A DNA stretch of 64,000 bases from Phycisphaerales bacterium (GTDB lineage: Bacteria; Planctomycetota; Phycisphaerae; Phycisphaerales; UBA1924). Positions 1 through 64,000 of this stretch are shown in pieces. Below the pieces are notes generated by a model that was given only the letters and a program-made list of their open reading frames with translations, had not been told where the DNA came from and did no database searches. The translations under genes were made by a program, and so were the position numbers. Positions within the stretch are counted from its first letter, which is position 1. The number at the start of each line of letters is the position of its first letter. The DNA is taken from positions 1-64,000 of the forward strand of contig JALUWX010000006.1 of NCBI GenBank assembly GCA_027019265.1, written 5' to 3'.

Positions 1-152
1 TTGCTGGGGGGAATCTGGGGGTGGAGTTCTCGATGCGGGTTGGGGGGGTGGGGTGGATGGATTGGGACGAAGATTGAGTGTTGGGGGTCTATGCTTTGGA
101 CCATTTGTGAAGCATTGAACCACTCAACCTGAACTGACCTGGAGAGTTACCC

Positions 153-623
153 ATGGAGACGACCCTCATCATTCTGAAGCCCGATGCGGTGCAGCGTGGG
201 CTGATGGGCAAGATCATCACGCGTTTCGAGGAGAAGGGGCTTGCGATCGTCGGGATGAAGATGATGACTATCTCGCAGGAGCTTGCGGCGACGCATTACG
301 AGGCGCACAAGGAGCGGCCGTTCTATGATGGGTTGGTGGGGTTCATGACGTCGTCTCCCGTGGTGGTGATGGCGGTGAAGGGTGTTGGGGCGATCACGAT
401 CGCGCGTTCGATGATGGGCGCGACGTTCGGGTCGAAGGCGGACGCTGGGACGATCCGTGGTGACTACGGGGTGTCGAACTCGTTCAACCTGATCCACGGC
501 TCGGACTCCCCGGAAGCGGCGGAGCGTGAGCTCGGGCTGTTCTTCAGCGATGGTGAGATCCAGAACAAGGATCGCGCGATCGATACGTGGGTGTACGACA
601 TGGCTTCGGGGTCTCCGGAGTAA
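153..623 (+). CDS. ndk: Nucleoside diphosphate kinase
   Basis: Transfers the gamma phosphate of ATP to other nucleoside diphosphates through a phosphohistidine, balancing cytoplasmic NTP/dNTP pools. The 156-residue product is slightly longer than the usual 140-150 and covers the whole family fold. It starts METTLIILKPDAV, and the catalytic histidine is His115 in the NLIHGSDS motif. The ATG is preceded by GGAGAG at about 8 nt. The gene stands alone and ends in a strong hairpin terminator shared with the convergent csrA. Nothing unusual is seen. The assignment is secure from the active-site block alone. Confidence 0.97.
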   Translation: METTLIILKPDAVQRGLMGKIITRFEEKGLAIVGMKMMTISQELAATHYEAHKERPFYDGLVGFMTSSPVVVMAVKGVGAITIARSMMGATFGSKADAGTIRGDYGVSNSFNLIHGSDSPEAAERELGLFFSDGEIQNKDRAIDTWVYDMASGSPE

Positions 624-650
624 GTCGAGCTGCGTTTGTTGATGCAAAGA

Positions 651-679
651 AAGCGCCCCGCTGATGCGGGGCGCTTTTT
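651..679. terminator. Bidirectional intrinsic terminator between ndk and csrA
   Basis: A perfect 10-bp stem (AAGCGCCCCG at 651-660 with CGGGGCGCTT at 667-676) closes a 6-nt loop. It is followed by a T run on the plus strand, and the AA pairs and upstream A-rich stretch serve the minus strand. It sits between two convergent stop codons and can serve both genes. Confidence 0.9.
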
Positions 680-704
680 CGTGGTTGCTGGATGTCGAGC
701 GGGG

Positions 705-941
705 TTACTGCGCGACTGCGGGCTTGATGGTCCCGATGACGGGGGAGGGGGTATCCATCTCGTCGGTTTCGACGACGATCTGTTCGGCGATCTCTCGGCG
801 GTGGATCTCGACGTCACGAGGGAAGTCGAATGCGACGCGGACGCGCTCTCCCTTGACGGAGGCGATGCGCACGACACCGATGGGGTTCTTGGGGTCGCCG
901 ATGACGACTTCTTCGCCTTCTCGTCTGGTGATGACAAGCAT
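705..941 (-). CDS. csrA: Carbon storage regulator, CsrA-type RNA-binding protein
   Basis: CsrA dimers bind GGA motifs in mRNA leaders and change translation or stability. The start was set at the ATG at 941, giving 78 residues that begin MLVITRREGEEVVIGD, the family N-terminus, and continue through VRIAFD-like and VEIHRREI segments (beta strands and the RNA-contacting region). The frame is open further upstream, but that extension has no family resemblance. GGAG lies about 9 nt before the chosen ATG. The C-terminal tail after the core (about residues 55-78) is longer than in the 61-residue enterobacterial protein. It is a single gene convergent with ndk. Targets cannot be read from this window. 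Confidence 0.93.
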   Translation of the reverse strand: MLVITRREGEEVVIGDPKNPIGVVRIASVKGERVRVAFDFPRDVEIHRREIAEQIVVETDEMDTPSPVIGTIKPAVAQ

Positions 942-1081
942 CCTTGGCACTCCGTCTTGCGCCGAACTTCCAATGGCGCGATGTGGGGAGTATACCCACG
1001 GTGGGTGTGGTGCGCCAAGGAATATCCACAAGTCCAGGTGTTGTACAGGTTTGTGGGGACTAAGTGTGGGGAGAGGGGGTG

Positions 1082-1330
1082 TTAGTCAACGGCTTCGACG
1101 GAGGCGACTTCGGGGATGCGTTCTTTGAGGGAGCGTTCGATGCCGATTCGGAGGGTCATGTTGGAGGAGGGGCAGCCGACGCAGGCGCCGTGCATGCGGA
1201 TGCGGACGATGCCTTGGTCGTTCATGTCAACGAACTCGATGTCGCCGCCGTCGGATTGGACGGCGGGGCGGATGAGGTCGATGACGGCGCGGACCTTGTC
1301 GTGGAGTGATTCGGGGGCGCTCGCTTGCAT
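1082..1330 (-). CDS. NifU C-terminal-like Fe-S scaffold (Nfu)
   Basis: The 82-residue protein consists only of the NifU C-terminal domain. Its signature is the CxxC pair (Cys50-Val-Gly-Cys53, followed by PSS), which in Nfu proteins bridges a [4Fe-4S] cluster between two subunits for delivery to apo-enzymes. The upstream SDGGDIEFV stretch is also typical of the domain. No A-type or IscU domain is attached and no other Isc/Suf gene is next to it. It probably acts as a late carrier in cytoplasmic Fe-S maturation. It is divergent from the lipoprotein gene at 1386. Confidence 0.9.
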   Translation of the reverse strand: MQASAPESLHDKVRAVIDLIRPAVQSDGGDIEFVDMNDQGIVRIRMHGACVGCPSSNMTLRIGIERSLKERIPEVASVEAVD

Positions 1331-1373
1331 GGTTGATTGTGTGCGTTTGGGGGCGGGGAATCAAGGGGGGCGA

Positions 1374-1379
1374 TAGACT
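1374..1379 (+). promoter_or_regulatory. -10 element TAGACT, leaderless promoter of the 1386 gene
   Basis: TAGACT ends 6 nt before the ATG at 1386, so a start point about 7 nt downstream would fall on the start codon. No Shine-Dalgarno sequence is present and the -35 region is weak. Confidence 0.6.
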
Positions 1380-1385
1380 CGGGGT

Positions 1386-2918
1386 ATGACAAGGATCAGT
1401 CTGTGCGCGTTGGTGTCGTTTGTTGGGTTGGTTGTGCTCGGGGGGTGCAATCCGGGGTCGAGGTATGAGCCCAGCGGGAATCCGATTCTGGATATGCGGA
1501 ACCCGGACCTGGTGACGCGTGATCGTGTGGAGGCGGTGGAGTCGGCTTGGGCTGAGGTGGAGTCCGGGGTGCGGATGCGGGAGCGGACCCGTCAGGCGAT
1601 GAAGAACCTGGCTTGGTCTTCGGCGACGGCTCCGGTGCTTCGGTATACGGCGCTTGATCTTTTGATGAGCGATACGAGCGAGTCGGGGGACGCGGACTCG
1701 GCGCGGATGGCTCGGTTGATGCTCCCGACGGAGACGGATCGGGAGGCGTCGAGGATTATTCTGCATCACGCGATCCGGGCGCGTTGGGAGGGGTTGGTGC
1801 CGGCGATTGTTCGGTCGTATGCGCGGGTGACCCCGGGGTTCCCGGATGAGGAGCGGATGGAGCGGAAGGCGCTGGAGGCGCTTGTGCCTGGGGAGCCGAT
1901 CGAGTCGGTGATCTTTGGGGTGTTCCTGGATCCGTTGTCGGGGGCGAGTGCGCAGGAGGAGCGGTCGATTCTTCGGGTTGCGGAGCGGACCCGGGATGAT
2001 GCGTGGGGGTTGTTGTCTCGGCTCGATCCGGATCGTTCGATGCGGCGGAGGTTGGTGGAGAGCGCGGGGTCGTTCGGGGAGATGGGGAGCGGGGCTCGGC
2101 TTGCGATCGAGGATCTCCGGGTGTGCGCTGAGGACTTCGGGGTGATCCCGGATCGGGCGATGGAGCTTGCGTGGCTCCGTCAGTTGCGGCGATCGGAGGA
2201 TCCGGACGAGGCGGCGAAGAATCGGGTGTGGTGGTCGGAGGCGAAAGCTGCGGTGGGTTCGTTGAGCTCGGAGCAGAAGCGTGGGCTTGAGCTTCGGCAT
2301 TTGGAGGCGATCCGGTTTGCTTCGATCCATCGGCCGGAGTGGTTCGGGATGGGGCGCTCGGGGTTGATGGGGGTGCTCTCGGATCGGCTTGAGGGGCGTT
2401 TGGTGTACAAGCGGGATGCGGACAAGGGGGAGGGGCCGAGGCGGGAGCGGTTGTCGGATTGGGAGACGGGGATGGACTGGGCTGATGTGCTCACGGTGTT
2501 GGTGATCGATGATGCGGTGCGCGCGGAGGCGGTGATCGATCGGATTGATACGCAGACGGCGCTGGATCGGAAGGATCGATCGACGGAGTACGGGGGGGTG
2601 ATCGATCTGGATGGGGAGGATCGGTTCCGGGCGGTGTTGTTCCGTCCCCGTCAGCGGGATCGGGTGAGCGACACGCGGTTTGTAGCGAGTGATGACATGA
2701 TCCGGTTCTCGGATCGGGCGCTGGCACATTACCACTTCCATGTGAACGAGCGGAACAACAACAAGTATGCGGGGCCTTCGGCGGCGGACCTGCTGTATGT
2801 GGGGACGTCGGGGCGGACGTCGGTGGTGTTCACGTCGATCAAGGAGGAGGAGTTGAACGTGGATGTGTACCAGCCCGACGGGGTGGTGATCGATCTGGGT
2901 GTGATCATCCGTCCTTGA
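1386..2918 (+). CDS. Predicted lipoprotein of unknown function
   Basis: The 510-residue protein begins with a lipoprotein signal peptide: basic start, hydrophobic residues 5-18 and lipobox LGGC with the acylated Cys21. The mature part is rich in Arg, Glu and Leu and looks largely alpha-helical. It has no motif I recognise, although its regular helical pattern could be HEAT-like. The C-terminus (about residue 400 on) contains aromatic and beta-prone segments with several Tyr/His residues. It is transcribed alone from a leaderless promoter (TAGACT at 1374). The downstream M20 gene has its own promoter, so co-function is not implied. The protein is expected to be membrane-anchored and periplasmic; its function is not known. 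Confidence 0.75.
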   Translation: MTRISLCALVSFVGLVVLGGCNPGSRYEPSGNPILDMRNPDLVTRDRVEAVESAWAEVESGVRMRERTRQAMKNLAWSSATAPVLRYTALDLLMSDTSESGDADSARMARLMLPTETDREASRIILHHAIRARWEGLVPAIVRSYARVTPGFPDEERMERKALEALVPGEPIESVIFGVFLDPLSGASAQEERSILRVAERTRDDAWGLLSRLDPDRSMRRRLVESAGSFGEMGSGARLAIEDLRVCAEDFGVIPDRAMELAWLRQLRRSEDPDEAAKNRVWWSEAKAAVGSLSSEQKRGLELRHLEAIRFASIHRPEWFGMGRSGLMGVLSDRLEGRLVYKRDADKGEGPRRERLSDWETGMDWADVLTVLVIDDAVRAEAVIDRIDTQTALDRKDRSTEYGGVIDLDGEDRFRAVLFRPRQRDRVSDTRFVASDDMIRFSDRALAHYHFHVNERNNNKYAGPSAADLLYVGTSGRTSVVFTSIKEEELNVDVYQPDGVVIDLGVIIRP

Positions 2919-3014
2919 GTAGATTTTTCGGTGGGGTGGAGGGGTCTATTCGGTTTAAACCGTGGTGGGCGAAAATCGGGGCTCATGGCGCGTGAAGGGC
3001 GATTTGTGGGTCGA

Positions 3015-3020
3015 TAGACT
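3015..3020 (+). promoter_or_regulatory. -10 element TAGACT, leaderless promoter of the AST-like operon
   Basis: TAGACT ends 5 nt before the GTG at 3026. The surrounding GATAGACTCGG core is the same as upstream of 1386. No Shine-Dalgarno sequence lies between it and the start codon. Confidence 0.6.
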
Positions 3021-3025
3021 CGGTC

Positions 3026-4249
3026 GTGAGTTTGCACGAATACGAGAAGGCGTTGGTTGCGGAGATCGAGTCACGGCGCGGGGCGCTGCTTGAGGATCTC
3101 CGTCTTCATGTGGGTATCCCGACGGGTGGGTTCAACGAGGAGGGGATCGAGCGGACGCGCGGGATCCTGGTTGGACGGCTCGAGGCGCTGGGGGCGCGGA
3201 CAACGCACATCGATGGGGATCCGAAACCCGAGTGGCTTTTGGGCGGTGGGGCCGGGGCGTATATCCCGAGGACGAGTGTGTGTGAACGGCTCAACGGGGC
3301 GGAGTCCGGGCGGGTGCTGATCGCGGGGCACATGGACACGGTGCACGATCCGGAGGGGGACTTCCGGGAGTTGACGGTGTCGGACGACGGAAAGACGGCG
3401 CTTGGGCCGGGCTGTGTGGATATGAAGGGTGGGCTGGTGATCGCGGTTGCGGCGCTGGAGGCGTTGGATGCGTGTGGGGTAAAGGCGAACTGGTCGTTCT
3501 CTCTCAATGCGGACGAGGAGACGGGGACGTACCACTCGTGGAAGGCGCTGGAGGGGGAGGCGGGGAAGCATGATTTCGGGTTGGCGCTTGAGCCCGCGCT
3601 CCCGGGTGGGGAGCTTGTGGTGGAGCGGATGGGGGCGGGTCAGTTCATGATCGAGACGACGGGGAAGAGTGCGCATGTGGGTCGCGCGTTCACGGATGGC
3701 GTGAGCGCGGTGACGAAGATGGGCGAGTGCTTGGTCGCGGTTGCGGGGATGCCCGATCCGGAGGACGGGAAGATCCTGAGTATCGGACCCTTGGAGGGTG
3801 GGGTCGCGACGAACGCGGTGCCCGATCGGGCGCGTGCTTGGGGGAATGTGCGGTTCACGGACAACGAGAAAGCCGATGAGATCGGTGCGATGCTCGATGC
3901 GCTGCAGACCAACCCGGATGCGCTGCCCGGCGTGATTGTGCGCCGGAGCTTTAATCGGCCGGCAAAGCCCATGACTCCTGCGGTGGAGGCGCTGGCGTTG
4001 ACGGCGCGGGGGGTTGCAGAGGACCTGGGGCAGAAACTTCCGTTTGCGAAGACGGGGGGGGTGTGCGACGGGAACATCCTGCAGCACGCGGGGCTTGCGA
4101 CGATCGATACGGTGGGTGTGCGTGGTGGGGGGCTGCACACGCCGGACGAATGGATTGAACTGGAGAGTCTCGTAGAACGCTGTCAGTTGCTCGCGGTGTT
4201 GATCGCGCGGCTGAGCGCAGGCGGTTCCGGGTCGGGTCTGCGCGAATGA
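3026..4249 (+). CDS. M20-family metallohydrolase (CPG2/ArgE/DapE-like), first gene of the AST-like cluster
   Basis: This 407-residue zinc hydrolase of the M20 family has the full metal and catalytic set: His102 and Asp104 (GHMDTVHD), bridging Asp132 (CVDMKGG), Glu164/Glu165 (NADEETG), a Glu in ALEPA and a C-terminal His in GGGLHTPDEW. The dimerisation (lid) domain lies between about residues 200 and 310. M20 enzymes cleave carboxypeptidase G2-type, N-acetylornithine or N-succinyl-diaminopimelate amide bonds. It leads an operon with AstC-, AstA- and AstD-like genes, so a plausible role is removing the succinyl group from N-succinylglutamate in place of AstE, which is an M14-type enzyme. That role is inference. 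The GTG start is chosen because it follows a leaderless -10 box by 5 nt. Confidence 0.85.
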   Translation: MSLHEYEKALVAEIESRRGALLEDLRLHVGIPTGGFNEEGIERTRGILVGRLEALGARTTHIDGDPKPEWLLGGGAGAYIPRTSVCERLNGAESGRVLIAGHMDTVHDPEGDFRELTVSDDGKTALGPGCVDMKGGLVIAVAALEALDACGVKANWSFSLNADEETGTYHSWKALEGEAGKHDFGLALEPALPGGELVVERMGAGQFMIETTGKSAHVGRAFTDGVSAVTKMGECLVAVAGMPDPEDGKILSIGPLEGGVATNAVPDRARAWGNVRFTDNEKADEIGAMLDALQTNPDALPGVIVRRSFNRPAKPMTPAVEALALTARGVAEDLGQKLPFAKTGGVCDGNILQHAGLATIDTVGVRGGGLHTPDEWIELESLVERCQLLAVLIARLSAGGSGSGLRE

Positions 4250-4265
4250 GCGCCTTTGGGTAATG

Positions 4266-4272
4266 AAGGAGG
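4266..4272 (+). promoter_or_regulatory. Shine-Dalgarno AAGGAGG that fixes the aminotransferase start
   Basis: A near-perfect Shine-Dalgarno sequence 5 nt before the ATG at 4278. It shows that the in-frame ATG at 4263, which overlaps this site, is probably not the start. Confidence 0.8.
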
Positions 4273-4277
4273 ACGTG

Positions 4278-5720
4278 ATGACGACCAAGACAGCGGCGAC
4301 GATCGGTGCGGGGCTCCGTGAGGACGGGGCGATTTCGGACGCGATCGGGACGATCCTGGAGCGTGCGGCGCATTACAACGATCAGATCACGGACACGAAG
4401 GCGGCGGATCCGGGGCTCGCTTCGGATTTTGATGCGATGCTCAAGCGCGCGGGGGAGAACAAGGGGCGCGGGCTGCTGTACCCGTCGCTCCAGACGGGCG
4501 CGGGGAACGGGGCGCTCGTGGAGATGGAAGACGGGTCGGTGAAGTGGGACATGCTGACGGGGATCGGGGTGCATTTCCTTGGGCACGGGAACCCGAAGGT
4601 GCTCGAGGCGCAGCTGCGTGCGGGGATCATGGACACGACGAAGCACGGGAACCTGCAGACCTCGTATGACGCGTTCGAGTTCGGGGAGAAGCTGGTCCGG
4701 TTGGCTTCACGGTCGTCGAACCTGAAGCACGCGTTCCTGACGACATCGGGGGCGATGGCGAACGAGAGCGCGATCAAGGTGTGCTATCAGAAGCACGCGC
4801 CGGCTTCGCGCGTGATCGCGTTTAGTCACTGCTTCATGGGGCGTTCGGTGACGATGTGTCAGATCGGGGACAGCGCTGGGGGGCGTCAGGGGATTCCGCT
4901 CTCAACGCAGGTGGATTACATGCCCTTCTACGACCCGGCGGTGGCTGAGCGGATGGGTGGGGAGACGAAGTTCATCGATATGTCGGTGAACCATCTGCAG
5001 GATTACATCACGCGGTACCCGGGGCAGCATGCGTGCTTCATCTTTGAGCTTGTGCAGGGTGAGGGCGGGTTCAACGTCGGGACGCGGGATTACTTCAAGG
5101 CGCTGATGGACGTGTGCAAGGACAACGGGATCGCGGTGTGGGATGACGAGATCCAGTCGTTCGGTCGGACGGAGGAGATGTTTGCGTACGAGATGTACGG
5201 GCTCGGGGAGTACATCGATGTGTTCTGTGTCGGGAAGATGACCCAGGCGTGCGCGACGCTGTACACGGAACAGTACAACCCGAAGCCGGGTCTGTTGTCC
5301 GGGACGTTCACGGGCGCGACGGCGGACTTCACGGTGGGGAACGCGCTGCTCGACGAACTCGAGCACGGCGGGTACTACGGGAAGGACGGGAAGTTCGCGA
5401 AGCACCATGCGTTGTTCCGTGAGCAGGTGAAGGGGCTGATGGAGAAGCACCCGGATTGGTTCCCGGCGCGCCCGGACAACGGGGAGCTGGTGGGCGGTGT
5501 CGGCGGGATGATGCGGTTCACGCCTTTCGGTGGGGATAAGGCGAAGGTGATGAAGGCGTGTCGTGCTGCGTATGACGAGGGTGTGATTTGTTTCTACTGC
5601 GGGCACGGTCCGTTCCATGTGCGGATGCTCCCGCCGCTCCCGGTGTTCAAGGAAGAGGACTGGGGTCGGGTGTTCGGGTGTCTGGAGCGGGCGCTTGGTT
5701 CGGTTGCGAGCGGGAGCTGA
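4278..5720 (+). CDS. Class III PLP aminotransferase, AstC-like
   Basis: A 480-residue aminotransferase of fold-type I, class III. It shows GAMANESAIKVCYQ (PLP phosphate site), FELVQGEGGF and WDDEIQSFGRT (class III signature with the PLP-ring Asp), and a Lys in FCVGKMTQA as the likely Schiff-base lysine. It is about 75 residues longer than E. coli AstC, with an extra N-terminal stretch. Sitting between the M20 hydrolase and AstA/AstD homologues, it is best read as an N-succinylornithine:2-oxoglutarate aminotransferase yielding succinylglutamate semialdehyde. Other omega-amino acid substrates remain possible. Translation starts at 4278 behind AAGGAGG. The next gene begins 3 nt after the stop. 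Confidence 0.8.
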   Translation: MTTKTAATIGAGLREDGAISDAIGTILERAAHYNDQITDTKAADPGLASDFDAMLKRAGENKGRGLLYPSLQTGAGNGALVEMEDGSVKWDMLTGIGVHFLGHGNPKVLEAQLRAGIMDTTKHGNLQTSYDAFEFGEKLVRLASRSSNLKHAFLTTSGAMANESAIKVCYQKHAPASRVIAFSHCFMGRSVTMCQIGDSAGGRQGIPLSTQVDYMPFYDPAVAERMGGETKFIDMSVNHLQDYITRYPGQHACFIFELVQGEGGFNVGTRDYFKALMDVCKDNGIAVWDDEIQSFGRTEEMFAYEMYGLGEYIDVFCVGKMTQACATLYTEQYNPKPGLLSGTFTGATADFTVGNALLDELEHGGYYGKDGKFAKHHALFREQVKGLMEKHPDWFPARPDNGELVGGVGGMMRFTPFGGDKAKVMKACRAAYDEGVICFYCGHGPFHVRMLPPLPVFKEEDWGRVFGCLERALGSVASGS

Positions 5721-5723
5721 GCG

Positions 5724-6995
5724 TTGGACAGGCTTCGTCAGGCGAAACCGGGTGATCTCGATGCGTTGATGGAGCTTGCGCATACGGGCAACTTCATCAA
5801 TCTTCCTCCGTTCCGTGACAAGATCGAGCAGATGCTGTCGATCAGCGCGCGGTCGTTCGATGCGGTCCGGGAGAAGAAGGAGCCCGGGGCGGGTCATGAC
5901 CGGACCCACGACAACTACATGCTCGTGCTCGAGAATGATGATGGGGAGTGTCTTGGGACGTCGGCGATCCGTGGTGGGATGATCGCGCGGGAGCACCCGA
6001 ACCTGTCATACCAGCTGCTGAAGATCGTGCGTGAATCGACGTTGTTGTCGAAGACGGTGCATGGTCCGCTGGAGCCCGATGACGAGGACGATCGGATGAT
6101 CGTGTCGGGTCGGATGGAGCACGTGTACGCGGTGCTGTTCCAGGACACGGCGTGCCCGACGGAGCTGGGTGGGAACGTGATGCGGCACGATGCGCGGGGG
6201 CGCGGGCTCGGGAAGCTGCTGTCGTACGCGCGGTTCCACTTTCTGCGGGATCATCCGTCGTGGTTTTCGGATCGGATCCTGGCGGAGATGATGGCGCCGA
6301 TCGACATGTACAACGACGGGACCCCGTTCTGGCGGCATGTGGTGCGGAAGTTCATCAACATGACGTACGAGGACGCGGATCGGTTGTCCACGCATCAGGA
6401 CAAGCGGGAGTTCATGTACGAGCTGCTTCCGAAGTTCGTGAACCTCTCGCTGCTGAGCGATGAGGTGCTCAGTTCGCTCGGGAGCGTGAATATCAACACG
6501 CTTCCGGCGCGGGAGATGCTGATGAACATCGGGTTCACGATCACCCATCGTGTGGATCCGTTCGATGCTGGGCCGCACCTTGAGATGCGTGCGAGCGATA
6601 TGAAGGCGCTTGCGTGCGGTCGGGCTTCGGTGGTGGTCGGTGATCCGGGTGAGGGCGCGGCGGATGTGATCGTGTCGAGCGAGGACTCGGAGATGGGGTT
6701 CGTGGCGGTCCGTGCGCGGGTCGGGTATCGGCGCGGGGACGGGGTAGCGGTGCTCGGTCACGATGTGGCGGAGGCGCTTGGGGTTGATTCCGGTGCGATG
6801 GTGACGGTGAGCCCGCTGAGGTTTGAGCCCGATCGGGTGAAGCCCCCGGCGATTCCGACGATTCATCTGCGTGATGAGCTGAAGCGGAAGCGGCCGGATG
6901 TTTCGGGGCGTGAGCTTGCGGCGCTTCCGTTCGGTGAGGTCGCGGGGATTGTGCAGGACAAGCTGGATGAGATTCTGGATTCGCTGCGCGAGTGA
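5724..6995 (+). CDS. astA: Arginine/ornithine N-succinyltransferase, AstA-like
   Basis: The 423-residue acyltransferase has a GNAT-like fold. Segments match AstA along its length: an N-terminal R-x-A-x-x-x-D-L-D-A-L start, LAEMMAPIDMYNDGTPFW (E. coli has VAEMRGVIDEHGYSPFW), PARxxLxxxGF and FDAGPHLE near residue 285. AstA transfers succinyl from succinyl-CoA to the alpha-amino group of arginine, and the Pseudomonas versions also accept ornithine. It is longer than the 344-residue E. coli enzyme. The start is a TTG 3 nt after the preceding stop; no ATG fits the family N-terminus. Its stop overlaps the next gene's GTG by 4 nt, so the genes are translationally coupled. Confidence 0.87.
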   Translation: MDRLRQAKPGDLDALMELAHTGNFINLPPFRDKIEQMLSISARSFDAVREKKEPGAGHDRTHDNYMLVLENDDGECLGTSAIRGGMIAREHPNLSYQLLKIVRESTLLSKTVHGPLEPDDEDDRMIVSGRMEHVYAVLFQDTACPTELGGNVMRHDARGRGLGKLLSYARFHFLRDHPSWFSDRILAEMMAPIDMYNDGTPFWRHVVRKFINMTYEDADRLSTHQDKREFMYELLPKFVNLSLLSDEVLSSLGSVNINTLPAREMLMNIGFTITHRVDPFDAGPHLEMRASDMKALACGRASVVVGDPGEGAADVIVSSEDSEMGFVAVRARVGYRRGDGVAVLGHDVAEALGVDSGAMVTVSPLRFEPDRVKPPAIPTIHLRDELKRKRPDVSGRELAALPFGEVAGIVQDKLDEILDSLRE

Positions 6996-8563
6996 GCGTG
7001 GTGGTTGACACGATTGGAAGTGCAGACATGACGACGATGACGAACGCGCCGATGAACCTGATCGATGGGGACTGGAAGGGGATCGAGGGGGACGGGATCG
7101 TGTCGGTGATGCCCGCGCATCCGGATCGGGTGGTGTGGTCGGGGACGTCGAGCGTGGGGGCGGTGCACGAGGGGATCGGTGCGGCGCGGTCGGCGTTGTC
7201 TGCCTGGGCGGCGACTCCGGTCGAGGCCCGGATCGGGGCGCTTCGCGCGTTTCAGGAGATCGCGAAGGCGCGGGTTGATGCGCTCGCGGAGTTGATCTCG
7301 GACGAGACGGGGAAGGCGCTCTGGGAGTCGAAGGGGGAAGCGGGGCTGATCGCGGCGAAGGTGGACATCACGCTCGAGGAGGGGGAGTGGTCGGGACGTC
7401 ATCGGGTGACGGATTTCGAATTCCCGATGGGGGAGACGAAGTCGGCTCGGTGTCACTTCAAGCCGCATGGGGTGATGGGGGTGGTTGGGCCGTTCAACTT
7501 CCCGGCGCATTTGCCCAACGGGCACATCGTTCCGGCGCTGCTGACGGGGAACACGATCGTGTTCAAGCCATCGGACAAGGCGCCTGCTGTGGGGCAGATG
7601 CTGGCTTCGTGGTATCAGGAGGCGCTGGAATCGGTGGGGGCGCCGCGCGGGGTGTTCAATCTGGTGCACGGGGGTGTGGCGGAATCGATCGCGCTGTGCG
7701 GGTCGACGGACGTGGACGGGGTGCTGTTCACGGGATCGTGGGGCGCGGGGCGGGCGATTCTTGAGGCGAATCTGGATCAGCCCGGGAAGATCATCGCGCT
7801 GGAGATGGGCGGGAACAACCCGGCGATTGTGATGGGGGACGCGGATCTGGAGCAGGCGCTGGTCGAGGTGGTGCGGTGCGCGTTCAACACGACGGGTCAG
7901 CGGTGCACGAGCACGCGTCGGCTGATCGTGCATGAATCGGTGGCGGATCGGTTCATCCCGGCGGTGGTGAAGGCGGCTTCGATGCTGGTGGTTGGGGACC
8001 CGAGGGCTGAGGAGCCCGTGTTCATGGGGCCGATCATCAGCGCGGAAGCGCGGGAAGCGGTGTTTGCGTTTGAACGGAAGGCGGCGGCGAACGGGGGGCG
8101 GGTGCTGCTCGAGTCCACGGGGCTCCCCGGTCATGAGGGGTACTACGTGACCCCGAGTGTGATCGAGGTCCCGAGGTTTGATGTGGGGGTGGACGACTGC
8201 GGGTGCGATGAGGAGGTGTTTGGGCCTCTGCTTCGGGTGACGACGGTGTCGTCGTACGAGGAGGCGATCGAGCAGGCGAACGCGACCCGGTACGGGCTGA
8301 GTGCGTCGATCTTCACGGGGGATGAGGGGCTGAAAGAACGGTTCCTGCGTGAGGGTCGCGCGGGGTGCTTGAACATCAACTGCGGGACGGCGGGGGCTTC
8401 GTCGAAGCTCGCGTTTGGTGGGCTGGGGCTTTCGGGGAACCATCGTCCGGCGGGTGCGTTTGCGCTGGACTACACGGCGTACCCGGTCGCGAGCATGATC
8501 GAGCGCGGGGACGCGAAGGGGGTCGTGAACGGGATGGCGTTCGACCCGGCGTGGCTCAAGTGA
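6992..8563 (+). CDS. astD: Succinylglutamate-semialdehyde dehydrogenase
   Basis: An aldehyde dehydrogenase of the AstD group that oxidises N-succinylglutamate 5-semialdehyde to N-succinylglutamate with NAD(P). The diagnostic block GPFNFPAHLPNGHIVPAL is nearly identical to that of E. coli AstD. The general base Glu lies in ALEMGGNNP and the nucleophile Cys in TTGQRCTSTRR (Cys305 from the GTG at 6992). The GTG overlaps the astA stop by 4 nt. An alternative ATG at 7028 would remove 12 residues and better matches the usual N-terminus. It is the last gene of the operon, followed 18 nt later by a convergent gene. Confidence 0.93.
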   Translation: MSVVVDTIGSADMTTMTNAPMNLIDGDWKGIEGDGIVSVMPAHPDRVVWSGTSSVGAVHEGIGAARSALSAWAATPVEARIGALRAFQEIAKARVDALAELISDETGKALWESKGEAGLIAAKVDITLEEGEWSGRHRVTDFEFPMGETKSARCHFKPHGVMGVVGPFNFPAHLPNGHIVPALLTGNTIVFKPSDKAPAVGQMLASWYQEALESVGAPRGVFNLVHGGVAESIALCGSTDVDGVLFTGSWGAGRAILEANLDQPGKIIALEMGGNNPAIVMGDADLEQALVEVVRCAFNTTGQRCTSTRRLIVHESVADRFIPAVVKAASMLVVGDPRAEEPVFMGPIISAEAREAVFAFERKAAANGGRVLLESTGLPGHEGYYVTPSVIEVPRFDVGVDDCGCDEEVFGPLLRVTTVSSYEEAIEQANATRYGLSASIFTGDEGLKERFLREGRAGCLNINCGTAGASSKLAFGGLGLSGNHRPAGAFALDYTAYPVASMIERGDAKGVVNGMAFDPAWLK

Positions 8564-8581
8564 GTTGATTGGGTGGGGGGA

Positions 8582-9442
8582 TTAGCCCGAGTTGCGCCAG
8601 AGGTTGAGGATGAGCTCGATCTGGCCGACGGGTTTGTCGAGGCGCGAGGCGATCTCGGGGGCGCTGAGTCCCTGGGTGTGGAGCTCGCGGACTTTGTCCT
8701 GGATGGGGGCGCCGGTGTAGGGGGAGTGGAAGGCGATGGGCTCGGGGTCGTCGGCGTGTTCCACTTTGTCGGCGAGCTGGTCGATCGCGCTGCGGCGCTT
8801 GGGGGGTTCGTTGATCGAACGCTCTTCGAGGTCCTGTTCGATCCGGGCTCGGTCGAGGGCTTCGGGGGTGACTTCCCGGGGGCGTGGTGTGCTGGTGGGT
8901 TGTGATTCGCGCTGGGCGATGGTTCGTTCGAGGGATTCGATGCGCTCGGTGGCTTGTTCGAGGAGGAGTTCGAGCTTCGTGGCTTTGTTGTCGAGGGATG
9001 CGGAGAGTCGTCGGGCGACGTCTTCGAGCTCGACGTAGGCGCGTTGGGCGGGTTCCATGGAACGGGCGGCGTTTGAGCGGAGGTTCTCGATGCGCTCGGT
9101 GGGGTCGCTCATCGCGCGGGTCTGGGCTTTCGCGTGGACGGAGTTTCTGCGGACCCCTCGCATGACGACGAGGAGGGCGACGACGATCCCGAGCATGAAG
9201 AGGAGGCCGGGGAGGAGGGATTCCTGGTTGGCGCCGCCGAGGATCTCGAGGAGGGCGTTGGTGTTGGAGGGGGCGGATTCGGAGGTTTGTTCGGGTTGAT
9301 CGTCTGTGAGCTGGGCTTCCACGACGGGGAGCTCGGTGGTGTTTGCGGTGTCTGTGGTGGTGTCGGTGGTTGTGGATGCGGTGTCGGCCTGGGTGGTCGT
9401 TTGGGTTGATTCGGGTTGGGGTGGGGTTGGGCCGTGCTGCAT
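8582..9442 (-). CDS. Membrane-anchored coiled-coil protein with C-terminal HTH-like segment
   Basis: The 286-residue protein has three parts. Residues 1-70 are Ser/Thr/Gln-rich and disordered. A single membrane segment (LLPGLLFMLGIVVALLVVMRG) lies near residues 76-97. A charged, probably coiled-coil region spans about 125-175. It ends with a short helical motif, VRELHTQGLSAPEIASRLDKP, with the look of a helix-turn-helix like those at the C-termini of DUF2802/DUF6115-type proteins. That comparison is from memory and weak. Topology suggests a small N-terminal tail outside and the coil plus HTH in the cytoplasm. It is divergent from tilS, with about 30 nt between the two start codons. Function unknown. 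Confidence 0.6.
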   Translation of the reverse strand: MQHGPTPPQPESTQTTTQADTASTTTDTTTDTANTTELPVVEAQLTDDQPEQTSESAPSNTNALLEILGGANQESLLPGLLFMLGIVVALLVVMRGVRRNSVHAKAQTRAMSDPTERIENLRSNAARSMEPAQRAYVELEDVARRLSASLDNKATKLELLLEQATERIESLERTIAQRESQPTSTPRPREVTPEALDRARIEQDLEERSINEPPKRRSAIDQLADKVEHADDPEPIAFHSPYTGAPIQDKVRELHTQGLSAPEIASRLDKPVGQIELILNLWRNSG

Positions 9443-9472
9443 GGTGTGTTGTCACAATATCATGCGGATGCG

Positions 9473-10534
9473 ATGTCGGCGCGCGTTGGAGAGGTTGATG
9501 CGGGGGTGATCGGTCGGACGGATCCGGTCGTGGCGCGTGTTCTGCGCTCGTGGCGCGGGTTGACGGGGGGGGCTGCGGTTCGGGATGGGGATCGGAGGAC
9601 GGTTGTTGCGTGTTCGGGTGGGGCGGATTCGGTGGCGCTTGCGATTGTGTTGTCGCTCGTGGAACCGAAGCCCCTGATTGTGCATGTGGTGCATGACATG
9701 CGGTCGGTCGAGGAGTCGGAGGGGGATGCGGCGTTTGTGGAGGGGATTGCGGAGGTGCTCGGGTGTGATTTTGTTCGCGAGCGTGTCACGGTGCGCGGGA
9801 TGGTGGGGAATCTGGAGGCGAATGCGCGTGATGCTCGGTATGGGGTGCTGGCTCGGATGGCGAAGGAACATGGATGTTCGTATGTTGCGACGGGGCATCA
9901 TGGGGACGATCAGCTCGAGACGGTGTTGATGCGGTTGATCCGGGGTGCGGGGTTGCGTGGGCTTGGGGGGATGAAGGCGAAACGGGAGATCGGGGTGGGG
10001 GTGACGTTGGTGCGCCCGATGCTCGGGGTGTCGAGGGATGAGGTGGAGGATCTGTGTCGGCGCGCGGGGGTGGATTGGGTGGAGGACGCGACGAATGCGG
10101 ATGTGTCGTACCTGCGGAACCGGGTGCGGGCGGAGGTGGTGCCTGTGCTGAAGGGGATCGATGGGGGGATCGTGGAACGGGTGGTCGGGGATGCGGCGTC
10201 GGTGCGGGATGCGAGTGAGGCGCTGGATCGGTTGGTTCGGGCTCGGTGGTGGGTGACTGCAGAACGGGATGGGGACGGGGTGGTGTTGTCTCGTGATGCG
10301 CTGCGCGATGAGGGGGGTGCTGGGGAGATCGGGGCGATTCTTCGGATCGGGATCGATGAGTTGTGTGGTGGGGTCGGGCACGATTCGGTGGGTCGGCGGG
10401 AGATCGGGTGTGTGGTGGACGCGGTGATGGACGGGTCGGAGGAACGGAGAACGGTGCGGGTGGGTCCTATGGTGGTGGTTGTGCATGCGCGTGCGGTCAG
10501 GATCGCGCGGTTTGATGGAGATGATGATGGGTGA
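9473..10534 (+). CDS. tilS: tRNA(Ile)-lysidine synthase
   Basis: TilS ligates lysine to C34 of the CAU-anticodon tRNA-Ile using ATP, allowing AUA decoding. The PP-loop ATPase signature SGGADS is at residues 48-53, and GHHGDDQLETVLMRLIRGAG follows as the second conserved block. NADVSYLRNRVRAEVVP corresponds to the conserved N-x-x-x-x-x-R-x-x-x-R segment. At 353 residues it is shorter than the E. coli enzyme, with only a reduced C-terminal region. The frame is open to 9416, but the ATG at 9473 avoids overlapping the divergent gene. The stop overlaps the start region of the next gene. Confidence 0.93.
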   Translation: MSARVGEVDAGVIGRTDPVVARVLRSWRGLTGGAAVRDGDRRTVVACSGGADSVALAIVLSLVEPKPLIVHVVHDMRSVEESEGDAAFVEGIAEVLGCDFVRERVTVRGMVGNLEANARDARYGVLARMAKEHGCSYVATGHHGDDQLETVLMRLIRGAGLRGLGGMKAKREIGVGVTLVRPMLGVSRDEVEDLCRRAGVDWVEDATNADVSYLRNRVRAEVVPVLKGIDGGIVERVVGDAASVRDASEALDRLVRARWWVTAERDGDGVVLSRDALRDEGGAGEIGAILRIGIDELCGGVGHDSVGRREIGCVVDAVMDGSEERRTVRVGPMVVVVHARAVRIARFDGDDDG

Positions 10535-10895
10535 TCAAGTTGTTCGGATCGCGCTTGTTGGGCATTGCCGTCCTGACGCGTTTGCGCTGACGAGCGCGGT
10601 GAAGGATGCGATCGAGGGGGCTGAGGTTGTTCCCGTGAATGAGTCGGGCGGGCTCGGGGGCGCGTTCGATCTGCTGCTTGTCAATCGGGTGCTCGATGGG
10701 GCGTTCGAAGACGAGGGCGGGATCGCGATGATCGAGCGGCTTGGTGGGTCGAGGACGTGCATGCTTGTGTCGAACTTCGCGGAGTCGCACGAGGAAGCGG
10801 AACGGGTCGGTGGGGTTCCGGGGTTCGGGAAGTCCGAGCTCCGTTCGGAGAAGATGAAATCGGCCCTGCGTTCGGCGCTGGGACTGGAGGACTGA
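10527..10895 (+). CDS. Small conserved-looking protein, possibly a degenerate receiver-like domain
   Basis: The 122-residue protein has no family I can name firmly. It begins with an alternating beta/alpha pattern (VVRIALVGHC, a helix, AEVVPVNE, a helix, DLLLVNRVL, a helix, TCMLVSNF, a helix, GGVPGFGKSEL), which resembles a response-regulator receiver fold. The phosphoacceptor Asp would lie near DLLLVNR, but the acidic pocket is not convincing. Several in-frame ATGs exist at 10515-10527; GGAG at 10517-10520 best serves the ATG at 10527. It overlaps the tilS stop by 8 nt and is followed 3 nt later by pepP, so it is in that operon. Confidence 0.55.
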   Translation: MGDQVVRIALVGHCRPDAFALTSAVKDAIEGAEVVPVNESGGLGGAFDLLLVNRVLDGAFEDEGGIAMIERLGGSRTCMLVSNFAESHEEAERVGGVPGFGKSELRSEKMKSALRSALGLED

Positions 10896-10898
10896 GCG

Positions 10899-12143
10899 AT
10901 GGTGGATACGAGCATTCCTGTGTCGGAGTATGTGGCGCGTCGGAAGAAGGTGCTGTCATCGCTCAAGGGCGCGGTGGGGGTGGTGTTTGCTGGGGACGGG
11001 GCGCCGCCGCTGAGGGGGGAGTGGTTTCCGAACTTTGACTTTGTGTACCTGACGGGGATCCGGAACGAGCCCGGGGCTTGTGTGCTGTTCGATGCTTCGA
11101 ACCCGGATCCGAAGAAGCGGATCATGCTGCTGCTCAAGCCCGTGGATTCGGAGATGGATGTGTGGGACGGGTATCGCGCGACGATCGGGGAGGCGCTGCG
11201 CGAATCGACGGGGTTCGAGACGGTGCAGCGGGTGTACCGGCTCCCGCTGTGGCTGCGCGAAGCGGCGAAGCGTTCGAAGAAGCTTGCGTGTCTGCACCCG
11301 CTCTCGGTGCACACGGCTCCGGTGTCTCCGGACCTGAAGATCTTCCAGGAGGTCTCGGCGCGGGTTCCGGGGTGCTCGATTGAGGATCGGAGCGATCTGA
11401 TCACGGAGCTGCGCATGGTGAAGAGCTCGCGCGAGCTCAAGCACATGGGTGATGCGATCAAAGCGACGCATGTCGGGATCGAGCGGGTTGCGGAGCGGAT
11501 CCGTCCGGGTGTGTCGGAGCGGGATCTGCACAACGCGCTGATCGGCGGGTTCAACGAGATGGGGGCGCTCCGGGCGGCGTTCAACCCGATCGTGGGATCG
11601 GGGGAACGGTCCACGGTGCTGCACTACAAGGAGAACGATCAGATCGCTGAGGATGGGGATCTGCTCGTGCTCGATTGTGGGGCGGAGATCAACGGGTATG
11701 CGAGCGATATCACGCGCACGTTCCCGGTGTCGGGGACGTTCACGGATCGTCAGCGCGAGATCTATGAGCTGGTGCTGAAGGCGCAGAACGCGGCGATCAA
11801 AGCGGTGAAGCCCGGGGTCACGATGGTGGACGTGGACAACGCGGCGCGGAAGGTGATCACGGATGCTGGGTACGGGGATGCGTTCCTGCACGGGACGGGT
11901 CACCAGCTCGGGCTCGAGACGCACGATCCGGGGACGCTGACGAAGCTCAAGCCCGGGATGGTGGTGACGATCGAGCCCGGGATCTATCTGCGCGATGAGA
12001 AGATCGGGGTGCGGATCGAGGACGACATCCTCGTGACGAGAGACGGGCGCAAGAACATGTCGAGCGCGATCCCGAAAACGGTCAAGGACGTCGAGGCGCT
12101 GCTCGCGAAGTCCAAGGGCGGATCGAAGTCGAAGAAGAAGTGA
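10899..12143 (+). CDS. pepP: Xaa-Pro aminopeptidase (M24B)
   Basis: A 414-residue metallopeptidase that removes the N-terminal residue from peptides with proline at position 2. The N-terminal creatinase-like domain (1-170) precedes the pita-bread catalytic domain. All five dinuclear metal ligands are visible: Asp259 (LDCGAE), Asp270 (ASDITRTFPV), His335 (HGTGHQLG), Glu359 (TIEPGIY) and Glu373 (RIEDD). No signal peptide is present, so it is cytoplasmic. The C-terminus is a Lys/Ser-rich tail ending KSKKK. It is the last gene of the tilS operon and convergent with SCO1. Confidence 0.94.
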   Translation: MVDTSIPVSEYVARRKKVLSSLKGAVGVVFAGDGAPPLRGEWFPNFDFVYLTGIRNEPGACVLFDASNPDPKKRIMLLLKPVDSEMDVWDGYRATIGEALRESTGFETVQRVYRLPLWLREAAKRSKKLACLHPLSVHTAPVSPDLKIFQEVSARVPGCSIEDRSDLITELRMVKSSRELKHMGDAIKATHVGIERVAERIRPGVSERDLHNALIGGFNEMGALRAAFNPIVGSGERSTVLHYKENDQIAEDGDLLVLDCGAEINGYASDITRTFPVSGTFTDRQREIYELVLKAQNAAIKAVKPGVTMVDVDNAARKVITDAGYGDAFLHGTGHQLGLETHDPGTLTKLKPGMVVTIEPGIYLRDEKIGVRIEDDILVTRDGRKNMSSAIPKTVKDVEALLAKSKGGSKSKKK

Positions 12144-12158
12144 TCGGGGGCTGAGGGA

Positions 12159-12803
12159 TCAGTTGTCGGTGAACTCTTTTGCGTCCCGGATCAGGTCGTC
12201 GATCTGTTCGGGGTCGTCGTATCGGTAGAGCCCGAGGACTGTGCGGTCGGGGGCGACGAGGATGAGTCGGGTGGGGTGATTGATGAGTCGGCCGGAGTCT
12301 TCATCTTTGGGGTCTCCGAGGTCGAACTTGAGGCCGTCGAAGACGATCTGGTGGACGAGTTCCGGGTCCCCGGTCGCGAAGATCCAACGCTCTGGATCGG
12401 CGCTGTAGCGCTTTGCGTAGTCGTCGATGATTTCGGGGGTGTCGAGGTGGCCGTCGATTGAGACGGAGAGGAAACGGAGGGGGGTGTCTGTGGTTTCGTC
12501 CTGGACGCGGCGCATGGCGCTGGTCATCCCTGGGCAATAGAGGGGGCAGGACGTGAAGAAGAAGTCCACGACGGTGTACTCCCCTTCGAGGATGTCGTGG
12601 GTGATGGGGTTGTTGCGTTGGTCGGTGAGATTAAAATCGGGGATGTGGAACGTGGCGTAGGGATTTTCGTCGAGAAGGATGACGTTGTCTTCAGGGGTTG
12701 ATGTGGTTCGTTTGTTCGAGACGGTGAAGAGGAGGAAGACGGCGATCCCCGTGAGGGTGATCCCGAGGAGTGTGAGGGAACGGATGAAGGTCTTTGCGTT
12801 CAT
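12159..12803 (-). CDS. SCO1/SenC-family copper chaperone
   Basis: SCO proteins deliver copper to, or reduce thiols of, the CuA site of cytochrome oxidase. The 214-residue protein has an N-terminal membrane anchor at about residues 9-28 and a thioredoxin-like domain outside. The copper/redox site is Cys86-x-x-x-Cys90 in FTSCPLYC, with the third ligand His probably in LINHPTRLIL (about 176). A long open frame continues upstream, but the ATG at 12803 gives the correct N-terminus. It is the last gene of the ctaB-ABC-SCO operon, 8 nt after the permease stop. No cox structural genes are in the window. Confidence 0.92.
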   Translation of the reverse strand: MNAKTFIRSLTLLGITLTGIAVFLLFTVSNKRTTSTPEDNVILLDENPYATFHIPDFNLTDQRNNPITHDILEGEYTVVDFFFTSCPLYCPGMTSAMRRVQDETTDTPLRFLSVSIDGHLDTPEIIDDYAKRYSADPERWIFATGDPELVHQIVFDGLKFDLGDPKDEDSGRLINHPTRLILVAPDRTVLGLYRYDDPEQIDDLIRDAKEFTDN

Positions 12804-12811
12804 GGGAGAGT

Positions 12812-13576
12812 TTAGGGGCGTTTGTTCTTGGCGCTCATGACGAGGGTGGCGAAGAGCACCATCAGGACTGCGGTGGTGATGCTGATGGTCCAGGGGAGCC
12901 ATGTGGGTGCGGAATCGATCGAGGGGAGATCGAGGGATCGGCGCATGGTGTCGTGGATCCAGGTGAGGGGGTTTGCGTAGGCAATGGCTTTGAGCCATGG
13001 GGAGGCGTTGGTGACGGGAAAGACGGCGCCGGAGGTGATCCAGAGGGGCATGAGGATGGTGTTCATGACGCCGTGGAAGCCTTGGGAGGAGTCCACGAGC
13101 CATGCGAGGGCGAGGCCGAGCCCGATGAGGGAGACGGAGACGCAGACGAGCCCGGCGATGGCGCCGAGGATTCCGGTTGGGGTGAGGGGGATCCCGAGGA
13201 TGGGGAGGACGGCGAGGATGATGAGCCCTTGGACGAGGGCGATGAGGGTCCCGGACCAGGCTTTGGAGAGGACGATCCAGAGGCGCGGGGTGGGGGAGAG
13301 GAGGGCGGCGCGGAGGAAGCCCTCGTGTCGGTCCTGGATGAGGGAGATGGAGGCGAAGATCGAGGAGAACATGACGGTGAGGGAGGCGATCCCGGGGATC
13401 ATGGAGGCGGTGAAAGTCTGTCCCGACTGTTCGCCCATCGCTTTGGAGAACCCGGCGGCGATGAAGGCCCAGATGAGGAGGGGGGTGGCGATGGAGGCGA
13501 TAATGCGCGAGGGCTGGCGCGTGATGCGGATGAGCTCTCGGTTCCCGAGGGCGATGGAGGCGCGGAGGGCGCTCAT
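12812..13576 (-). CDS. ABC-2 type transporter permease
   Basis: The 254-residue membrane protein has about six hydrophobic segments, the arrangement of an ABC-2 permease (DrrB/NodJ type): residues about 26-46, 60-80, 107-127, 135-160, 170-185 and 228-248. The conserved C-terminal NPLTWIHDTMRR segment precedes the last helix. Its ATG overlaps the stop of the ATPase gene (ATGA), so they form one transporter. Lying between ctaB and SCO1, it may export something needed for oxidase or c-type cytochrome assembly. The substrate is unknown. Confidence 0.88.
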   Translation of the reverse strand: MSALRASIALGNRELIRITRQPSRIIASIATPLLIWAFIAAGFSKAMGEQSGQTFTASMIPGIASLTVMFSSIFASISLIQDRHEGFLRAALLSPTPRLWIVLSKAWSGTLIALVQGLIILAVLPILGIPLTPTGILGAIAGLVCVSVSLIGLGLALAWLVDSSQGFHGVMNTILMPLWITSGAVFPVTNASPWLKAIAYANPLTWIHDTMRRSLDLPSIDSAPTWLPWTISITTAVLMVLFATLVMSAKNKRP

Positions 13577-14478
13577 GTGACGGGCTCCTTCGCGAGGGCA
13601 GCGTGGGTGGTCCAGAGGTAGACGTCGTCGAGGGAGGGGGGCGCGAGGGTGATTGCGGTGTTGTCGAGGTTGAAGGCGCTGACGTCGTCGGCGCTGGCGT
13701 TGATGGCGAGGACCTGGTCGTCGAAGGTGATTGAATCGAGGTTGCGCGAGGTGGCCCATTGCGCGGCGTGTTCGAGATCGGTTGGGTCGTGAGCTTTGAG
13801 GCGGAGGACGGACGAACCGAGGTTGGCTTTGAGATCCTTGGGGGAGCCCTGGGCGGCGACTTTCCCGTTCGCGATGAGGACGACCCGGTGCGCGTGCTCG
13901 GCTTCGTCGGTGAGGTGGGTGGCGTAGAGCATGGCGAACGGGCGCTCATCGTGGGCGTTGATGAGCGCGTTCCAGAGGGTTCGGCGCGCGTCGATGTCGA
14001 GGCCGGTGGTGGGCTCGTCGAGGAGGAGGAGGTCGGGCTCGATGAGCATGGCGCGTGCGAGGTCGGCGCGACGTTTGAGGCCGCCGGAGAGGGTCTTGAT
14101 GCGGTCGTTGAGCCGGTCGTGGATGCCGAGGTGCTGGGTGATGGATTCAATGCGCGGGGGGACGGCGGAGGGGTCGAGTTGGTGGATGGCCGCGGCGAGT
14201 TTGAGGTTCTCGCGGATGGTGAGGAGTTCGTCGAGGGCGTTGGTCTGGAAGACCATCGCGACGGCTTTGGGGTCGTGGTTCCGGGTGACGGTTCCGGAGT
14301 CGGGCTGGAGGGCACCCGCGATGACGGCCATGAGGGTGGATTTGCCCGCGCCGTTGGGGCCGAGGAGGGCGACACGTTCGTTGTGGATGTCGAGGGTGCA
14401 GTGGTCGAGGGCGGTGATGCTGCGATCGCGCGTGGTGTAGGTGACGGTGACGTCGTGGAGCGCGAGGACGGGTGTCAC
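13573..14478 (-). CDS. ABC transporter ATP-binding protein
   Basis: The 301-residue ATPase carries Walker A GPNGAGKST, a Q-loop Gln (MVFQTNALD), the signature LSGGLKRRADLARAM, Walker B LLLLDEPTTGLD and a switch His (YATHLTDEAEHA). It resembles NodI/DrrA/NatA-type exporters, including a roughly 70-residue C-terminal extension after about 225. The GTG start overlaps the ctaB stop by 4 nt (GTGA), and its own stop overlaps the permease ATG. The upstream open frame in this register is antisense artefact over ctaB. It pairs with the permease at 12812. Confidence 0.93.
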   Translation of the reverse strand: MTPVLALHDVTVTYTTRDRSITALDHCTLDIHNERVALLGPNGAGKSTLMAVIAGALQPDSGTVTRNHDPKAVAMVFQTNALDELLTIRENLKLAAAIHQLDPSAVPPRIESITQHLGIHDRLNDRIKTLSGGLKRRADLARAMLIEPDLLLLDEPTTGLDIDARRTLWNALINAHDERPFAMLYATHLTDEAEHAHRVVLIANGKVAAQGSPKDLKANLGSSVLRLKAHDPTDLEHAAQWATSRNLDSITFDDQVLAINASADDVSAFNLDNTAITLAPPSLDDVYLWTTHAALAKEPVT

Positions 14479-15446
14479 AGGAGGGATCTCAGGAGGGCGT
14501 CGGCGACGAACACGAGCATGTAGAGGGGGAGGTGGATGATGGATCCGAAGAAGACGATGCGCGCGGCGCGTTCGGTCCGGGTGGTGGCGAACTTGATCGA
14601 GAGGACGACCATGAGCAGCCCGAGGAGGACGGCGGCGATGGCGGTCGGGAGCCCGGCGAGGTCGGGGACGATCCAGAGGGGGGCGAGGGTGACGGGGATG
14701 AGGAGGAGGGAGGTGAAGATGAGGATCGATGCGGTGTGGTTCCCGGTTGCGTCGATGGCGGGGAGCATGCGGAAACCCCCTCGTTCGTAGTCGTGGCGGC
14801 ACATCCAGGCGATGGCGAAGAAGTGCGGGAGTTGCCAGACGAACATGAGGGTGAAGAGCATGAGCCCGATGGGGTCGGCGAGTTTGGCGAAGCCGGTGGC
14901 CTCCGAGAGGGCGCAGGTCCCGATGAGGGTGGGGAGCGCGCCGGGGACGGCTCCGACGAGGGTGTTGGTGATGGTGCGGGTCTTGAGGGGGGTGTAGATG
15001 ACGACGTAGAGGGCGGCGGTGACGATGGCGACGATGGCGCTGAGGAGGGAGAGGGTGAGGGCGAGGATGATCGCGCCGAGTGCGGAGATTGCGAGCCCGT
15101 AGAGGAGGACGAATCGTGGGGTGAGACGGGTGGAGGGGATGGGACGCGATTTGGTGCGGTCCATGCGCGCGTCGAGGTCGGACTCGTACCACATGTTGAG
15201 CGCGTTCGCGCCCCCCGAGGAGAGGGCGGTCCCGATGGCGCACCCGATGATGAGGGTGATCCAGGTGGTGAGCCCGGTGAGGTTGTGATGGAGACCCGAG
15301 AGGAGGAGCCCGACGAGCGCGGTGATGGTGACGAGGCGTGTGATCCCGGGCTTGGTCAGTTCGACGCAGGCGCTCAGGGTCGAGGGGCGCGCGTCGGCGC
15401 TGTGGTCGGCGGATTCGGGATGGGTGGTCTGGGCTGCGGAGGACAC
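14475..15446 (-). CDS. ctaB: Protoheme IX farnesyltransferase (heme O synthase)
   Basis: A UbiA-family prenyltransferase of 323 residues that adds the farnesyl group to heme b, making heme O for oxidase. It has about nine hydrophobic helices. The first Asp-rich motif is NMWYESDLDARMDRTKSRP and the second substrate loop is AWMCRHDYERGGFRMLP, both characteristic of CtaB/CyoE. The start is placed at GTG 15446 because no ATG lies between the preceding gene's stop and the family N-terminus (VELTKPGITRLV). About 35 residues precede that motif. It leads the ctaB-ABC ATPase-permease-SCO1 operon. Confidence 0.93.
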   Translation of the reverse strand: MSSAAQTTHPESADHSADARPSTLSACVELTKPGITRLVTITALVGLLLSGLHHNLTGLTTWITLIIGCAIGTALSSGGANALNMWYESDLDARMDRTKSRPIPSTRLTPRFVLLYGLAISALGAIILALTLSLLSAIVAIVTAALYVVIYTPLKTRTITNTLVGAVPGALPTLIGTCALSEATGFAKLADPIGLMLFTLMFVWQLPHFFAIAWMCRHDYERGGFRMLPAIDATGNHTASILIFTSLLLIPVTLAPLWIVPDLAGLPTAIAAVLLGLLMVVLSIKFATTRTERAARIVFFGSIIHLPLYMLVFVADALLRSLL

Positions 15447-15477
15447 GGGGGGATCGTAGGGTTTTGAGGTCCGTGGG

Positions 15478-16698
15478 TCAGGGCGCGGGGACGGCGAGTT
15501 CGATCCAGACGGGGAAGTGGTCGGTGGGGAAGTGGTCGCCCGCGCCGTGACGGTAGATGCCGGTGTTGATGACCTTGAGGTGTTCGGAGGGGAGAACGTA
15601 ATCGACGCGGAGGCGGAAACGGGAGGTATCGTCGGGGTCGAGACGATCGATCGGGATCTCGGAGGTGGGGTGGGGGTCGTCGGCGAGTCTGTGGTTCGTG
15701 AGGAGGTGTTTCTTGATGGGGTTGTCGAAGCTGGAGCCCTCGTCGGGGTCGGCGTTGAGGTCGCCCATGATGATGAAGTGCGCGTCGGGGTCGAGCCCTC
15801 CGCGGGTGGTGTGGTCGTCGTAGATGGCGGTGGAGTCCTGGAGGTAGAGGTTCCAGAATCGGATCTCGTCGAGGTTGCGGCGTTTGTTGCGTTCTTCGGG
15901 GCCGTCAAAGGCGGGGGGGGTGGGGTGTGAGATCAGGGCGTGGAGGGTGGCGCCGTTGGGGAGGGTGATGGGGACGTCGGCGTGGTTCTTGGAGGAAAGG
16001 CGGAGCTCGTCCCACTCGTGGTCGGTGTTGTAGGGGGTGTCGTCCGGGTTCAAGGGTCGGGATGCGCCGGGGAGGTCGGACCAGCGGTAGGTCTGGAAGG
16101 TGCGGATGTGGTCGGTGTCGATGGTGAGTCGTGGATCGACGAGGAGGGCCATGGAGTACTGGCCGGGGAAGGTTCCGAATCCGTAGCAGTCGTTGGCGTA
16201 GGCGCGGCCATCGGTTGTTTGACGTGAGGGGTTCCCGAACTCGTCGCTCGGATCGGGGTGGGGGTAGGTTGTGACGAGTCGGTCGTCGTTGTCGAGGTCG
16301 AGATTGGTGTGGATCCCGGTGTTGGAGGGGGGCATGTAGGTGGCGAAGGTGATGGGTTTGAGGTCGTCGGCTTGGGGGACGCTGAGGTAGAGGTCCACGA
16401 AGCGCTGGGCGTTGGATCCGGGGGTGCTGTCATCGGGGACGTCGGGGTATCCGGGCGCGTCGTAGGCGATCTCGTTGAGGAGGAGGATGTTGGGGCGGAG
16501 GCGTTGGATGATCTCGGCGATTTTCTTGAGGCGCGGGTTGGTGTCCGTGAGGAGATCGGAGGTGCGGACGTCTTCGATGTTGAAGGTCATCGCGCGGATG
16601 GCGAGGTCGGGTTTCATGGGGGATTCGGGCTGCGCGAGCGCGGGGGATTGGGGGAGGATGAGGGAAAGGAGGATTGTGGTGAGGTGGGATGCTCGCAT
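15478..16698 (-). CDS. Secreted endonuclease/exonuclease/phosphatase-family hydrolase
   Basis: The 406-residue protein has a signal peptide (hydrophobic residues 5-17, cleavage probably after ALA). The EEP (DNase I-like) fold follows: MTFNIEDVR near residue 38, LLNEIAYDAPG (metal Glu), MGDLNADPDEGS (catalytic Asp/Asn) and a C-terminal GDHFPTDHFPVWIEL (Asp-His pair). Substrates in this superfamily range from DNA to inositol phosphates and sphingomyelin, and the sequence does not decide which. It is exported, so an extracellular nuclease or phosphoesterase is likely. It lies 31 nt upstream of ctaB. Confidence 0.85.
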   Translation of the reverse strand: MRASHLTTILLSLILPQSPALAQPESPMKPDLAIRAMTFNIEDVRTSDLLTDTNPRLKKIAEIIQRLRPNILLLNEIAYDAPGYPDVPDDSTPGSNAQRFVDLYLSVPQADDLKPITFATYMPPSNTGIHTNLDLDNDDRLVTTYPHPDPSDEFGNPSRQTTDGRAYANDCYGFGTFPGQYSMALLVDPRLTIDTDHIRTFQTYRWSDLPGASRPLNPDDTPYNTDHEWDELRLSSKNHADVPITLPNGATLHALISHPTPPAFDGPEERNKRRNLDEIRFWNLYLQDSTAIYDDHTTRGGLDPDAHFIIMGDLNADPDEGSSFDNPIKKHLLTNHRLADDPHPTSEIPIDRLDPDDTSRFRLRVDYVLPSEHLKVINTGIYRHGAGDHFPTDHFPVWIELAVPAP

Positions 16699-16741
16699 GG
16701 GGCATTGAAGCCGTGTAGGATGGGTTTGGCGACCCGATTTT

Positions 16742-16815
<74 letters not shown>

Positions 16816-16822
16816 CTTTCCT

Positions 16823-19375
16823 TCACTCGGTTTGGAGTGAGTGCGCGCGTTCGAGACGGGCTTTGCTCTTGGTGACGCGCGGGTGGGTTGGGCCGAAGGT
16901 TTGTTCGAGGACGGGGCGGGTCTGCTCGAGTGCGGCGATGGCTTGGTCGTACTCACCGAGCTCGATGAGGCACTCGGCGTAGTTGTCTCGGAAGATGGCG
17001 GTGTAGTAGTGACCCGGGGGGAGGACGGTGTCGCACATGGTGAGGAGTTCTTCGAAGTAGGGGCTGGCCTGGTCGGGGTGGCCGCTGGTCATGAGGAGCA
17101 TGGCGAGGTTGTTCATGGGGGACCAGGTCTCGGGGTCGATCCCTCCGGAGGCGGCGTTTTTACGGATGTCGATGGTCTGTTTGTAGAGGTCGGCGGCTTC
17201 GTCGATGTTGCCTTTGTCCTCGAGGATGTAGGCGAGGTTGCCCATGAGGGTGAGGGTTTTGGGGTGCGCGTCTCCGAAGCGGGCGCGGTGGCCTTCGAGG
17301 GCTTCTCGGGTGAGCTGCTCGGCTTCGTCGATCTGTCCGAGTTGGATGAGGGCGACGGCGAGGTTGCCTTTGGAGAGGAGGGTGGAGAAGTGGTTGGGGC
17401 CGAGGACGTATTCACGGCGCTGCATGACGTCGCGGAGCATGGTTGCAGCTTCCTGGGTGCGGCCGAGCTTTTCGATGATCCCGGCGAGCCCGTCCTGGGC
17501 GATGAGGGTCTGGGGGTGGTCGGGGCCCATCGTTTCGAGACGGCGTTGGTAGACCTGGGTGAGGGCGGCTTCGGCTCCGGCGAGGTCACCGAGTGATTTG
17601 AGCGCCATGGCTCGGTTGTGCATGACGATGAGGGTTTCTTTGTGATCGGGGCCGAGGATCTGGGAGAGTTCCTGCTCGCTCTGGGTCCAGAGCTCGAGGG
17701 CTTTGTCGTGTTGTCCGAGTCGGAGCATGGCGTTGGCTCGTTCGGACTTGAGGCGGGCGGATTCAACGGGGTCGGCGTAGGCGTCGATGACGGGGCGGGC
17801 TTGGTCGAGGAGTTCGAGGGCTTGCTCGGGCTCGTTGAGGTTGAGGAGGACCCCGGCGAGGGTCCGGCGTGCGTCGGCGGTGGTGGTGTTGTCTTCCCCG
17901 AGTTTCTCTCGCGCGATGTTGAGCATGGCTTGGGCGTTGGTGCGGGCTTTTTCGAGTTCGCCCAGACTGAGGTAGGTGTTGCTGAGCGCCATGCGGACGG
18001 TGGCGTGGACGCTGGGGTAGTCGGCGAGTTCGTTGTCGAGGGTGAGGGCGGCGGTGTCGAGGACTTCGCGGACGGTGAGGTCCGCGCCGAGAGAGGACTC
18101 GGGGTCGGCGCTGATGAGCATGTCCACGAGGAACTTGTTGGCGGCGAAGGCGCGTTCACGTTCGGCGATGGCTTGGGCGCGTTGGTCCTCGGCGAGTTCG
18201 CGTTGCTGCTCGGCGGTGTTCCAGCCCTGGGTGGCGCGTTTGGCTTGGTAGGCAGTGGCGATGACCCCGACGATGAGGGCGAGGACGGCGAGGGTCGCGA
18301 GCGCGACGGGGAAGCGGTTGCGCTGGATGTATTTCCTGGTTCGGTAGGCGCGGGAGTCCGCGAAGACGGAGATGGGGCGTTTGTCGAGGTGGGCGCGGAT
18401 GTCGGCGGCGAGCGCTCCGGCGGAGGGGTAGCGTGATTCTTTGTTGGGTTCGAGTGCGCGTTGGATGATGGCGCGGAGTTCGGGGTGGAGATTGGGGGCG
18501 ATCTCTTTGGAGGGCTTGGCGACGACCTCGAGGGCTTCGTCGATCGTCATGTGGTGGAGATCGTGGGGACGCTGTCCCGTGAGGATCTCGTGGATGATGA
18601 TCCCGAGGGCGTAGACGTCGGTGCGCCAGTCGATGTCTTCGTCTCTCCGGAGCTGCTCGGGGCTCATGTAGGGGAGGGTGCCCACGAGTTCGGAGACGGA
18701 CTCGGCGTCCATGGAACGCGCGACACCGAAGTCGAGGACTTTGGGTCGTCCTTCGTCGTCGAGCATGATGTTGTAGGGCTTGAGGTCCCGGTGGACGATG
18801 CCCTTGTGGTGGGCGTGCTCGAGTGCGTCGCAGATGGTGGCGAGGGCGCGGAGCTTGTCGGTCGTGGACATGAGGGCGCAGGCGCGGTCGAGGGTGGTGC
18901 CCTCGATGAGCTCCATCGCGAAGTAGGGGTGGGAGTCGCCGTCGATCTCGGTTTGGCCGGCGGCGTAGATCGTGGCGATGTTGGGGTGGCGGAGCTTGGC
19001 GAGGGCTTCGGCTTCGAGCTCGAATCGTCGTTTGCGCGACTCGGTCATGGTTTCGGCGCGCATGAGCTTGAGCGCGACGAGGCGTTTCGGGCGTTGTTGC
19101 TGCGCGAGGTGGACGGTGCCCATCGCGCCCTGGCCCAGCTGTTTGATCAGGGAGAACTCGGCGACCTTGGTGGGCTCGTCCATGACGATGGGTTCGACGT
19201 CGATTTCATCGTCGTCGGTGATCTCGATGGTGACGGATTCGGAGCGCGCGAGGAAGCGTTCGATCCGGTCGCGGAGTTCGGAGTTGTCTTTGCAGACGGA
19301 GTTCAGGTAGGTATCGCGCTCGTGGCCGCTGAGTTGGCTTGCGTGGGTGGCGATCTCTTGGGCTTTGGGGTCCAT
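16823..19375 (-). CDS. Membrane-bound serine/threonine protein kinase with C-terminal TPR repeats
   Basis: The 850-residue protein begins with a short Asp/Glu-rich N-terminus (1-70), followed by a complete PknB-type kinase domain at about 74-335. Its motifs are the glycine loop GQGAMGTVH (81-89), Lys103, HRDLKPYNIM (catalytic Asp197) and DFG (215-217) with the GTLPYMSPEQ activation-loop end. A single transmembrane helix lies at about 355-376. From about 445 to the end, tandem TPR units of roughly 42 residues repeat LGRxxEAxxxxRxxxxxRExxLGPxHxxT. The kinase faces the cytoplasm and the TPRs the periplasm. It is convergent with tRNA-Arg and monocistronic. Confidence 0.93.
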   Translation of the reverse strand: MDPKAQEIATHASQLSGHERDTYLNSVCKDNSELRDRIERFLARSESVTIEITDDDEIDVEPIVMDEPTKVAEFSLIKQLGQGAMGTVHLAQQQRPKRLVALKLMRAETMTESRKRRFELEAEALAKLRHPNIATIYAAGQTEIDGDSHPYFAMELIEGTTLDRACALMSTTDKLRALATICDALEHAHHKGIVHRDLKPYNIMLDDEGRPKVLDFGVARSMDAESVSELVGTLPYMSPEQLRRDEDIDWRTDVYALGIIIHEILTGQRPHDLHHMTIDEALEVVAKPSKEIAPNLHPELRAIIQRALEPNKESRYPSAGALAADIRAHLDKRPISVFADSRAYRTRKYIQRNRFPVALATLAVLALIVGVIATAYQAKRATQGWNTAEQQRELAEDQRAQAIAERERAFAANKFLVDMLISADPESSLGADLTVREVLDTAALTLDNELADYPSVHATVRMALSNTYLSLGELEKARTNAQAMLNIAREKLGEDNTTTADARRTLAGVLLNLNEPEQALELLDQARPVIDAYADPVESARLKSERANAMLRLGQHDKALELWTQSEQELSQILGPDHKETLIVMHNRAMALKSLGDLAGAEAALTQVYQRRLETMGPDHPQTLIAQDGLAGIIEKLGRTQEAATMLRDVMQRREYVLGPNHFSTLLSKGNLAVALIQLGQIDEAEQLTREALEGHRARFGDAHPKTLTLMGNLAYILEDKGNIDEAADLYKQTIDIRKNAASGGIDPETWSPMNNLAMLLMTSGHPDQASPYFEELLTMCDTVLPPGHYYTAIFRDNYAECLIELGEYDQAIAALEQTRPVLEQTFGPTHPRVTKSKARLERAHSLQTE

Positions 19376-19418
19376 CGGGTTCTTTGTTGTACCACGACGG
19401 GGGGATGAGTCCAGCGGA

Positions 19419-19985
19419 TCAGGAGGATGGTGCTGGTTCTGGATGGATCTGTGTCCCTTTGGGGAGATATGGGACCAGCTCCTCGGGGATCTGTTTGAGT
19501 CCTCGGCGGAGGGCTTTCTCGACGGCGTATTGGAGGGAGTCGTGCATGCGTTGCTGGACCCGGTCGGTGACGTTCAGGTCGAGTTCACGCATGGTGTCGA
19601 GCGAGAACTTCCAGGCGTAGTACTCTTCCAAGCAGCGGGGTTTGTAGGTGCCGAAGCCGATGGCGTGGTGGCCGATCTCGTGGAGGAAGATGGCCATGGA
19701 CATGGGGCCCTTGGGCTTTGGGGATTCGAGGAGTTTGGAGACGGTGCCGTCCTGGTAGGTGACTTGCCAAGCGACCCCGGACATGGAGGTGCGCCATTTG
19801 CGGACACGGACCCCGTGCTGCGCGAGCATGGATCGGGTGACTTCTTCGTAGCGGAGTTGGGCTTTGGAGAGCTGGCGTTTGGGTTTGGACTCTGTGGGCG
19901 CGGGGGGTGGAGGGGGTCGGCGTTTGGCGCGCTTTTTCGAGCGTGGGGTGAAAAGGTCACAGAGTGTCCATTGGTGGGTGGTCAC
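19419..19985 (-). CDS. Putative zinc metalloprotease with HEIGH motif
   Basis: The 188-residue protein has a basic, proline-rich N-terminus (12-40) and a compact C-terminal domain carrying HEIGHH (His102-Glu103-x-x-His106), 13 residues before LEEYYAW, whose Glu could be the third zinc ligand. This HExxH...E arrangement is gluzincin-like. The family is not recognised. The GTG start at 19985 overlaps the fmt stop (GTGA), so it is translationally coupled to fmt and def. The open frame further upstream is antisense to fmt. No signal peptide is present, which suggests a cytoplasmic peptidase or a toxin-like ImmA relative. Confidence 0.65.
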   Translation of the reverse strand: MTTHQWTLCDLFTPRSKKRAKRRPPPPPAPTESKPKRQLSKAQLRYEEVTRSMLAQHGVRVRKWRTSMSGVAWQVTYQDGTVSKLLESPKPKGPMSMAIFLHEIGHHAIGFGTYKPRCLEEYYAWKFSLDTMRELDLNVTDRVQQRMHDSLQYAVEKALRRGLKQIPEELVPYLPKGTQIHPEPAPSS

Positions 19986-20920
19986 GGCTTCGTGGATCCG
20001 GTGAGTTTCTCGTTGGGCTGGAGCTGGCGGCCGTTGGCGAAGTCGCGCCAGGGCATGGGTTTCTTGTTGGGGGGCTGGACTGTGATGAGTCTGAGGGTGC
20101 CCTTGGCGCAGGCGATGAGCCCTTCGGTGGGGTCGAGTATGGTGCCCGGCTCTTGGTGTTGGGATTCGTGGTCTTCGGGTGTTGCGCGGAGGAGTTTGAG
20201 GGGGGTGTCCCCGAGGGTGACGGTGACGGAGGGCCAGGGGGAGAGGCCGTTGATGCGCCGGGCGCAGGTGTTGGCGGAGGTGGAGAAGTCGATCCAGCCG
20301 TCGGATTTGGACATTTTGGGCGCGACGGTGACCTGGGCGGGGTTCTGGGTGACGGGGGTGAGGGTGTTCGATTGGATCTGGTCGAGGACTTGGGCGATGA
20401 GGGCTGGGCCGTCGAGGGAGAGGGCGTTGTGGAGCTCGCTTGCGGTCTGGTCGGGCTCGATGGGGCGGGTGGACTGGGCGAGGATGTCTCCTGCGTCCAT
20501 TTCCTTCGCGATGGTGATGACGGAGTTCCCGGTCTCGGTGTCCTCGGCGACGATGGCGGCGTTGATGGGGGCGGCGCCGCGCCAGCGGGGGAGTTTGGAA
20601 GCGTGGAGGTTGATGGGGGATCGGTCTTCGATGAGTTTGGAGCCGAGGTACTGGCCGAAGGCGATGACGACCCAAGCGTCTGAGGGGTAGTTGCGGATCT
20701 GGGCGCGGACGGATTCGTCGTTGACGTTCTCGGGTTTGAGGACGGGGACGTCGGGGATGTGCTCGTGCGCCCACTGCGCGATGGGGGTGGGGGTGAGTTT
20801 GGACCCTCGTCCGGCTTTGCGGTCGGGTTGGGTGACGATGGCGGTGAGGGTGTGGTGCCGCGCGAGCATATCGAGGGTGGGGATCCCGAAGGCGCCTGAA
20901 CCGAGGAAGACGATGTTCAT
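19982..20920 (-). CDS. fmt: Methionyl-tRNA formyltransferase
   Basis: Formylates initiator Met-tRNA using 10-formyl-tetrahydrofolate. The 312-residue protein has the Rossmann start MNIVFLGSGAFGIPTL, the formyltransferase core INLHASKLPRWRGAAPIN (catalytic Asn-x-His) and EMDAGDILAQ. The C-terminal tRNA-binding domain follows after about 205 (INGLSPWPSVTV). It lies 15 nt downstream of def, the usual partner, and overlaps the HEIGH gene by 4 nt. Confidence 0.96.
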   Translation of the reverse strand: MNIVFLGSGAFGIPTLDMLARHHTLTAIVTQPDRKAGRGSKLTPTPIAQWAHEHIPDVPVLKPENVNDESVRAQIRNYPSDAWVVIAFGQYLGSKLIEDRSPINLHASKLPRWRGAAPINAAIVAEDTETGNSVITIAKEMDAGDILAQSTRPIEPDQTASELHNALSLDGPALIAQVLDQIQSNTLTPVTQNPAQVTVAPKMSKSDGWIDFSTSANTCARRINGLSPWPSVTVTLGDTPLKLLRATPEDHESQHQEPGTILDPTEGLIACAKGTLRLITVQPPNKKPMPWRDFANGRQLQPNEKLTGSTKP

Positions 20921-20935
20921 CGGGTCGGGCTCCGG

Positions 20936-21502
20936 TTAGCGCCGTTTGGCGCTTTTCTCGAGGGCTTTGATCTTGGTCCGGTTCTTCATCCGCGCGAGCT
21001 GGGGCATTTTGTCGATGATGAGGACCCCGTCGAGGTGGTCGTTCTCGTGCTGGATGCATCGCGCGAGGAGCCCGGTGGCTTTGAGTTCGAAGGTGTTGTT
21101 GTTGAGGTCGGTTGCGCGGACGGTGATGGTGGAGGGTCTGCGGACTTCGCCGTTGATCCCGGGGAGGGAGAGGCAGCCTTCTTCGAGGGGTTCGAGGTCC
21201 TTGGAGGTCTCGGTGATCTCGGGGTTGAAGAAGACGAGGGGTTCGGCGCAGGTGGAAGGGAGATCGGGGTTTGGGGGTGTGTCCTCGTCGTCACGGTTGT
21301 GGGGGACGTGGACGACGAAGAGTCTCCAGGTGAGCCCGACCTGGGGGGCGGCGAGTCCGATACCCTCGGCGCTGTGCATGAGGTCGATCATGCGGAGCGC
21401 GACGGCGCGGGTCTCGTCGGTGAGCTCGACGGGGTCGGCCTTGGTGCGGAGGACCTCGGTGGGGTAGAGATCGATCTTGAGGGTGGAGGGATCAAGGGGC
21501 AT
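20936..21502 (-). CDS. def: Peptide deformylase
   Basis: Removes the N-formyl group from nascent proteins. The 188-residue enzyme shows all three motifs: GIGLAAPQVG (48-57), EGCLSLP with metal ligand Cys110, and QHENDHLDG with His152, catalytic Glu153 and His156. An acidic insertion of about 12 residues (RDDEDTPPNPDLP, 70-82) separates motifs 1 and 2. The ATG at 21502 is preceded by a leaderless -10 box. It is the first gene of the def-fmt-HEIGH operon. Confidence 0.96.
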   Translation of the reverse strand: MPLDPSTLKIDLYPTEVLRTKADPVELTDETRAVALRMIDLMHSAEGIGLAAPQVGLTWRLFVVHVPHNRDDEDTPPNPDLPSTCAEPLVFFNPEITETSKDLEPLEEGCLSLPGINGEVRRPSTITVRATDLNNNTFELKATGLLARCIQHENDHLDGVLIIDKMPQLARMKNRTKIKALEKSAKRR

Positions 21503-21508
21503 GGGAGA

Positions 21509-21514
21509 ATCGTA
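21509..21514 (-). promoter_or_regulatory. -10 element TACGAT, leaderless promoter of def
   Basis: On the minus strand TACGAT ends 6 nt before the def ATG, with no Shine-Dalgarno sequence between. It is the same arrangement as several plus-strand genes here. Confidence 0.55.
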
Positions 21515-21604
21515 TGGTGGTTGTTGGTGGCGGATCGTGCTCCACACGCGCGGATCTGATCGCATACACTGACCGACCCAACTTCCTGAGGAGCGGCGAA
21601 CCCC

Positions 21605-23092
21605 GTGGCATTTTTCGGCAAGAAGAAAGATAACGGCGACGAGGGCGACACCAACGACGATGTCACCCAGCCTTCTGCGTTTAACCCCAAGAAGGCGAAA
21701 GCGTTCTTCGATCGGGCGCCGACGGCGCATGATTCGGGGTCGTACGAATACGCGATGCAGCTCTGGCTCCAGGGGCTCCGTCAGGATCCTTCGAGCTTGG
21801 AGGGGTTCAACGGGTTCCTGCGCTCGTCGGAGGTGTTCGCTGTTGAGAATCCGAAGAAGGGGGTCTCGAAGGAGACCAAGAACCTGATCTCGGCGAAGGG
21901 GGCGCTGGGGAAGTTCATCGACGCGATGCTCGACTTCGGGCTCAAGCGTCATGATGCGGGCGCGGCGCTCAAAGCGACGGAGTGCGCGTCGAAGCTGGGG
22001 TTGAATCAGCAGACCAAGGAACTGGGGGAGCACACGATGGTGCTGCTCCGGAACTCCCCGAAGGTCAAGAAGGATCACTACATCAAGCTGCTCAATGCGT
22101 TCGAGCAGGCGAAGGTGTACGGGCTCGCGGCGACGGCGGGGGATCTGGCGATGCAGCTCGACCCGAGTGATGGGGAGCTGCAGGTCCGGGTGCGGAACAT
22201 GATGGCGGCGAACACGGTGTCGTCGGGGGGGTATGACGACACGAGCGAGGGCGGGTTCCGGAAGAACATCCGGGATGCGGACAAGCAGCTCGAGCTCGAG
22301 CAGCAGGACTCGATCGCGAAGTCGGATTCGACCCGTGATCAGATCGTGGAGAAGCGGAAGGCGGAGCACGAGGAGCGCCCGGACGATGTTCCCCGGATGA
22401 ATGCGTACGCGACGGCGCTGCTGGATCGTGCGAATAAGGGGGACGAGGCGCTCGCGATCTCGTTGTTCACGAAAGCGTACAAGGCCTCAGGTCAGTTCCG
22501 GTACCGTCAGTCCGCTGGGGATGTCCAGATCCGGTTGTGGTCCCGGAAGATCGCGAAGCTCGAGAAGAAGCTCGAAGCGAACCCGGACAACGCGGAGCTC
22601 GCGGAGAAGCTTGAGCAGGGGCGGAAGGCGCTGACGAAGCTCCGGATGGACGAGCTCAAGCTCCGGGTGGAGAACTACCCGACGGACCTGGGGCTCAAGT
22701 ACGAGCTGGGTCGGGTGCTGTACGACCAGGGGTTGTACAACGAAGCGATCGAGCAGTTCCAGGAAGCGCAGAGCGAGCCCAAGCTCCGGAACAACGTGCT
22801 GACGCTGATGGGCAAGTCGTTTCTCAAGCTCGGTGGGTGGGAGGACGCGGCGATCCAGACGTTCCGTCAGGCGCTTGAGGGTGTGAACGACAAGGCCTCG
22901 GATCTTGGGATGGATCTCCGGTATTCGCTGATGGACGCGCTGTTCGATAAAGCGAAGAAGGAAGAGGATCTCGAGTGCGCCACGGAGGCGGAGCAGATCG
23001 CGGCGGATATCGCGATCCAGTCGTTCAGCTATCGGGATGTCCGTGACAAACGGACGGAGATCCGCGAGTTCATGAAGTCTCTGAAGGGCTGA
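21605..23092 (+). CDS. TPR-repeat protein of unknown function
   Basis: The 495-residue soluble protein has a Lys/Asp-rich N-terminus, a long helical middle and clear TPR units near the C-terminus (about 350-430: LGRVLYDQGLYNEAIEQFQEA, then LMGKSFLKLGGWEDAAIQTF). No signal peptide is visible. The start is GTG at 21605 behind GAGGAG, and a -10-like TACACT is at 21565-21570, so this gene has an ordinary short leader. It resembles conserved planctomycete TPR proteins, but I cannot give a function. kdsB starts immediately after its stop. Confidence 0.75.
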   Translation: MAFFGKKKDNGDEGDTNDDVTQPSAFNPKKAKAFFDRAPTAHDSGSYEYAMQLWLQGLRQDPSSLEGFNGFLRSSEVFAVENPKKGVSKETKNLISAKGALGKFIDAMLDFGLKRHDAGAALKATECASKLGLNQQTKELGEHTMVLLRNSPKVKKDHYIKLLNAFEQAKVYGLAATAGDLAMQLDPSDGELQVRVRNMMAANTVSSGGYDDTSEGGFRKNIRDADKQLELEQQDSIAKSDSTRDQIVEKRKAEHEERPDDVPRMNAYATALLDRANKGDEALAISLFTKAYKASGQFRYRQSAGDVQIRLWSRKIAKLEKKLEANPDNAELAEKLEQGRKALTKLRMDELKLRVENYPTDLGLKYELGRVLYDQGLYNEAIEQFQEAQSEPKLRNNVLTLMGKSFLKLGGWEDAAIQTFRQALEGVNDKASDLGMDLRYSLMDALFDKAKKEEDLECATEAEQIAADIAIQSFSYRDVRDKRTEIREFMKSLKG

Positions 23093-23848
23093 GTGTTGGG
23101 CGCGGTCGCGATCATTCCGGCGCGGATGGGATCGACACGGTTTCCGGGGAAGGCGCTCGCTGCGGAGACGGGACGGCCGCTGGTTGTGCATGTGTGCGAA
23201 CGGGCTTCGGGGGCTTCGAGTATCGAGCTGGTGGTGGTTGCGACGGACTCGGAGGAGATCCGGGGCGCGGTCGAGTCGTTCGGGTTCGAAGCGGTGATGA
23301 CGGGGGAGCACCCGAACGGGACGTCGCGGTTGGCGGAGGCGGCGGAGGTGCTGGGGCTCGGGGATGATCGGCTCATCGTGAATGTCCAAGGGGATGAACC
23401 CGAGATCGAGCCCGGTGTGATCGATGCGGCATGTGATGCTTTGGGGTATGTGGATGGGTACGGGACGGGGACGGTGGTGAGCCCGATCGAGGATGAGGCG
23501 ACGTTCCGGGATCCGAATGTGGTGAAAGCGGTGCTGGGTCGGGGGATGGGTGCTGCAGGGCGGTTCCATCGGGCGTTGTACTTCACGCGCGCGGGGTCGC
23601 CGTTCGATCGCTCGGGAGGGACGGCGCATCGGTTCCGTCATGTGGGGATCTACTCGTATACGGTGGGGGCGATGAAGGCGTATTTGGGGATGGAGCCCGG
23701 GGTGCTCGAAGGGGTGGAGTCGCTCGAGCAGCTGCGATGGCTCGAGCACGGGTGCGGTATCTGCGCGGCGGTGGTGGGGTCGTCCCATGAGGGGATCGAT
23801 ACCCCCGAGCAGTACCGAGCGTTTGTGGATCGATTCCGCGCTGAGTGA
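23093..23848 (+). CDS. kdsB: 3-deoxy-manno-octulosonate (Kdo) cytidylyltransferase
   Basis: Activates Kdo as CMP-Kdo for lipopolysaccharide core synthesis. The 251-residue sequence has the KdsB signature IIPARMGSTRFPGKALA at the N-terminus, VVATDSEEI, the NGTSRLAEA segment and VNVQGDEPEI (Mg/CTP site). The GTG start directly follows the previous stop with no gap, and TTG at 23096 is an alternative. Its presence implies an outer membrane with Kdo-containing LPS, consistent with the hldD-like gene at 38213. Confidence 0.93.
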   Translation: MLGAVAIIPARMGSTRFPGKALAAETGRPLVVHVCERASGASSIELVVVATDSEEIRGAVESFGFEAVMTGEHPNGTSRLAEAAEVLGLGDDRLIVNVQGDEPEIEPGVIDAACDALGYVDGYGTGTVVSPIEDEATFRDPNVVKAVLGRGMGAAGRFHRALYFTRAGSPFDRSGGTAHRFRHVGIYSYTVGAMKAYLGMEPGVLEGVESLEQLRWLEHGCGICAAVVGSSHEGIDTPEQYRAFVDRFRAE

Positions 23849-23920
23849 CTCGGGATTGGTCCGATTTGTCCGGGGCTTAGGATTTTTCTTGACAGATTCG
23901 GGTTTGGTCGTCGGGCGGGG

Positions 23921-23950
23921 TTGCACAGTCGGGCGCGGCGTTGATACGAT
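23921..23950 (+). promoter_or_regulatory. Leaderless promoter of pyrG (TTGCAC - 18 nt - TACGAT)
   Basis: A -35-like TTGCAC (23921-23926) and -10 TACGAT (23945-23950) are separated by 18 nt. The -10 ends 5 nt before the ATG at 23956. This is one of the few leaderless sites here with a recognisable -35. Confidence 0.6.
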
Positions 23951-23955
23951 GGGCT

Positions 23956-25896
23956 ATGCCCACCCAACGCGATGAGTCGGATCCGTCGAACTCCGGTACC
24001 AGCAAACCCGACGGATCGCGGCCCGGTGCGTCGAATCTGCTCGCGGGGGCGGGGAGCACGACCAACACGGAGCGCGAGTTCTACTCGCCGATCCCGGACG
24101 GGTATGAGTTCGGAAAGCACAAGTACGTCGCGATCCTGGGGACGGTGATGTCCGGGCTCGGGAAGGGGATCTTCTCGTCGTCGATGGCGAAGGTGCTCAA
24201 GGACAAGGGGCTGTGTGTCGCGCCGATCAAGATGGAGGGATACCTGAACATCGATTCGGGGACCCTGAACCCGTACCGGCACGGCGAGGTGTTCGTGCTC
24301 GATGACGGGACCGAGTGCGACATGGATCTGGGGACGTACGAGCGGATGCTCGATCAGGACCTGACGCGCCGGAACTTCGTGACTTCGGGACAGATCTATT
24401 CGGAGATCCTGGATCGGGAACGCCAGGGGGTGTACCTGGGGCGCGATGTCCAGATGATCCCTCATGTGACGGGCGAGGTGAAGCGGAAGCTCCGGGAGCT
24501 GGCGCTGCGCGGGGACGGGACCGGGCCGGCGGATATCGTGTTCGTCGAGGTCGGCGGGACGGTGGGGGACTACGAGAACGGGTTCTATATCGAGGCGCTG
24601 CGCGAGCTTGCGTTCGAGGAGGGCGAGGGGTCGGTGTGCTTTGTCGCGTTGACGTACGTGATCGAGCCCCGGGCGCTGGGTGAGCAGAAGTCGAAAGCGG
24701 CGCAGCTGGGGATCAAGCGGCTCATGGAGTCAGGGATCCAGCCGCAGCTGATCGCGTGTCGGGCGGAGAACGAGGTCGAGCCCAAGGTGCGCGAGAAGAT
24801 CGCGATGTTCTCGAACGTGCCCATGGAGCGGGTGTTCTCGATGCACGATCGGGAGAGCATCTACACGATCCCGGACGAGCTGCGCGAGCAGGGGTTGGAT
24901 CGGGAGATCCTTTCCATCCTGAATCTGCACGATCGGGTGGATGTGCGCGTCGAGGATCAGGCGCGGAAACGGTGGGCGACGTTCGTGGACGGGCTTACGT
25001 GCGAGCGTCAGCACGGGGTCCGGGTGGGGATCCTCGGGAAGTACGCGGAGCTCAAGGACGCGTATGCGTCGATCGATAAGGCGCTGGAGCATTGCGGGGC
25101 GCATCTGCGTTGCGACATCGAGCAGGTGTGGATGGACACGACGGACATCAACGATGCGAATGTTGCGGCGCACCTCGAGAATCTGGACGGGGTCATCGTT
25201 CCGGGGGGGTTCGGATCGCGCGGGGTGGAGGGGAAGATCTCGTGTGTGAAGCATTGTCGTGAGAACGGGATCCCGTATCTGGGGATCTGTCTCGGGTTCC
25301 AGGTCGCGGTGATTGAGTTCGCGCGGAACGTGCTCGGGATCACGGATGCGTACTCGACGGAGTTCGATCCGATGACGAACTCGGCGCTGATCTCGGAGCT
25401 CCCGGATCAGAAGAAGATCGAGGGGCTCGGGGGCACGATGCGCCTCGGGGCGCAGGACGTGGCGATCACCCGGGGGACGTTGGCTTGGCAGCTCGCGGAC
25501 AACAAGGACTCGATCCACGAAAGGTTCCGGCACCGGTACGAGGTCGAGCCCGCGTATATTGAGCGGCTGGAAGCTGGGGGGTTGATCTTCTCGGGTCGTC
25601 ACCCGGACCAGCCCATCATGCAGGTCCTGGAGCTTCCGAGGGATTCGGATGATCTGCGCGGGGTGAAGGTCGAGAACCCGATCACGCACCCGTACTTCGT
25701 TGCGGCGCAGTTCCATCCGGAGCTGACGTCGCGGCCGCTGCGGCCTCAGCCCGTGTTCATGGGGCTTGTTGCGAGCGCGATCCGGCATCGGTACGAGGGC
25801 GATGCGGCGAAGTGGGAGGAGATCAGGGGTCGGGTGCCCGTGATCCAGCGTTGGTTGCCTTACGGAACGAACGGGCCGAAGGCGGCGATGGGGTGA
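23956..25896 (+). CDS. pyrG: CTP synthase (divergent type)
   Basis: Converts UTP to CTP with glutamine. The amidoligase domain starts near residue 56 (KYVAILGTVMSGLGKG, P-loop) and carries HGEVFVLDDGTECDMDLG, VEVGGTVGDYENGF and CNVP-like SNVPMERV. The glutaminase domain has nucleophile Cys445 (YLGICLGFQ) and His587 in QFHPE. The 646 residues exceed the usual 535-550 because of a Ser/Pro-rich N-terminal extension of about 50 residues and a longer C-terminus. Oddly, the canonical Mg-binding K-L-D-P-Y is K-M-E-G-Y here, and GGVVSSLGKG is GTVMSGLGKG. Function is still the best call. The ATG at 23956 follows a leaderless -10. Confidence 0.9.
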   Translation: MPTQRDESDPSNSGTSKPDGSRPGASNLLAGAGSTTNTEREFYSPIPDGYEFGKHKYVAILGTVMSGLGKGIFSSSMAKVLKDKGLCVAPIKMEGYLNIDSGTLNPYRHGEVFVLDDGTECDMDLGTYERMLDQDLTRRNFVTSGQIYSEILDRERQGVYLGRDVQMIPHVTGEVKRKLRELALRGDGTGPADIVFVEVGGTVGDYENGFYIEALRELAFEEGEGSVCFVALTYVIEPRALGEQKSKAAQLGIKRLMESGIQPQLIACRAENEVEPKVREKIAMFSNVPMERVFSMHDRESIYTIPDELREQGLDREILSILNLHDRVDVRVEDQARKRWATFVDGLTCERQHGVRVGILGKYAELKDAYASIDKALEHCGAHLRCDIEQVWMDTTDINDANVAAHLENLDGVIVPGGFGSRGVEGKISCVKHCRENGIPYLGICLGFQVAVIEFARNVLGITDAYSTEFDPMTNSALISELPDQKKIEGLGGTMRLGAQDVAITRGTLAWQLADNKDSIHERFRHRYEVEPAYIERLEAGGLIFSGRHPDQPIMQVLELPRDSDDLRGVKVENPITHPYFVAAQFHPELTSRPLRPQPVFMGLVASAIRHRYEGDAAKWEEIRGRVPVIQRWLPYGTNGPKAAMG

Positions 25897-25914
25897 TGGT
25901 CAGGTCCTGCGGAA

Positions 25915-26553
25915 TCAGGGGTGGGTTGACTCGAGCCAGTCGGCGGCGTCGCGCAGGATGAAGGCGCTGACGAGGTCGGGGTGGGCGAGGGTGATGCAAC
26001 AGTTGTGGGCGAGGGTCTGCGCGTGAAGGGTCGCGGTGGCCGCGATGTCCGGGTCGGGGGTGGTGTGCGCGTGGTGGATGAAGGCGTGGATCGCCCAGGG
26101 TCGGTTGATCCCGTTGTCGGGTTGGAGCTCGGCGATGTTCCACTCGATGAGCGGGACGAGGGATTCGGGGGTGGTGAGGTGGGTGAGTGCGTGGAGGGCG
26201 CAGAGCTCGATGTGGGTTCGGTGCTCGATGGCGTAGTCGTCGGGGTTGACGAGCCCATGGTTTGGCTCGATGGTGGGGAGGTCGGGGGGGAGATTCAGCG
26301 CGAGCGCGGTCCAGAGCTGCGCGTCGAGGTCGGGGTTGTTGAGGTTGGTGCAATGGGGGACGCTCAGGGCGCGGGCGATGAGCGCGAGGGCGCTTGTGCT
26401 CCGGGCTCCGAACTCGTCCCGGAAGGTGTGGGCGTATTGGGTCCGATCGGGCTCGGACGCATCGAAGGGGACGTCGGCGAGGACGGGGATCGCGAGGGAT
26501 CTGAGATGGGTGATCCACTGGGCGATTGTGGGGGTGGTTGAGGGGGTCGTCAT
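25915..26553 (-). CDS. Hypothetical protein, His/Thr/Leu-rich helical
   Basis: The 212-residue product is not recognised. It is helix-rich, with many His, Thr and Leu residues (HIELCALHALTHLTTPESL, WAIHAFIHHAHTTPD), no signal peptide and no membrane segment. The spacing of the helical stretches would fit HEAT/ARM-like repeats. It is divergent from gcvT, its stop lies 16 nt past the convergent pyrG stop, and codon use matches neighbours. A gene is likely because the start is well placed and the amino acid composition is protein-like, unlike the Arg/Pro-rich shadow frames around it. Confidence 0.6.
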   Translation of the reverse strand: MTTPSTTPTIAQWITHLRSLAIPVLADVPFDASEPDRTQYAHTFRDEFGARSTSALALIARALSVPHCTNLNNPDLDAQLWTALALNLPPDLPTIEPNHGLVNPDDYAIEHRTHIELCALHALTHLTTPESLVPLIEWNIAELQPDNGINRPWAIHAFIHHAHTTPDPDIAATATLHAQTLAHNCCITLAHPDLVSAFILRDAADWLESTHP

Positions 26554-26613
26554 CGGTGGATTGTTCGCACGGGGACTACGATCGTGGGCAACACGAGCAG
26601 ACAAAGGACCACG

Positions 26614-27762
26614 ATGACCCAGACGACCCTGAAGACGACCCCGCTCCATTCGTACCACGTCGATCATGGCGCGCAGATGGTGGATTACGCCGGCTGGGAG
26701 ATGCCGATCCGGTACTCGGGGACGATCAAGGAGGAGCACGAGCAGTGCCGGAACTCGGGGGGGCTGTTCGATGTGTCGCACATGGGTCGGTTGATGCTCA
26801 AGGGCTTGCATTCCCGTCGGGTGCTCGAGCGGGTGTGTTCGCGCCGGATCGGGGACATGCAGGAGGGGCAGTGCCGATACTCGTTCGTGTGCAACGAGCG
26901 GGGTGGGGTGATGGACGATGTGATCGTGAACCGGATGGACACGGACGAGTTCATGGTGGTGTGCAACGGCGCGAACCGTGAGAAGATCGTCAACCACATC
27001 CAGAGCGTGATCGATGAGCGCGGGTTCAAGGTGAAGTTCGAGGACCGAACCGAGAAGACGGCGATGGTTGCGATCCAGGGTCCCAAGGTGATGGACCTGA
27101 TCGGGCGGGTGTCGTCGGAAGTTCCGACTCTGAAGAAGTTCCGGTTCACGGTCAAGAACCTGATGATCCTGAAGCTGATCGTGGCGCGGACGGGGTACAC
27201 GGGTGAGGACGGGGTGGAGATCATCCTCCCGGCGAACGCGGTCGGGATGGCGCTCAAGCTGCTGCTTAAGGACGTGGACAACGATCCGGATTCGAAGCTG
27301 CTCGCGCCGTGCGGGCTCGGGGCGCGGGACACGCTCCGGCTCGAAGCTGGGCTTCCGTTGTACGGGCACGAGCTGGGTGAGGAGATCAGCGCGTTGGCTG
27401 TCGGGATGCCCTTCGCGATGAACCTCGACAAGAGCGAGGAGAACGAGGGGGAGACGTTCATCGGTCAGGAGGCGCTCGTCAAGCAGACGAACAGTGGGGG
27501 TCCCGGGATCAAGCTTGTCGGGCTCGTGATCGATTCGAAGCGGACGGCGCGTCAGGACATGCGGGTGCTCGACGGGGACTCGGATGTCGGGTTCGTGACG
27601 TCGGGGTGTGCGTCTCCCACGCTCGGGAAGTCGATCGCGATGGCGTATGTGAACGATGCGCAGAGCGCAGTGGGGACGAAGCTGAAGGTCGATGCGCAGA
27701 AGGCCGTGCTCGATGCGGAGGTGGTCCCGCTCCCGTTCTACAAGGCGCCGAAAAAGGGCTGA
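26614..27762 (+). CDS. gcvT: Aminomethyltransferase (glycine cleavage system T protein)
   Basis: Transfers the methylene group from aminomethylated H-protein to tetrahydrofolate. The 382-residue protein starts TTPLHSYHVDHGAQMVDYAGWEMP, with the FDVSHMGR folate/aminomethyl site, ARTGYTGEDGVEI and GLGARDTLRLEAGLPLYGHE, all diagnostic of GcvT. The ATG at 26614 follows AAAGGA. A -10-like TACGAT lies at 26577-26582. GcvH and GcvP are not nearby, which is unusual for this gene. YgfZ is excluded by the full folate-site set. Confidence 0.93.
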   Translation: MTQTTLKTTPLHSYHVDHGAQMVDYAGWEMPIRYSGTIKEEHEQCRNSGGLFDVSHMGRLMLKGLHSRRVLERVCSRRIGDMQEGQCRYSFVCNERGGVMDDVIVNRMDTDEFMVVCNGANREKIVNHIQSVIDERGFKVKFEDRTEKTAMVAIQGPKVMDLIGRVSSEVPTLKKFRFTVKNLMILKLIVARTGYTGEDGVEIILPANAVGMALKLLLKDVDNDPDSKLLAPCGLGARDTLRLEAGLPLYGHELGEEISALAVGMPFAMNLDKSEENEGETFIGQEALVKQTNSGGPGIKLVGLVIDSKRTARQDMRVLDGDSDVGFVTSGCASPTLGKSIAMAYVNDAQSAVGTKLKVDAQKAVLDAEVVPLPFYKAPKKG

Positions 27763-27781
27763 TCGGCGGAGCCCTGGGAGG

Positions 27782-28513
27782 TCAGACGGAATCGTCGTCG
27801 GGCTCGGGGTTCCCGTCGAGGTCGAGTTCGGCCCAGCCCGCGTTGGTGTGACGGACGATGGCGCCGGTGGATTCGTAGATGATCTGTTCGGCGATGTTGG
27901 TGCAGTGATCGGCCATCAGGACGGCTTGGTGGATGATGGCGTGGAGCTCGAAGGCGTGCTCGACGCTGAGACGGGCGTCGGCGATGCGCTGTTCGGATTT
28001 CTGGACGACGAGGTCGTAGAACTCGATGACGGTCCCTTCGGCGGCGAGGACGGATTTGGCGCGGATGGGGTCGATGGATTCGAAGGCGCGGACGGTGTCT
28101 CGGAGGATCCCGACGACGGAGTTGGTCATGACGCGCGTGGACTTGGGGAACTCGGGGTCCCGGTCCCCGAGGGAGACGACCCGTCTTGCGATCGATGAGG
28201 CGGCGTCGGCGATGCGTTCGAGCTCGTTGTTGACCTTCACACAGGTGAGCATGGAGCGGACACGGGGCTCGCTGAGGGCGACGGCGTTCTTGGTGACGCG
28301 CATCAGGAGATCGACGGCGTCACGTTCGATCTCGACGTCGGCGCGATCGACCTGGTCTTCCCGTTCGAGGAGCGCGAGCGCGCCGGTTGAATCCATCGCG
28401 TAGATCGCGTTGAAGGCGCCGTCCACGATCTCGACGACCAGGTTTCCCTGCTCGACGAGCCGTTCGCGGAGCGCGGTGAGCTGATGATCGAACTGCTCGG
28501 GGGTGATGGGCAT
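27782..28513 (-). CDS. phoU: Phosphate-transport regulator PhoU
   Basis: The 243-residue all-helical protein consists of two PhoU repeats. The conserved E/D-rich metal motifs are visible in REDQVDRADVEIERDAVDLL (first repeat) and AILHQAVLMADHCTNIAEQIIYES-like C-terminal helices (second repeat). PhoU restrains phosphate uptake and PhoR signalling. Neither pst nor pho genes are adjacent. The start is ATG at 28513; a -10-like TATTGT lies at 28569-28574 on the same strand, giving a leader of about 50 nt. It is divergent from eno. Confidence 0.9.
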   Translation of the reverse strand: MPITPEQFDHQLTALRERLVEQGNLVVEIVDGAFNAIYAMDSTGALALLEREDQVDRADVEIERDAVDLLMRVTKNAVALSEPRVRSMLTCVKVNNELERIADAASSIARRVVSLGDRDPEFPKSTRVMTNSVVGILRDTVRAFESIDPIRAKSVLAAEGTVIEFYDLVVQKSEQRIADARLSVEHAFELHAIIHQAVLMADHCTNIAEQIIYESTGAIVRHTNAGWAELDLDGNPEPDDDSV

Positions 28514-28643
28514 CGTGGGGTCGGGGCGTTGGCGCTGGGGGCTTGCTCTCGATTGCTTGATCGTCTTCACAATAGCGGATCGTGGTGAGCGGTACACGTG
28601 AAAGCCGGCTATCGTCGGGTTGGGGACGTGCTGAGCGTCCTAG

Positions 28644-29969
<1,326 letters not shown>

Positions 29970-29989
29970 ACCGATCGCTCGTGATTCGG

Positions 29990-29995
29990 TATGCT
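29990..29995 (+). promoter_or_regulatory. -10 element TATGCT upstream of the M50-like gene
   Basis: TATGCT ends 8 nt before the ATG at 30004. GGGAG in between is too close to the start to act as a good Shine-Dalgarno sequence, so a leaderless or near-leaderless transcript is likely. Confidence 0.45.
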
Positions 29996-30003
29996 TTGGG
30001 AGC

Positions 30004-31059
30004 ATGAGCGAGCGCGGTTGGCAGGACAGTTATGGTGAGGGTCACGGGGATCGCCTTGGGGGCGTGAAGCGTGTGCTTGCGCGGATCTTTGGGGATGGGG
30101 AGGATCCGCTGGCTTGGGGGTTCACCTACCTGCGATCGCGCGGGGTGGTGCTCAAGGCGCACCTGCTGTTCATCGTGTGGGTGCTGGCGGAGCTGATTTT
30201 CACGCTTCCGGGTCATCAGGAGGGGGTGATGTTTGTTGGGCCTCGGTTGGTGGGGGTGTGGGTGATCGTGACGGTGAAGGAGTTCGTCAGGGCTCGGGTG
30301 TGCGCGAGGTATGGGGGGGTGTGTGATTCGGTGATGGTGTGGCCGATGGGGAGGTTGGCTCAGCCCGAGCTCCCGGAATCGAGGCGCGGGGACTGGATGA
30401 CGGCGGTGTCGGGGTTGGTGACCCAGATCCTGATCGGGGTGGTGCTTGGTGGGGTGTTGGTGGGGATCACGGGGTCGGTCGGGGGAATGGTGTTCAATCC
30501 GCTTGAACCCTCGTCGTCGATCGGGGGGGTGACGCTCCGGGACGGGACGACGGCGTGGTGGCTCATCGCGTTGTGGTCGGTTTATGCGGTGAACCTGGTG
30601 ATCCTGCTCGTGAACCTGCTCCCGATGGAGCCCTTGGATGGGGCGGTGATGCTCCGGGCGGCGTTGGTGCCCTCGAAAGGGGACATGGGGGCGCGGGGGG
30701 TGGTGTCGGTTGTGGGGGTGGTGTGCGCGACGTTGGTGGGGATCGTGGGGCTGGTGACGGCGGACGGGAGGACGCTCTTCACGATCGCGGTGGTGTGCGG
30801 GGTGGTGGTGACGATCGAGCGGTCCCGGATCCGGTTCTTGCGGACGGCGTCGTTGTTTACGGGATCGCCTGATTTGGGGGCTTCGGGTCGGAAGGTCGAA
30901 CACAATGGGGATGGGGAGCGTTTGAAAGGGGGCGGGGTCGATCCCGAGGAAGTGGATCGGGTGTTGGCGAAAATCTCGGCGAGCGGGGTCGAATCGTTGA
31001 GCCGGGCGGAGCGTCGGGTGCTCAAGCGGGCGACGGAATCGAGCCGAGATACGGAGTAA
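30004..31059 (+). CDS. M50 (site-2 protease)-like membrane protein lacking the zinc-binding motif
   Basis: The 351-residue multi-pass protein has helices at about 48-68, 80-95, 135-158, 186-206, 228-250 and 254-272. Its layout follows M50 metalloproteases. The segment VIVTVKEFVRARVCARYGG sits where the active-site HExxHAxxARxxG should be, and NLLPMEPLDGAVML matches the second motif NLLPxxPLDGGR with Asp212 kept. Both zinc histidines are replaced (Lys92 and Arg96) while Glu93 remains, so it should not be a protease. The C-terminus (about 310-350) carries a DRVLAKISASG...SLSRAE motif shared with the rhomboid downstream. The two genes are 40 nt apart and probably act together. Confidence 0.7.
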   Translation: MSERGWQDSYGEGHGDRLGGVKRVLARIFGDGEDPLAWGFTYLRSRGVVLKAHLLFIVWVLAELIFTLPGHQEGVMFVGPRLVGVWVIVTVKEFVRARVCARYGGVCDSVMVWPMGRLAQPELPESRRGDWMTAVSGLVTQILIGVVLGGVLVGITGSVGGMVFNPLEPSSSIGGVTLRDGTTAWWLIALWSVYAVNLVILLVNLLPMEPLDGAVMLRAALVPSKGDMGARGVVSVVGVVCATLVGIVGLVTADGRTLFTIAVVCGVVVTIERSRIRFLRTASLFTGSPDLGASGRKVEHNGDGERLKGGGVDPEEVDRVLAKISASGVESLSRAERRVLKRATESSRDTE

Positions 31060-31099
31060 GGGCCGCGGACCCTGAAAGTCGCGATGGAGCACGAGGTTC

Positions 31100-32050
31100 A
31101 TGGGTATCTACGACCGGGACTACAACAGGGACGACACGGGGATCGGGTATGGATCTCGGGGTGGGGGCGGTGGTGGTCTGATCATGCACTCCCCGGGATG
31201 GTCGGTGAACACGTGGATCATCGTGATCAACATCGTGGTTCATGTGCTGGCGGTGATGGTGTTCCGTGCTCCGAGCGGGACCCATCCGATGAACGGCGCG
31301 CTGTACAACCTGGGGGAGCTGTCGATCTATCAGGGGTTCCAGCGGCTCGAGGTCTGGCGATTGATCACGTTCCAGTTCCTCCATGATCCGACGGGGGGGC
31401 TGATCTCGTTCCACCTGATCATGAACATGTTCGGGATGTGGATTTTCGGGCCGATGGTCGAGCGGTTTTTGGGTGGGAAGAAGTACCTTGCGTTCTACCT
31501 GGTGTGTGGGCTCAGTGGTGGGTTGTTGTTCTCGGTGCTGACGGTGCTCGGGAAGCTGACGGGTGGGGCGATGCCCGGTGTGCTGACGAACGACTTCACG
31601 ACTCCGCTGATCGGGGCGAGCGCGGGGGTGTTCGGGGTGATCGTGGCGTGCGCGTACATCCAGCCCAACACGATCGTGCAGCTGTTGTTCCCCCCGATCC
31701 CGATGAAGCTGAAGTGGTTTGCGTATGGGTATGTGGGGCTCGCGTTGGTGCAGCTCCTGATGGGGTCGGCGAACGCCGGGGGTGAAGCGGCGCACGTGGG
31801 GGGTGCGATCGCGGGGTATTACTTCATCCGGAACTCGCATCACTTGCTGGATTTCTTCGATGTGCTGAACGACTCGAGGGATCAACGGAACGCGAAGAAA
31901 GCGATCAAGACCCAGCAGAAGAGAGCGAAGCTGGATCAGGAGGTGGATCGGATCCTGGCGAAGGTGCAGCGCGATGGGATCGGGTCGCTGAGCGAGGCAG
32001 AGAAGAAGACACTCAACGAAGCGAGCCGGGAGCAGCGGCACGCGGGGTGA
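31100..32050 (+). CDS. Rhomboid-family intramembrane serine protease
   Basis: The 316-residue membrane protease has the catalytic Ser174 in GASAGVFG and His232 in AAHVGGAIAG, six core helices (about 36-56, 100-120, 128-150, 168-186, 205-222 and 230-245), and an HxxxN-like segment (HLIMNM) in the second helix. The N-terminus is Gly-rich. A cytoplasmic C-terminal tail (255-316) ends in DRILAKVQRDG...SLSEAEKKTL, the same short motif found at the end of the preceding M50-like protein (DUF6576-type tail). Substrates are unknown. Confidence 0.93.
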   Translation: MGIYDRDYNRDDTGIGYGSRGGGGGGLIMHSPGWSVNTWIIVINIVVHVLAVMVFRAPSGTHPMNGALYNLGELSIYQGFQRLEVWRLITFQFLHDPTGGLISFHLIMNMFGMWIFGPMVERFLGGKKYLAFYLVCGLSGGLLFSVLTVLGKLTGGAMPGVLTNDFTTPLIGASAGVFGVIVACAYIQPNTIVQLLFPPIPMKLKWFAYGYVGLALVQLLMGSANAGGEAAHVGGAIAGYYFIRNSHHLLDFFDVLNDSRDQRNAKKAIKTQQKRAKLDQEVDRILAKVQRDGIGSLSEAEKKTLNEASREQRHAG

Positions 32051-32067
32051 TCGGGTTGGTTGAGCCC

Positions 32068-32073
32068 TAGTCT
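32068..32073 (+). promoter_or_regulatory. -10 element TAGTCT, leaderless promoter of tgt
   Basis: TAGTCT ends 6 nt before the ATG at 32080. No Shine-Dalgarno sequence is present. Confidence 0.5.
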
Positions 32074-32079
32074 TGGGGT

Positions 32080-33348
32080 ATGGCAGATCCGCTGACGTTC
32101 GAGATTGATTCCACGCATGGAGAGGCGCGGACGGGTCGTGTGACGACGTTGCACGGCGGGTTTGATACGCCGGCGTTTATGCCCGTGGGGACGAAGGGGA
32201 CGATCAAGGGGTTGGTGCCTGAGATGGTGTCGGGGACGGGGGCGCAGATCATCCTGAACAACACGTACCACCTGATGCTTCGTCCGGGGTCGGAGCTGGT
32301 GCAGGAGATGGGTGGGGTTCACAAGTTCATGAACTGGGACGGTCCGATCTTGACGGACTCGGGGGGGTATCAGGCGTATTCGATGGCGGATATCAATGCG
32401 ATCGACGAGGACGGGGTGTCGTTCAAGTCGATCATTGATGGATCGACGATCCGGATGAACCCGGAGATCGCGATGCGGGTCCAGAACGAGCTTGGGCCGG
32501 ACATCATGATGGCGTTTGATGACTGTCCCCCGAGTGTGGACCCGGACGCGGGGTCGATCAATCAGACCCGGCTCCGGATCGCGAAGCAGCGGGATACGAA
32601 GAAGGGGTCGTACGACCACGCTGAGCGGTTGCGGGTTGCGAACGAACGGACGGTGCGCTGGCTCGAGCGGTGCAAGTCGTCCCATGCGCGCCCGGACGAG
32701 CAGTCGTTGTTCGGGATCATCCAGGGGGGGACGGATCTGGAGCGCCGGGACTGGTCGATCGAGCGGATCTGCAATATCGAGCTCCCGGGGTATGCGATCG
32801 GGGGGGTTGCTGTGGGGGAGACGTTCGACCAGATCTCGAGGGTGGTGGGGCACACAGCGCCGAAGATGCCCGCGCACAAGCCCAGGTATCTGATGGGGGT
32901 GGGGTACGAACGGGACATCGTTGTCGCGGTGATGAGCGGGGTCGATATGTTCGATTGTGTGCTCCCGACCCGGAACGGGAGGAACGCGAACGCGTTTACG
33001 TGCGAGCCCGGGGAGGACGGTCAGATCCGGCTCAAGAACGCCCGGTTCGCGCGGGACCCTCGTCCGATCGAGGAGGGGTGCGACTGCGCGGCGTGTGATC
33101 CGGGGGCGCATGGGTGGAGGACCCCGGACGGGGCTGGGTTCTCGAGGTCGTACATTCGGCACTTGTTTGCGGCGGAGGAGATGCTGGGGCCGATCCTGGT
33201 ATCGATCCACAATCTGCGGTTCTTCCAGCGGTTGATGGGGGATCTTCGAGATTCGATCCGGTTGGGGGATTGGGGGGAGTTGGTGCGTCGGCGGCCGCAT
33301 TTGGCTCCGATCGTGGAATCGAAACTGGGGATAGCCCAAGAAGGGTGA
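32080..33348 (+). CDS. tgt: tRNA-guanine transglycosylase
   Basis: Exchanges G34 of GUN-anticodon tRNAs for preQ1 on the queuosine pathway. The 422-residue enzyme has PAFMPVGTKGTIKGL, the catalytic Asp93 in LTDSGGYQ, GIIQGGTDLERR, the second catalytic Asp in MFDCVLPTRNGRN and the zinc site in GCDCAACDPG plus a distal His. It is slightly longer than the usual 370-380 residues through insertions around 160-200 and 340. Other queuosine genes are absent except for the degenerate QueC-like gene at 40373. Confidence 0.95.
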   Translation: MADPLTFEIDSTHGEARTGRVTTLHGGFDTPAFMPVGTKGTIKGLVPEMVSGTGAQIILNNTYHLMLRPGSELVQEMGGVHKFMNWDGPILTDSGGYQAYSMADINAIDEDGVSFKSIIDGSTIRMNPEIAMRVQNELGPDIMMAFDDCPPSVDPDAGSINQTRLRIAKQRDTKKGSYDHAERLRVANERTVRWLERCKSSHARPDEQSLFGIIQGGTDLERRDWSIERICNIELPGYAIGGVAVGETFDQISRVVGHTAPKMPAHKPRYLMGVGYERDIVVAVMSGVDMFDCVLPTRNGRNANAFTCEPGEDGQIRLKNARFARDPRPIEEGCDCAACDPGAHGWRTPDGAGFSRSYIRHLFAAEEMLGPILVSIHNLRFFQRLMGDLRDSIRLGDWGELVRRRPHLAPIVESKLGIAQEG

Positions 33349-33456
33349 CCCCGGATCGGGTGCGATTCTCACAAATCCTCGTCGGGCAGGAATCTCGGGT
33401 CTACGATCCAAGCCCGGATGGGATCGGCCGTCAGGGTATTGAAAGGGACTTCTCGT

Positions 33457-33903
33457 ATGAGCGATCGCTCGTCGTTTGGTATGCATGTGATGACGCTGGG
33501 TCAGGATGGTCGGATGCTCGGCACCCCTTCCGCTTCGGGTGCTGGTGAATCCGCTCCGGGGGGGACGGCCGGTGAGGGTGGATCCGGGGGTGCTGGTCCT
33601 GCTGGGGGCGGTTCGTTCTTCTTCATCATGATCGCGATGATGGTGGGTCTGATCCTGCTGACATCGATGTCGGGTCGGAAGGAGAAAAAGAAGCACGCGG
33701 CGATGGTGGGGGGTTTGAAGAAGAAGGACAAGGTTCGCGCGGCCGGCGGGATCATCGGGACGATCGTGGAGGTCAAGGGAGACGAGTTGCTCCTGGAGAC
33801 TGATCGCGCGTCGAACACGCGGATCCGTGTGGCGCGTGGGAGCGTGTCGAGCGTTTTGAGCGAGAGCAGCGTTGCTGCTGAGGCGGAACCGGTCGAGAAC
33901 TGA
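33457..33903 (+). CDS. yajC: Sec translocon accessory protein YajC
   Basis: The 148-residue protein has a Gly/Ala-rich N-terminal extension (25-52), one membrane helix (SFFFIMIAMMVGLILLTSM, about 54-73), then a basic RKEKKKHAAM stretch and the small beta domain KDKVRAAGGIIGTIVEVKGDELLLE typical of YajC. It precedes secDF by 50 nt, the normal partner. The ATG at 33457 is preceded by GAAAGGGA, and a -10-like TACGAT is at 33402-33407. The extension is longer than in E. coli YajC (110 residues). Confidence 0.9.
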   Translation: MSDRSSFGMHVMTLGQDGRMLGTPSASGAGESAPGGTAGEGGSGGAGPAGGGSFFFIMIAMMVGLILLTSMSGRKEKKKHAAMVGGLKKKDKVRAAGGIIGTIVEVKGDELLLETDRASNTRIRVARGSVSSVLSESSVAAEAEPVEN

Positions 33904-33953
33904 GAGCAACGACTGATCAAACGCCCTTGAGCGGGTGTTGACGAGGGATCTTC

Positions 33954-36900
33954 ATGCGACACTACGTCCGCAATGTCATCATCGCGATCGCGATGCTCGT
34001 GCTCGCTGTTTGGGCCGCGTATCCGCCGGATCAAAAGATCGGGCTGGGGAAGGACCTCCGGGGCGGTGCTTCGCTGCTGTACACGGTGCAGCTGGATCGG
34101 ACGGAGAACGCCGGGGAAGTGATCCCGAAGGTGATCGAGGTTCTGAAGCGCCGTATCGACCCGAACGGTCTGTACGAGATCCAGATCGTGCGTCAGGGTC
34201 AGGACCGGATCGAGATCACGATGCCGCTCCCCAGCGAGCACGTGAAGGCGCTCCGCGCCGATTTCGAAGAGGAACTCGCGAAGCTGGGGGTTGCTTCGAT
34301 CGAGCCCGCGCAGTTCGAGCGTGTCATGGCGATGGAGCCCGATCAGCGGAGCGCTGAGATCGAGCGTCTGGGCGCGAATAGCCCGAAGATCAAGGGGCTG
34401 CTCGAGCGGGCCGCGCGTGCGTATGACGATGCGGAGCGTTTGCGTTCCCAGATCGAGGTGATCTCGGTGAATCCCGAGGCGCCCGAGGACGTGCTGGATA
34501 CGTTGATCGATCAGGCCGCGGACGCGGAGATCGAGTACGAGATCGCGCGTGACCAGTTGTTTGCGAGCGCGGTATCGACGGACGATGTGCGCCGGGCTCT
34601 GGAGCAATCTCAGGAACAGAAGACGATCCGGGACGAGGACACGGATTCCGTGGTGACTCTCCCGAGCGAGCGCGAACGCGCGATCCAGCGGATCCGGGAT
34701 CAGTACCCGGATCTGAACGATCAGCTCGATCGTGTGATCGAGTCGTACGACACGTACTCGAAGAACCGGAACTCGCTCGACGATACTTCGGACCTGAAGC
34801 GGCTTGTGCAGGCGGCGGGTGTGCTGAGCTTCCGGATCTCGGTCGATCCGGCCGGGGGCGGGTCGTCTGCGTACTCCCATCCGGACGAGCAGCGGCTCCG
34901 GGAACGGATCCGTGAGGTCGGCCCGGCGCAGGCCGGTGCGCGTGATGCGCGTTGGTTCAAGCTGAACAAGCTCGAGTCGTGGTTCGATTCCAAGAGCGGG
35001 TACGAGTCGATGATCGAAGCGCCCGCGGCGTACTTCGCGACTCGGTACAACTACGTCGTCGAGGAATACGAGGGCGACTACTACATGCTCTGCTGGGACA
35101 CGCGCGGGCTGCGCATGACCCAGGATGATGGTCGTTGGCAGGTCTCGGGCGCATCGCGGAGTGTGGACCAGCTGGGTCGTCCGGCGATCGGGTTCACGAT
35201 GGACGCGGCCGGGGCGAACCGTTTGGGTGAGCTGACGGGTCCGAACTCGGGCGCGAACATGGCGGTGCTCCTCGATGACGAGGTGTACACGGCGCCCCGG
35301 CTCAACTCGCGCATCACGACGCGCGGGATCATCGAGGGCGAGTTCACTCCGGAAGAGATCGATTACGTGGTCCGGGTTCTGACGGCGGGTTCGCTCCAGG
35401 CGAAGGTGTCGCCGGAACCGGTGTCGGAGAACACGATCGCGCCGGAACTCGGTCAGGACAACCTGGACGCGGGGATCAAGGCGGGGATCGTCGCGCTGGT
35501 GATCGTGTCGATCTTCATGGTGCTGTACTACTTCGGGTACGGGTTCGTGGCCGTGCTCTGTTTGGCGGCGAACGCGGTGCTGATCATCGGTGCGCTCGCG
35601 ATGTCTCGCGCGTCGCTGACGCTCCCGGGTATCGCGGGGATCATCCTGACGTTCGGTATGGCCGTGGACGCGAACGTGCTGATCTACGAGCGCATCCGTG
35701 AAGAGATCTACAAGGGGTTGGAGCTGCGCCAAGCGGCTCGACTGGGGTATCAGAAGGCGTTGTCGTCGATCGTGGACGGGAACGTGACGAACCTGATCGT
35801 CTGTTTCGTGCTCGCGAACGTGGGGACGCAGGAGATCAAGGGGTTCGCGATCACGCTCGGGATCGGTGTCGTGTGCACGATGATCTCGGCGCTGTTCATG
35901 AGCAACATCATCATCCGGACTCTGGTTGACAAGATCCGCATCAAGAAGATGGCGATGCTCCCGATGGTCGTGAAGCCCATCGAGAAGATCCTGTACCCGA
36001 AGATCAACTGGATCGGTCTGCGTTGGTTGTTCCTGCTCATCTCGACGGGGTATGTCGGGCTTGGTCTCGGGATGATCGTGTTCCAGGGCGAGAAGATGCT
36101 GGACACGGAGTTCCGTGGGGGGACGCAGGTCACGATGACCACGATGCGCGAGAACCCGGACGATTCGTCGTCTCCCCGGGTGACGCTCACCCGTCCCGAG
36201 GTCGAAGAACGGGTGCATGCGCTGGGTGACGAGGTCGAGGAGGGGTCCCCGATCCGATCGCTCCGGAGCGCGGAGGTCATCCCCGTGGATCCCGAGGACG
36301 ACGGGATCACGTCGGACACGTTCCTGATCAAGACGATCTCGACGAACCGGGACGCGGTGGGGAACTCGATCAGCGCAGAGTTCCAGGACGTGCTCGATGC
36401 GCCTCCAGCGCTTGTGTTCCGGTACTCCTCGAGTGAGGACGCGGCCGGGGCTTCGGTGTACCCGATCCTTTCGGCGCGTCTGGGTGAGAACATCGCGCGT
36501 CCGGAGTATCGGAACAGCGTGTCGGAGTTCGTCGGGGGTGTTGCGGTCGTGATCGAGGACATCGATCCGGGCGCGACGCTTGAGAGCATCGAGTCCCGTC
36601 TGAATATCACCCGTCGGAAGAGCGACTTCAGCGACATCCTCGGGCGTCAATCGGAAATCATGATCCTTGAGGGGACTCCGGAACGGGTCGAGACGTTCGT
36701 GCTCGTGAGTCTGGACGAGGGTCTGACGTATTTCGACAATGTGGATGCGTGGTCGAGCGAGATCGCGCAGCGTGAGTGGGATCTGGTCCGTGCGGCGTTG
36801 ACGACGTCTTCGGATCAGCTGAGTGTGCAGAACTTCTCGCCGGCGATCGCTGAGAACTTCCGCGCGACTGCTGTTGCTGCGGTGGCGCTGTCGCTGTTGC

Positions 36901-37448
36901 TGATCCTGATCTACATCTGGGTCCGGTTCGGTTCGGTCCGTTACTCGGCGGCGGCGATTGTGGCGCTTGCGCACGACGTGCTGACGGCGATCGGGATCAT
37001 CGCGCTGGCGGAGATCCTGTACGACCACCACATGTTCACGGGATTGGCTCAGTCGCTGCTGATCGAGCCGTTCAAGATCGATCTGAACCTGGTTGCGGCG
37101 CTCCTGACGATCATCGGGTACTCGCTGAACGACTCGATCGTCATCATGGACCGTATCCGTGAGAACCGTGGGAAGCTGTCGTACGCCTCCAAGGAGGTCG
37201 TGAACCAGTCGATCACGGAGACGATCTCCCGTACGGTGATCACCTCGGGGACGACCCTGCTCGCGGTGCTGATCCTGTACACCATGGGTGGTCAGGGTGT
37301 CCGTGCGTTCTCGTTCACGCTCCTCGTGGGCGTGCTCGTCGGGACATACTCGTCGATCGCGGTGGCGGCGCCGCTGGTGTGGTCGAGGAAGAAGGACAGC
37401 TCTGCTCCCTCGGAATCGGCGGAACGCGGCGAGATCCAGACGGTTTGA
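33954..37448 (+). CDS. secDF: SecD-SecF fusion protein, Sec translocase accessory subunit
   Basis: A 1164-residue fusion that uses the proton-motive force to pull proteins through SecYEG. The SecD half has helix 1 at about 4-24, a large periplasmic domain with an unusual extended helical insertion (about 130-290), [14 protein letters not shown], and helices from about 500 to 670 including [23 protein letters not shown]. The SecF half starts with a helix near 690, [12 protein letters not shown] at about 717 and the [16 protein letters not shown] motif. Its own periplasmic domain is also enlarged. It lies in the yajC-secDF unit, and the start follows GAGGGA. Confidence 0.95.
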   Translation: [1164 protein letters not shown]

Positions 37449-37489
37449 ATGTGCCATCGAAGATCTGTTAGACTGAAGGGGACCGTGTT

Positions 37490-38176
37490 GTGATCGACAG
37501 GGACCCCGGAATGGACGACCGATCATCCAGGATTTTCGTGGGCTTGTGCGTCCTCGTGGTCGTGTGGATCGGTGTGTACTGGATGTGGGAGCCCGGGGGC
37601 GCGAAAGCGAGCCCACGGATCTCGGTTGCTGATGACCCGGTCGTGACGATCGAGGAGCCCGAGGAGGTTCCGGGGGACACGGGTCCTGTGGAGATCATCA
37701 ATGCGCCCGTTCAGGATCCGAGCCCCGATCCCGTGATCCGTCGGCCGACGACGGGGGCTGTGGCTCCGGAGTTCCGGACGTACACGGTGAAGAAGGGGCA
37801 GACCCTCCAGGACATCGCTCGGATCGAGTACGGGCGTTCGGCGATGTGGAGCGTGATCGCTCGCGCGAACCCTCGGGTCGATCCACTCAGACTCCGGGAG
37901 GGGATGTCGCTGAGGATCCCGGTGGATCCCGGGAACGTCCAGGGTCGGGATATCGAGGACGAGAACCCGAACCAGGGTGGGGATCCGGAAGCGATCGTGA
38001 TCGAGTACGTGGTTCAGCCCGGGGACTCGCTCTCGAAGATCGCGAAGAACTTCTACGGATCGACGAGATATACGGACTTCGTATACGAATCGAATCGGGA
38101 TGTGCTGAGGTCGAAGGACTCGATCCGGGTGGGGCAGACGTTGAAACTCCCCCCTCTGGATGAGGGCGAGGATTGA
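37490..38176 (+). CDS. Membrane-anchored protein with two LysM domains
   Basis: The 228-residue protein has a membrane helix (RIFVGLCVLVVVWIGVYWMW, about 13-34), a Pro/Glu/Val linker and two LysM repeats. The first is RTYTVKKGQTLQDIARIEYG (about 97-145) and the second IEYVVQPGDSLSKIAKNFYG (about 168-222). LysM binds N-acetylglucosamine polymers, so this is probably a peptidoglycan-associated periplasmic protein anchored in the inner membrane. The start is GTG 37490, and ATG 37511 is an alternative. TAGACT at 37469-37474 is a likely -10. No catalytic domain is attached. Confidence 0.85.
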   Translation: MIDRDPGMDDRSSRIFVGLCVLVVVWIGVYWMWEPGGAKASPRISVADDPVVTIEEPEEVPGDTGPVEIINAPVQDPSPDPVIRRPTTGAVAPEFRTYTVKKGQTLQDIARIEYGRSAMWSVIARANPRVDPLRLREGMSLRIPVDPGNVQGRDIEDENPNQGGDPEAIVIEYVVQPGDSLSKIAKNFYGSTRYTDFVYESNRDVLRSKDSIRVGQTLKLPPLDEGED

Positions 38177-38199
38177 GCGAATCCGAGGAAAACGGGGCG

Positions 38200-38205
38200 T
38201 ATCAT
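38200..38205 (+). promoter_or_regulatory. -10 element TATCAT, leaderless promoter of the hldD-like gene
   Basis: TATCAT ends 7 nt before the ATG at 38213, and no Shine-Dalgarno sequence is present. Confidence 0.5.
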
Positions 38206-38212
38206 CCCTGCA

Positions 38213-39217
38213 ATGAGTTCGGACGGACCTGTTTACATCATCACGGGGGGCGCGGGGTTCATCGGGTCCTCGCTCGTTGCGACGTTGCAGCGCGACGAGC
38301 CCGATGCGCAGCTGTACGTGATCGATGATTTCTCGACGGGGTCATACGCGAACATCGTCGAAGCGTGTGATCGCTTGCGGGCGGGGGTGTTCCGGGGGAT
38401 CGTGATGGCGGACCCGGTGGGGGAGCTGAATCTTCAGCCGGCGATTATGGGGATGAAGCCCAAAGCGGTGTTCCATCTCGCGGCGATCACGGACACGCTC
38501 GTGACGGACGAGCGGAAGATGATCTCGGTGAACTCGGAGCCGTTCGAGGAGATCGTCGATGCGTGTCTCGAGAGCGATGTGCCTTTGGTGTATGCGTCGA
38601 GCGCGGCCGTCTATGGATCCCCGGACACCCGGAGCGCGTTCACGGAGGATCTGGGCGGGAGACCGAACAACGTGTACGGGTTCTCGAAGTGGCTGATGGA
38701 TGTGACGGCCCAGCGTGCGATCGATGAAGCGGGGGATGGGGCGCATGTGGTGGGGCTCCGGTATTTCAACGTGTTCGGGCCGGGGGAGGCGCGGAAGGGG
38801 CGGATGGCTTCGATGGTGTACCACCTGACCCAGCAGATGCTGCGCGGGGAGCGCCCGAGGTTGTTCGAGCACGGGCACCATGAGCGGGATCAGGTGTTCG
38901 TGGATGACATCGTGTCGGGGACGATCGCTGCGTCGAAGCGAGGGGCGGAGTCGGGGATCTACAACCTGGGGTCGGGGAAGGCGACGAGTTTCAACGACAT
39001 CGCGCAGGCGGTGAACACGGGGCTCGGGACGTCGCTCGAGGTCGAGTACATCCCGATGCCCGACGAGATGGTCTCGACGTATCAGCATTTCACCCAGGCG
39101 GATCTGACGAACACGACGCGTGCGTTGTCGTGGGAACCGGGTCATGATCCGATGGAATCGATGGTGTCGTACGCGCGGATGCTCGCTGAGGCGGGTCGGC
39201 GTGTGACGACGAACTGA
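38213..39217 (+). CDS. NAD-dependent sugar epimerase, ADP-heptose 6-epimerase (HldD)-like
   Basis: A 334-residue extended short-chain dehydrogenase/reductase: TGGAGFIGS nucleotide loop, catalytic Ser-Tyr-Lys in YASSAAVYG and [10 protein letters not shown]. Several stretches track HldD closely: [47 protein letters not shown] and [15 protein letters not shown]. HldD converts ADP-D-glycero- to ADP-L-glycero-manno-heptose for the LPS inner core. The heptose kinase/adenylyltransferase genes are not here, so the exact substrate is inferred. The next gene is a UDP-xylose synthase homologue. Confidence 0.85.
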
Positions 39218-39294
39218 GTGACCCGATCCAGGGACGGAGCTTGATCAGGATGATGGACACGATCACGGAAGCGAAGCCGACGAGGAGCAGGACG

Positions 39295-40278
39295 ATGCCG
39301 ATGAAGCGTGTGTTGGTGACGGGGGGCGCGGGGTTCCTTGGGTCTCACCTGTGCGAACGGTTGGTCGAGCAGGGTCACGATGTGATCTGTCTTGACAACT
39401 TCTTCACGTCGCAGAAGTCGAACGTGCTCCACCTGCTGGACCACAACAACTTTGAGCTGATCCGTCACGACGTGACCCACCCGATCTGGCTCGAGGTCGA
39501 TCAGGTGTACAACCTTGCGTGCCCCGCTGCGCCGGGTCACTACCAGTACAACCCGATCAAGACGATGAAGACCTCCGTCATGGGTGCGATCAACACGCTC
39601 GGGATGGCGAAGCGGTGCAACGCGCGGATCCTTCAGGCCTCGACGTCCGAGGTGTACGGGGATCCGACGGTGCACCCGCAGACGGAGGACTACCGGGGGA
39701 ACGTGAACCCGATCGGTCCCCGCGCGTGCTACGACGAGGGGAAACGGGCGGCGGAGACGCTGTTCATGGATTACTACCGTCGGCACGGGATCGACATGCG
39801 GATCGCGCGGATCTTCAACACCTACGGGCCGAGGATGCACCCGTTCGATGGTCGGGTGGTATCGAACTTCATCCTCCAGGCGCTGATGGGTCGGGACATC
39901 ACGATCTTCGGGGACGGGTCCCAGACCCGCTCGTTCTGCTACCGGGACGATCTGGTCGAGGGGCTGATGCGCCTGATGAACGCGGAGGAGGGGGACCTCC
40001 AGAACCCGGTGAACCTGGGGAACGAGAGCGAGTTCACGATCAAACAGCTCGCAGAGCTGGTGATCGAGATCACGGGATCGAAGTCGAGTGTGATCTATCA
40101 GGATCTGCCGGCCGACGATCCGTTGCAGCGTCAGCCCGACATCACCCGGGCACGGAAGCTGCTGGGCTGGGAGCCGACGATCGCGCTCCGTGAGGGGCTC
40201 GAGAAGACGATCGAGCACTTCCGGAAGGTGGATCTGAGCGAGTACCGGGAACCCACCCCGAACCACGCGATCGCGTAA
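39295..40278 (+). CDS. UDP-glucuronate decarboxylase (UDP-xylose synthase)
   Basis: A 327-residue extended SDR of the UXS group, which oxidises and decarboxylates UDP-glucuronate to UDP-xylose. Diagnostic features are [71 protein letters not shown] (catalytic Tyr-Lys) and [12 protein letters not shown]...DGRVVSNF. The ATG at 39295 has AGGAG 7 nt upstream; the frame is open to a TTG at 39241. It is probably co-transcribed with the hldD-like gene and supplies xylose for surface polysaccharide. Confidence 0.93.
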
Positions 40279-40359
40279 GCGGGGTGAACCCCCCCCCATC
40301 CCCCATCGGAACCGGGGGGTGTGAGGTTGTGATTCACGACATCCGGGGTCGATATCCGA

Positions 40360-40365
40360 TAGATT
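40360..40365 (+). promoter_or_regulatory. -10 element TAGATT, leaderless promoter of the QueC-like gene
   Basis: TAGATT ends 7 nt before the ATG at 40373, within a CCGATAGATTG context much like the sites at 1374 and 3015. Confidence 0.5.
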
Positions 40366-40372
40366 GAGGGTC

Positions 40373-41044
40373 ATGCTCACCCCGAGATTGCCATCGGAAC
40401 CGTGTCTGGTCATCGCGGACGGCTCGCTGAGTTCGTTGGTGCTGTGCGCCCTCTCCGGGGAGATGGCGCGGCTCCGGCGTTCGGACGAGAAGTCGTTGCT
40501 GTACCCGGCGTTCTGGACGCGGGGACGGGATCAGGAGGATGTGCTACCGGCGGTGGACCGGGCGACACAGACGCATGCGTCGCTGTACGGGCTCGAACTG
40601 GTCACGGACCGCGCGGGGTACCCGTCGGGCGATGACGAGATGGGGATGGACACGGATTCGGGGGCGGGGACACACGAGACGAGATTGCTGCTGGATGCGT
40701 GCTCGATCGCGATGAGCCGGGGGATCCGGAAGGTGGTCTGGGGGGTGCAGATCGACGGGGAGGAGGAGGGGGGGACGGAACGGATCGATCGGATCGCGCG
40801 GGTGCTTGATCGCGCGATCCTCGTGGGTCGTCTTGCGACCCTCGATGCGCCGAGTTCGGGTGCTGTGGAGGTTGTGGTGGAGACCCCCCTCGCGGATCTG
40901 ACGGATCAGCAGGTGGTGGATCTGGCGCTGGACCTGAGTGTGGCGCACGATTCCTGCTGGTGGCGCGGGGTTTCTCATCCGTTGGCCGATGAACAATCGA
41001 GACGGTTCGAGGATCTGCTCTCGGGGGTTCGGGTCGGTCGTTGA
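40373..41044 (+). CDS. Degenerate PP-loop protein resembling QueC
   Basis: The 223-residue protein has the outline of 7-cyano-7-deazaguanine synthase (QueC): an N-terminal beta strand and loop, a middle region with an ASLYGLELV strand, a helix KVVWGVQID, and a C-terminal TPLADLTDQQVVDLALDLSVAHDSCWW that parallels QueC's TPLIDLTKxEIVxLAxxLGVPxxLTWSC. The PP-loop SGGxDS, however, reads ADGSLSS (15-21), and the QueC zinc site of four Cys is reduced to a single Cys after the last helix. ATP pyrophosphatase activity is therefore doubtful. It is transcribed alone. The homology is inference from pattern only. Confidence 0.5.
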   Translation: MLTPRLPSEPCLVIADGSLSSLVLCALSGEMARLRRSDEKSLLYPAFWTRGRDQEDVLPAVDRATQTHASLYGLELVTDRAGYPSGDDEMGMDTDSGAGTHETRLLLDACSIAMSRGIRKVVWGVQIDGEEEGGTERIDRIARVLDRAILVGRLATLDAPSSGAVEVVVETPLADLTDQQVVDLALDLSVAHDSCWWRGVSHPLADEQSRRFEDLLSGVRVGR

Positions 41045-41101
41045 TCGTTGTTTGAAGGGTGATGGGGCTCGGTTTGGACCGATCTCCGGATGGAGTGCGC
41101 G

Positions 41102-41107
41102 TACACT
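41102..41107 (+). promoter_or_regulatory. -10 element TACACT upstream of proS
   Basis: TACACT ends 8 nt before the ATG at 41116; no Shine-Dalgarno sequence is present. The transcript is probably leaderless. Confidence 0.5.
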
Positions 41108-41115
41108 CTCCGACC

Positions 41116-42951
41116 ATGAGCAACGCTGCAACAACGACGTCTCCGATCTCGACGAGTTCATCCGGGTGTGTCCATCGCTGGACCCAGACGTTGATTCCGA
41201 CGACGCGTGATGCGCCGAGCGACGCGGAGACGCCTTCGCACATCTTCATGGTCCGCGCAGGGTACATCCGCTCGGTGGGGTCGGGGATCTACACGTACCT
41301 GCCCTTGGCATGGCGGGCGCTGCGGAAGATCTCGGAGATCGTGCGCGAGGAGATGGATGCGGCCGGCGCGAGCGAACTGCTCATGCCGACCCTGGAACCC
41401 ATCGAGCTGTACAAGGACACGAAGCGGGACGTGGACTACGGGGATCTGTTGTTCAAGCTCGAGGATCGTCACGGGCGGATCGCGGCGCTCGGGCCGACGC
41501 ATGAAGAGGTGATCACGGACCTGATGTGCTCATCGCTGACGAGCTACAAGCAGTTCCCGCTGAACCTGTACCAGATCCAGACGAAGTTCCGTGACGAGTT
41601 CCGTCCGCGCGCGGGGCTGCTGCGTTGTCGTGAGTTCATCATGAAGGACGCGTACTCCTTCCACCTCGAGCTCGAGGGGGACGCGGGGCTCAACGACACC
41701 TACGACAAGATGTACCAAGCGTACACGAACATCTTCACGCGCTGCGGGCTCGACTTCAGCGCGGTGGAAGCGGAAGCGGGTCCGATCGGGGGGTCTGCTT
41801 CGCACGAGTTCATGGTGAACTGCGTGAGCGGGGAGGACACGATCCTGTACTGCCCGTCGTCGGGGTACGCGGCGAACGTGGAGAAGGCGGAGATCGGGGA
41901 GCGCTCGTGGTCGTTTGATGGCGCTCCCGGGAGCGATCTGACGAAGCATCACACCCCGAAGATGCCGGGGATCGAGCTGGTCGCGGAACACCTGGGGACG
42001 ACGGCGTCGGGGATGCTCAAGACCATCGTGATGCGCACGGTCGAGGACACGCCTCGCTGGGTGCTCGCGGTGGTACGCGGCGATCATGACGTCAACGAGG
42101 GCAAGGTCCGCGATGCGGTGGGGTGCGCGGTCGAGATGGCTCCCGAGGGAGAGGCGCGGAAGGCCGGGTTTGCGATCGGGTACGTGTCCCCTCGGATGGG
42201 ATATGTCGCGGAGAACTCGTTGGTACTGATCGATCCGGATGCGGCCGGGGGCACCTGGGCGACCGGCGCGGACGAGAACGACTACCACGTGACGGGCTGG
42301 CACTGGTCGAGAGACTCGGAGCTCGTCGATAGCCGGCTCGAAGAAACGGGTGTGAGTGAGGATGGGCTCGTTCGGATCGTGTCGATCCGCAATGCGGTGG
42401 CCGGCGATCCTTCGCCCAGGGCTGAGGGGTCGGTGCTCGAGGAGCGGCGCGGGATCGAGGTCGGGCACATCTTCAAGCTCGGATCGAAGTACTCCGACGC
42501 GATGGGGCTGTCGGTGCTCGATCGCGATCAGAAGAAGCGATCGGTCATCATGGGGTGCTACGGGATCGGGGTCTCGCGCACGCTCGCGGCGTGTGTGGAG
42601 ATGGCGCACGACGAGAACGGGATCGTGATGCCGTTGGCGATCGCGCCGTACCACGTGCAGATCGTGGTCATCAAGCCCGAGGGTGACGGGGTCATGGATC
42701 ATGTCGATGCGCTCTCGAAGGAGCTTTCTTCGAACGGGTTCGATGTGCTCGTGGACGATCGTTCGGAACGTCCCGGACCCAAGTTCAAGGACGCGGACCT
42801 GATCGGGATCCCGCTCCGGATCATCGTGTCCCCGAAGACGATCGAGGCGGGTGAGGTCGAGTTCAAGCGCCGCTCGGACGAGGGGAAAGCGGTGCTCGTC
42901 TCGCGCGGCGAGATCCTCAACACGTGTCTGGATGCGGCGAAGTCGCTCTGA
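41116..42951 (+). CDS. proS: Prolyl-tRNA synthetase
   Basis: A class II aminoacyl-tRNA synthetase of 611 residues. Motif 1 region: AGYIRSVGSGIYTYLPLAWRALRKI. Motif 2: TKFRDEFRPRAGLLRCREFIMKDAYSFH. Motif 3: GCYGIGVSRTLAACVE. The editing (INS) domain lies between motifs 2 and 3 at about 230-390, so this is the bacterial type with cis-editing. The C-terminal anticodon-binding domain starts near 510 (YHVQIVVIKPEGDGV). The N-terminal 15-20 residues are Ser/Thr-rich. purD follows after 26 nt. Confidence 0.96.
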   Translation: MSNAATTTSPISTSSSGCVHRWTQTLIPTTRDAPSDAETPSHIFMVRAGYIRSVGSGIYTYLPLAWRALRKISEIVREEMDAAGASELLMPTLEPIELYKDTKRDVDYGDLLFKLEDRHGRIAALGPTHEEVITDLMCSSLTSYKQFPLNLYQIQTKFRDEFRPRAGLLRCREFIMKDAYSFHLELEGDAGLNDTYDKMYQAYTNIFTRCGLDFSAVEAEAGPIGGSASHEFMVNCVSGEDTILYCPSSGYAANVEKAEIGERSWSFDGAPGSDLTKHHTPKMPGIELVAEHLGTTASGMLKTIVMRTVEDTPRWVLAVVRGDHDVNEGKVRDAVGCAVEMAPEGEARKAGFAIGYVSPRMGYVAENSLVLIDPDAAGGTWATGADENDYHVTGWHWSRDSELVDSRLEETGVSEDGLVRIVSIRNAVAGDPSPRAEGSVLEERRGIEVGHIFKLGSKYSDAMGLSVLDRDQKKRSVIMGCYGIGVSRTLAACVEMAHDENGIVMPLAIAPYHVQIVVIKPEGDGVMDHVDALSKELSSNGFDVLVDDRSERPGPKFKDADLIGIPLRIIVSPKTIEAGEVEFKRRSDEGKAVLVSRGEILNTCLDAAKSL

Positions 42952-42977
42952 GTTCTTTGTCGGATAGGAAACGGATC

Positions 42978-44291
42978 ATGATCGACGGACCCATCAATGT
43001 GCTGCTGATCGGTGGCGGTGGACGTGAGCACGCGCTGGCGCTCGCGATCAGCAAGTCCCCGAAGCTCGGGACCCTTCACGCGACTCACACGGGGAACCCG
43101 GGGATCGCGAAGCTCGCGAAAGCGGTGGACGTGCCCGTGAGCCACGAGGAGCTGTACCGGCTCGCGCAGTACTGCGACAAGCACGAGATTCATCTCGTCG
43201 TGATCGGTCCCGAGGACCCGCTCGCGCAGGGGTGGGCTGATGCGCTCCGGACGAACAAGAACACGGGGAAGGATCGTCTGGTGTTCGGTCCTTCGCTTAA
43301 GGGCGCGATGCTCGAAGCGGACAAGGCGTATGCGAAGCAGGTCATGCGCGGGGCTTCGATCCCGACTGCTGAGGGGAAGACGTTCAAGGACGCGGGGTTC
43401 GCGATCGAGTATCTGCGGACGCGGGATGAGCCGTACGTCGTGAAAGCGACGGGGCTCGCGAAGGGGAAGGGTGTGATCGTCCCCGAGACGATGGAGGATG
43501 CGGAGGCTGCGATCAAATCGATCCTTCGGGATGGTGCGTTCGGGGAGGCCGGGAAGGAGATCCTGCTCGAGGAGCGGCTCAAGGGAACCGAGGTGTCGGT
43601 GCTCGCGCTGACGGATGGGTCGAGCCTGTATGTGCTCCCGGCTTGTCAGGACCACAAGCGCCTCATGGACGGGGACAAGGGACCGAACACGGGGGGGATG
43701 GGTGTGTTCTGTCCGAGCGGGACGATCGATGAAACGACGATGCGCGAGGTCGAGCGCGAGGTGCTGGTGCCCTTGCTCGATGCGCTCCGCCGGGACGAGA
43801 TCGAGTTCCACGGGGTGCTGTACGCGGGGCTGATGCTGACCCCGGGCGGGGCGAAGGTGCTCGAGTTCAATGTGCGGTTCGGGGATCCGGAGTGTCAGCC
43901 CTTGATGGCGCGGCTTGAGAGCGATGCGCTCGATATGCTGTGCGCGACGGCCGACGGATCGCTCGAGGATGTGGATATCCGTTTCAGCGATCAGGCGGCG
44001 GTGTGTGTGGTGCTTGCGAGCGAGGGGTACCCGGACAATCCGAGGACGGGGGATGTGATCTCGGGGCTGAAGGCCGCGGAAGAGGTCGAGGGGGTCACGG
44101 TGTACCACGCCGGGACGAAGGTCGTCAACGGGAAGGTCGTCACGAACGGGGGGCGTGTGCTTGGCGTGACGGCGCTCGGGGACACGATGGAGCAAGCGAG
44201 GGAACGCGCGTACCGGGCGTGCGATCTGATCGAGTTCGAAGGGAAGCAACTGCGGCGCGATATCGCCCTCGGGGTGACGGCGAACGCTTGA
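42978..44291 (+). CDS. purD: Phosphoribosylamine-glycine ligase
   Basis: Catalyses the second step of purine synthesis (PRA + Gly + ATP to GAR). The 437-residue ATP-grasp enzyme shows NVLLIGGGGREHALA, the IGPEDPLAQGWAD segment, the ATP-grasp core YVVKATGLAKGKGVIV, EERLKGTEVSVLALTDG, KRLMDGDKGPNTGGMGVF and VLEFNVRFGDPECQPL. The ATG at 42978 is preceded by AGGAAACGG; the longer upstream frame is not needed. It is likely in one operon with proS and convergent with the DUF4340 gene. Confidence 0.96.
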   Translation: MIDGPINVLLIGGGGREHALALAISKSPKLGTLHATHTGNPGIAKLAKAVDVPVSHEELYRLAQYCDKHEIHLVVIGPEDPLAQGWADALRTNKNTGKDRLVFGPSLKGAMLEADKAYAKQVMRGASIPTAEGKTFKDAGFAIEYLRTRDEPYVVKATGLAKGKGVIVPETMEDAEAAIKSILRDGAFGEAGKEILLEERLKGTEVSVLALTDGSSLYVLPACQDHKRLMDGDKGPNTGGMGVFCPSGTIDETTMREVEREVLVPLLDALRRDEIEFHGVLYAGLMLTPGGAKVLEFNVRFGDPECQPLMARLESDALDMLCATADGSLEDVDIRFSDQAAVCVVLASEGYPDNPRTGDVISGLKAAEEVEGVTVYHAGTKVVNGKVVTNGGRVLGVTALGDTMEQARERAYRACDLIEFEGKQLRRDIALGVTANA

Positions 44292-44297
44292 GGTCGG

Positions 44298-45692
44298 TCA
44301 GTCTCTTGCGATGACACTCAGCCAGGCCGCGGCGGCGGTGGCTTCTTGCGATGCGCCGATCCAGATGTAGGGGAGGGGATTGCCGCCCTCGTCGAGGGGG
44401 CGCATCAGGAGTCGGATCCCGGTCTCCGATGGCTGGATAAGGACCCGGACACGCGTTGGGGGAGCGGAGTCGTTCTGGCGGAGTTCGATGAACCCGATGA
44501 GGTTCGCGCCGTCGATGGATTCGCTCGGATCGTGCTCGACCACGCCGGAGGACTCTTCTTCGCAGAGCACGTGGAGGAGGCGATTGATGGCGTCACGTTG
44601 GTCGGGGCTCGCCGGCACGGATTCGACGGACCAGGAATCGAGGTCCCGGGTTGCGGACCAGATGGGTGTATTGTCCGGATTGGTGAGGGTGACGGTTCGG
44701 ACGAGTGAAGACCCGAGGGTGGTCGGGGATTCGTGCACGTATGCGAGGGGCGCGGGGGTGATGGTCGCGATCCCCTTGGTCTCGACGAGGACCCGGATCC
44801 CCGGGGACCCGGATCTGGAGATCCGCGCGTAGACGCGCTGGGCGCTGTCGTCGATGGGGGCGCCGATGGAGAGGGTGTATTCGTCCTGGGTGGCGCTGTC
44901 CCGGACTCGGAGGGTCGCGCGGGGGTTCGTGAGTCCGGCGAGGTCATCGGTGATCCGGTCGTCGTCCACGAAGGACTGCGCGTCGATGGAGAGGAGGACC
45001 CCGAGCATGGTCTCGACCTTGGACTTTGAGGCCGGGGCTTGGGTGGGTTCGGTGAGGGTCCACCCGCGCGGGGTTCGTTCGAGTGTGACGGATCCGGAGC
45101 GGGTTGCGATGTTGACCCGGTCCGCGCGGGAGAGGGGGATGGGGAAGAGATCTGCGCTGCGCCAGGGTCGGAGTCCTTCGCGCGCGAGGTTGTCTCGGAT
45201 GGGGGTCTCGACGGTCCCGAACCAGCGCGACGTCACGATCTCGCTCTCGTCTCGATGGGTGACGCTGACCCGGACCCGGCCTCCGATGGTGTTGGTGTCG
45301 AATCGGAGCTCAGCGCGTGACTGGTCCCGGGACTGGAAGATCAGGGTTGCGCCGATGTTCATGTCGGACTCATCATCGCTCGGTTCCATCGGGATCGAAG
45401 CGATCGCGCGGAGTGCGGCTCGGACCCGGGTCGGGTCGGCGCTGGTTGTGCCCTGGGGGGTCTCGATCGTCCAGGTGTCGGGTTGGTTCGGATCCCGGTG
45501 CGCGTTCTGGGATCCGAGGGGTGGTGATTCGACGGTGACGCTGACGATGTTCGCTGGATCGATCCCGAGCGTCCGTGTGGTTGGGAGCTGCTGGGACTGG
45601 TCCTCGGAGGGGCTGAATGAGCCGTCGAGGAGGACGAGCCCGGCGAGGATCCCGGCGACGATGATCGAGATGAGGACGGTCCTGAGGGACAT
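44298..45692 (-). CDS. DUF4340-type periplasmic protein
   Basis: The 464-residue protein has an N-terminal signal anchor (VLISIIVAGILAGLVLLDG, about 6-24) and long, beta-rich repeats. Segments such as VTVESPPLGS, RGWTLTEPTQAPASKSKVETMLGVLLSIDAQSFV and YVHESPTTLGSSLVRTVTL are typical of DUF4340 proteins. These often sit with gliding/ABC-2 accessory genes (GldG-like), but no such neighbours are present here. It is transcribed alone on the minus strand from a leaderless promoter. The role is unknown. Confidence 0.72.
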   Translation of the reverse strand: MSLRTVLISIIVAGILAGLVLLDGSFSPSEDQSQQLPTTRTLGIDPANIVSVTVESPPLGSQNAHRDPNQPDTWTIETPQGTTSADPTRVRAALRAIASIPMEPSDDESDMNIGATLIFQSRDQSRAELRFDTNTIGGRVRVSVTHRDESEIVTSRWFGTVETPIRDNLAREGLRPWRSADLFPIPLSRADRVNIATRSGSVTLERTPRGWTLTEPTQAPASKSKVETMLGVLLSIDAQSFVDDDRITDDLAGLTNPRATLRVRDSATQDEYTLSIGAPIDDSAQRVYARISRSGSPGIRVLVETKGIATITPAPLAYVHESPTTLGSSLVRTVTLTNPDNTPIWSATRDLDSWSVESVPASPDQRDAINRLLHVLCEEESSGVVEHDPSESIDGANLIGFIELRQNDSAPPTRVRVLIQPSETGIRLLMRPLDEGGNPLPYIWIGASQEATAAAAWLSVIARD

Positions 45693-45698
45693 GGAATG

Positions 45699-45704
45699 AC
45701 TGTA
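45699..45704 (-). promoter_or_regulatory. -10 element TACAGT, leaderless promoter of the DUF4340 gene
   Basis: On the minus strand TACAGT ends 6 nt before the ATG at 45692, with no Shine-Dalgarno sequence between. Confidence 0.5.
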
Positions 45705-45749
45705 TCGGCGCTATCGGGTTCGGGGTTGGATCGCCGACAATGATCGTGT

Positions 45750-46421
45750 ATGGGTGAGCGGAAGCCATTGATCGGGATCACGACGGATCTGTATGACCGG
45801 GACGGGATGCTGACGTTCCGGGTGTCGTCGCACTACAGCGCGATGGTTGAACGTGCGGGGGGAGAGCCCGTCCATCTTGCGACGATGGGGACCGGGGTAT
45901 GCGATTTCGCGCGGTACGACGGGTTCGTGCTCACGGGGGGTGATGATCCGGTCATGGAGGGGTTCGGGGTCCCGACGAGTGAGCACTCGGTGCGGGTGCT
46001 CCCGGAACGACAAGCGTTCGAAACGGAGTTGTTGGGGTACCTTCATGCGCATGACGGGGTCCCGGTGCTGGGGGTGTGCTTGGGGATGCAGATGATGGCG
46101 CTGACTTCTGGGGGGACTCTGAATCAACACCTCCCCGATACCCACGACACTCACGGGATCCATTGGGAGCATGAGCACGGGATCGTGTCGGTGGATGAGG
46201 GGGTGATGGTGAGCGGGGAGGTACGGTCGAAGCATCGGCAGGCCGTCGATGATCCGGGGGGATACCGGGTGCTCGCGCGGGCTCCGGATGGGGTGATCGA
46301 AGCGATCGATGATCCGGAGGCGCGGTTCCGGGTGGGCGCGCAGTGGCATCCGGAACGGACGGCGTTTGAGCCGCTCGGGTTCGGGCTGTTCGATCGGTTG
46401 GTCCGCGCGTCTCGGGGTTGA
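45750..46421 (+). CDS. Class I glutamine amidotransferase / gamma-glutamyl hydrolase-like (C26)
   Basis: The 223-residue stand-alone enzyme of the PuuD/C26 group has the start PLIGITTDLYDRDG, YDGFVLTGGDDP, nucleophile Cys110 in VPVLGVCLGMQM, and the His200/Glu202 dyad in AQWHPER. Family members hydrolyse gamma-glutamyl bonds (gamma-Glu-GABA, folate polyglutamate). With the AST-like cluster 40 kb away no pathway can be assigned. The ATG is 8 nt after a weak GACAAT element and has no Shine-Dalgarno sequence. It is convergent with metF, with 4 nt between the stop codons. Confidence 0.85.
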   Translation: MGERKPLIGITTDLYDRDGMLTFRVSSHYSAMVERAGGEPVHLATMGTGVCDFARYDGFVLTGGDDPVMEGFGVPTSEHSVRVLPERQAFETELLGYLHAHDGVPVLGVCLGMQMMALTSGGTLNQHLPDTHDTHGIHWEHEHGIVSVDEGVMVSGEVRSKHRQAVDDPGGYRVLARAPDGVIEAIDDPEARFRVGAQWHPERTAFEPLGFGLFDRLVRASRG

Positions 46422-46425
46422 GCGA

Positions 46426-47418
46426 TCAGATCTGGAGTGAGGGGTCGTCCGTGAGCTGATTCGAGTTCTGGACTCCGAGGGTCTTGTAGATCTCAAGGGT
46501 GGCTCCGGATTTGTTCAGGGTGTAGAAGTGGAGCCCTCCGACATCGTGGTCGAGGAGGTCGCGCGATTGTTCGGTGGCCCAGTGGACCCCGACGCGTCGG
46601 ATGGATTCGTCTGAGCCGTCGGTTCTTCGGATGGCGCGGAGCATGGAGGCCGGGAAGCGCATCCCGAGCGCGAGCTGGGCCATCCGGCGCATCCCCTTTA
46701 TGGACTGGACGGGCATGATCCCGGCGATGATGGGGATCCGGATCCCGGCGAGGTTGCAGCGGTCCCGGAAGTCGTAGTAGTCCCGGTTCTCGAAAAACAT
46801 CTGGGTGATGATGAAGTCCGCGCCGCACTCGACCTTGGCTTTGAGGTGGTCCATCTCTTCGAGGCGGTTGGGGGTGGAGGGGTGGCCTTCGGGGAACCCG
46901 GCGACCCCGATCGCGAAGTTGACCTTGTTGCGATCACCCCACGACTTGATGTGGTGGATCAGGTCGCTTGCGTATCGGTACTCGGAGGTGTTCCAGTCGT
47001 AGGGCTCGTTGTTAGGCGGGTCCCCTCGGAGCGCGAGGATGTTTCGGATCCCTCCCTGTGCATATCCCTCGAGGATCTCGTCGATGTCCGCTCGGGTGTG
47101 CTTGACACAGGTGAGGTGGGGCATGACCGTGAGCCCGGTTTCTCGGTCCGTCCGGAGGACGAGGTCCTTCGTGAGTTGGCGCGTTGATCCCCCTGCGCCG
47201 TAGGTGACGGAGACGAAGGAGGGCGCGAGGTCTTCGAGCTTCGTGATGTGGTCGAAGAGCTTGTCCGCGCCCTCGTCGCTCTTGGGGGGGAAGAACTCGA
47301 AGGAGAAGGTGGGCTTTTTGGGTCCGATCAGATCGGAGATCAGAGGCTTCATGAGCGGCTCCGGGATCGTCGTCTCGGGTTCTGTGGATCTATCGGCGAT
47401 CGACTGTGGTATGCTCAT
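46426..47418 (-). CDS. metF: 5,10-methylenetetrahydrofolate reductase
   Basis: The 330-residue flavoprotein supplies methyl-THF to methionine synthase. Characteristic segments are FSFEFFPPKSDEGADKLF, FVSVTYGAGGSTR (catalytic Glu and THF region), LTCVKHTRADIDEIL, NILALRGDPP, FAIGVAGFPEGHP, FIITQMFFENRDYYDF and GIMPVQSIKGMRRMA. It begins at the ATG at 47418 with about 30 residues before the barrel; MKPLISD may be an internal start. The C-terminal region lacks any added domain. It shares its upstream region with the divergent LuxR-type gene, and the sahH/ArsR-methyltransferase genes lie 4-6 kb further on. Confidence 0.95.
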   Translation of the reverse strand: MSIPQSIADRSTEPETTIPEPLMKPLISDLIGPKKPTFSFEFFPPKSDEGADKLFDHITKLEDLAPSFVSVTYGAGGSTRQLTKDLVLRTDRETGLTVMPHLTCVKHTRADIDEILEGYAQGGIRNILALRGDPPNNEPYDWNTSEYRYASDLIHHIKSWGDRNKVNFAIGVAGFPEGHPSTPNRLEEMDHLKAKVECGADFIITQMFFENRDYYDFRDRCNLAGIRIPIIAGIMPVQSIKGMRRMAQLALGMRFPASMLRAIRRTDGSDESIRRVGVHWATEQSRDLLDHDVGGLHFYTLNKSGATLEIYKTLGVQNSNQLTDDPSLQI

Positions 47419-47441
47419 AGCGATGGAGGGCTTTCGTTGTG

Positions 47442-48242
47442 ATGTTTGACGATGTTTCGAGCACGGACGTTCATGCATGTCACTCGCTTGTGGCGGAGTG
47501 CCGGGATCTGGGCGCGGATGTCGATGCGTGGCGTCTCCATCTGATCGAGACGCTCCGCTCGCTCGTGGGGGCGCGGGTGATCATCGCGACGGAGATGGAG
47601 CATTTCGGGGTTCATTCGGAGGACGAGGAGACACGGGCTCTGGGACGTCACCGGGTGGGGTGGGAATCGGATCGTGCTGAGGAGATCTGGCGCGAGTACG
47701 CGAGTTCGACCCCGACGGAACGGACCCCCGAGTTCCCGTATCTGTCGAAGTACTCCGGGGATGCGATGCTCCTTGGTCGTGACGAGATCTGGGGGAAGGA
47801 GAACTGGTACCGATCGAGGACCTACAACGAGATCCATCGGGTGTGCGGGATCGATGACTACATCATCTCGTTGTCCCCGATTCCGGTGGAGGGGCGCTGC
47901 ATGACCCTGTGGCTCCATCGGGGTGTGGGAGACGGGGGATTCAGTGATCGGGAACGCGCGATCGTGGGGATCATGCACCAAGCGGTGACGCGCGAGATCG
48001 GGACGTATCTCGCGGCGGCCGACGAACCGAGGTTGGCTTCGCTGACCCTGCGCCGGGTCCAGGTGCTGGATCGATTGCTCTACGGGGACTCGGAGAAGCA
48101 GATCGCGTTTGCGATGGATCTGTCGAAAGCGACGGTGCACGAGCACGTGCTGGCTGTCTACAGGCACTTTGGGGTGTCGTCGCGCGGAGAGCTGCTGGCG
48201 CGGTTCATCGGGCGTGCTCGGCCTCGGCTGGATCGGAACTGA
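47442..48242 (+). CDS. LuxR-family transcriptional regulator without a receiver domain
   Basis: The 266-residue regulator has a C-terminal LuxR/GerE helix-turn-helix at about 205-262 (LTLRRVQVLDRLLYGDSEKQIAFAMDLSKATVHEHVLAVYRHFGV). The roughly 190-residue N-terminal domain lacks phosphoacceptor residues and may be a GAF- or autoinducer-type sensor; W/Y-rich segments around 90-130 do not clearly match LuxR autoinducer sites. GTG 47439 and ATG 47442 are both possible starts behind GGAGGG (47425-47430). It is divergent from metF, with a TATGCT element in the shared region, so it could regulate metF or itself. Confidence 0.85.
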   Translation: MFDDVSSTDVHACHSLVAECRDLGADVDAWRLHLIETLRSLVGARVIIATEMEHFGVHSEDEETRALGRHRVGWESDRAEEIWREYASSTPTERTPEFPYLSKYSGDAMLLGRDEIWGKENWYRSRTYNEIHRVCGIDDYIISLSPIPVEGRCMTLWLHRGVGDGGFSDRERAIVGIMHQAVTREIGTYLAAADEPRLASLTLRRVQVLDRLLYGDSEKQIAFAMDLSKATVHEHVLAVYRHFGVSSRGELLARFIGRARPRLDRN

Positions 48243-48271
48243 GCGACGGGTGCGATGAGAAATTGGACGGA

Positions 48272-48289
48272 CCCCACTCTTAAGTGGGG
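48272..48289. terminator. Short perfect hairpin downstream of the LuxR gene
   Basis: CCCCACT/AGTGGGG forms a 7-bp stem with a CTTA loop 30 nt after the LuxR stop, followed by G residues rather than a T run. It could be a weak terminator or a leader structure of the next gene. Confidence 0.35.
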
Positions 48290-48380
48290 GGGGTGTTGCG
48301 TGATGAGGGAGGAATATACGGGTGTCGTCGGCACACGGCCGGCGGAGACCCTTAGACCCTCTTTCGGAAGGAATCTGTAC

Positions 48381-49358
48381 ATGGCACGCAACATTCGCAC
48401 GACACTCGGTCTCTCGATCCTCACGCTCGTGAGCGGGTCGGCGCTGGGGGGCGAGCTGCTCGTCGGCGGCGATTCGGGGATCGTGAAAGTCCTCGACACG
48501 GAGACGGGGGTGTCCTCGTTCCTCGGGACCTGCTCGGGACCCATCAGCTCGATGGCGATCCTCGGCGGCGACTTGTACCTCGGGGATCAGAACGGGTTCG
48601 TGTACGCGTTCGATACGCAGACGAACTTCGTAACCAACGCGTTCAACGTCCCGAACGACGCGAGCGCGATGATCAGCGTCGGGTCCGATCTTCTCATCGG
48701 TGGCACGGACAGCATGGTCGTCCGTGTTGACCCGACGACGGGTCAGGTCGTCGATGACCTGGGGAATGTCGGGACGGATGTTCAGGCGATGGGTGTCGAT
48801 GCCGGCGGGATGTTCCTCGGCGGGCACTCGACCCTCGCGATGCGTTCGCACATCGGGAGCGACGATTTCCAGTTCTTCGCCGCGTGCGCGTCGTCGGTCA
48901 ACTCGATGGCGTTCGGGCCGAACACCATGTTCCTCGGAGGGATCCAGTTCTTCGGCGCGACCGAGGGGACGGTCTACCTCTTCGACAAGTTCGTCGGCGG
49001 GGTGAGCTACTCGGGGACGTACGACATCGACACCGACGTGACGGCGATGGTGTTCATGGACGGGATGCTCTACATCGCGGGTTCCGACGGGATCGTCCAC
49101 GAGATGGACCCGAGCAACGGGAATGTCGTCAACACCTTCGACACGGGGACCCCCATCCAGGCGATGATCCCCCGTGATGGGAGCGTGTCCTGCCCGGCTG
49201 ACTACGACATCTCGGGTGATCTGGACTTCTTCGATATCTCGACGTTCCTGAACATCTTCACCCAGGAGCTCCCCGCCGGCGACACGAACGGGGACGGGAA
49301 CTTCGACTTCTTCGATATCGATACGTTCCTCGACGTGTACGACGCTGGATGCCCGTGA
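48381..49358 (+). CDS. Secreted beta-propeller-like protein with C-terminal dockerin-like module
   Basis: The 325-residue exported protein has a signal peptide (RTTLGLSILTLVSGSALG) followed by repeated strands such as LLVGGDSGIVKVLDTETG, LYLGDQNGFVYAFDTQTN, LLIGGTDSMVVRVDPTTGQV and LYIAGSDGIVHEMDPSNG, a quinoprotein/WD-type propeller with about six blades. The last 55 residues hold two Asp-rich loops: DYDISGDLDFFDISTFL and DTNGDGNFDFFDIDTFL, resembling type I dockerin calcium loops. This tail recurs in the small protein at 61357. The ATG follows GGAAGGA. It is probably surface-bound or extracellular; the binding partner is unknown. Confidence 0.8.
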   Translation: MARNIRTTLGLSILTLVSGSALGGELLVGGDSGIVKVLDTETGVSSFLGTCSGPISSMAILGGDLYLGDQNGFVYAFDTQTNFVTNAFNVPNDASAMISVGSDLLIGGTDSMVVRVDPTTGQVVDDLGNVGTDVQAMGVDAGGMFLGGHSTLAMRSHIGSDDFQFFAACASSVNSMAFGPNTMFLGGIQFFGATEGTVYLFDKFVGGVSYSGTYDIDTDVTAMVFMDGMLYIAGSDGIVHEMDPSNGNVVNTFDTGTPIQAMIPRDGSVSCPADYDISGDLDFFDISTFLNIFTQELPAGDTNGDGNFDFFDIDTFLDVYDAGCP

Positions 49359-49362
49359 TCGA

Positions 49363-50595
49363 TCAGGCATGACCACAACCCCTCGGCCCTGTCGCGGAGA
49401 TCGTGATGGGGTCTTTTTCTTTGATCCTCTCGGTGATGATGCACGTGATCGCGCGATCGATCGGGTAGACGAAGACGACGAGTTCCCGATCACCCTTCCC
49501 TCGGAGGTGGCGCTGTTCCTGATCGGGGTCGCACGCGCCGGCGCGGGATTTGACAGCGACGATCCCGGCGCTGTGGGATCGGAGGGAGGCGATCGCGTGC
49601 TTGCGCTTCCAGGGGAGGGTGTCGAGGACCCGGTACCAGGTGATCATGGGATGCAGGACGGGTTCTGTGGCCGTCAGCAACCCGGCGCCGGGATGGACGA
49701 GGTTGGTGTTCGTCTCGTCGAGGAGAGCATGGACGAGGTCCGCGCGTTCGATGCTCGGGTCCATCGTCGCGATGTGGGTGTCGATGGGGGTGGAGTCGTC
49801 GGGTCGATCGGGGTCTGCGGCGATGGTGTAGTGAGAACCATCTGCGTGGAGAAGGGTGGCGCGTCGCTCGGTTGTTGCGAGGTCCCCGGTCCAGCAGAGC
49901 GCTTGGGTGAGGGATCCGGATTCGGAGATGATCTCGAGTTCGGACGGGGGGAGGTCGTGGGCGCTGACCCCGGGGTTGAGTTTGATGCACCCGTGGGTGC
50001 GCGATTCGACGAGTTTGTCCCAGGTGCTCGGTGGGGGGGTGTAGTCGTCGATGACGAGGGTGCGCCCGTTGGCGCGGCGGGAGGGGTCGAGGTGGAAGGC
50101 GCCATCGGGGACCGATGGGTCGAGGACATCGCACGGGAGGACGGTGGTGTTCGCGTTGTGAGAGCCCATCCATGCTCGGAGGGGGTCGAGATCGACTCCG
50201 GATGCGTTGAGCCCGGCGGAAACCAGTTCGATGAGATCGCCTCCGATTCCGGAGCAGAGATCGACGACGGGAGCGCCTTCGCCCAGGGCTGTTCGGAAGC
50301 GTTTGGCTTTGTATCGCGCGGCGACGGGGGAGGAGGCCATCTGGATCCCGGGGTCGTCGCACCAGAGGGTGCTTGCTCGGTCGGGTCCGAACTTCTTGAT
50401 GGCGCGTGCGCGGGCACGGGTGAGCTCGATCGCGGCGCTGACGAGGTCGGGATCGAACTGTTTGCGGAGCGCGGTGATCTGCGCGACGCTCGGGTTGAGC
50501 GGGGTCTGCGCGAGGAGACGGGTCCCTTGATCTCCGGCGAGACGGGTCCAGAGCTGGACGCGCGTGTCGGGCTGTGGGGAGATGGGGTCGCTCAT
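49363..50595 (-). CDS. Class I SAM-dependent methyltransferase with THUMP-like C-terminal domain
   Basis: The 410-residue protein has a SAM-binding motif I near 127 (VVDLCSGIGGDLIEL), acidic VDLDP as motif II, and a HLDPSRRANGRTLVIDDY region in place of motif IV. The C-terminal part (about 320-410) resembles the THUMP-like domain of RNA-modifying methyltransferases. Such proteins have no assigned substrate that I know of; tRNA or rRNA is likely. The start is ATG at 50595. It follows sahH after a hairpin, so SAH removal and methylation are adjacent genes. Confidence 0.75.
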   Translation of the reverse strand: MSDPISPQPDTRVQLWTRLAGDQGTRLLAQTPLNPSVAQITALRKQFDPDLVSAAIELTRARARAIKKFGPDRASTLWCDDPGIQMASSPVAARYKAKRFRTALGEGAPVVDLCSGIGGDLIELVSAGLNASGVDLDPLRAWMGSHNANTTVLPCDVLDPSVPDGAFHLDPSRRANGRTLVIDDYTPPPSTWDKLVESRTHGCIKLNPGVSAHDLPPSELEIISESGSLTQALCWTGDLATTERRATLLHADGSHYTIAADPDRPDDSTPIDTHIATMDPSIERADLVHALLDETNTNLVHPGAGLLTATEPVLHPMITWYRVLDTLPWKRKHAIASLRSHSAGIVAVKSRAGACDPDQEQRHLRGKGDRELVVFVYPIDRAITCIITERIKEKDPITISATGPRGCGHA

Positions 50596-50600
50596 GAAAG

Positions 50601-50630
50601 CGGGCGGCGGCCCTTTCGGAACGCCGCCCG
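50601..50630 (-). terminator. Hairpin terminator/attenuator after sahH
   Basis: The 9-bp arms CGGGCGGCG and CGCCGCCCG enclose a 12-nt loop just after sahH on the minus strand. Only a short CTTTC follows, so read-through into the methyltransferase gene is plausible. Confidence 0.55.
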
Positions 50631-50653
50631 TGGTTCTCGTCAAGTGAGATGGC

Positions 50654-52141
50654 TTAGTAGCGGTAGTGCTGGGCCTTGTACGGGCCTTCGACGGGGACCC
50701 CGATGTAGTCCGCTTGCTCCTTCGAGAGCTTGGTGAGCTTCACACCGAGCTTGTCGAGGTGGAGACGCGCGACCTCTTCGTCGAGGTGCTTGGGGAGCAT
50801 GTAGACCTGGTTGTCGTAGGCGTCGTTGTTGGTGTGCAGCTCGATCTGCGCGATCACCTGGTTGGTGAACGAGGCGCTCATCACGAACGAGGGGTGCCCC
50901 GTGGCGCAGCCCAGGTTCAGGAGTCGGCCTTCGGCGAGGACGAGGATGGACTTGTCCATGGAGTTGAAACGGAACTCGTCGTACTGGGGCTTGATGTTGA
51001 TGCGCTCGACATTGGGGTCGCGCGCGAGCTTCTCCATCTGGATCTCGTTGTCGAAGTGCCCGATATTGCCGACGATGGCTTTGTCCTTCATCCTCTTCAT
51101 GTGGTCGAGCGTGATGATGTCCTTGTTGCCCGTCGTGGTGACGAAGATGTCGGCGGTTTCGACGAAGTCCTCGAGGGTCTTGACTTCGTAGCCCTCCATC
51201 GCGGCTTGGAGGGCGCAGATGGGGTCGATCTCGGTCACGACGACACGGCAGCCCTGGCCCTTGAGGGACTGGCAGCAGCCCTTGCCCACGTCGCCGTAGC
51301 CGCAGACGACGGCGACCTTGCCGGAGATCATGACGTCGGAGGCGCGGTTGAGCCCGTCAATGAGGGAGTGGCGGCAGCCGTAGACGTTGTCAAACTTGGA
51401 CTTGGTGACGGAGTCGTTGACGTTGATGGCCGGGAAGGGGAGGAGCCCTTGCTCGGCGAACTGGTAGAGACGGTGGACACCCGTGGTGGTTTCTTCGGAG
51501 ACGCCGCGGATGGCGTCGGAGATCTTGGCCCAGCAGCCCGGGAACTCCTTCTCCTGTTCACGAAGCTGCGCGAGGAAGGCGCCGAACTCTTCGGGGTGCT
51601 CGTTGGGCGCGAACTCGGGGATGGAGCCGTTCTTCTCGTACTCGAAGCCCTTGAGGACCATCATGGTGGCGTCGCCGCCGTCGTCGAGGATGAGGTTGGG
51701 TCCGTCGCCGCCCGGCCAGTTGAGGATCTGACGGGTGCACCACCAGTACTCGTCGAGGGTCTCACCCTTCCACGCAAAGACGGGGACACCCTGGGGGTTG
51801 TCGGGGGTGCCGTTGGGACCGACGACGACGGCGGCGGCGGCGGAGTCCTGGGTGGAGAAGATGTTGCACGACGCCCAGCGGATCTCCGCGCCGAGCTCGG
51901 CGAGGGTTTCGATGAGGACGGCCGTCTGGACGGTCATGTGGAGCGAGCCCGCGATTTTGGCGCCCTTGAGGGGTTTGGAATCGCGGTAGCGTTCACGGAG
52001 GGCCATAAGACCGGGCATCTCGTGCTCGGCGAGACGGAGTTCGTTCCGGCCTTGGGGCGCGGTGCTCAGGTCACGGACCTTGAACTCGAGGTTCCCGATC
52101 TTGTCGATGGTCATGGTGGGGGGGGTTGCTGTTGCGGTCAT
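50654..52141 (-). CDS. sahH: S-adenosylhomocysteine hydrolase
   Basis: Cleaves SAH to adenosine and homocysteine, relieving product inhibition of methyltransferases. The 495-residue NAD-dependent enzyme has [32 protein letters not shown], the NAD-binding [30 protein letters not shown] and the C-terminal [10 protein letters not shown]. It includes the roughly 40-residue insertion found in the longer bacterial class ([20 protein letters not shown] region). It lies directly downstream of an ArsR-type regulator fused to a methyltransferase domain, 36 nt apart, and probably shares its promoter. Confidence 0.97.
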
Positions 52142-52177
52142 GTCGTACTCCTTGGTTCCGTCCGTTGAGTGGGTGTG

Positions 52178-53161
52178 TTATGGTTCGATCCGAGCGCAGG
52201 CCGCGAAGAGCGGTGGACCGGATGCGTTGACGTCGGGTCTGAGGGGGCGCACACGCACGTGCTCGAACCCGGCTTGGTTCATGAGTGATTCGATCTGGTC
52301 GGGCGCGAACCCGAGGTGTTCGTGTCCCATCGCGCGTCTGTAGTCGGCGCGTTGGTGCGCGAGCATGTCGATGATGAGCGCGAGCCCTCCGTGACGGGTG
52401 TTCGTCAGGACCCGGCGCATCTCGCGGAGGACTTCGAGGGGGTCGGGGACATGGTGGAGGACGAGCATGCAGACGGCGGCGTCGATGGACTCGTCCTCGA
52501 ATGGGAGCTCGCAGAGCTCGGCTCTCCGGAACTCCACATGGGAGAGGTCGGTCCCCATGTGCTCGAGGCGCGCCCGAGCGCCGTCGAGCATCTCCGGGGA
52601 TCGATCGATCGCGATAACCCGATCAACCCAGGGCGCGAGGAGTTCGGTGACGTTCCCTGTCCCACACCCGAGATCGGCGACGCGCCAGGTGGGGTCGATG
52701 AGCCCGAGCATGGCTTGGTCGGTGAATCGTTCCCCGAACATCTCGGTCCGGAGCGAGTCCCACTGACCGGCGTGTTGGCCGAAGAAGGATTCTGAGTCCG
52801 TGATCCGTTCCGCGATGACGGAGATGAGGCGGGTGTCGTCGCCTTGGGCTTCGGGGAGTGTGTCGGTTTGATCCCGGACGGCCAACCAGAGGGTGCGCAT
52901 GGCTGGGGGGAGTTCGTCGAGGACGACCCGGTAGTACGCGGCCGTCCCGACATTTCTCCGGATGACCCAGTTCCCTTCACTCAGGACCTTCAGGTGGCGG
53001 GACCCGGAGGACTGGGGGATCTGCATGACCTTCACTAGCTCGCCGACACTGAGTTCCTGTTGGCACAGGACCCGGAGCATGCGCAGACGGAGGGGGTCAC
53101 CCAGCTGGGTGAGGTGTTCCACGGTCTTCGGGAGCTCGGATTGTCGTTGACGAGGTGGCAT
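52178..53161 (-). CDS. ArsR-family regulator fused to a SAM-methyltransferase-like domain
   Basis: The 327-residue fusion has an N-terminal winged helix (about 8-85: RLRMLRVLCQQELSVGELVKVMQIPQSSGSRHLKVLSEGNWV), a linker, and a class I methyltransferase fold from about 160 with motif I VADLGCGTGNVTELL, AIDRSPEML and a VCMLVLHHVPDPLEVL strand. No metal-binding Cys of arsenic-type ArsR is present. Next to sahH it probably senses SAM or SAH and controls the methyl cycle, as ArsR-type SahR proteins do; this is inference. The start is ATG at 53161, after a well-formed promoter and an inverted repeat. Confidence 0.85.
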   Translation of the reverse strand: MPPRQRQSELPKTVEHLTQLGDPLRLRMLRVLCQQELSVGELVKVMQIPQSSGSRHLKVLSEGNWVIRRNVGTAAYYRVVLDELPPAMRTLWLAVRDQTDTLPEAQGDDTRLISVIAERITDSESFFGQHAGQWDSLRTEMFGERFTDQAMLGLIDPTWRVADLGCGTGNVTELLAPWVDRVIAIDRSPEMLDGARARLEHMGTDLSHVEFRRAELCELPFEDESIDAAVCMLVLHHVPDPLEVLREMRRVLTNTRHGGLALIIDMLAHQRADYRRAMGHEHLGFAPDQIESLMNQAGFEHVRVRPLRPDVNASGPPLFAACARIEP

Positions 53162-53169
53162 GGCCTTTA

Positions 53170-53185
53170 TCCGTTGTTTCGGATG
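53170..53185 (-). promoter_or_regulatory. Candidate operator: ATCCG-6-CGGAT inverted repeat
   Basis: A 5-bp inverted repeat around AAACAA lies between the -10 box and the start codon of the ArsR-methyltransferase gene. The position suits autoregulation by an ArsR dimer; it is not proven. Confidence 0.45.
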
Positions 53186-53187
53186 AA

Positions 53188-53216
53188 AGGATACCAAACG
53201 GGTTTCTGAGCGTCAA
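53188..53216 (-). promoter_or_regulatory. Sigma-70-type promoter of the ArsR-methyltransferase/sahH unit
   Basis: Minus strand: TTGACG (53211-53216), a 17-nt spacer, and TATCCT (53188-53193). This is the best-matching -35/-10 pair noticed in the window. Confidence 0.7.
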
Positions 53217-53240
53217 GCGAACCGAATGGGGGATTTACGA

Positions 53241-53933
53241 TCAGAAGTCGTATGCGACCATGGGGTCTTTCGCGAGGGAGGGGCCGGGGGTGATCCCGAT
53301 GGCCAGGAATCGCGCGTCGAGCTCGTTGGAGGCGGGATCGAACCAGAGGGCACGGGCGAGGGCGGCTTGTTCGAGCTTGGTGTTCCCGACGGTGTGGGCG
53401 AAATCAGCGAGCGCGAGGTGGGGTTCGGCGCTGTCGAGCCCGCCCAGCGCGACGGCGTGGCGGAGGGCGAGTTTGGCGTCGTCCATGAGTTGGGCGCGGG
53501 TGGCGTAGCGCGCGATCCGGAGATATCCGGTGACTTCCCCTCCCTCTTCGACGGATTCCCGGAGATGGCTCATCATGGACTCGATATCGCCGGCTTTGAG
53601 GAGCGCGTCGGCGAGGGCTTCGAGATAGCTCACATCACCCGGACGGAGATCGTGCGCGATGGTGAGGTGGGTGATCGCTTGGTCCATGAGCCCGAGTCGG
53701 GTTTCGACGAGCCCGAGTTCGTGCTGCGCGTAGTGGGCTTGGGGACGGCGATCGACGTATTCCGTCCAGAGCTCGTAGGCGCGTTCGTCGTCGCCGTTCT
53801 TCGCCGCGGCGCGTGCTTGGCCGGAGAGTTCGGAGAGGGCGAATGTGCGCCGGACTTTCTCGGGGGCCGAGCAGGCGCTGAGGAGCGGGGTGGTGAGCAT
53901 CGCGGCGGCGAGGATGAGGATTCTGGTGTTCAC
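53241..53933 (-). CDS. TPR-containing lipoprotein
   Basis: The 230-residue protein has a lipoprotein signal peptide with a lipobox ending LLSAC (Cys21), followed by four or five TPR-like helical hairpins (AAKNGDDERAYELWTEYVDRRPQ, HELGLVETRLGLMDQAITHLTIA, DVSYLEALADALLKAGDIESMM). The GTG start has AAGGAG 6 nt upstream. TPR lipoproteins often serve outer-membrane or export assemblies, but no partner is adjacent. Function unknown. Confidence 0.78.
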   Translation of the reverse strand: MNTRILILAAAMLTTPLLSACSAPEKVRRTFALSELSGQARAAAKNGDDERAYELWTEYVDRRPQAHYAQHELGLVETRLGLMDQAITHLTIAHDLRPGDVSYLEALADALLKAGDIESMMSHLRESVEEGGEVTGYLRIARYATRAQLMDDAKLALRHAVALGGLDSAEPHLALADFAHTVGNTKLEQAALARALWFDPASNELDARFLAIGITPGPSLAKDPMVAYDF

Positions 53934-53977
53934 GGTTCGCTCCTTGGTCCGGGACGCGCTTGAATGGGTGCGCCCTT

Positions 53978-54373
53978 ATGCGCGAAGATCATACGGACCA
54001 AACTTCGACTCGTTCTGTCGTCCTCCTCCACACACTGGGAGACGGAACATCCCACCTGGACTGGATGATCGAACGCGCGGATGTTGCGGATGAATACCGG
54101 CTGCTGACGTTCCGGGTGGGGGCGCGTCCGGATTCGTGGGTTGCTCGGTTCGGCGGGACCCGGATCAGGGACCATCGGGCGGCGTATCTCGATGATGAGG
54201 GAGCAACACGGAGCGGGGTGGGGTCGGTCCGTCGGCTCGCTCGGGGGGAAGTGCTCGGGCTCGAGATCACGGAGCGGACGATCCGCTGCACGATCGAGTG
54301 GGCTCAGGACGTTGTGTGCTATTCGGGGGTGGTGGCTGGGGATAGGGAATCCTGGGTGTTTGAACGGGAATGA
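53978..54373 (+). CDS. Small protein resembling the LigD 3'-phosphoesterase (DNA polymerase ligase) domain
   Basis: The 131-residue protein begins with a strand-rich RSVVLLHTLGDGTSHLDWMIE, matching the VVLEH...HxDxxLE start of stand-alone DNA polymerase ligase (PE-type) domains. A middle segment RDHRAAYLDDEGATRSGVGSV corresponds to their DHRxxYLDYEGP...G.V. The family's His-x-Asp (here His-Leu-Asp) pair is kept. Stand-alone versions are common in planctomycetes, to my recollection, and of uncertain activity. No ligase or Ku gene is nearby. The ATG at 53978 was chosen; an ATG at 53960 is also open. Confidence 0.5.
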   Translation: MREDHTDQTSTRSVVLLHTLGDGTSHLDWMIERADVADEYRLLTFRVGARPDSWVARFGGTRIRDHRAAYLDDEGATRSGVGSVRRLARGEVLGLEITERTIRCTIEWAQDVVCYSGVVAGDRESWVFERE

Positions 54374-54426
54374 GGGGCTCGCACTTTGGGTGTGGATCTG
54401 ATAGGATGCCCTGTCAGGAGCCGACC

Positions 54427-54879
54427 ATGCGACATCATCCCTTGTTTGATCCGCTCCCTCCTGGGTACTCCGGGCCTCCGGGGAACAATCAAGGCAGGGA
54501 CGCATCCAAGAAAGCCAAAGAAGATGAGCCCGAACTCGGGCTCGATGACACGCTGCCCTTGGATCTCGGATCCCCGGGCGGGGGAGAGGGAGCGAAGGCG
54601 GAGCCGCGTCCGAAGATCACGACCTTCGAGCAGAAGCTCGGGGCGGGTCGGCACGAGGATTCATGGGATCGCTCCCCGAACCTGACTGGGACGGGTGCGA
54701 TCCATGTGAAGAGCTTCCATTGTCGGTTGACGGGAGACTCGCTCGAGTTCCTCGATCAACAGATCAACGAATGGCTCGACAAGCATCCCCAGTACGAGGT
54801 GAAGCTCGTGACGACGGCCGTCGGCACGTGGTCCGGGAAGCTGAAGGAACCGAACCTCGTTGTAAATGTGTGGGTGTAA
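54427..54879 (+). CDS. Conserved-looking hypothetical protein
   Basis: The 150-residue protein has a disordered, acidic, Pro/Gly-rich first half and an ordered C-terminal domain of about 60 residues (IHVKSFHCRLTGDSLEFLDQ..., ending VVNVWV) with a beta-alpha-beta look. It is probably a small ligand- or protein-binding domain. AGGAG precedes the ATG by 8 nt. A nuclease gene starts 3 nt after its stop, so they share an operon. The function is not recognised. Confidence 0.62.
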   Translation: MRHHPLFDPLPPGYSGPPGNNQGRDASKKAKEDEPELGLDDTLPLDLGSPGGGEGAKAEPRPKITTFEQKLGAGRHEDSWDRSPNLTGTGAIHVKSFHCRLTGDSLEFLDQQINEWLDKHPQYEVKLVTTAVGTWSGKLKEPNLVVNVWV

Positions 54880-54882
54880 GCG

Positions 54883-55713
54883 ATGGGGGGGCGCATGCGA
54901 GTTCGTCGATCCTGGATCGGGATCACTGTGCTGCTCGGGCTCGGGGTGCTCGGCGCTTTTGCGCCCAACGGGGCTCCGAGGATGCCGACGATGGAGAAAC
55001 CCGATCCGTCGGCGCTGCTCGAGGGGGTGGTCCATCGGGTGATCGATGGGGATTCCGTCGAGTTGTTCGTGAACGGTCGAGTGGGGAGGTTCGAGCTGTC
55101 CGGGGTGGATGCGCCGGATCTGCTTGATGGGCGGGAATCGCAGGTCCCCGGCGCGATGGCCGCAAAGCAGACCCTTGAGCTGCTGATCGTGGGTGAACGC
55201 TTGTCGGTGATGATCGATCCCGCGCGGCCGGAGGATGCGGCGGGTCATGCTCGCGCGTTCGTGTTCCGGGATCCGGATCGGACTCTCGTGAACCTGGAGA
55301 TGGTTCGGCTCGGGCTCGCGAAGCACCCTCGGCGTCACGGGTCGTGGAACTCACCCGTGTTCGAATGGGCGCAGGAGCAAGCTCGATCCGCTCGGAAAGG
55401 GATCTGGGATCCCGAGTTCGATGTCCAGCCCGAGCTCGAGCGTATCGAAGAGGATCAGAAACCCGAACCTGAGGTCGTCGAGCCATCGCCGGAGACGAAA
55501 CCCGCGCGGGTTGTTCCGGAGCCCGAACCCGAGCCCGTGGTGTCCGCGACTCGGGGGGACACGGTGTACGTGACCAAGAGCGGATCGAAGTACCATCGGG
55601 AGGGGTGTCGTCACTTGGGGGATGATGGGGGACGCGCGATGGAGCGGGAGCTGGCCCGGAAGTCGTTTGAGCCCTGCAAGGTGTGTCGCCCGGACGATCC
55701 GGACGAGGACTGA
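54883..55713 (+). CDS. Exported staphylococcal nuclease-like protein with Cys/His C-terminal motif
   Basis: The 276-residue protein has a signal anchor (RRSWIGITVLLGLGVLGAF, about 8-28), an SNase (thermonuclease) domain at about 46-180 (GVVHRVIDGDSVELFVNGR, SGVDAPDL, HARAFVFRDPD, LVNLEMVRLGLA), a Glu/Pro-rich linker, and a C-terminal VYVTKSGSKYHREGCRHL...FEPCKVCRP segment with a Cys-x-His...Cys-x-x-Cys pattern like the short zinc-binding tails seen after other SNase domains. It is likely a periplasmic or secreted nuclease. The start could be ATG 54883 or 54895. Confidence 0.83.
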   Translation: MGGRMRVRRSWIGITVLLGLGVLGAFAPNGAPRMPTMEKPDPSALLEGVVHRVIDGDSVELFVNGRVGRFELSGVDAPDLLDGRESQVPGAMAAKQTLELLIVGERLSVMIDPARPEDAAGHARAFVFRDPDRTLVNLEMVRLGLAKHPRRHGSWNSPVFEWAQEQARSARKGIWDPEFDVQPELERIEEDQKPEPEVVEPSPETKPARVVPEPEPEPVVSATRGDTVYVTKSGSKYHREGCRHLGDDGGRAMERELARKSFEPCKVCRPDDPDED

Positions 55714-55763
55714 ACGGGTGTTCAGTGTGTCCCTGATCGGGGTGATTGACCGATAGATCGGTC

Positions 55764-57572
55764 ATGTGCGGGATTGTCGGGATCATTTCGGAGAACCCCG
55801 GTGTGAGAGCGCCGATCGTCGCGATGCGCGACGCGTTGTCCCATCGTGGTCCGGACGGGGTGGGGGTGCTGGACACGGGTCATGTCGCGCTAGGGCACAC
55901 CCGTCTCCGGGTGATCGATACGAGCGATCATGGGGCGCAGCCCATGTCCACGATGGATGGACGGTTCACGATCGTGTACAACGGGGAGCTCTACAACGAC
56001 CACGAGGTCCGTTCGGAGCTCGCTTCGATGGGGGTGGTGTTCCGGACGGGGTGTGATACGGAGACGGTGCTCCATGCGGTCGCCGTCTGGGGGCTCGGGG
56101 CCGGGGATCGGCTCCGTGGGATGTACGCGTTGTGTGTGGTGGATCACGGATCGGGGATGTGCGTGCTCGCGCGGGACCCGCTCGGGATCAAGCCCTTGTA
56201 CACATCGACACTCGGGGACGGCTCGCTCGTCTTCGGATCGGAAGTGGGCGCGCTGCTCGAGCACCCGTTGGTGTCGAACGAGCCCGATCCTGGGTCGATG
56301 AGCGCGTACGTCACGAACATCCGTCCCGGGTACGGGGGGCGGACGATGTTCCGCGCGATCGGGTCCCACGAACCGGGGCGATGGTCGCTCGTGTCGCTCT
56401 CGACGCGCGGGGTGATCGCTTCCCGTGTGGTGACGACGGATCCGGAGCACGGAATGCGCGATCCGGGTGAGACGAGGGGGGTGATCGAGGACTCCGTGGT
56501 GCGCCATCTCCGGACGGATGTCCCGATGTGTGCGCTCCTGTCTGGGGGGCTCGACAGCGCGATCGTTTGCTCGATCGCGAAAGCGAGATTGGGAGCGCTC
56601 CACACATTCTGCGCCGGTGCTCGGGGGACGGGTCACGATGACGACTTCGCGTTTGCGCAGGCGCTGAGCGAGCGCATCGGGAGCGAGCACACGGAGGTCG
56701 AGGTCTCGCGGGATGTGTTCCTGTCACGATGGATCGAGATGATCGACGAGTCGTGTGTCCCGATCTCGACCCCGAACGAGATCGCGATCGATCGGGTGAG
56801 CCGATCGCTCCGGGATATGGGGTTCGTGGTGGCGTTGTCGGGGGAGGGCGCGGACGAGCTGTTCGGGGGGTACGAGGTCCCGATGCGCCAGGCGCTTGCG
56901 TTCGCGGAATCGGGGGACGAGACACGCGCGGGCGCGTTCCATCTGCTGACGAATGCGTGGATGAACCCGGAGCACAAGGATGTGATGTGCACGTCGGCGA
57001 TGCTTGAGAACTCGGATTCCGACGGCGAACTCGCCGGTTGGTATCAGCGGGTGTACGAGCGTGCTCGCGCGTCGTGCGATGACCCGGTCCAGGCGCATCT
57101 GCTCTTCCATCAACGCGTGAACCTGACGAATCTGCTCCGTCGTCTCGATGCGCGGACCATGCGCCACGGGGTGGAGGGGCGGACCCCCTTCGCGGATCTC
57201 GAGGTCGCGCGGTTCGCGAATGCGATCCCGATGGGGTCCAAGTTCGTGGGTTCGGACCCCGCATTGACGAAACAGTGTCTGCGCGAGACGTTCGCGGCGG
57301 ATCTCCCCGAGTCGATCGTGTCCAGACCCAAAGCGAGCTTCCCCATGCCCTTCGAGCGTTGGGTGTCGTCGATGGCGCCTGTGCTGCTCTCGTCGGAGGT
57401 CGCTCGGGAATGGTTTACGGAGAGCGCGATCGAGCTGGTCGCACGGGATGCGACGCGCCACTGGAATCTTGCGTGGCCGATGCTGAACCTGGTGCTCTGG
57501 GGGGAGCGGATGTATGGGGATCGGGGATTGGCTCGACGGGTGCTCGATGAACAGGCCGCGGCTCCGGTGTGA
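55764..57572 (+). CDS. asnB: Asparagine synthase (glutamine-hydrolysing)
   Basis: The 602-residue two-domain enzyme makes asparagine from aspartate, ATP and glutamine. Cys2 (MCGIVGII) is the glutaminase nucleophile, which fixes the start at 55764. The glutaminase domain includes SHRGPDGVGV and VYNGELYND. The synthetase PP-loop is SGGLDS at 260-265, with ALSGEGADELFGGYE and GRTPFADLEVARFA downstream. AsnB homologues also act in surface polysaccharide clusters (amidotransferases), so a substrate other than aspartate is possible. It is convergent with the esterase gene, with no bases between the stops. Confidence 0.92.
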   Translation: MCGIVGIISENPGVRAPIVAMRDALSHRGPDGVGVLDTGHVALGHTRLRVIDTSDHGAQPMSTMDGRFTIVYNGELYNDHEVRSELASMGVVFRTGCDTETVLHAVAVWGLGAGDRLRGMYALCVVDHGSGMCVLARDPLGIKPLYTSTLGDGSLVFGSEVGALLEHPLVSNEPDPGSMSAYVTNIRPGYGGRTMFRAIGSHEPGRWSLVSLSTRGVIASRVVTTDPEHGMRDPGETRGVIEDSVVRHLRTDVPMCALLSGGLDSAIVCSIAKARLGALHTFCAGARGTGHDDDFAFAQALSERIGSEHTEVEVSRDVFLSRWIEMIDESCVPISTPNEIAIDRVSRSLRDMGFVVALSGEGADELFGGYEVPMRQALAFAESGDETRAGAFHLLTNAWMNPEHKDVMCTSAMLENSDSDGELAGWYQRVYERARASCDDPVQAHLLFHQRVNLTNLLRRLDARTMRHGVEGRTPFADLEVARFANAIPMGSKFVGSDPALTKQCLRETFAADLPESIVSRPKASFPMPFERWVSSMAPVLLSSEVAREWFTESAIELVARDATRHWNLAWPMLNLVLWGERMYGDRGLARRVLDEQAAAPV

Positions 57573-58583
57573 TCAGTCGTCGCTGTGTTGATCCGCGCAC
57601 CACTTGAGTGCTTGGTAGAGCAGTTCGTCGCGCGATCCACCGCTCGGGATCTCGTGCCCCATGCCTTTGACGGTAACGAGGGTCACGTCCGCGCCTCTTT
57701 CTTTGAGCTCTCGTTTCGCTTGGACATAGGTCCTGGACCACGGGTCCCGTGACCCCGAGATGAGCGCGATGGGGGGGAGGGTGACATCCTCGTCCGCTTC
57801 GACAAGCTGGGGTTCGTAGTGCCCGCAGATCGGGACAACCCCTGCGAAGAGGTCCGGGTGGGTCTGCGCCATGGTGATCGCGATGTTCGCGCCCTGGGAG
57901 AACCCGAGGAGATAGACCCGATCGGGATCGATCCCGTGTTCCTCGGCGGCCCATTCGATCATGTGCTCGACCATCCATTCGGATTCGTCCCGGTAGGTCC
58001 AGGAGAACCCTGCTCCTGATGGGCGGAGCGCGTCGGGCGCGACGAGGACCATCCCGAGACGATCGCACGCGGAGCGGAGGGGGTTGAGCATGTCGTTGCC
58101 GCGCATCCCCGTGCCGTGGAGGGCGAGGAGGAGCGGGGGGGGCTCGTCTCTGACGCTCGGGACATGGACGCGCGGGGTGTGATTCCTGGCTTCGGCGATG
58201 TAGCTTTCGAGACGGGCTTGCGCGTTCAAGCGGACCGTGTCGAGGATCGTTGTGAACCGTTCGTCGTCCCGGAGTGGGTCGAGGTCCTCGGATTGTTCGA
58301 AGGATCGGACCCCGGTATACCCGAGCTCGGCGCACGTCTCGAGTTCCTCGATCGCTCGGTCGTGCTCCCCGAGACGCGCGAGCATGGAACCGAGATTGAA
58401 GCGCCAGACGGAAGACTTGGGGTATCGATCGACGATGGCCTGGGCTGTTGAACGGGCGATGTCGTACTTCTCTCTCGAGACGAGTGAGTCGTAGCGATCG
58501 ACGAGGGCTTGGTCGCTCTGCGCGAGGACGGCGGGTGAGCAGAGCACGAAGAGCAGCGCGATCAGGATGGTGGTGCGTGGCAT
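57573..58583 (-). CDS. Exported alpha/beta-hydrolase (esterase) with N-terminal TPR-like part
   Basis: The 336-residue protein has a signal peptide (LIALLFVLCSPAVLAQ). Residues 25-115 form two helical hairpins like TPRs (SVWRFNLGSMLARLGEHDRAIEELETCAELGY). The hydrolase domain then starts at about 150 with ALHGTGMRGND (oxyanion region), nucleophile Ser229 in GFSQG, Asp280 in GSRDPW and His310 in GMGHEIP. It resembles phospholipase/carboxylesterase and PHB-depolymerase relatives; the substrate is unknown. AAAGGGG precedes the ATG. Confidence 0.85.
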   Translation of the reverse strand: MPRTTILIALLFVLCSPAVLAQSDQALVDRYDSLVSREKYDIARSTAQAIVDRYPKSSVWRFNLGSMLARLGEHDRAIEELETCAELGYTGVRSFEQSEDLDPLRDDERFTTILDTVRLNAQARLESYIAEARNHTPRVHVPSVRDEPPPLLLALHGTGMRGNDMLNPLRSACDRLGMVLVAPDALRPSGAGFSWTYRDESEWMVEHMIEWAAEEHGIDPDRVYLLGFSQGANIAITMAQTHPDLFAGVVPICGHYEPQLVEADEDVTLPPIALISGSRDPWSRTYVQAKRELKERGADVTLVTVKGMGHEIPSGGSRDELLYQALKWCADQHSDD

Positions 58584-58635
58584 GGGGTCCCCTTTCCACC
58601 ATGTCCGTGCGATCCGTCGGGTGTGTTCCGTCGGA

Positions 58636-59595
58636 TCAGGCGCTTCGGTTTTTGAGCTGTTCGCGTTGGATGCGCATCGCGAGTCGTTCCAGGACTTTAC
58701 GCTGGGGCGCGTGCATGTCCCGCGCATCAGGGTGGACGAGGAGGGTCCCGACCCGGCAGGTCGAGCCCTGGAGGTCCTTGGACTGGCGCATCTCGACGAC
58801 GTAGTTCGTGGGTTCGGGCTCCTCGGGGAGCTGGAACGAGAGCACGAGGCGTTCGAATCGGTCGAGCTGCATTGCGGAGACGTTGTACATGAGGATCCCG
58901 AGCCCGTTCGGGGTGAGGTCCACGAGCCGGGCGACGGCGTGGGGGGTCTCGGTGGTCATGACCCGTTCCATGATCTCGTTCCAGTCGATCGGTGGGGGCT
59001 CGGGCGCGTCGGGGTCGTCGCTGGGCTCGGGGAAGAGCGACTCTTCACGGATGGCGGCGAGGAGGTTGGTGTAGCGGGTGTTGTTGGTCGAGAAGTTCAT
59101 CGAGCTCGGGGCGCTGTTGCCCTTCCGGACCCGGTCGAGGAACCAGAGCCTGACTTCGACATCGCCCCAGGAGACGGGGAGCGAGACCCGGTAGGCCGCT
59201 CTCCGGTCACCCTCACGGATCTGGATGGGGTCCTTGAGCTTGACGGCGCTGACGATCTTCTGTTCGTTGAGTCGTTCGGGGGTGTCGATGTAGGTGATCT
59301 CGGACTCGAAGGTGATCATGTGTCCGTTGAACATGAAGAACGCTTCGACCCGCGTGGTGGAGTTGAAGTCGGTTTCTCTCCCGATGATCTGGAGTTTCTC
59401 GATGACGAGCTCGCCGTCGTTCCATTCGAGGAGGCGCCCCTGCGCCATGGGATCGACACCCGAGCGACCGAGACGGACGATCCCGATCGAGGCATTCCGC
59501 TCGACGGCTTCGCGCAGCATCTTGAGATAGCGCTCGCTCGAGTTGGAGCTGGTGCTCTTGCTGCTCTTCGTGTTCTTGTTGCGTTTGGAGAACAT
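58636..59595 (-). CDS. PilZ-domain (c-di-GMP effector) protein
   Basis: The 319-residue cytoplasmic protein has a Lys/Ser-rich N-terminus, a YcgR-N-like beta domain (about 40-120: GRLLEWNDGELVIEKL, FMFNGHMITFESEITYI) and a PilZ domain. PilZ motifs are EGDRRAAYRVSLP (RxxxR, Arg132-Arg136) and DLTPNGLGI (226-234, the D/N-x-S/T-x-x-G motif), separated by an unusual insertion of about 80 residues. It probably binds c-di-GMP and controls motility or adhesion. It is monocistronic, 52 nt before the esterase. Confidence 0.8.
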   Translation of the reverse strand: MFSKRNKNTKSSKSTSSNSSERYLKMLREAVERNASIGIVRLGRSGVDPMAQGRLLEWNDGELVIEKLQIIGRETDFNSTTRVEAFFMFNGHMITFESEITYIDTPERLNEQKIVSAVKLKDPIQIREGDRRAAYRVSLPVSWGDVEVRLWFLDRVRKGNSAPSSMNFSTNNTRYTNLLAAIREESLFPEPSDDPDAPEPPPIDWNEIMERVMTTETPHAVARLVDLTPNGLGILMYNVSAMQLDRFERLVLSFQLPEEPEPTNYVVEMRQSKDLQGSTCRVGTLLVHPDARDMHAPQRKVLERLAMRIQREQLKNRSA

Positions 59596-59645
59596 CGCGG
59601 GTGTGTGATCGGACGGATCGGGGGCTCGCTCGTGTGAGATCGGCT

Positions 59646-59727
59646 GAATTCGGGGGGATCGGGGTCGTGGGCCACTGGATTCGGGGGATCTGATTCAGGA
59701 TTCGGCGTATTCAGGATCGGTGAATTC
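59646..59727. repeat. Repeats upstream of the first PEP-CTERM gene
   Basis: ATTCAGGAT occurs twice with a 16-nt period (59693-59701 and 59709-59717), and GAATTC next to a G5/C5 run occurs at 59646 and 59722. They are candidate operator half-sites for the gene at 59826; TATATG near 59745 could be its -10. Confidence 0.4.
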
Positions 59728-59825
59728 CCCCAGAATTTGGCACATATATGGGGCGATTCCCTTGCATCGCGGATCGTGTGGGTCATGTTCTCGGACATAC
59801 ACACAGGTTCTCGAGGGGAGCATCC

Positions 59826-60368
59826 ATGACACGCACCGCATTCACGATGGCCGCCGGACTCGCTTGTTCGTCCGTCGCGCTCGGACAGACCTTCAACCTC
59901 GGGCTGTACGAGGGGCAATGGGACAACAACACGTTCGGGTCCACGGGTGGCGCGTCCGTGCTGATCGATGACCTGGGTGGGGGGGCGCTCGGGATGACGA
60001 TCGACCTGGACGGGTTCGTGTTCGGGCTCGGGGATCCCGGGCCGATCTCCGTCTCGGGGATGCTCATGGGGGACACGTTCACCCTCACCCCCCAGAGCGA
60101 TCCGCTCTACGGCGACATCTCGGGCGGGGTCGATGACATGGGGAATCTGAGTGTTGATCTCGTCGATGCGGCGATGGGGGATTTCGCGTTCGTCACGCTC
60201 CGGGGGACGGCGATCGCGGACTCGATCCAGTTCGACTACACGATTTTCACCGAGGCCGGGACGGCGCCGTTCGCGGTGGGTGAGGTGAATGTGCGTTTGG
60301 TTCCCGCGCCGTCGGCGATCGCGCTGCTCGGGCTCGGGGGGCTGGTGTCGCTGAAGCGTCGTCGCTGA
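59826..60368 (+). CDS. Small secreted protein with PEP-CTERM-like tail
   Basis: The 180-residue protein has a signal peptide (AFTMAAGLACSSVALGQ), a beta-rich middle (QWDNNTFGSTGGASVLIDDLG, IDLDGFVFGLGDPGPI, LSVDLVDAAMG) and a C-terminal sorting tail VPAPSAIALLGLGGLVSLKRRR of the PEP-CTERM type (P-x-P, hydrophobic stretch, basic end), processed by exosortase in other bacteria. No exosortase gene is in the window. The ATG at 59826 is chosen because the frame upstream is not signal-like. The downstream gene is of the same class. Confidence 0.78.
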   Translation: MTRTAFTMAAGLACSSVALGQTFNLGLYEGQWDNNTFGSTGGASVLIDDLGGGALGMTIDLDGFVFGLGDPGPISVSGMLMGDTFTLTPQSDPLYGDISGGVDDMGNLSVDLVDAAMGDFAFVTLRGTAIADSIQFDYTIFTEAGTAPFAVGEVNVRLVPAPSAIALLGLGGLVSLKRRR

Positions 60369-60386
60369 GATTGGAATGAGGAGAGG

Positions 60387-61088
60387 ATGATGAACATGAT
60401 CAAAGCCACCACACTTGTGCTCGCGGCCGCGGCGAGCGTCGCGCTCGCTGATATCCAGTACGTCGGTGATCCCGGTCTGGAGTTGGTGTATTCGTTTGCT
60501 GACGAGGGGGGGACCCGGACCCTGTTCATCAACGTGGACGGGCGCGAATCGCACGACCTGGAGTTCAATATCCTCAACGACTTCGAGTTCGGGGACTTCT
60601 ATGTTGCCGGGCTCGATTCGACCCGGAACGGGGGGTTCCTGACGTCGTTCGATGACAACGACTACGGGGTGCTCCAGTCGCTCCAGTTCGGGACGGGGAT
60701 CGGTCCCGAGCTCGAGGACCAGATCGGATTCGAGACCCTCTCCCATGCGGGGTATCTGTACGACGCGTTCGGGAATCCGGAGAGCGGGGGGATGCTCCTC
60801 GGCGGGACCCATTACCTCGGGTTCTCGTTCATGGGCTACATCCCGGACCCGGACAACATCGGCGAAGAGATCCTCGTCCCGATGTGGGGGTGGATGCACG
60901 TCGAGTTCGGGATGCTCCAGCTCGATGCGGGGCGCGAAGTGGGTGACGAACCCGAGGTCTTCGTCCGGGTGCTCGAGTACGGGTACGAGGACACGGGGTC
61001 CGCGATCTTCGTCGGGCAGGTGCCGTCCCCCGGTTCGCTGGCGCTGCTCGCGCTCGGCGGGTGTGTCGCGGCTCGGCGCAAACGATGA
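60387..61088 (+). CDS. Second secreted protein with PEP-CTERM-like tail
   Basis: The 233-residue protein has a signal peptide (ATTLVLAAAASVALA), a Gly/Asp/Glu-rich beta region (YVGDPGLELVYSFADEGGTRTLF, ESHDLEFNILNDFEFGDFYVAG, SFMGYIPDPDNIGEEILVP) and the tail VPSPGSLALLALGGCVAARRKR. Three in-frame ATGs (60387, 60390, 60396) follow GAGGAGAGG; the spacing favours one of the later two. It is 18 nt after the preceding PEP-CTERM gene and probably in the same operon. Matrix-attached adhesion or binding is likely, but the ligand is unknown. Confidence 0.75.
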   Translation: MMNMIKATTLVLAAAASVALADIQYVGDPGLELVYSFADEGGTRTLFINVDGRESHDLEFNILNDFEFGDFYVAGLDSTRNGGFLTSFDDNDYGVLQSLQFGTGIGPELEDQIGFETLSHAGYLYDAFGNPESGGMLLGGTHYLGFSFMGYIPDPDNIGEEILVPMWGWMHVEFGMLQLDAGREVGDEPEVFVRVLEYGYEDTGSAIFVGQVPSPGSLALLALGGCVAARRKR

Positions 61089-61356
61089 ACATCGGATGAT
61101 CCTCGCGCCCCCGGGTGAACCCCGGGAACCGCGCGGGGGACGATCCGTATCGATGATGTCCGGAGCGCGGCGCGCGAGCTGTGTGCGCGGGGCGCTGCCG
61201 ATCGGGGTTCTCTCGATCGGGTGACTGTGTTGACAATCCGAGGGGACGTCGTGGGGACGGGCTCTGGAACAGCCCGAGCGATCGGTGTGTCCGCTGTGGA
61301 CCCCGGGCTCGGGAGATGTCTCATTGGTCCTCGTGGGTGCAGGAAAGGAGCGCATC

Positions 61357-61632
61357 ATGCTCATGCTGACTCTGACAACGGCGTTGTGTATCCAGCTCGG
61401 AACGATCGATCCCCTCCACGGAACCCTCGAACGGGCTGAACCCGTGTCGATGACGTCCCCGGACTCGATCACGAGCGGGAACCTCATCGCGGATCTCAAC
61501 GGCGACGGGGTCGTGGACTTCCTCGACGTGTCCATCTTCATCCAGTGCCTGAACACGGGGGCCGCCTGCGCGGACCTGAACGGGGACGGGGTGGTGGACT
61601 TCTTCGATGTCCAGCTGTTCATCGCCGCTTGA
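61357..61632 (+). CDS. Mini-protein consisting of a signal peptide and a dockerin-like module
   Basis: The 91-residue protein has a short hydrophobic N-terminus (MLMLTLTTALCIQL), a 25-residue linker and two calcium-loop repeats: DLNGDGVVDFLDVSIFIQCL and DLNGDGVVDFFDVQLFIAA. In larger planctomycete proteins, including the one at 48381, this module is a C-terminal appendage; here it is nearly the whole protein. GGAAAGGAG precedes the ATG. A hairpin formed by ATCGCCGC/GCGGCGAT (61621-61648) straddles the stop codon. Confidence 0.7.
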   Translation: MLMLTLTTALCIQLGTIDPLHGTLERAEPVSMTSPDSITSGNLIADLNGDGVVDFLDVSIFIQCLNTGAACADLNGDGVVDFFDVQLFIAA

Positions 61633-61720
61633 GTTCGTCGGCGGCGATCTCTCCAGCGCCCCGCGCCGATCGGAAGGTCGGCCGGGGTGTTCGTGTGCGC
61701 GCTGAAACGGGACCCACAAC

Positions 61721-61829
61721 GAACTCGATCATCACCCCACCCAGGGTGATGATCGAGTTCTCTAGATCGTGTGTATTGCTCGTTAAATCAATCTCGATCA
61801 TGGCTGGGGGTGGGGGGGTGATCGAGTTC
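61721..61829 (+). repeat. Hairpin module 1 (stem core AACTCGATCA)
   Basis: The left end is a perfect 17-bp palindrome (61721-61737 with 61744-61760) around a C/A loop. After 32 bp comes an inverted, imperfect copy: arms CTCGATCAT (61793-61801) and TGATCGAGTTC (61819-61829) around a G-rich loop. Reverse-complemented, the right end aligns with the left end along its length. Confidence 0.85.
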
Positions 61830-61857
61830 GAGAGCGTTGTTCGATCACGACCAAGTC

Positions 61858-62074
61858 AACCCGACCAACCCCGCACCCCCGGGTGGTTGGCTTGGTTGAT
61901 TGGCTCAGATGAATATGTGTTCTTTCTCTCTCAAGGGGGTTCATCCCGACCAAGCCCGCACCCTCGGTTGGTTGGTATGGATCAATCTCTCTTTTTACAC
62001 GCTCAGAGGGGTTCATCCCGACCATGTCATCCATACCAACCAACCCCGGAGGGGGGTTGGTTGGTATGGATGAC
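61858..62074 (-). repeat. Hairpin module 2 (stem core ACCAACCAACC)
   Basis: This module is inverted relative to module 1. The perfect 22-bp palindrome is at 62026-62047 with 62053-62074 (loop GGAGG). The imperfect partner is at 61942-61982, whose 61966-61982 arm is identical to 62055-62071. A further partial copy lies at 61858-61898. A 17-nt direct repeat (61936-61952 and 62008-62024) precedes both hairpins. Confidence 0.8.
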
Positions 62075-62099
62075 GGGGGGAACGTGCTCGGTCGGTCGG

Positions 62100-62233
62100 G
62101 TTGATCCGGATCATCTCCCCCCCACAGGGAGATGATCCGGATCAACACACACGGGTCTACACACACAAAACCCTCTTGAGAGATCAGAAGTCAATCCGGA
62201 TCATCGCTGGGGGTGGGGTGTGATCCGGATCAA
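62100..62233 (+). repeat. Hairpin module 3 (stem core TTGATCCGGATCA)
   Basis: The left end is a perfect 20-bp palindrome (62100-62119 with 62127-62146). The right end is an inverted copy with arms ATCCGGATCAT (62194-62204) and TGATCCGGATCAA (62221-62233) around a G-rich loop. It has the same layout and orientation as module 1 but an unrelated stem sequence. Confidence 0.85.
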
Positions 62234-62266
62234 TGGGGCACCCTGGGGGGTTGATCCGGATCGATC

Positions 62267-62450
62267 CATGTGTGGGTGACCCCCACCCCGGACGACCCAC
62301 ACATGAAACCAACAGATGAAAGACAACAGATGAACCAAGAGAGAGAAAGAGAGAGAGAGAGGTGACCGAGAGCAATCAACTGGTGTGTTGATGTGTGGGT
62401 CCATCCATGTGTGGGTTCCCCGGGGAGGGGGGAACCCACACATGGATGGA
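62267..62450 (-). repeat. Hairpin module 4 (stem core CATGTGTGGGT)
   Basis: This module is inverted. The imperfect end is at 62267-62277 with 62295-62305 around a C-rich loop. The perfect 22-bp palindrome is at 62400-62421 with 62429-62450 (loop GGGGAGG). The core between the ends holds the GA microsatellite. Confidence 0.85.
62338..62362. repeat. GA dinucleotide microsatellite
   Basis: A 25-nt purine run, almost pure GA with one AAA interruption, inside module 4. Confidence 0.9.
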
Positions 62451-62592
62451 GCCCGACGATCGGGTTCGGGTGGGAGGAGTGTCCGTCGGGGGATCGGTTC
62501 GTGGAGGATGTGGAGGAGGTTTGGTGGGGAGTCGGGATCCACAACTAGTGGAGTGCCATTTTCGGTCATATGCCACATGTTTTCGCAGTTGG

Positions 62593-62598
62593 TATACT
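62593..62598 (+). promoter_or_regulatory. -10 element TATACT of the low-GC two-gene operon
   Basis: TATACT ends 8 nt before the ATG at 62607, in a locally AT-rich stretch. No Shine-Dalgarno sequence is present, so the transcript is probably leaderless. Confidence 0.55.
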
Positions 62599-62606
62599 GG
62601 CATCAG

Positions 62607-63125
62607 ATGGCTGCACCAATCTTCACACAGCATGAAGCAGATCACCTGATCACGGTCAAGAAAAATGCGATTCTTGACGCTTGGTCTGAAAAAACGACGG
62701 ATCGACAGAACAGCATCGAGTCAGCAGTTCTTGAAGGTGAATCAGATGAAGCAACGCCGGTACCTGTGAGAGTCATTTTTCATCGAAAGCTCGATGTTGG
62801 GTCGACAAATATCACGCTAGAGGCCATGCTTCCAGGCAGGCCGATGGCAGCATTGTGCAGGTATGACATCCACGATTCCCCACATCTGAACAAGAAACAA
62901 TGGATGCGGCCACCTGATCTGATTCCACCGTCTGCGCCCCACAGGCATATTTACAGTGAGCGATCTGAGAGAGAGATTGGTGTCTGGGATGCACGCGCCG
63001 AACTCCTTGACCCAAAGCGATGCTCATCTCGAGAGAGGCTGCTTGGCGCTTTTTTATCAGACATGCGGTTTCATTTTACTGATAATGAATCACAACAAGA
63101 ACTGTTCGAGTGGATCAACCAGTGA
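62607..63125 (+). CDS. DUF6978-like protein, first gene of a low-GC pair
   Basis: The 172-residue product starts AAPIFTQHEADHLITVKKN, close to the TQEEADxLIxxEK start of DUF6978 proteins. It also has the LVRLD-like CRYDIHDSPH strand and a C-terminal HRHIYSERSE matching the family's PHxHxYxE. DUF6978 members are small proteins of unknown function usually found with a DUF1828 gene, as here; both statements are from memory. GC content is clearly lower than in all flanking genes and codon use differs, suggesting transfer. Its stop overlaps the next start (GTGA). An ATG at 62577 is an alternative start. Confidence 0.62.
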   Translation: MAAPIFTQHEADHLITVKKNAILDAWSEKTTDRQNSIESAVLEGESDEATPVPVRVIFHRKLDVGSTNITLEAMLPGRPMAALCRYDIHDSPHLNKKQWMRPPDLIPPSAPHRHIYSERSEREIGVWDARAELLDPKRCSSRERLLGAFLSDMRFHFTDNESQQELFEWINQ

Positions 63126-63871
63126 AACTTAAAACTCTACACAAACTGATGTGCAGCGATCTCGATGTCGAGCATCACGTGGTATCTGATCGGGAATTTT
63201 TATCCAGCAGATTTCAATATGCTGACGGTGATTTGGTTTGTGCTTACTACAACGAAGGCCGAAACGGGCCGTCGCTTACGGACCGCGGAAACACCCTCTA
63301 TAAATTAAAGATAAGAGGACTGTCCCTTGGCGAAAATCGCATTGATTTAATTAGAAAGCTGCTTGCTCCACACGGTGTCGATCTTGTCGGAAGTGAAATC
63401 GTCAGACCACTAGAACCAGCGTCGCCCCAGAGATCTTTTATAGATTTTTGTATAGCAGTCGAACGAGTGTCCACACTTGAGATTCAGTTCGCACACAAAA
63501 AACCGAACTATCTCGCTCAAATGATGGATTATTTAATCACTGAAAGAGTAGAGCCTGCGCGATCTGTACTGAGAGGTTGGACATCCAGCACTATCGACCC
63601 CATGGGTGCGTACCCTATTGATTATTATTGCAATGGATCGGCAAACACAAGGTGTTTATTCACTGTCGCAAACAGGGAGAAGGGGCTACTTGTATCTGCA
63701 GTCTGCAACTATTTCAAAGCTCACAATCAATACAGTCCGACTCTTGTAGTATTTGATTCTGATTCTCCGCTACCAGAGAAACACGTCAGCCGTGTTCGTG
63801 AGTCTGTCGATGAAGTCGTATTCGGGCTCTCAGGGTTTGAGGATAGAGTTGTTGACTTCGCATTGTCTTGA
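63122..63871 (+). CDS. DUF1828-domain protein, second gene of the low-GC pair
   Basis: The 249-residue product has the DUF1828 core at about 15-90: DREFLSSRFQYADGDLVCAYYNEG, SLTDRGNTLYKLKIRG and RKLLAPHGVDLVGSEIV, the usual strand-turn-strand with TDxG. The C-terminal half (about 95-249) has the DUF1829-like pattern ending FGLSGFEDRVVDF. The reaction is unknown; such genes are common on phages and islands. GTG 63122 overlaps the previous stop by 4 nt; an upstream GTG at 63110 is also open. Low GC as for its partner. The pair looks like a two-component accessory system, toxin-antitoxin or defence, which is inference only. Confidence 0.68.
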   Translation: MKLKTLHKLMCSDLDVEHHVVSDREFLSSRFQYADGDLVCAYYNEGRNGPSLTDRGNTLYKLKIRGLSLGENRIDLIRKLLAPHGVDLVGSEIVRPLEPASPQRSFIDFCIAVERVSTLEIQFAHKKPNYLAQMMDYLITERVEPARSVLRGWTSSTIDPMGAYPIDYYCNGSANTRCLFTVANREKGLLVSAVCNYFKAHNQYSPTLVVFDSDSPLPEKHVSRVRESVDEVVFGLSGFEDRVVDFALS

Positions 63872-63876
63872 ACGAA

Positions 63877-64000
63877 TCACCACTCCGGCCCACCAGTGTA
63901 CCGCCCGTAGATATCCGCCATCGCTTGCACCATCTCCCCGAGGGTGCAGTTCGCAAGCGCCCCGTCCACCAGCGCGGGCATCACGTTCTTGTTGTCCCGC
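63877..64000 (-). CDS. 3' end of a methylmalonyl-CoA mutase-type large subunit (partial)
   Basis: Only 40 codons and the stop are in the window; the gene continues to the right on the minus strand. The tail reads RDNKNVMPALVDGALANCTLGEMVQAMADIYGRY when translated, matching the end of the acyl-CoA mutase catalytic domain (NxMPxLxxAxxxxxTLGExxxxxxxxxGxY). The domain stops here without the B12-binding half, so either a separate small subunit or a mutase-alpha type is implied. Base composition is host-like, unlike the neighbouring operon, which ends 6 nt away and is convergent. Confidence 0.7.
   Translation of the reverse strand, partial: RDNKNVMPALVDGALANCTLGEMVQAMADIYGRYTGGPEW

Follow-up and report, generated by a model that had tools for sequence, protein, structure and literature searches.

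The window analysed here, a stretch of 64,000 nucleotides from a Phycisphaerales genome, contains nine hairpins within 730 bp, at positions 61721-62450, and the question that this locus raises is whether they form a conserved functional element or a product of local mutation. A first-pass annotation had described four modules of paired hairpins with stems unrelated between modules, and had considered selection on the fold to be likely. As outlined below, the observation is real and extreme, although parts of the description had to be corrected, selection on the fold is not established, and the locus is most likely a local palindrome array that homogenises itself.

Layout of the hairpin array

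The array is located between a dockerin-domain gene, which ends at 61632, and a low-GC cassette of two genes (62607-63871), and it consists of four perfect hairpins and five imperfect partners. In module 1, the perfect hairpin a1 (61721-61760, plus strand; 17 bp arms and a 6 nt loop, CACCCA) is followed by the imperfect hairpin b1 (61790-61829, minus strand), which carries the loop GCTGGGGGTGGGG on the plus strand. Module 2 begins with an outer imperfect hairpin, b0 (61856-61899, plus strand), and a second imperfect hairpin, b2 (approximately 61941-61985, plus strand), the right arm of which recurs in the perfect hairpin a2 (62026-62074, minus strand; 22 bp arms, 5 nt loop). Remnants of a different arm flank a2 on either side (62010-62023 and 62084-62104), and the second of them is a half hairpin, without assigned strand, in which the left arm and the loop of b0 recur in inverted form (86% over 21 nt). 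Module 3 combines the perfect hairpin a3 (62100-62146, plus strand; 20 bp arms, 7 nt loop) with the imperfect b3 (62191-62233, minus strand), which has the same loop as b1, GCTGGGGGTGGGG, and the arm of this module recurs at 62249-62262 as a half hairpin, again without strand. In module 4, the imperfect hairpin b4 (62267-62305, plus strand; 11 bp perfect arms, loop of 17) precedes the perfect a4 (62400-62450, minus strand; 22 bp arms, 7 nt loop). The spacers between the inverted palindromes of a module measure 29-94 nt.

The arms of 17-22 bp and loops of 5-7 nt in the perfect hairpins are as first described. The four modules are present as well, with the amendment that module 2 holds two imperfect hairpins plus relics and module 3 an additional arm copy. 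The nine hairpins were aligned using MAFFT, which places left and right arms in different registers, and in this alignment modules 1 and 3 are oriented one way and modules 2 and 4 the opposite way, while all nine have a common loop core, consisting on the C-rich strand of C-runs that are mostly interrupted by a single A or T. Both the orientations and the C-rich core thus agree with the original description.

Fold stability and rarity

When the region 61700-62460 was folded as single-stranded DNA, the fold z-score was -12.0, and none of 20 shuffles was equally stable. The four perfect hairpins have folding energies of -19 to -28 kcal/mol (z-scores of -8.4 to -9.4). For the five imperfect hairpins the z-scores range from -1.6 to -4.0, and the excess over shuffles is modest for b0 (-1.6, with 16 of 200 shuffles as stable) and b2 (-1.9, 11 of 200). 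When the array region was shuffled 20 times under a Markov model, arms reached at most 10 bp. With perfect arms of at least 11 bp and a loop of at most 30 as threshold, the other hairpins in the window were those at 62222-62262 and 62267-62305, both in the array, and one with 12 bp arms at 650-677. A second scan, for near-perfect arms with a score of at least 15 and a loop of at most 12, covered 744,759 bases of the own genome (a 24% sample) and found four such hairpins, all of them in the array. In 1,722,600 bases from relatives, comprising 20 stretches and 80 loci around a mutase gene (see below), there were six, never two within 1 kb. The array is therefore real and far beyond chance.

The hairpins could have been generated by assembly or amplification, as fold-back chimeras. 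Hairpins are known to cause trouble for assembly, and this genome is in 122 contigs. Fold-backs, however, copy unique flanking DNA perfectly, whereas in the array one hairpin is present in both imperfect and perfect form, each with its own spacers, and the contig continues on both sides into genes that are found together in relatives. We therefore consider an artefact very improbable.

Stems are shared within modules

Homology between modules 1 and 3 is clear and extends to their stems, with a local alignment score of 46 compared to a maximum of 31 in 100 shuffles. The claim that stems are unrelated between modules is, for this reason, only partly true: four of the other module pairs fell inside the null distribution, and the alignment of modules 1 and 2 was marginal (26 versus a null maximum of 25). 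Modules 2 and 3 have a 15-nt spacer word in common (93%), with a score, 25, that lies inside the null (maximum 31). When the two 380-bp halves of the array were aligned as wholes, there was no excess over shuffles (53 versus a maximum of 55), so that a single tandem duplication of an entire half is not supported.

Between a1 and a3, 4 of the 17 base pairs differ, and all four differences are double changes that preserve pairing, confirming that structure is kept while sequence changes. Two adjacent changes among these (T-A to C-G and C-G to G-C) are also found between b1 and b3, and hence occur in all four arms. A third difference between b1 and b3 converts a T-T mismatch into a pair. The likely selection on the fold that had been deduced from such changes does not follow, since each perfect hairpin has a stem that is identical over 12, 17, 13 and 14 nt (modules 1 to 4) to that of one imperfect partner in its own module. 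Selection on a fold would maintain pairing inside a hairpin, yet it is insufficient here, because it would not give two separate hairpins one and the same new stem; arm copying between inverted repeats accounts for both. Stem identity between separate hairpins thus favours arm copying over selection on each individual fold, and the compensatory stem changes in the array probably reflect such copying.

A comparison of shared words pointed in the same direction. The longest words common to hairpins within a module were 12 nt in module 1, 9, 10 and 17 nt in module 2, 13 nt in module 3 and 14 nt in module 4, compared to 5-13 nt for the 30 pairs across modules, where the longest word is loop sequence (Mann-Whitney p = 2e-4, for pairs that are not independent). 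The exception is b0, which has 9-10 nt in common with its mates in module 2, no more than some pairs between modules. The clearest case is a2, since its palindrome (62026-62074) contains the right arm of b2, identical over 17 nt, and the complement of this arm. Together with the flanking arm relics, this relation between a2 and b2 fits perfect arms that were copied from an imperfect repeat; an ancestral strain was not found.

Search for further copies

No second copy of the array was detected in the own genome, either by BLAST, for which the best 4 and the best 2 candidates were scored, or by a search for the loop motif. BLAST against 396 other genomes of the class (best 2 candidate places each) gave short and weak matches in 6 of them, and against 100 other relatives (best 4 candidate places each) weak matches in 3; scoring the best 2-4 places per genome could miss distant copies. 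One weak match, in G042, comprises part of a1 and a single imperfect hairpin. The class-genome matches at query positions 627-674 (G088, G151, G210, G246 and G429) overlap a GA repeat at 62336-62361, and the remaining matches lie at query positions 518-547 (G246, in the class-genome search) and outside the array (G055, in the search of the 100 relatives). Three exact patterns had no matches in viral contigs, and two phage records and one plasmid record, with E values of about 1, were taken as chance. Neither was a comparable array present at the equivalent site beside the mutase gene in the relatives inspected.

The loop sequences were also tried as probes. There are five exact places of GCTGGGGGTGGGG in the genome, two of which are the array, and at the other three the loop lacks any hairpin whose arms reach 12 bp. 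Allowing up to one mismatch gave 72 places, 30 of which became loci and were scanned. This motif alone is uninformative because the reversed motif is equally frequent (41/39 versus 36/36). The pattern CCCCWCCCC (242/251 places) was rejected as well, since it reads alike backwards and its control is necessarily identical.

The array was not found in other genomes by BLAST, at the best 2-4 places per genome, or at the relatives' sites, so that it largely corresponds to one local duplication restricted to this strain, the very case that the first-pass annotation had set against its own proposal. In the titles and abstract openings of the open-licence literature, we found no description of a bacterial array with conserved loops and module-specific stems. 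A 2026 survey covers hairpins in 118,019 genomes (PMC13155455).

Comparison with REP elements and other hairpin elements

The annotation had stated that no described element has this layout, which is too strong. BIMEs and REP dimers are described as pairs of inverted palindromes, they are intergenic, their palindromic pairing is kept despite sequence variation, and REPs and their dimers are reported for Planctomycetes too; palindromic terminal inverted repeats (TIRs) are a further described form (PMC2817692, PMC3733652). Comparable pairs occur in relatives, although the array does not belong to that family. BIMEs, REP dimers and REPtrons have in common with the array that two inverted palindromes are separated by a short spacer in intergenic DNA. 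Unlike BIMEs and REPtrons, the array has no common foot motif, its stems vary between modules within one genome, only one locus was found, and long perfect arms are combined with C-rich loops. TIRtrons have inverted terminal repeats around a Y1 transposase gene, some of these repeats being palindromic themselves, with the TIR motif GGGGWSAS (PMC3733652). The array differs in that no transposase gene was found in or beside it, and this motif occurs once, at b4, and not at every hairpin. Repetitive hairpin and double-hairpin elements of mitochondria resemble the array, with single and double hairpins in intergenic DNA, yet in the sponge mitochondrial elements the stems are conserved and the loops vary, which is the opposite of the array (PMC2800124).

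A RAYT/REP family of ordinary type is also present in the genome. Its single Y1_Tnp transposase gene (28.9 bits, cut-off 23) is situated between inverted GGTGCCCTGCTTT REP hairpins, forming a RAYT unit (contig C20 of the genome, G000; locus L091, 14683-15294). The genome's REP is GGTGCCCTGCTTT-like, as judged from 21 of the 32 distinct places of one pattern. As in REPs and BIMEs, inverted palindrome pairs are present in the array. The remaining REP properties are missing. Within 61641-62520 there is a single REP foot (GGTGCC), next to b3 at 62237 on the minus strand, the REP stem of this genome is absent from the array, and its hairpins have no stem common to all. REP-like dispersal was not seen, the array being found at a single locus by BLAST of the best 4 and best 2 candidates, by loop motif and in the 24% hairpin sample. 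Nor is there a cognate RAYT, as the sole Y1_Tnp gene is flanked by GGTGCCCTGCTTT hairpins and not by array hairpins. Tagged REPs have GTAG or CGTC at one end of every unit (PMC3733652). In the array a GTAG tag is found once, at 62157, within a spacer, and CGTC/GACG tags at four places, three of them near a2, b4 and a4 and at differing positions relative to the stem. As a REP of this genome, the array was therefore rejected on foot, tag, shared stem, dispersal and cognate transposase.

Relatives do contain paired inverted hairpins with differing stems. In 1,861,067 partly overlapping bases there were 10 matches, 8 of them distinct, since two modules were counted twice from overlapping loci; the finder requires ungapped outer arms and recovers one of the four window modules (module 4), which makes these 10 a lower bound. 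Five of the eight distinct pairs have a GTGCC or GTGGCAC foot. One REP pair (L116, 18331-18428) has outer stems that differ (CACGCCTTG versus CACTGCTTG), each still paired, with a compensatory change inside a hairpin and none common to both hairpins.

These data bear on the possibility that the modules belong to a mobile element, as its ends or as miniature versions of it, either resembling BIMEs/REPINs or forming palindromic TIRs, and that they are recognised as single-stranded hairpins by a Y1-type transposase. This is consistent with the gross layout of inverted palindromes around a 29-94 nt spacer, with the differing-stem pairs in relatives, with the inverted REP hairpins that bracket the genome's single Y1_Tnp gene and with the GGGGWSAS word at b4. 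The stem identity would equally be expected if the two hairpins within a module had to pair with each other as terminal inverted repeats. However, the genome's own REP is of the GGTGCCCTGCTTT type, its stem is absent from the array and its foot GGTGCC is present once, REPs are dispersed and the array was found at one place, the five tested ORFs of at least 80 aa that overlap the array have no Pfam match, and by eye no target duplications are evident. On balance we regard a mobile element as unlikely.

Neighbouring genes and the mutase-side site

The cassette to the right of the array contains two low-GC genes on the plus strand, the first (62607-63125) with a weak match to DUF6978/PDC-M24A (20.9 bits, below the Pfam cut-off of 29.6) and the second (63110-63871) with a DUF1828 domain (29.5 bits, Pfam cut-off 22) and a match to PDC-M24B. 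It resembles the PADLOC candidate defence pair PDC-M24 (DUF6978 plus DUF1828; 17.5-24.8 bits) and has no NCBIfam match. A relative of the DUF1828 gene was found in none of 149 other genomes of the family, was confirmed in none of 34 candidate stretches in genome contigs, and was not found in plasmids.

The array could be a functional cis element that controls this DUF6978/DUF1828 cassette from the 974-nt gap upstream of it, or a structured RNA. It lies directly upstream, its folds are very stable, and same-strand promoter-like sites are present inside the array (62176-62204) and after it (62570-62598), two compared to 0.5 expected. On the other hand, Rfam 15 gave no family at gathering score over 55000-64000, the seven matches with E values of at most 1 being miRNA models with 22-33 bits versus cut-offs of 65-82, and no intrinsic terminator, a G+C-rich stem followed by a T run, was found in the array. 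A regulatory or RNA role thus appears rather improbable. The hairpins of integron attC sites are enclosed by the boxes RYYYAAC and GTTRRRY. The region 61700-62470 contains one GTTRRRY and no RYYYAAC/GTTRRRY pair on either strand.

The last cassette gene ends 5 bp from the stop codon of a methylmalonyl-CoA mutase gene, the 3' end of which lies in 63872-64000 (Pfam MM_CoA_mutase, 664 bits). A comparison within the genus comprised 14 stretches downstream of the mutase gene, 9 of them longer than 11 kb. The genes for asparagine synthase (asnB) and an alpha/beta hydrolase, located left of the array, co-occur near the mutase gene in 6 of these 9 long stretches, and the PEP-CTERM gene has a good match in two stretches and a 22-residue match in a third. 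The sequence between the mutase gene and these conserved genes varies among relatives. From 347 mutase loci the best 80 were kept, and 34 of those were inspected. In 33 of the 34, the GC content in the 500 bases past the mutase stop is below that of the gene, sometimes only slightly. Because variable, mostly lower-GC DNA follows the mutase stop in relatives, the mutase 3' end looks like an insertion hotspot in Phycisphaerales, with the array inside it. In 2 of 33 tested loci the tail of the mutase gene is present twice, and within the window there was no tail copy near the array that could be an integration scar.

Several side observations were made at these loci. The two extra tail copies, in L129 and L134, lie a few hundred bases further on (87.5% over 72 nt and 79% over 48 nt). 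Among the 80 loci (L123-L202), 7 of 15 long hairpins are situated within 1.5 kb past the mutase gene, a zone that makes up 9% of the scanned sequence (post hoc binomial p = 1e-4). In L199, from another planctomycete, a lone perfect 25-bp hairpin with an 11-nt loop (1835-1895) is found 740 bp past the mutase gene, and in L180 two hairpins bracket an ORF of 193 aa that, by eye, resembles a Y1 transposase.

Origin and meaning of the array

The array looks like a local hairpin that multiplied and copied its own arms, and not like a novel type of element conserved for a function. We put the probability that it is a local mutational product, arising from local amplification and homogenisation of inverted repeats, at roughly 55%. 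At a hypervariable intergenic site, duplication and inversion of one ancestral hairpin with a C-loop would have resulted in the nine hairpins, and polymerase template switching, or conversion between inverted arms, would then overwrite arms with copies of neighbouring arms. Such copying would make some hairpins perfect and give each module one stem, with the modules drifting apart, and the C-run core would be retained since loops are not copied from arm to arm. The copying may be recent, and the array probably lacks an adaptive role. No related strain showed the array at an earlier stage, and thus no copying event was observed.

Homogenisation of inverted-repeat arms by template switching (quasi-palindrome correction) has been described, and the template-switched repeats resemble the array in imperfect arms turned perfect, multi-base changes and arm identity (PMC8604942). 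That case concerns single repeats in yeast genes, whereas the array has nine hairpins, with apparent copying also between hairpins.

Nine hairpins with a maintained loop core represent more order than neutral decay usually leaves. In addition, long perfect hairpins tend toward instability, and their survival might for that reason need some benefit. An adaptive or mobile role for the array is possible, although the present evidence does not support it. A speculative variant, to which we give little credence, is that the array edits itself: hairpin pairs whose C-rich and G-rich loops are complementary would stimulate template switches among their own arms, the stem of each module being continually rewritten in concert and the loops staying fixed. 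If this were true, the array would act in cis to generate new stem sequences within an insertion hotspot.

Compensatory stem changes are normally taken to indicate selection on a fold. In the array they coincide, with a clarity that is unusual for a natural example, with identity between separate hairpins, which calls for caution in the covariation-based discovery of structured RNA and single-stranded DNA elements. The array would also be well suited, as a natural substrate, to measurements of bacterial template switching.
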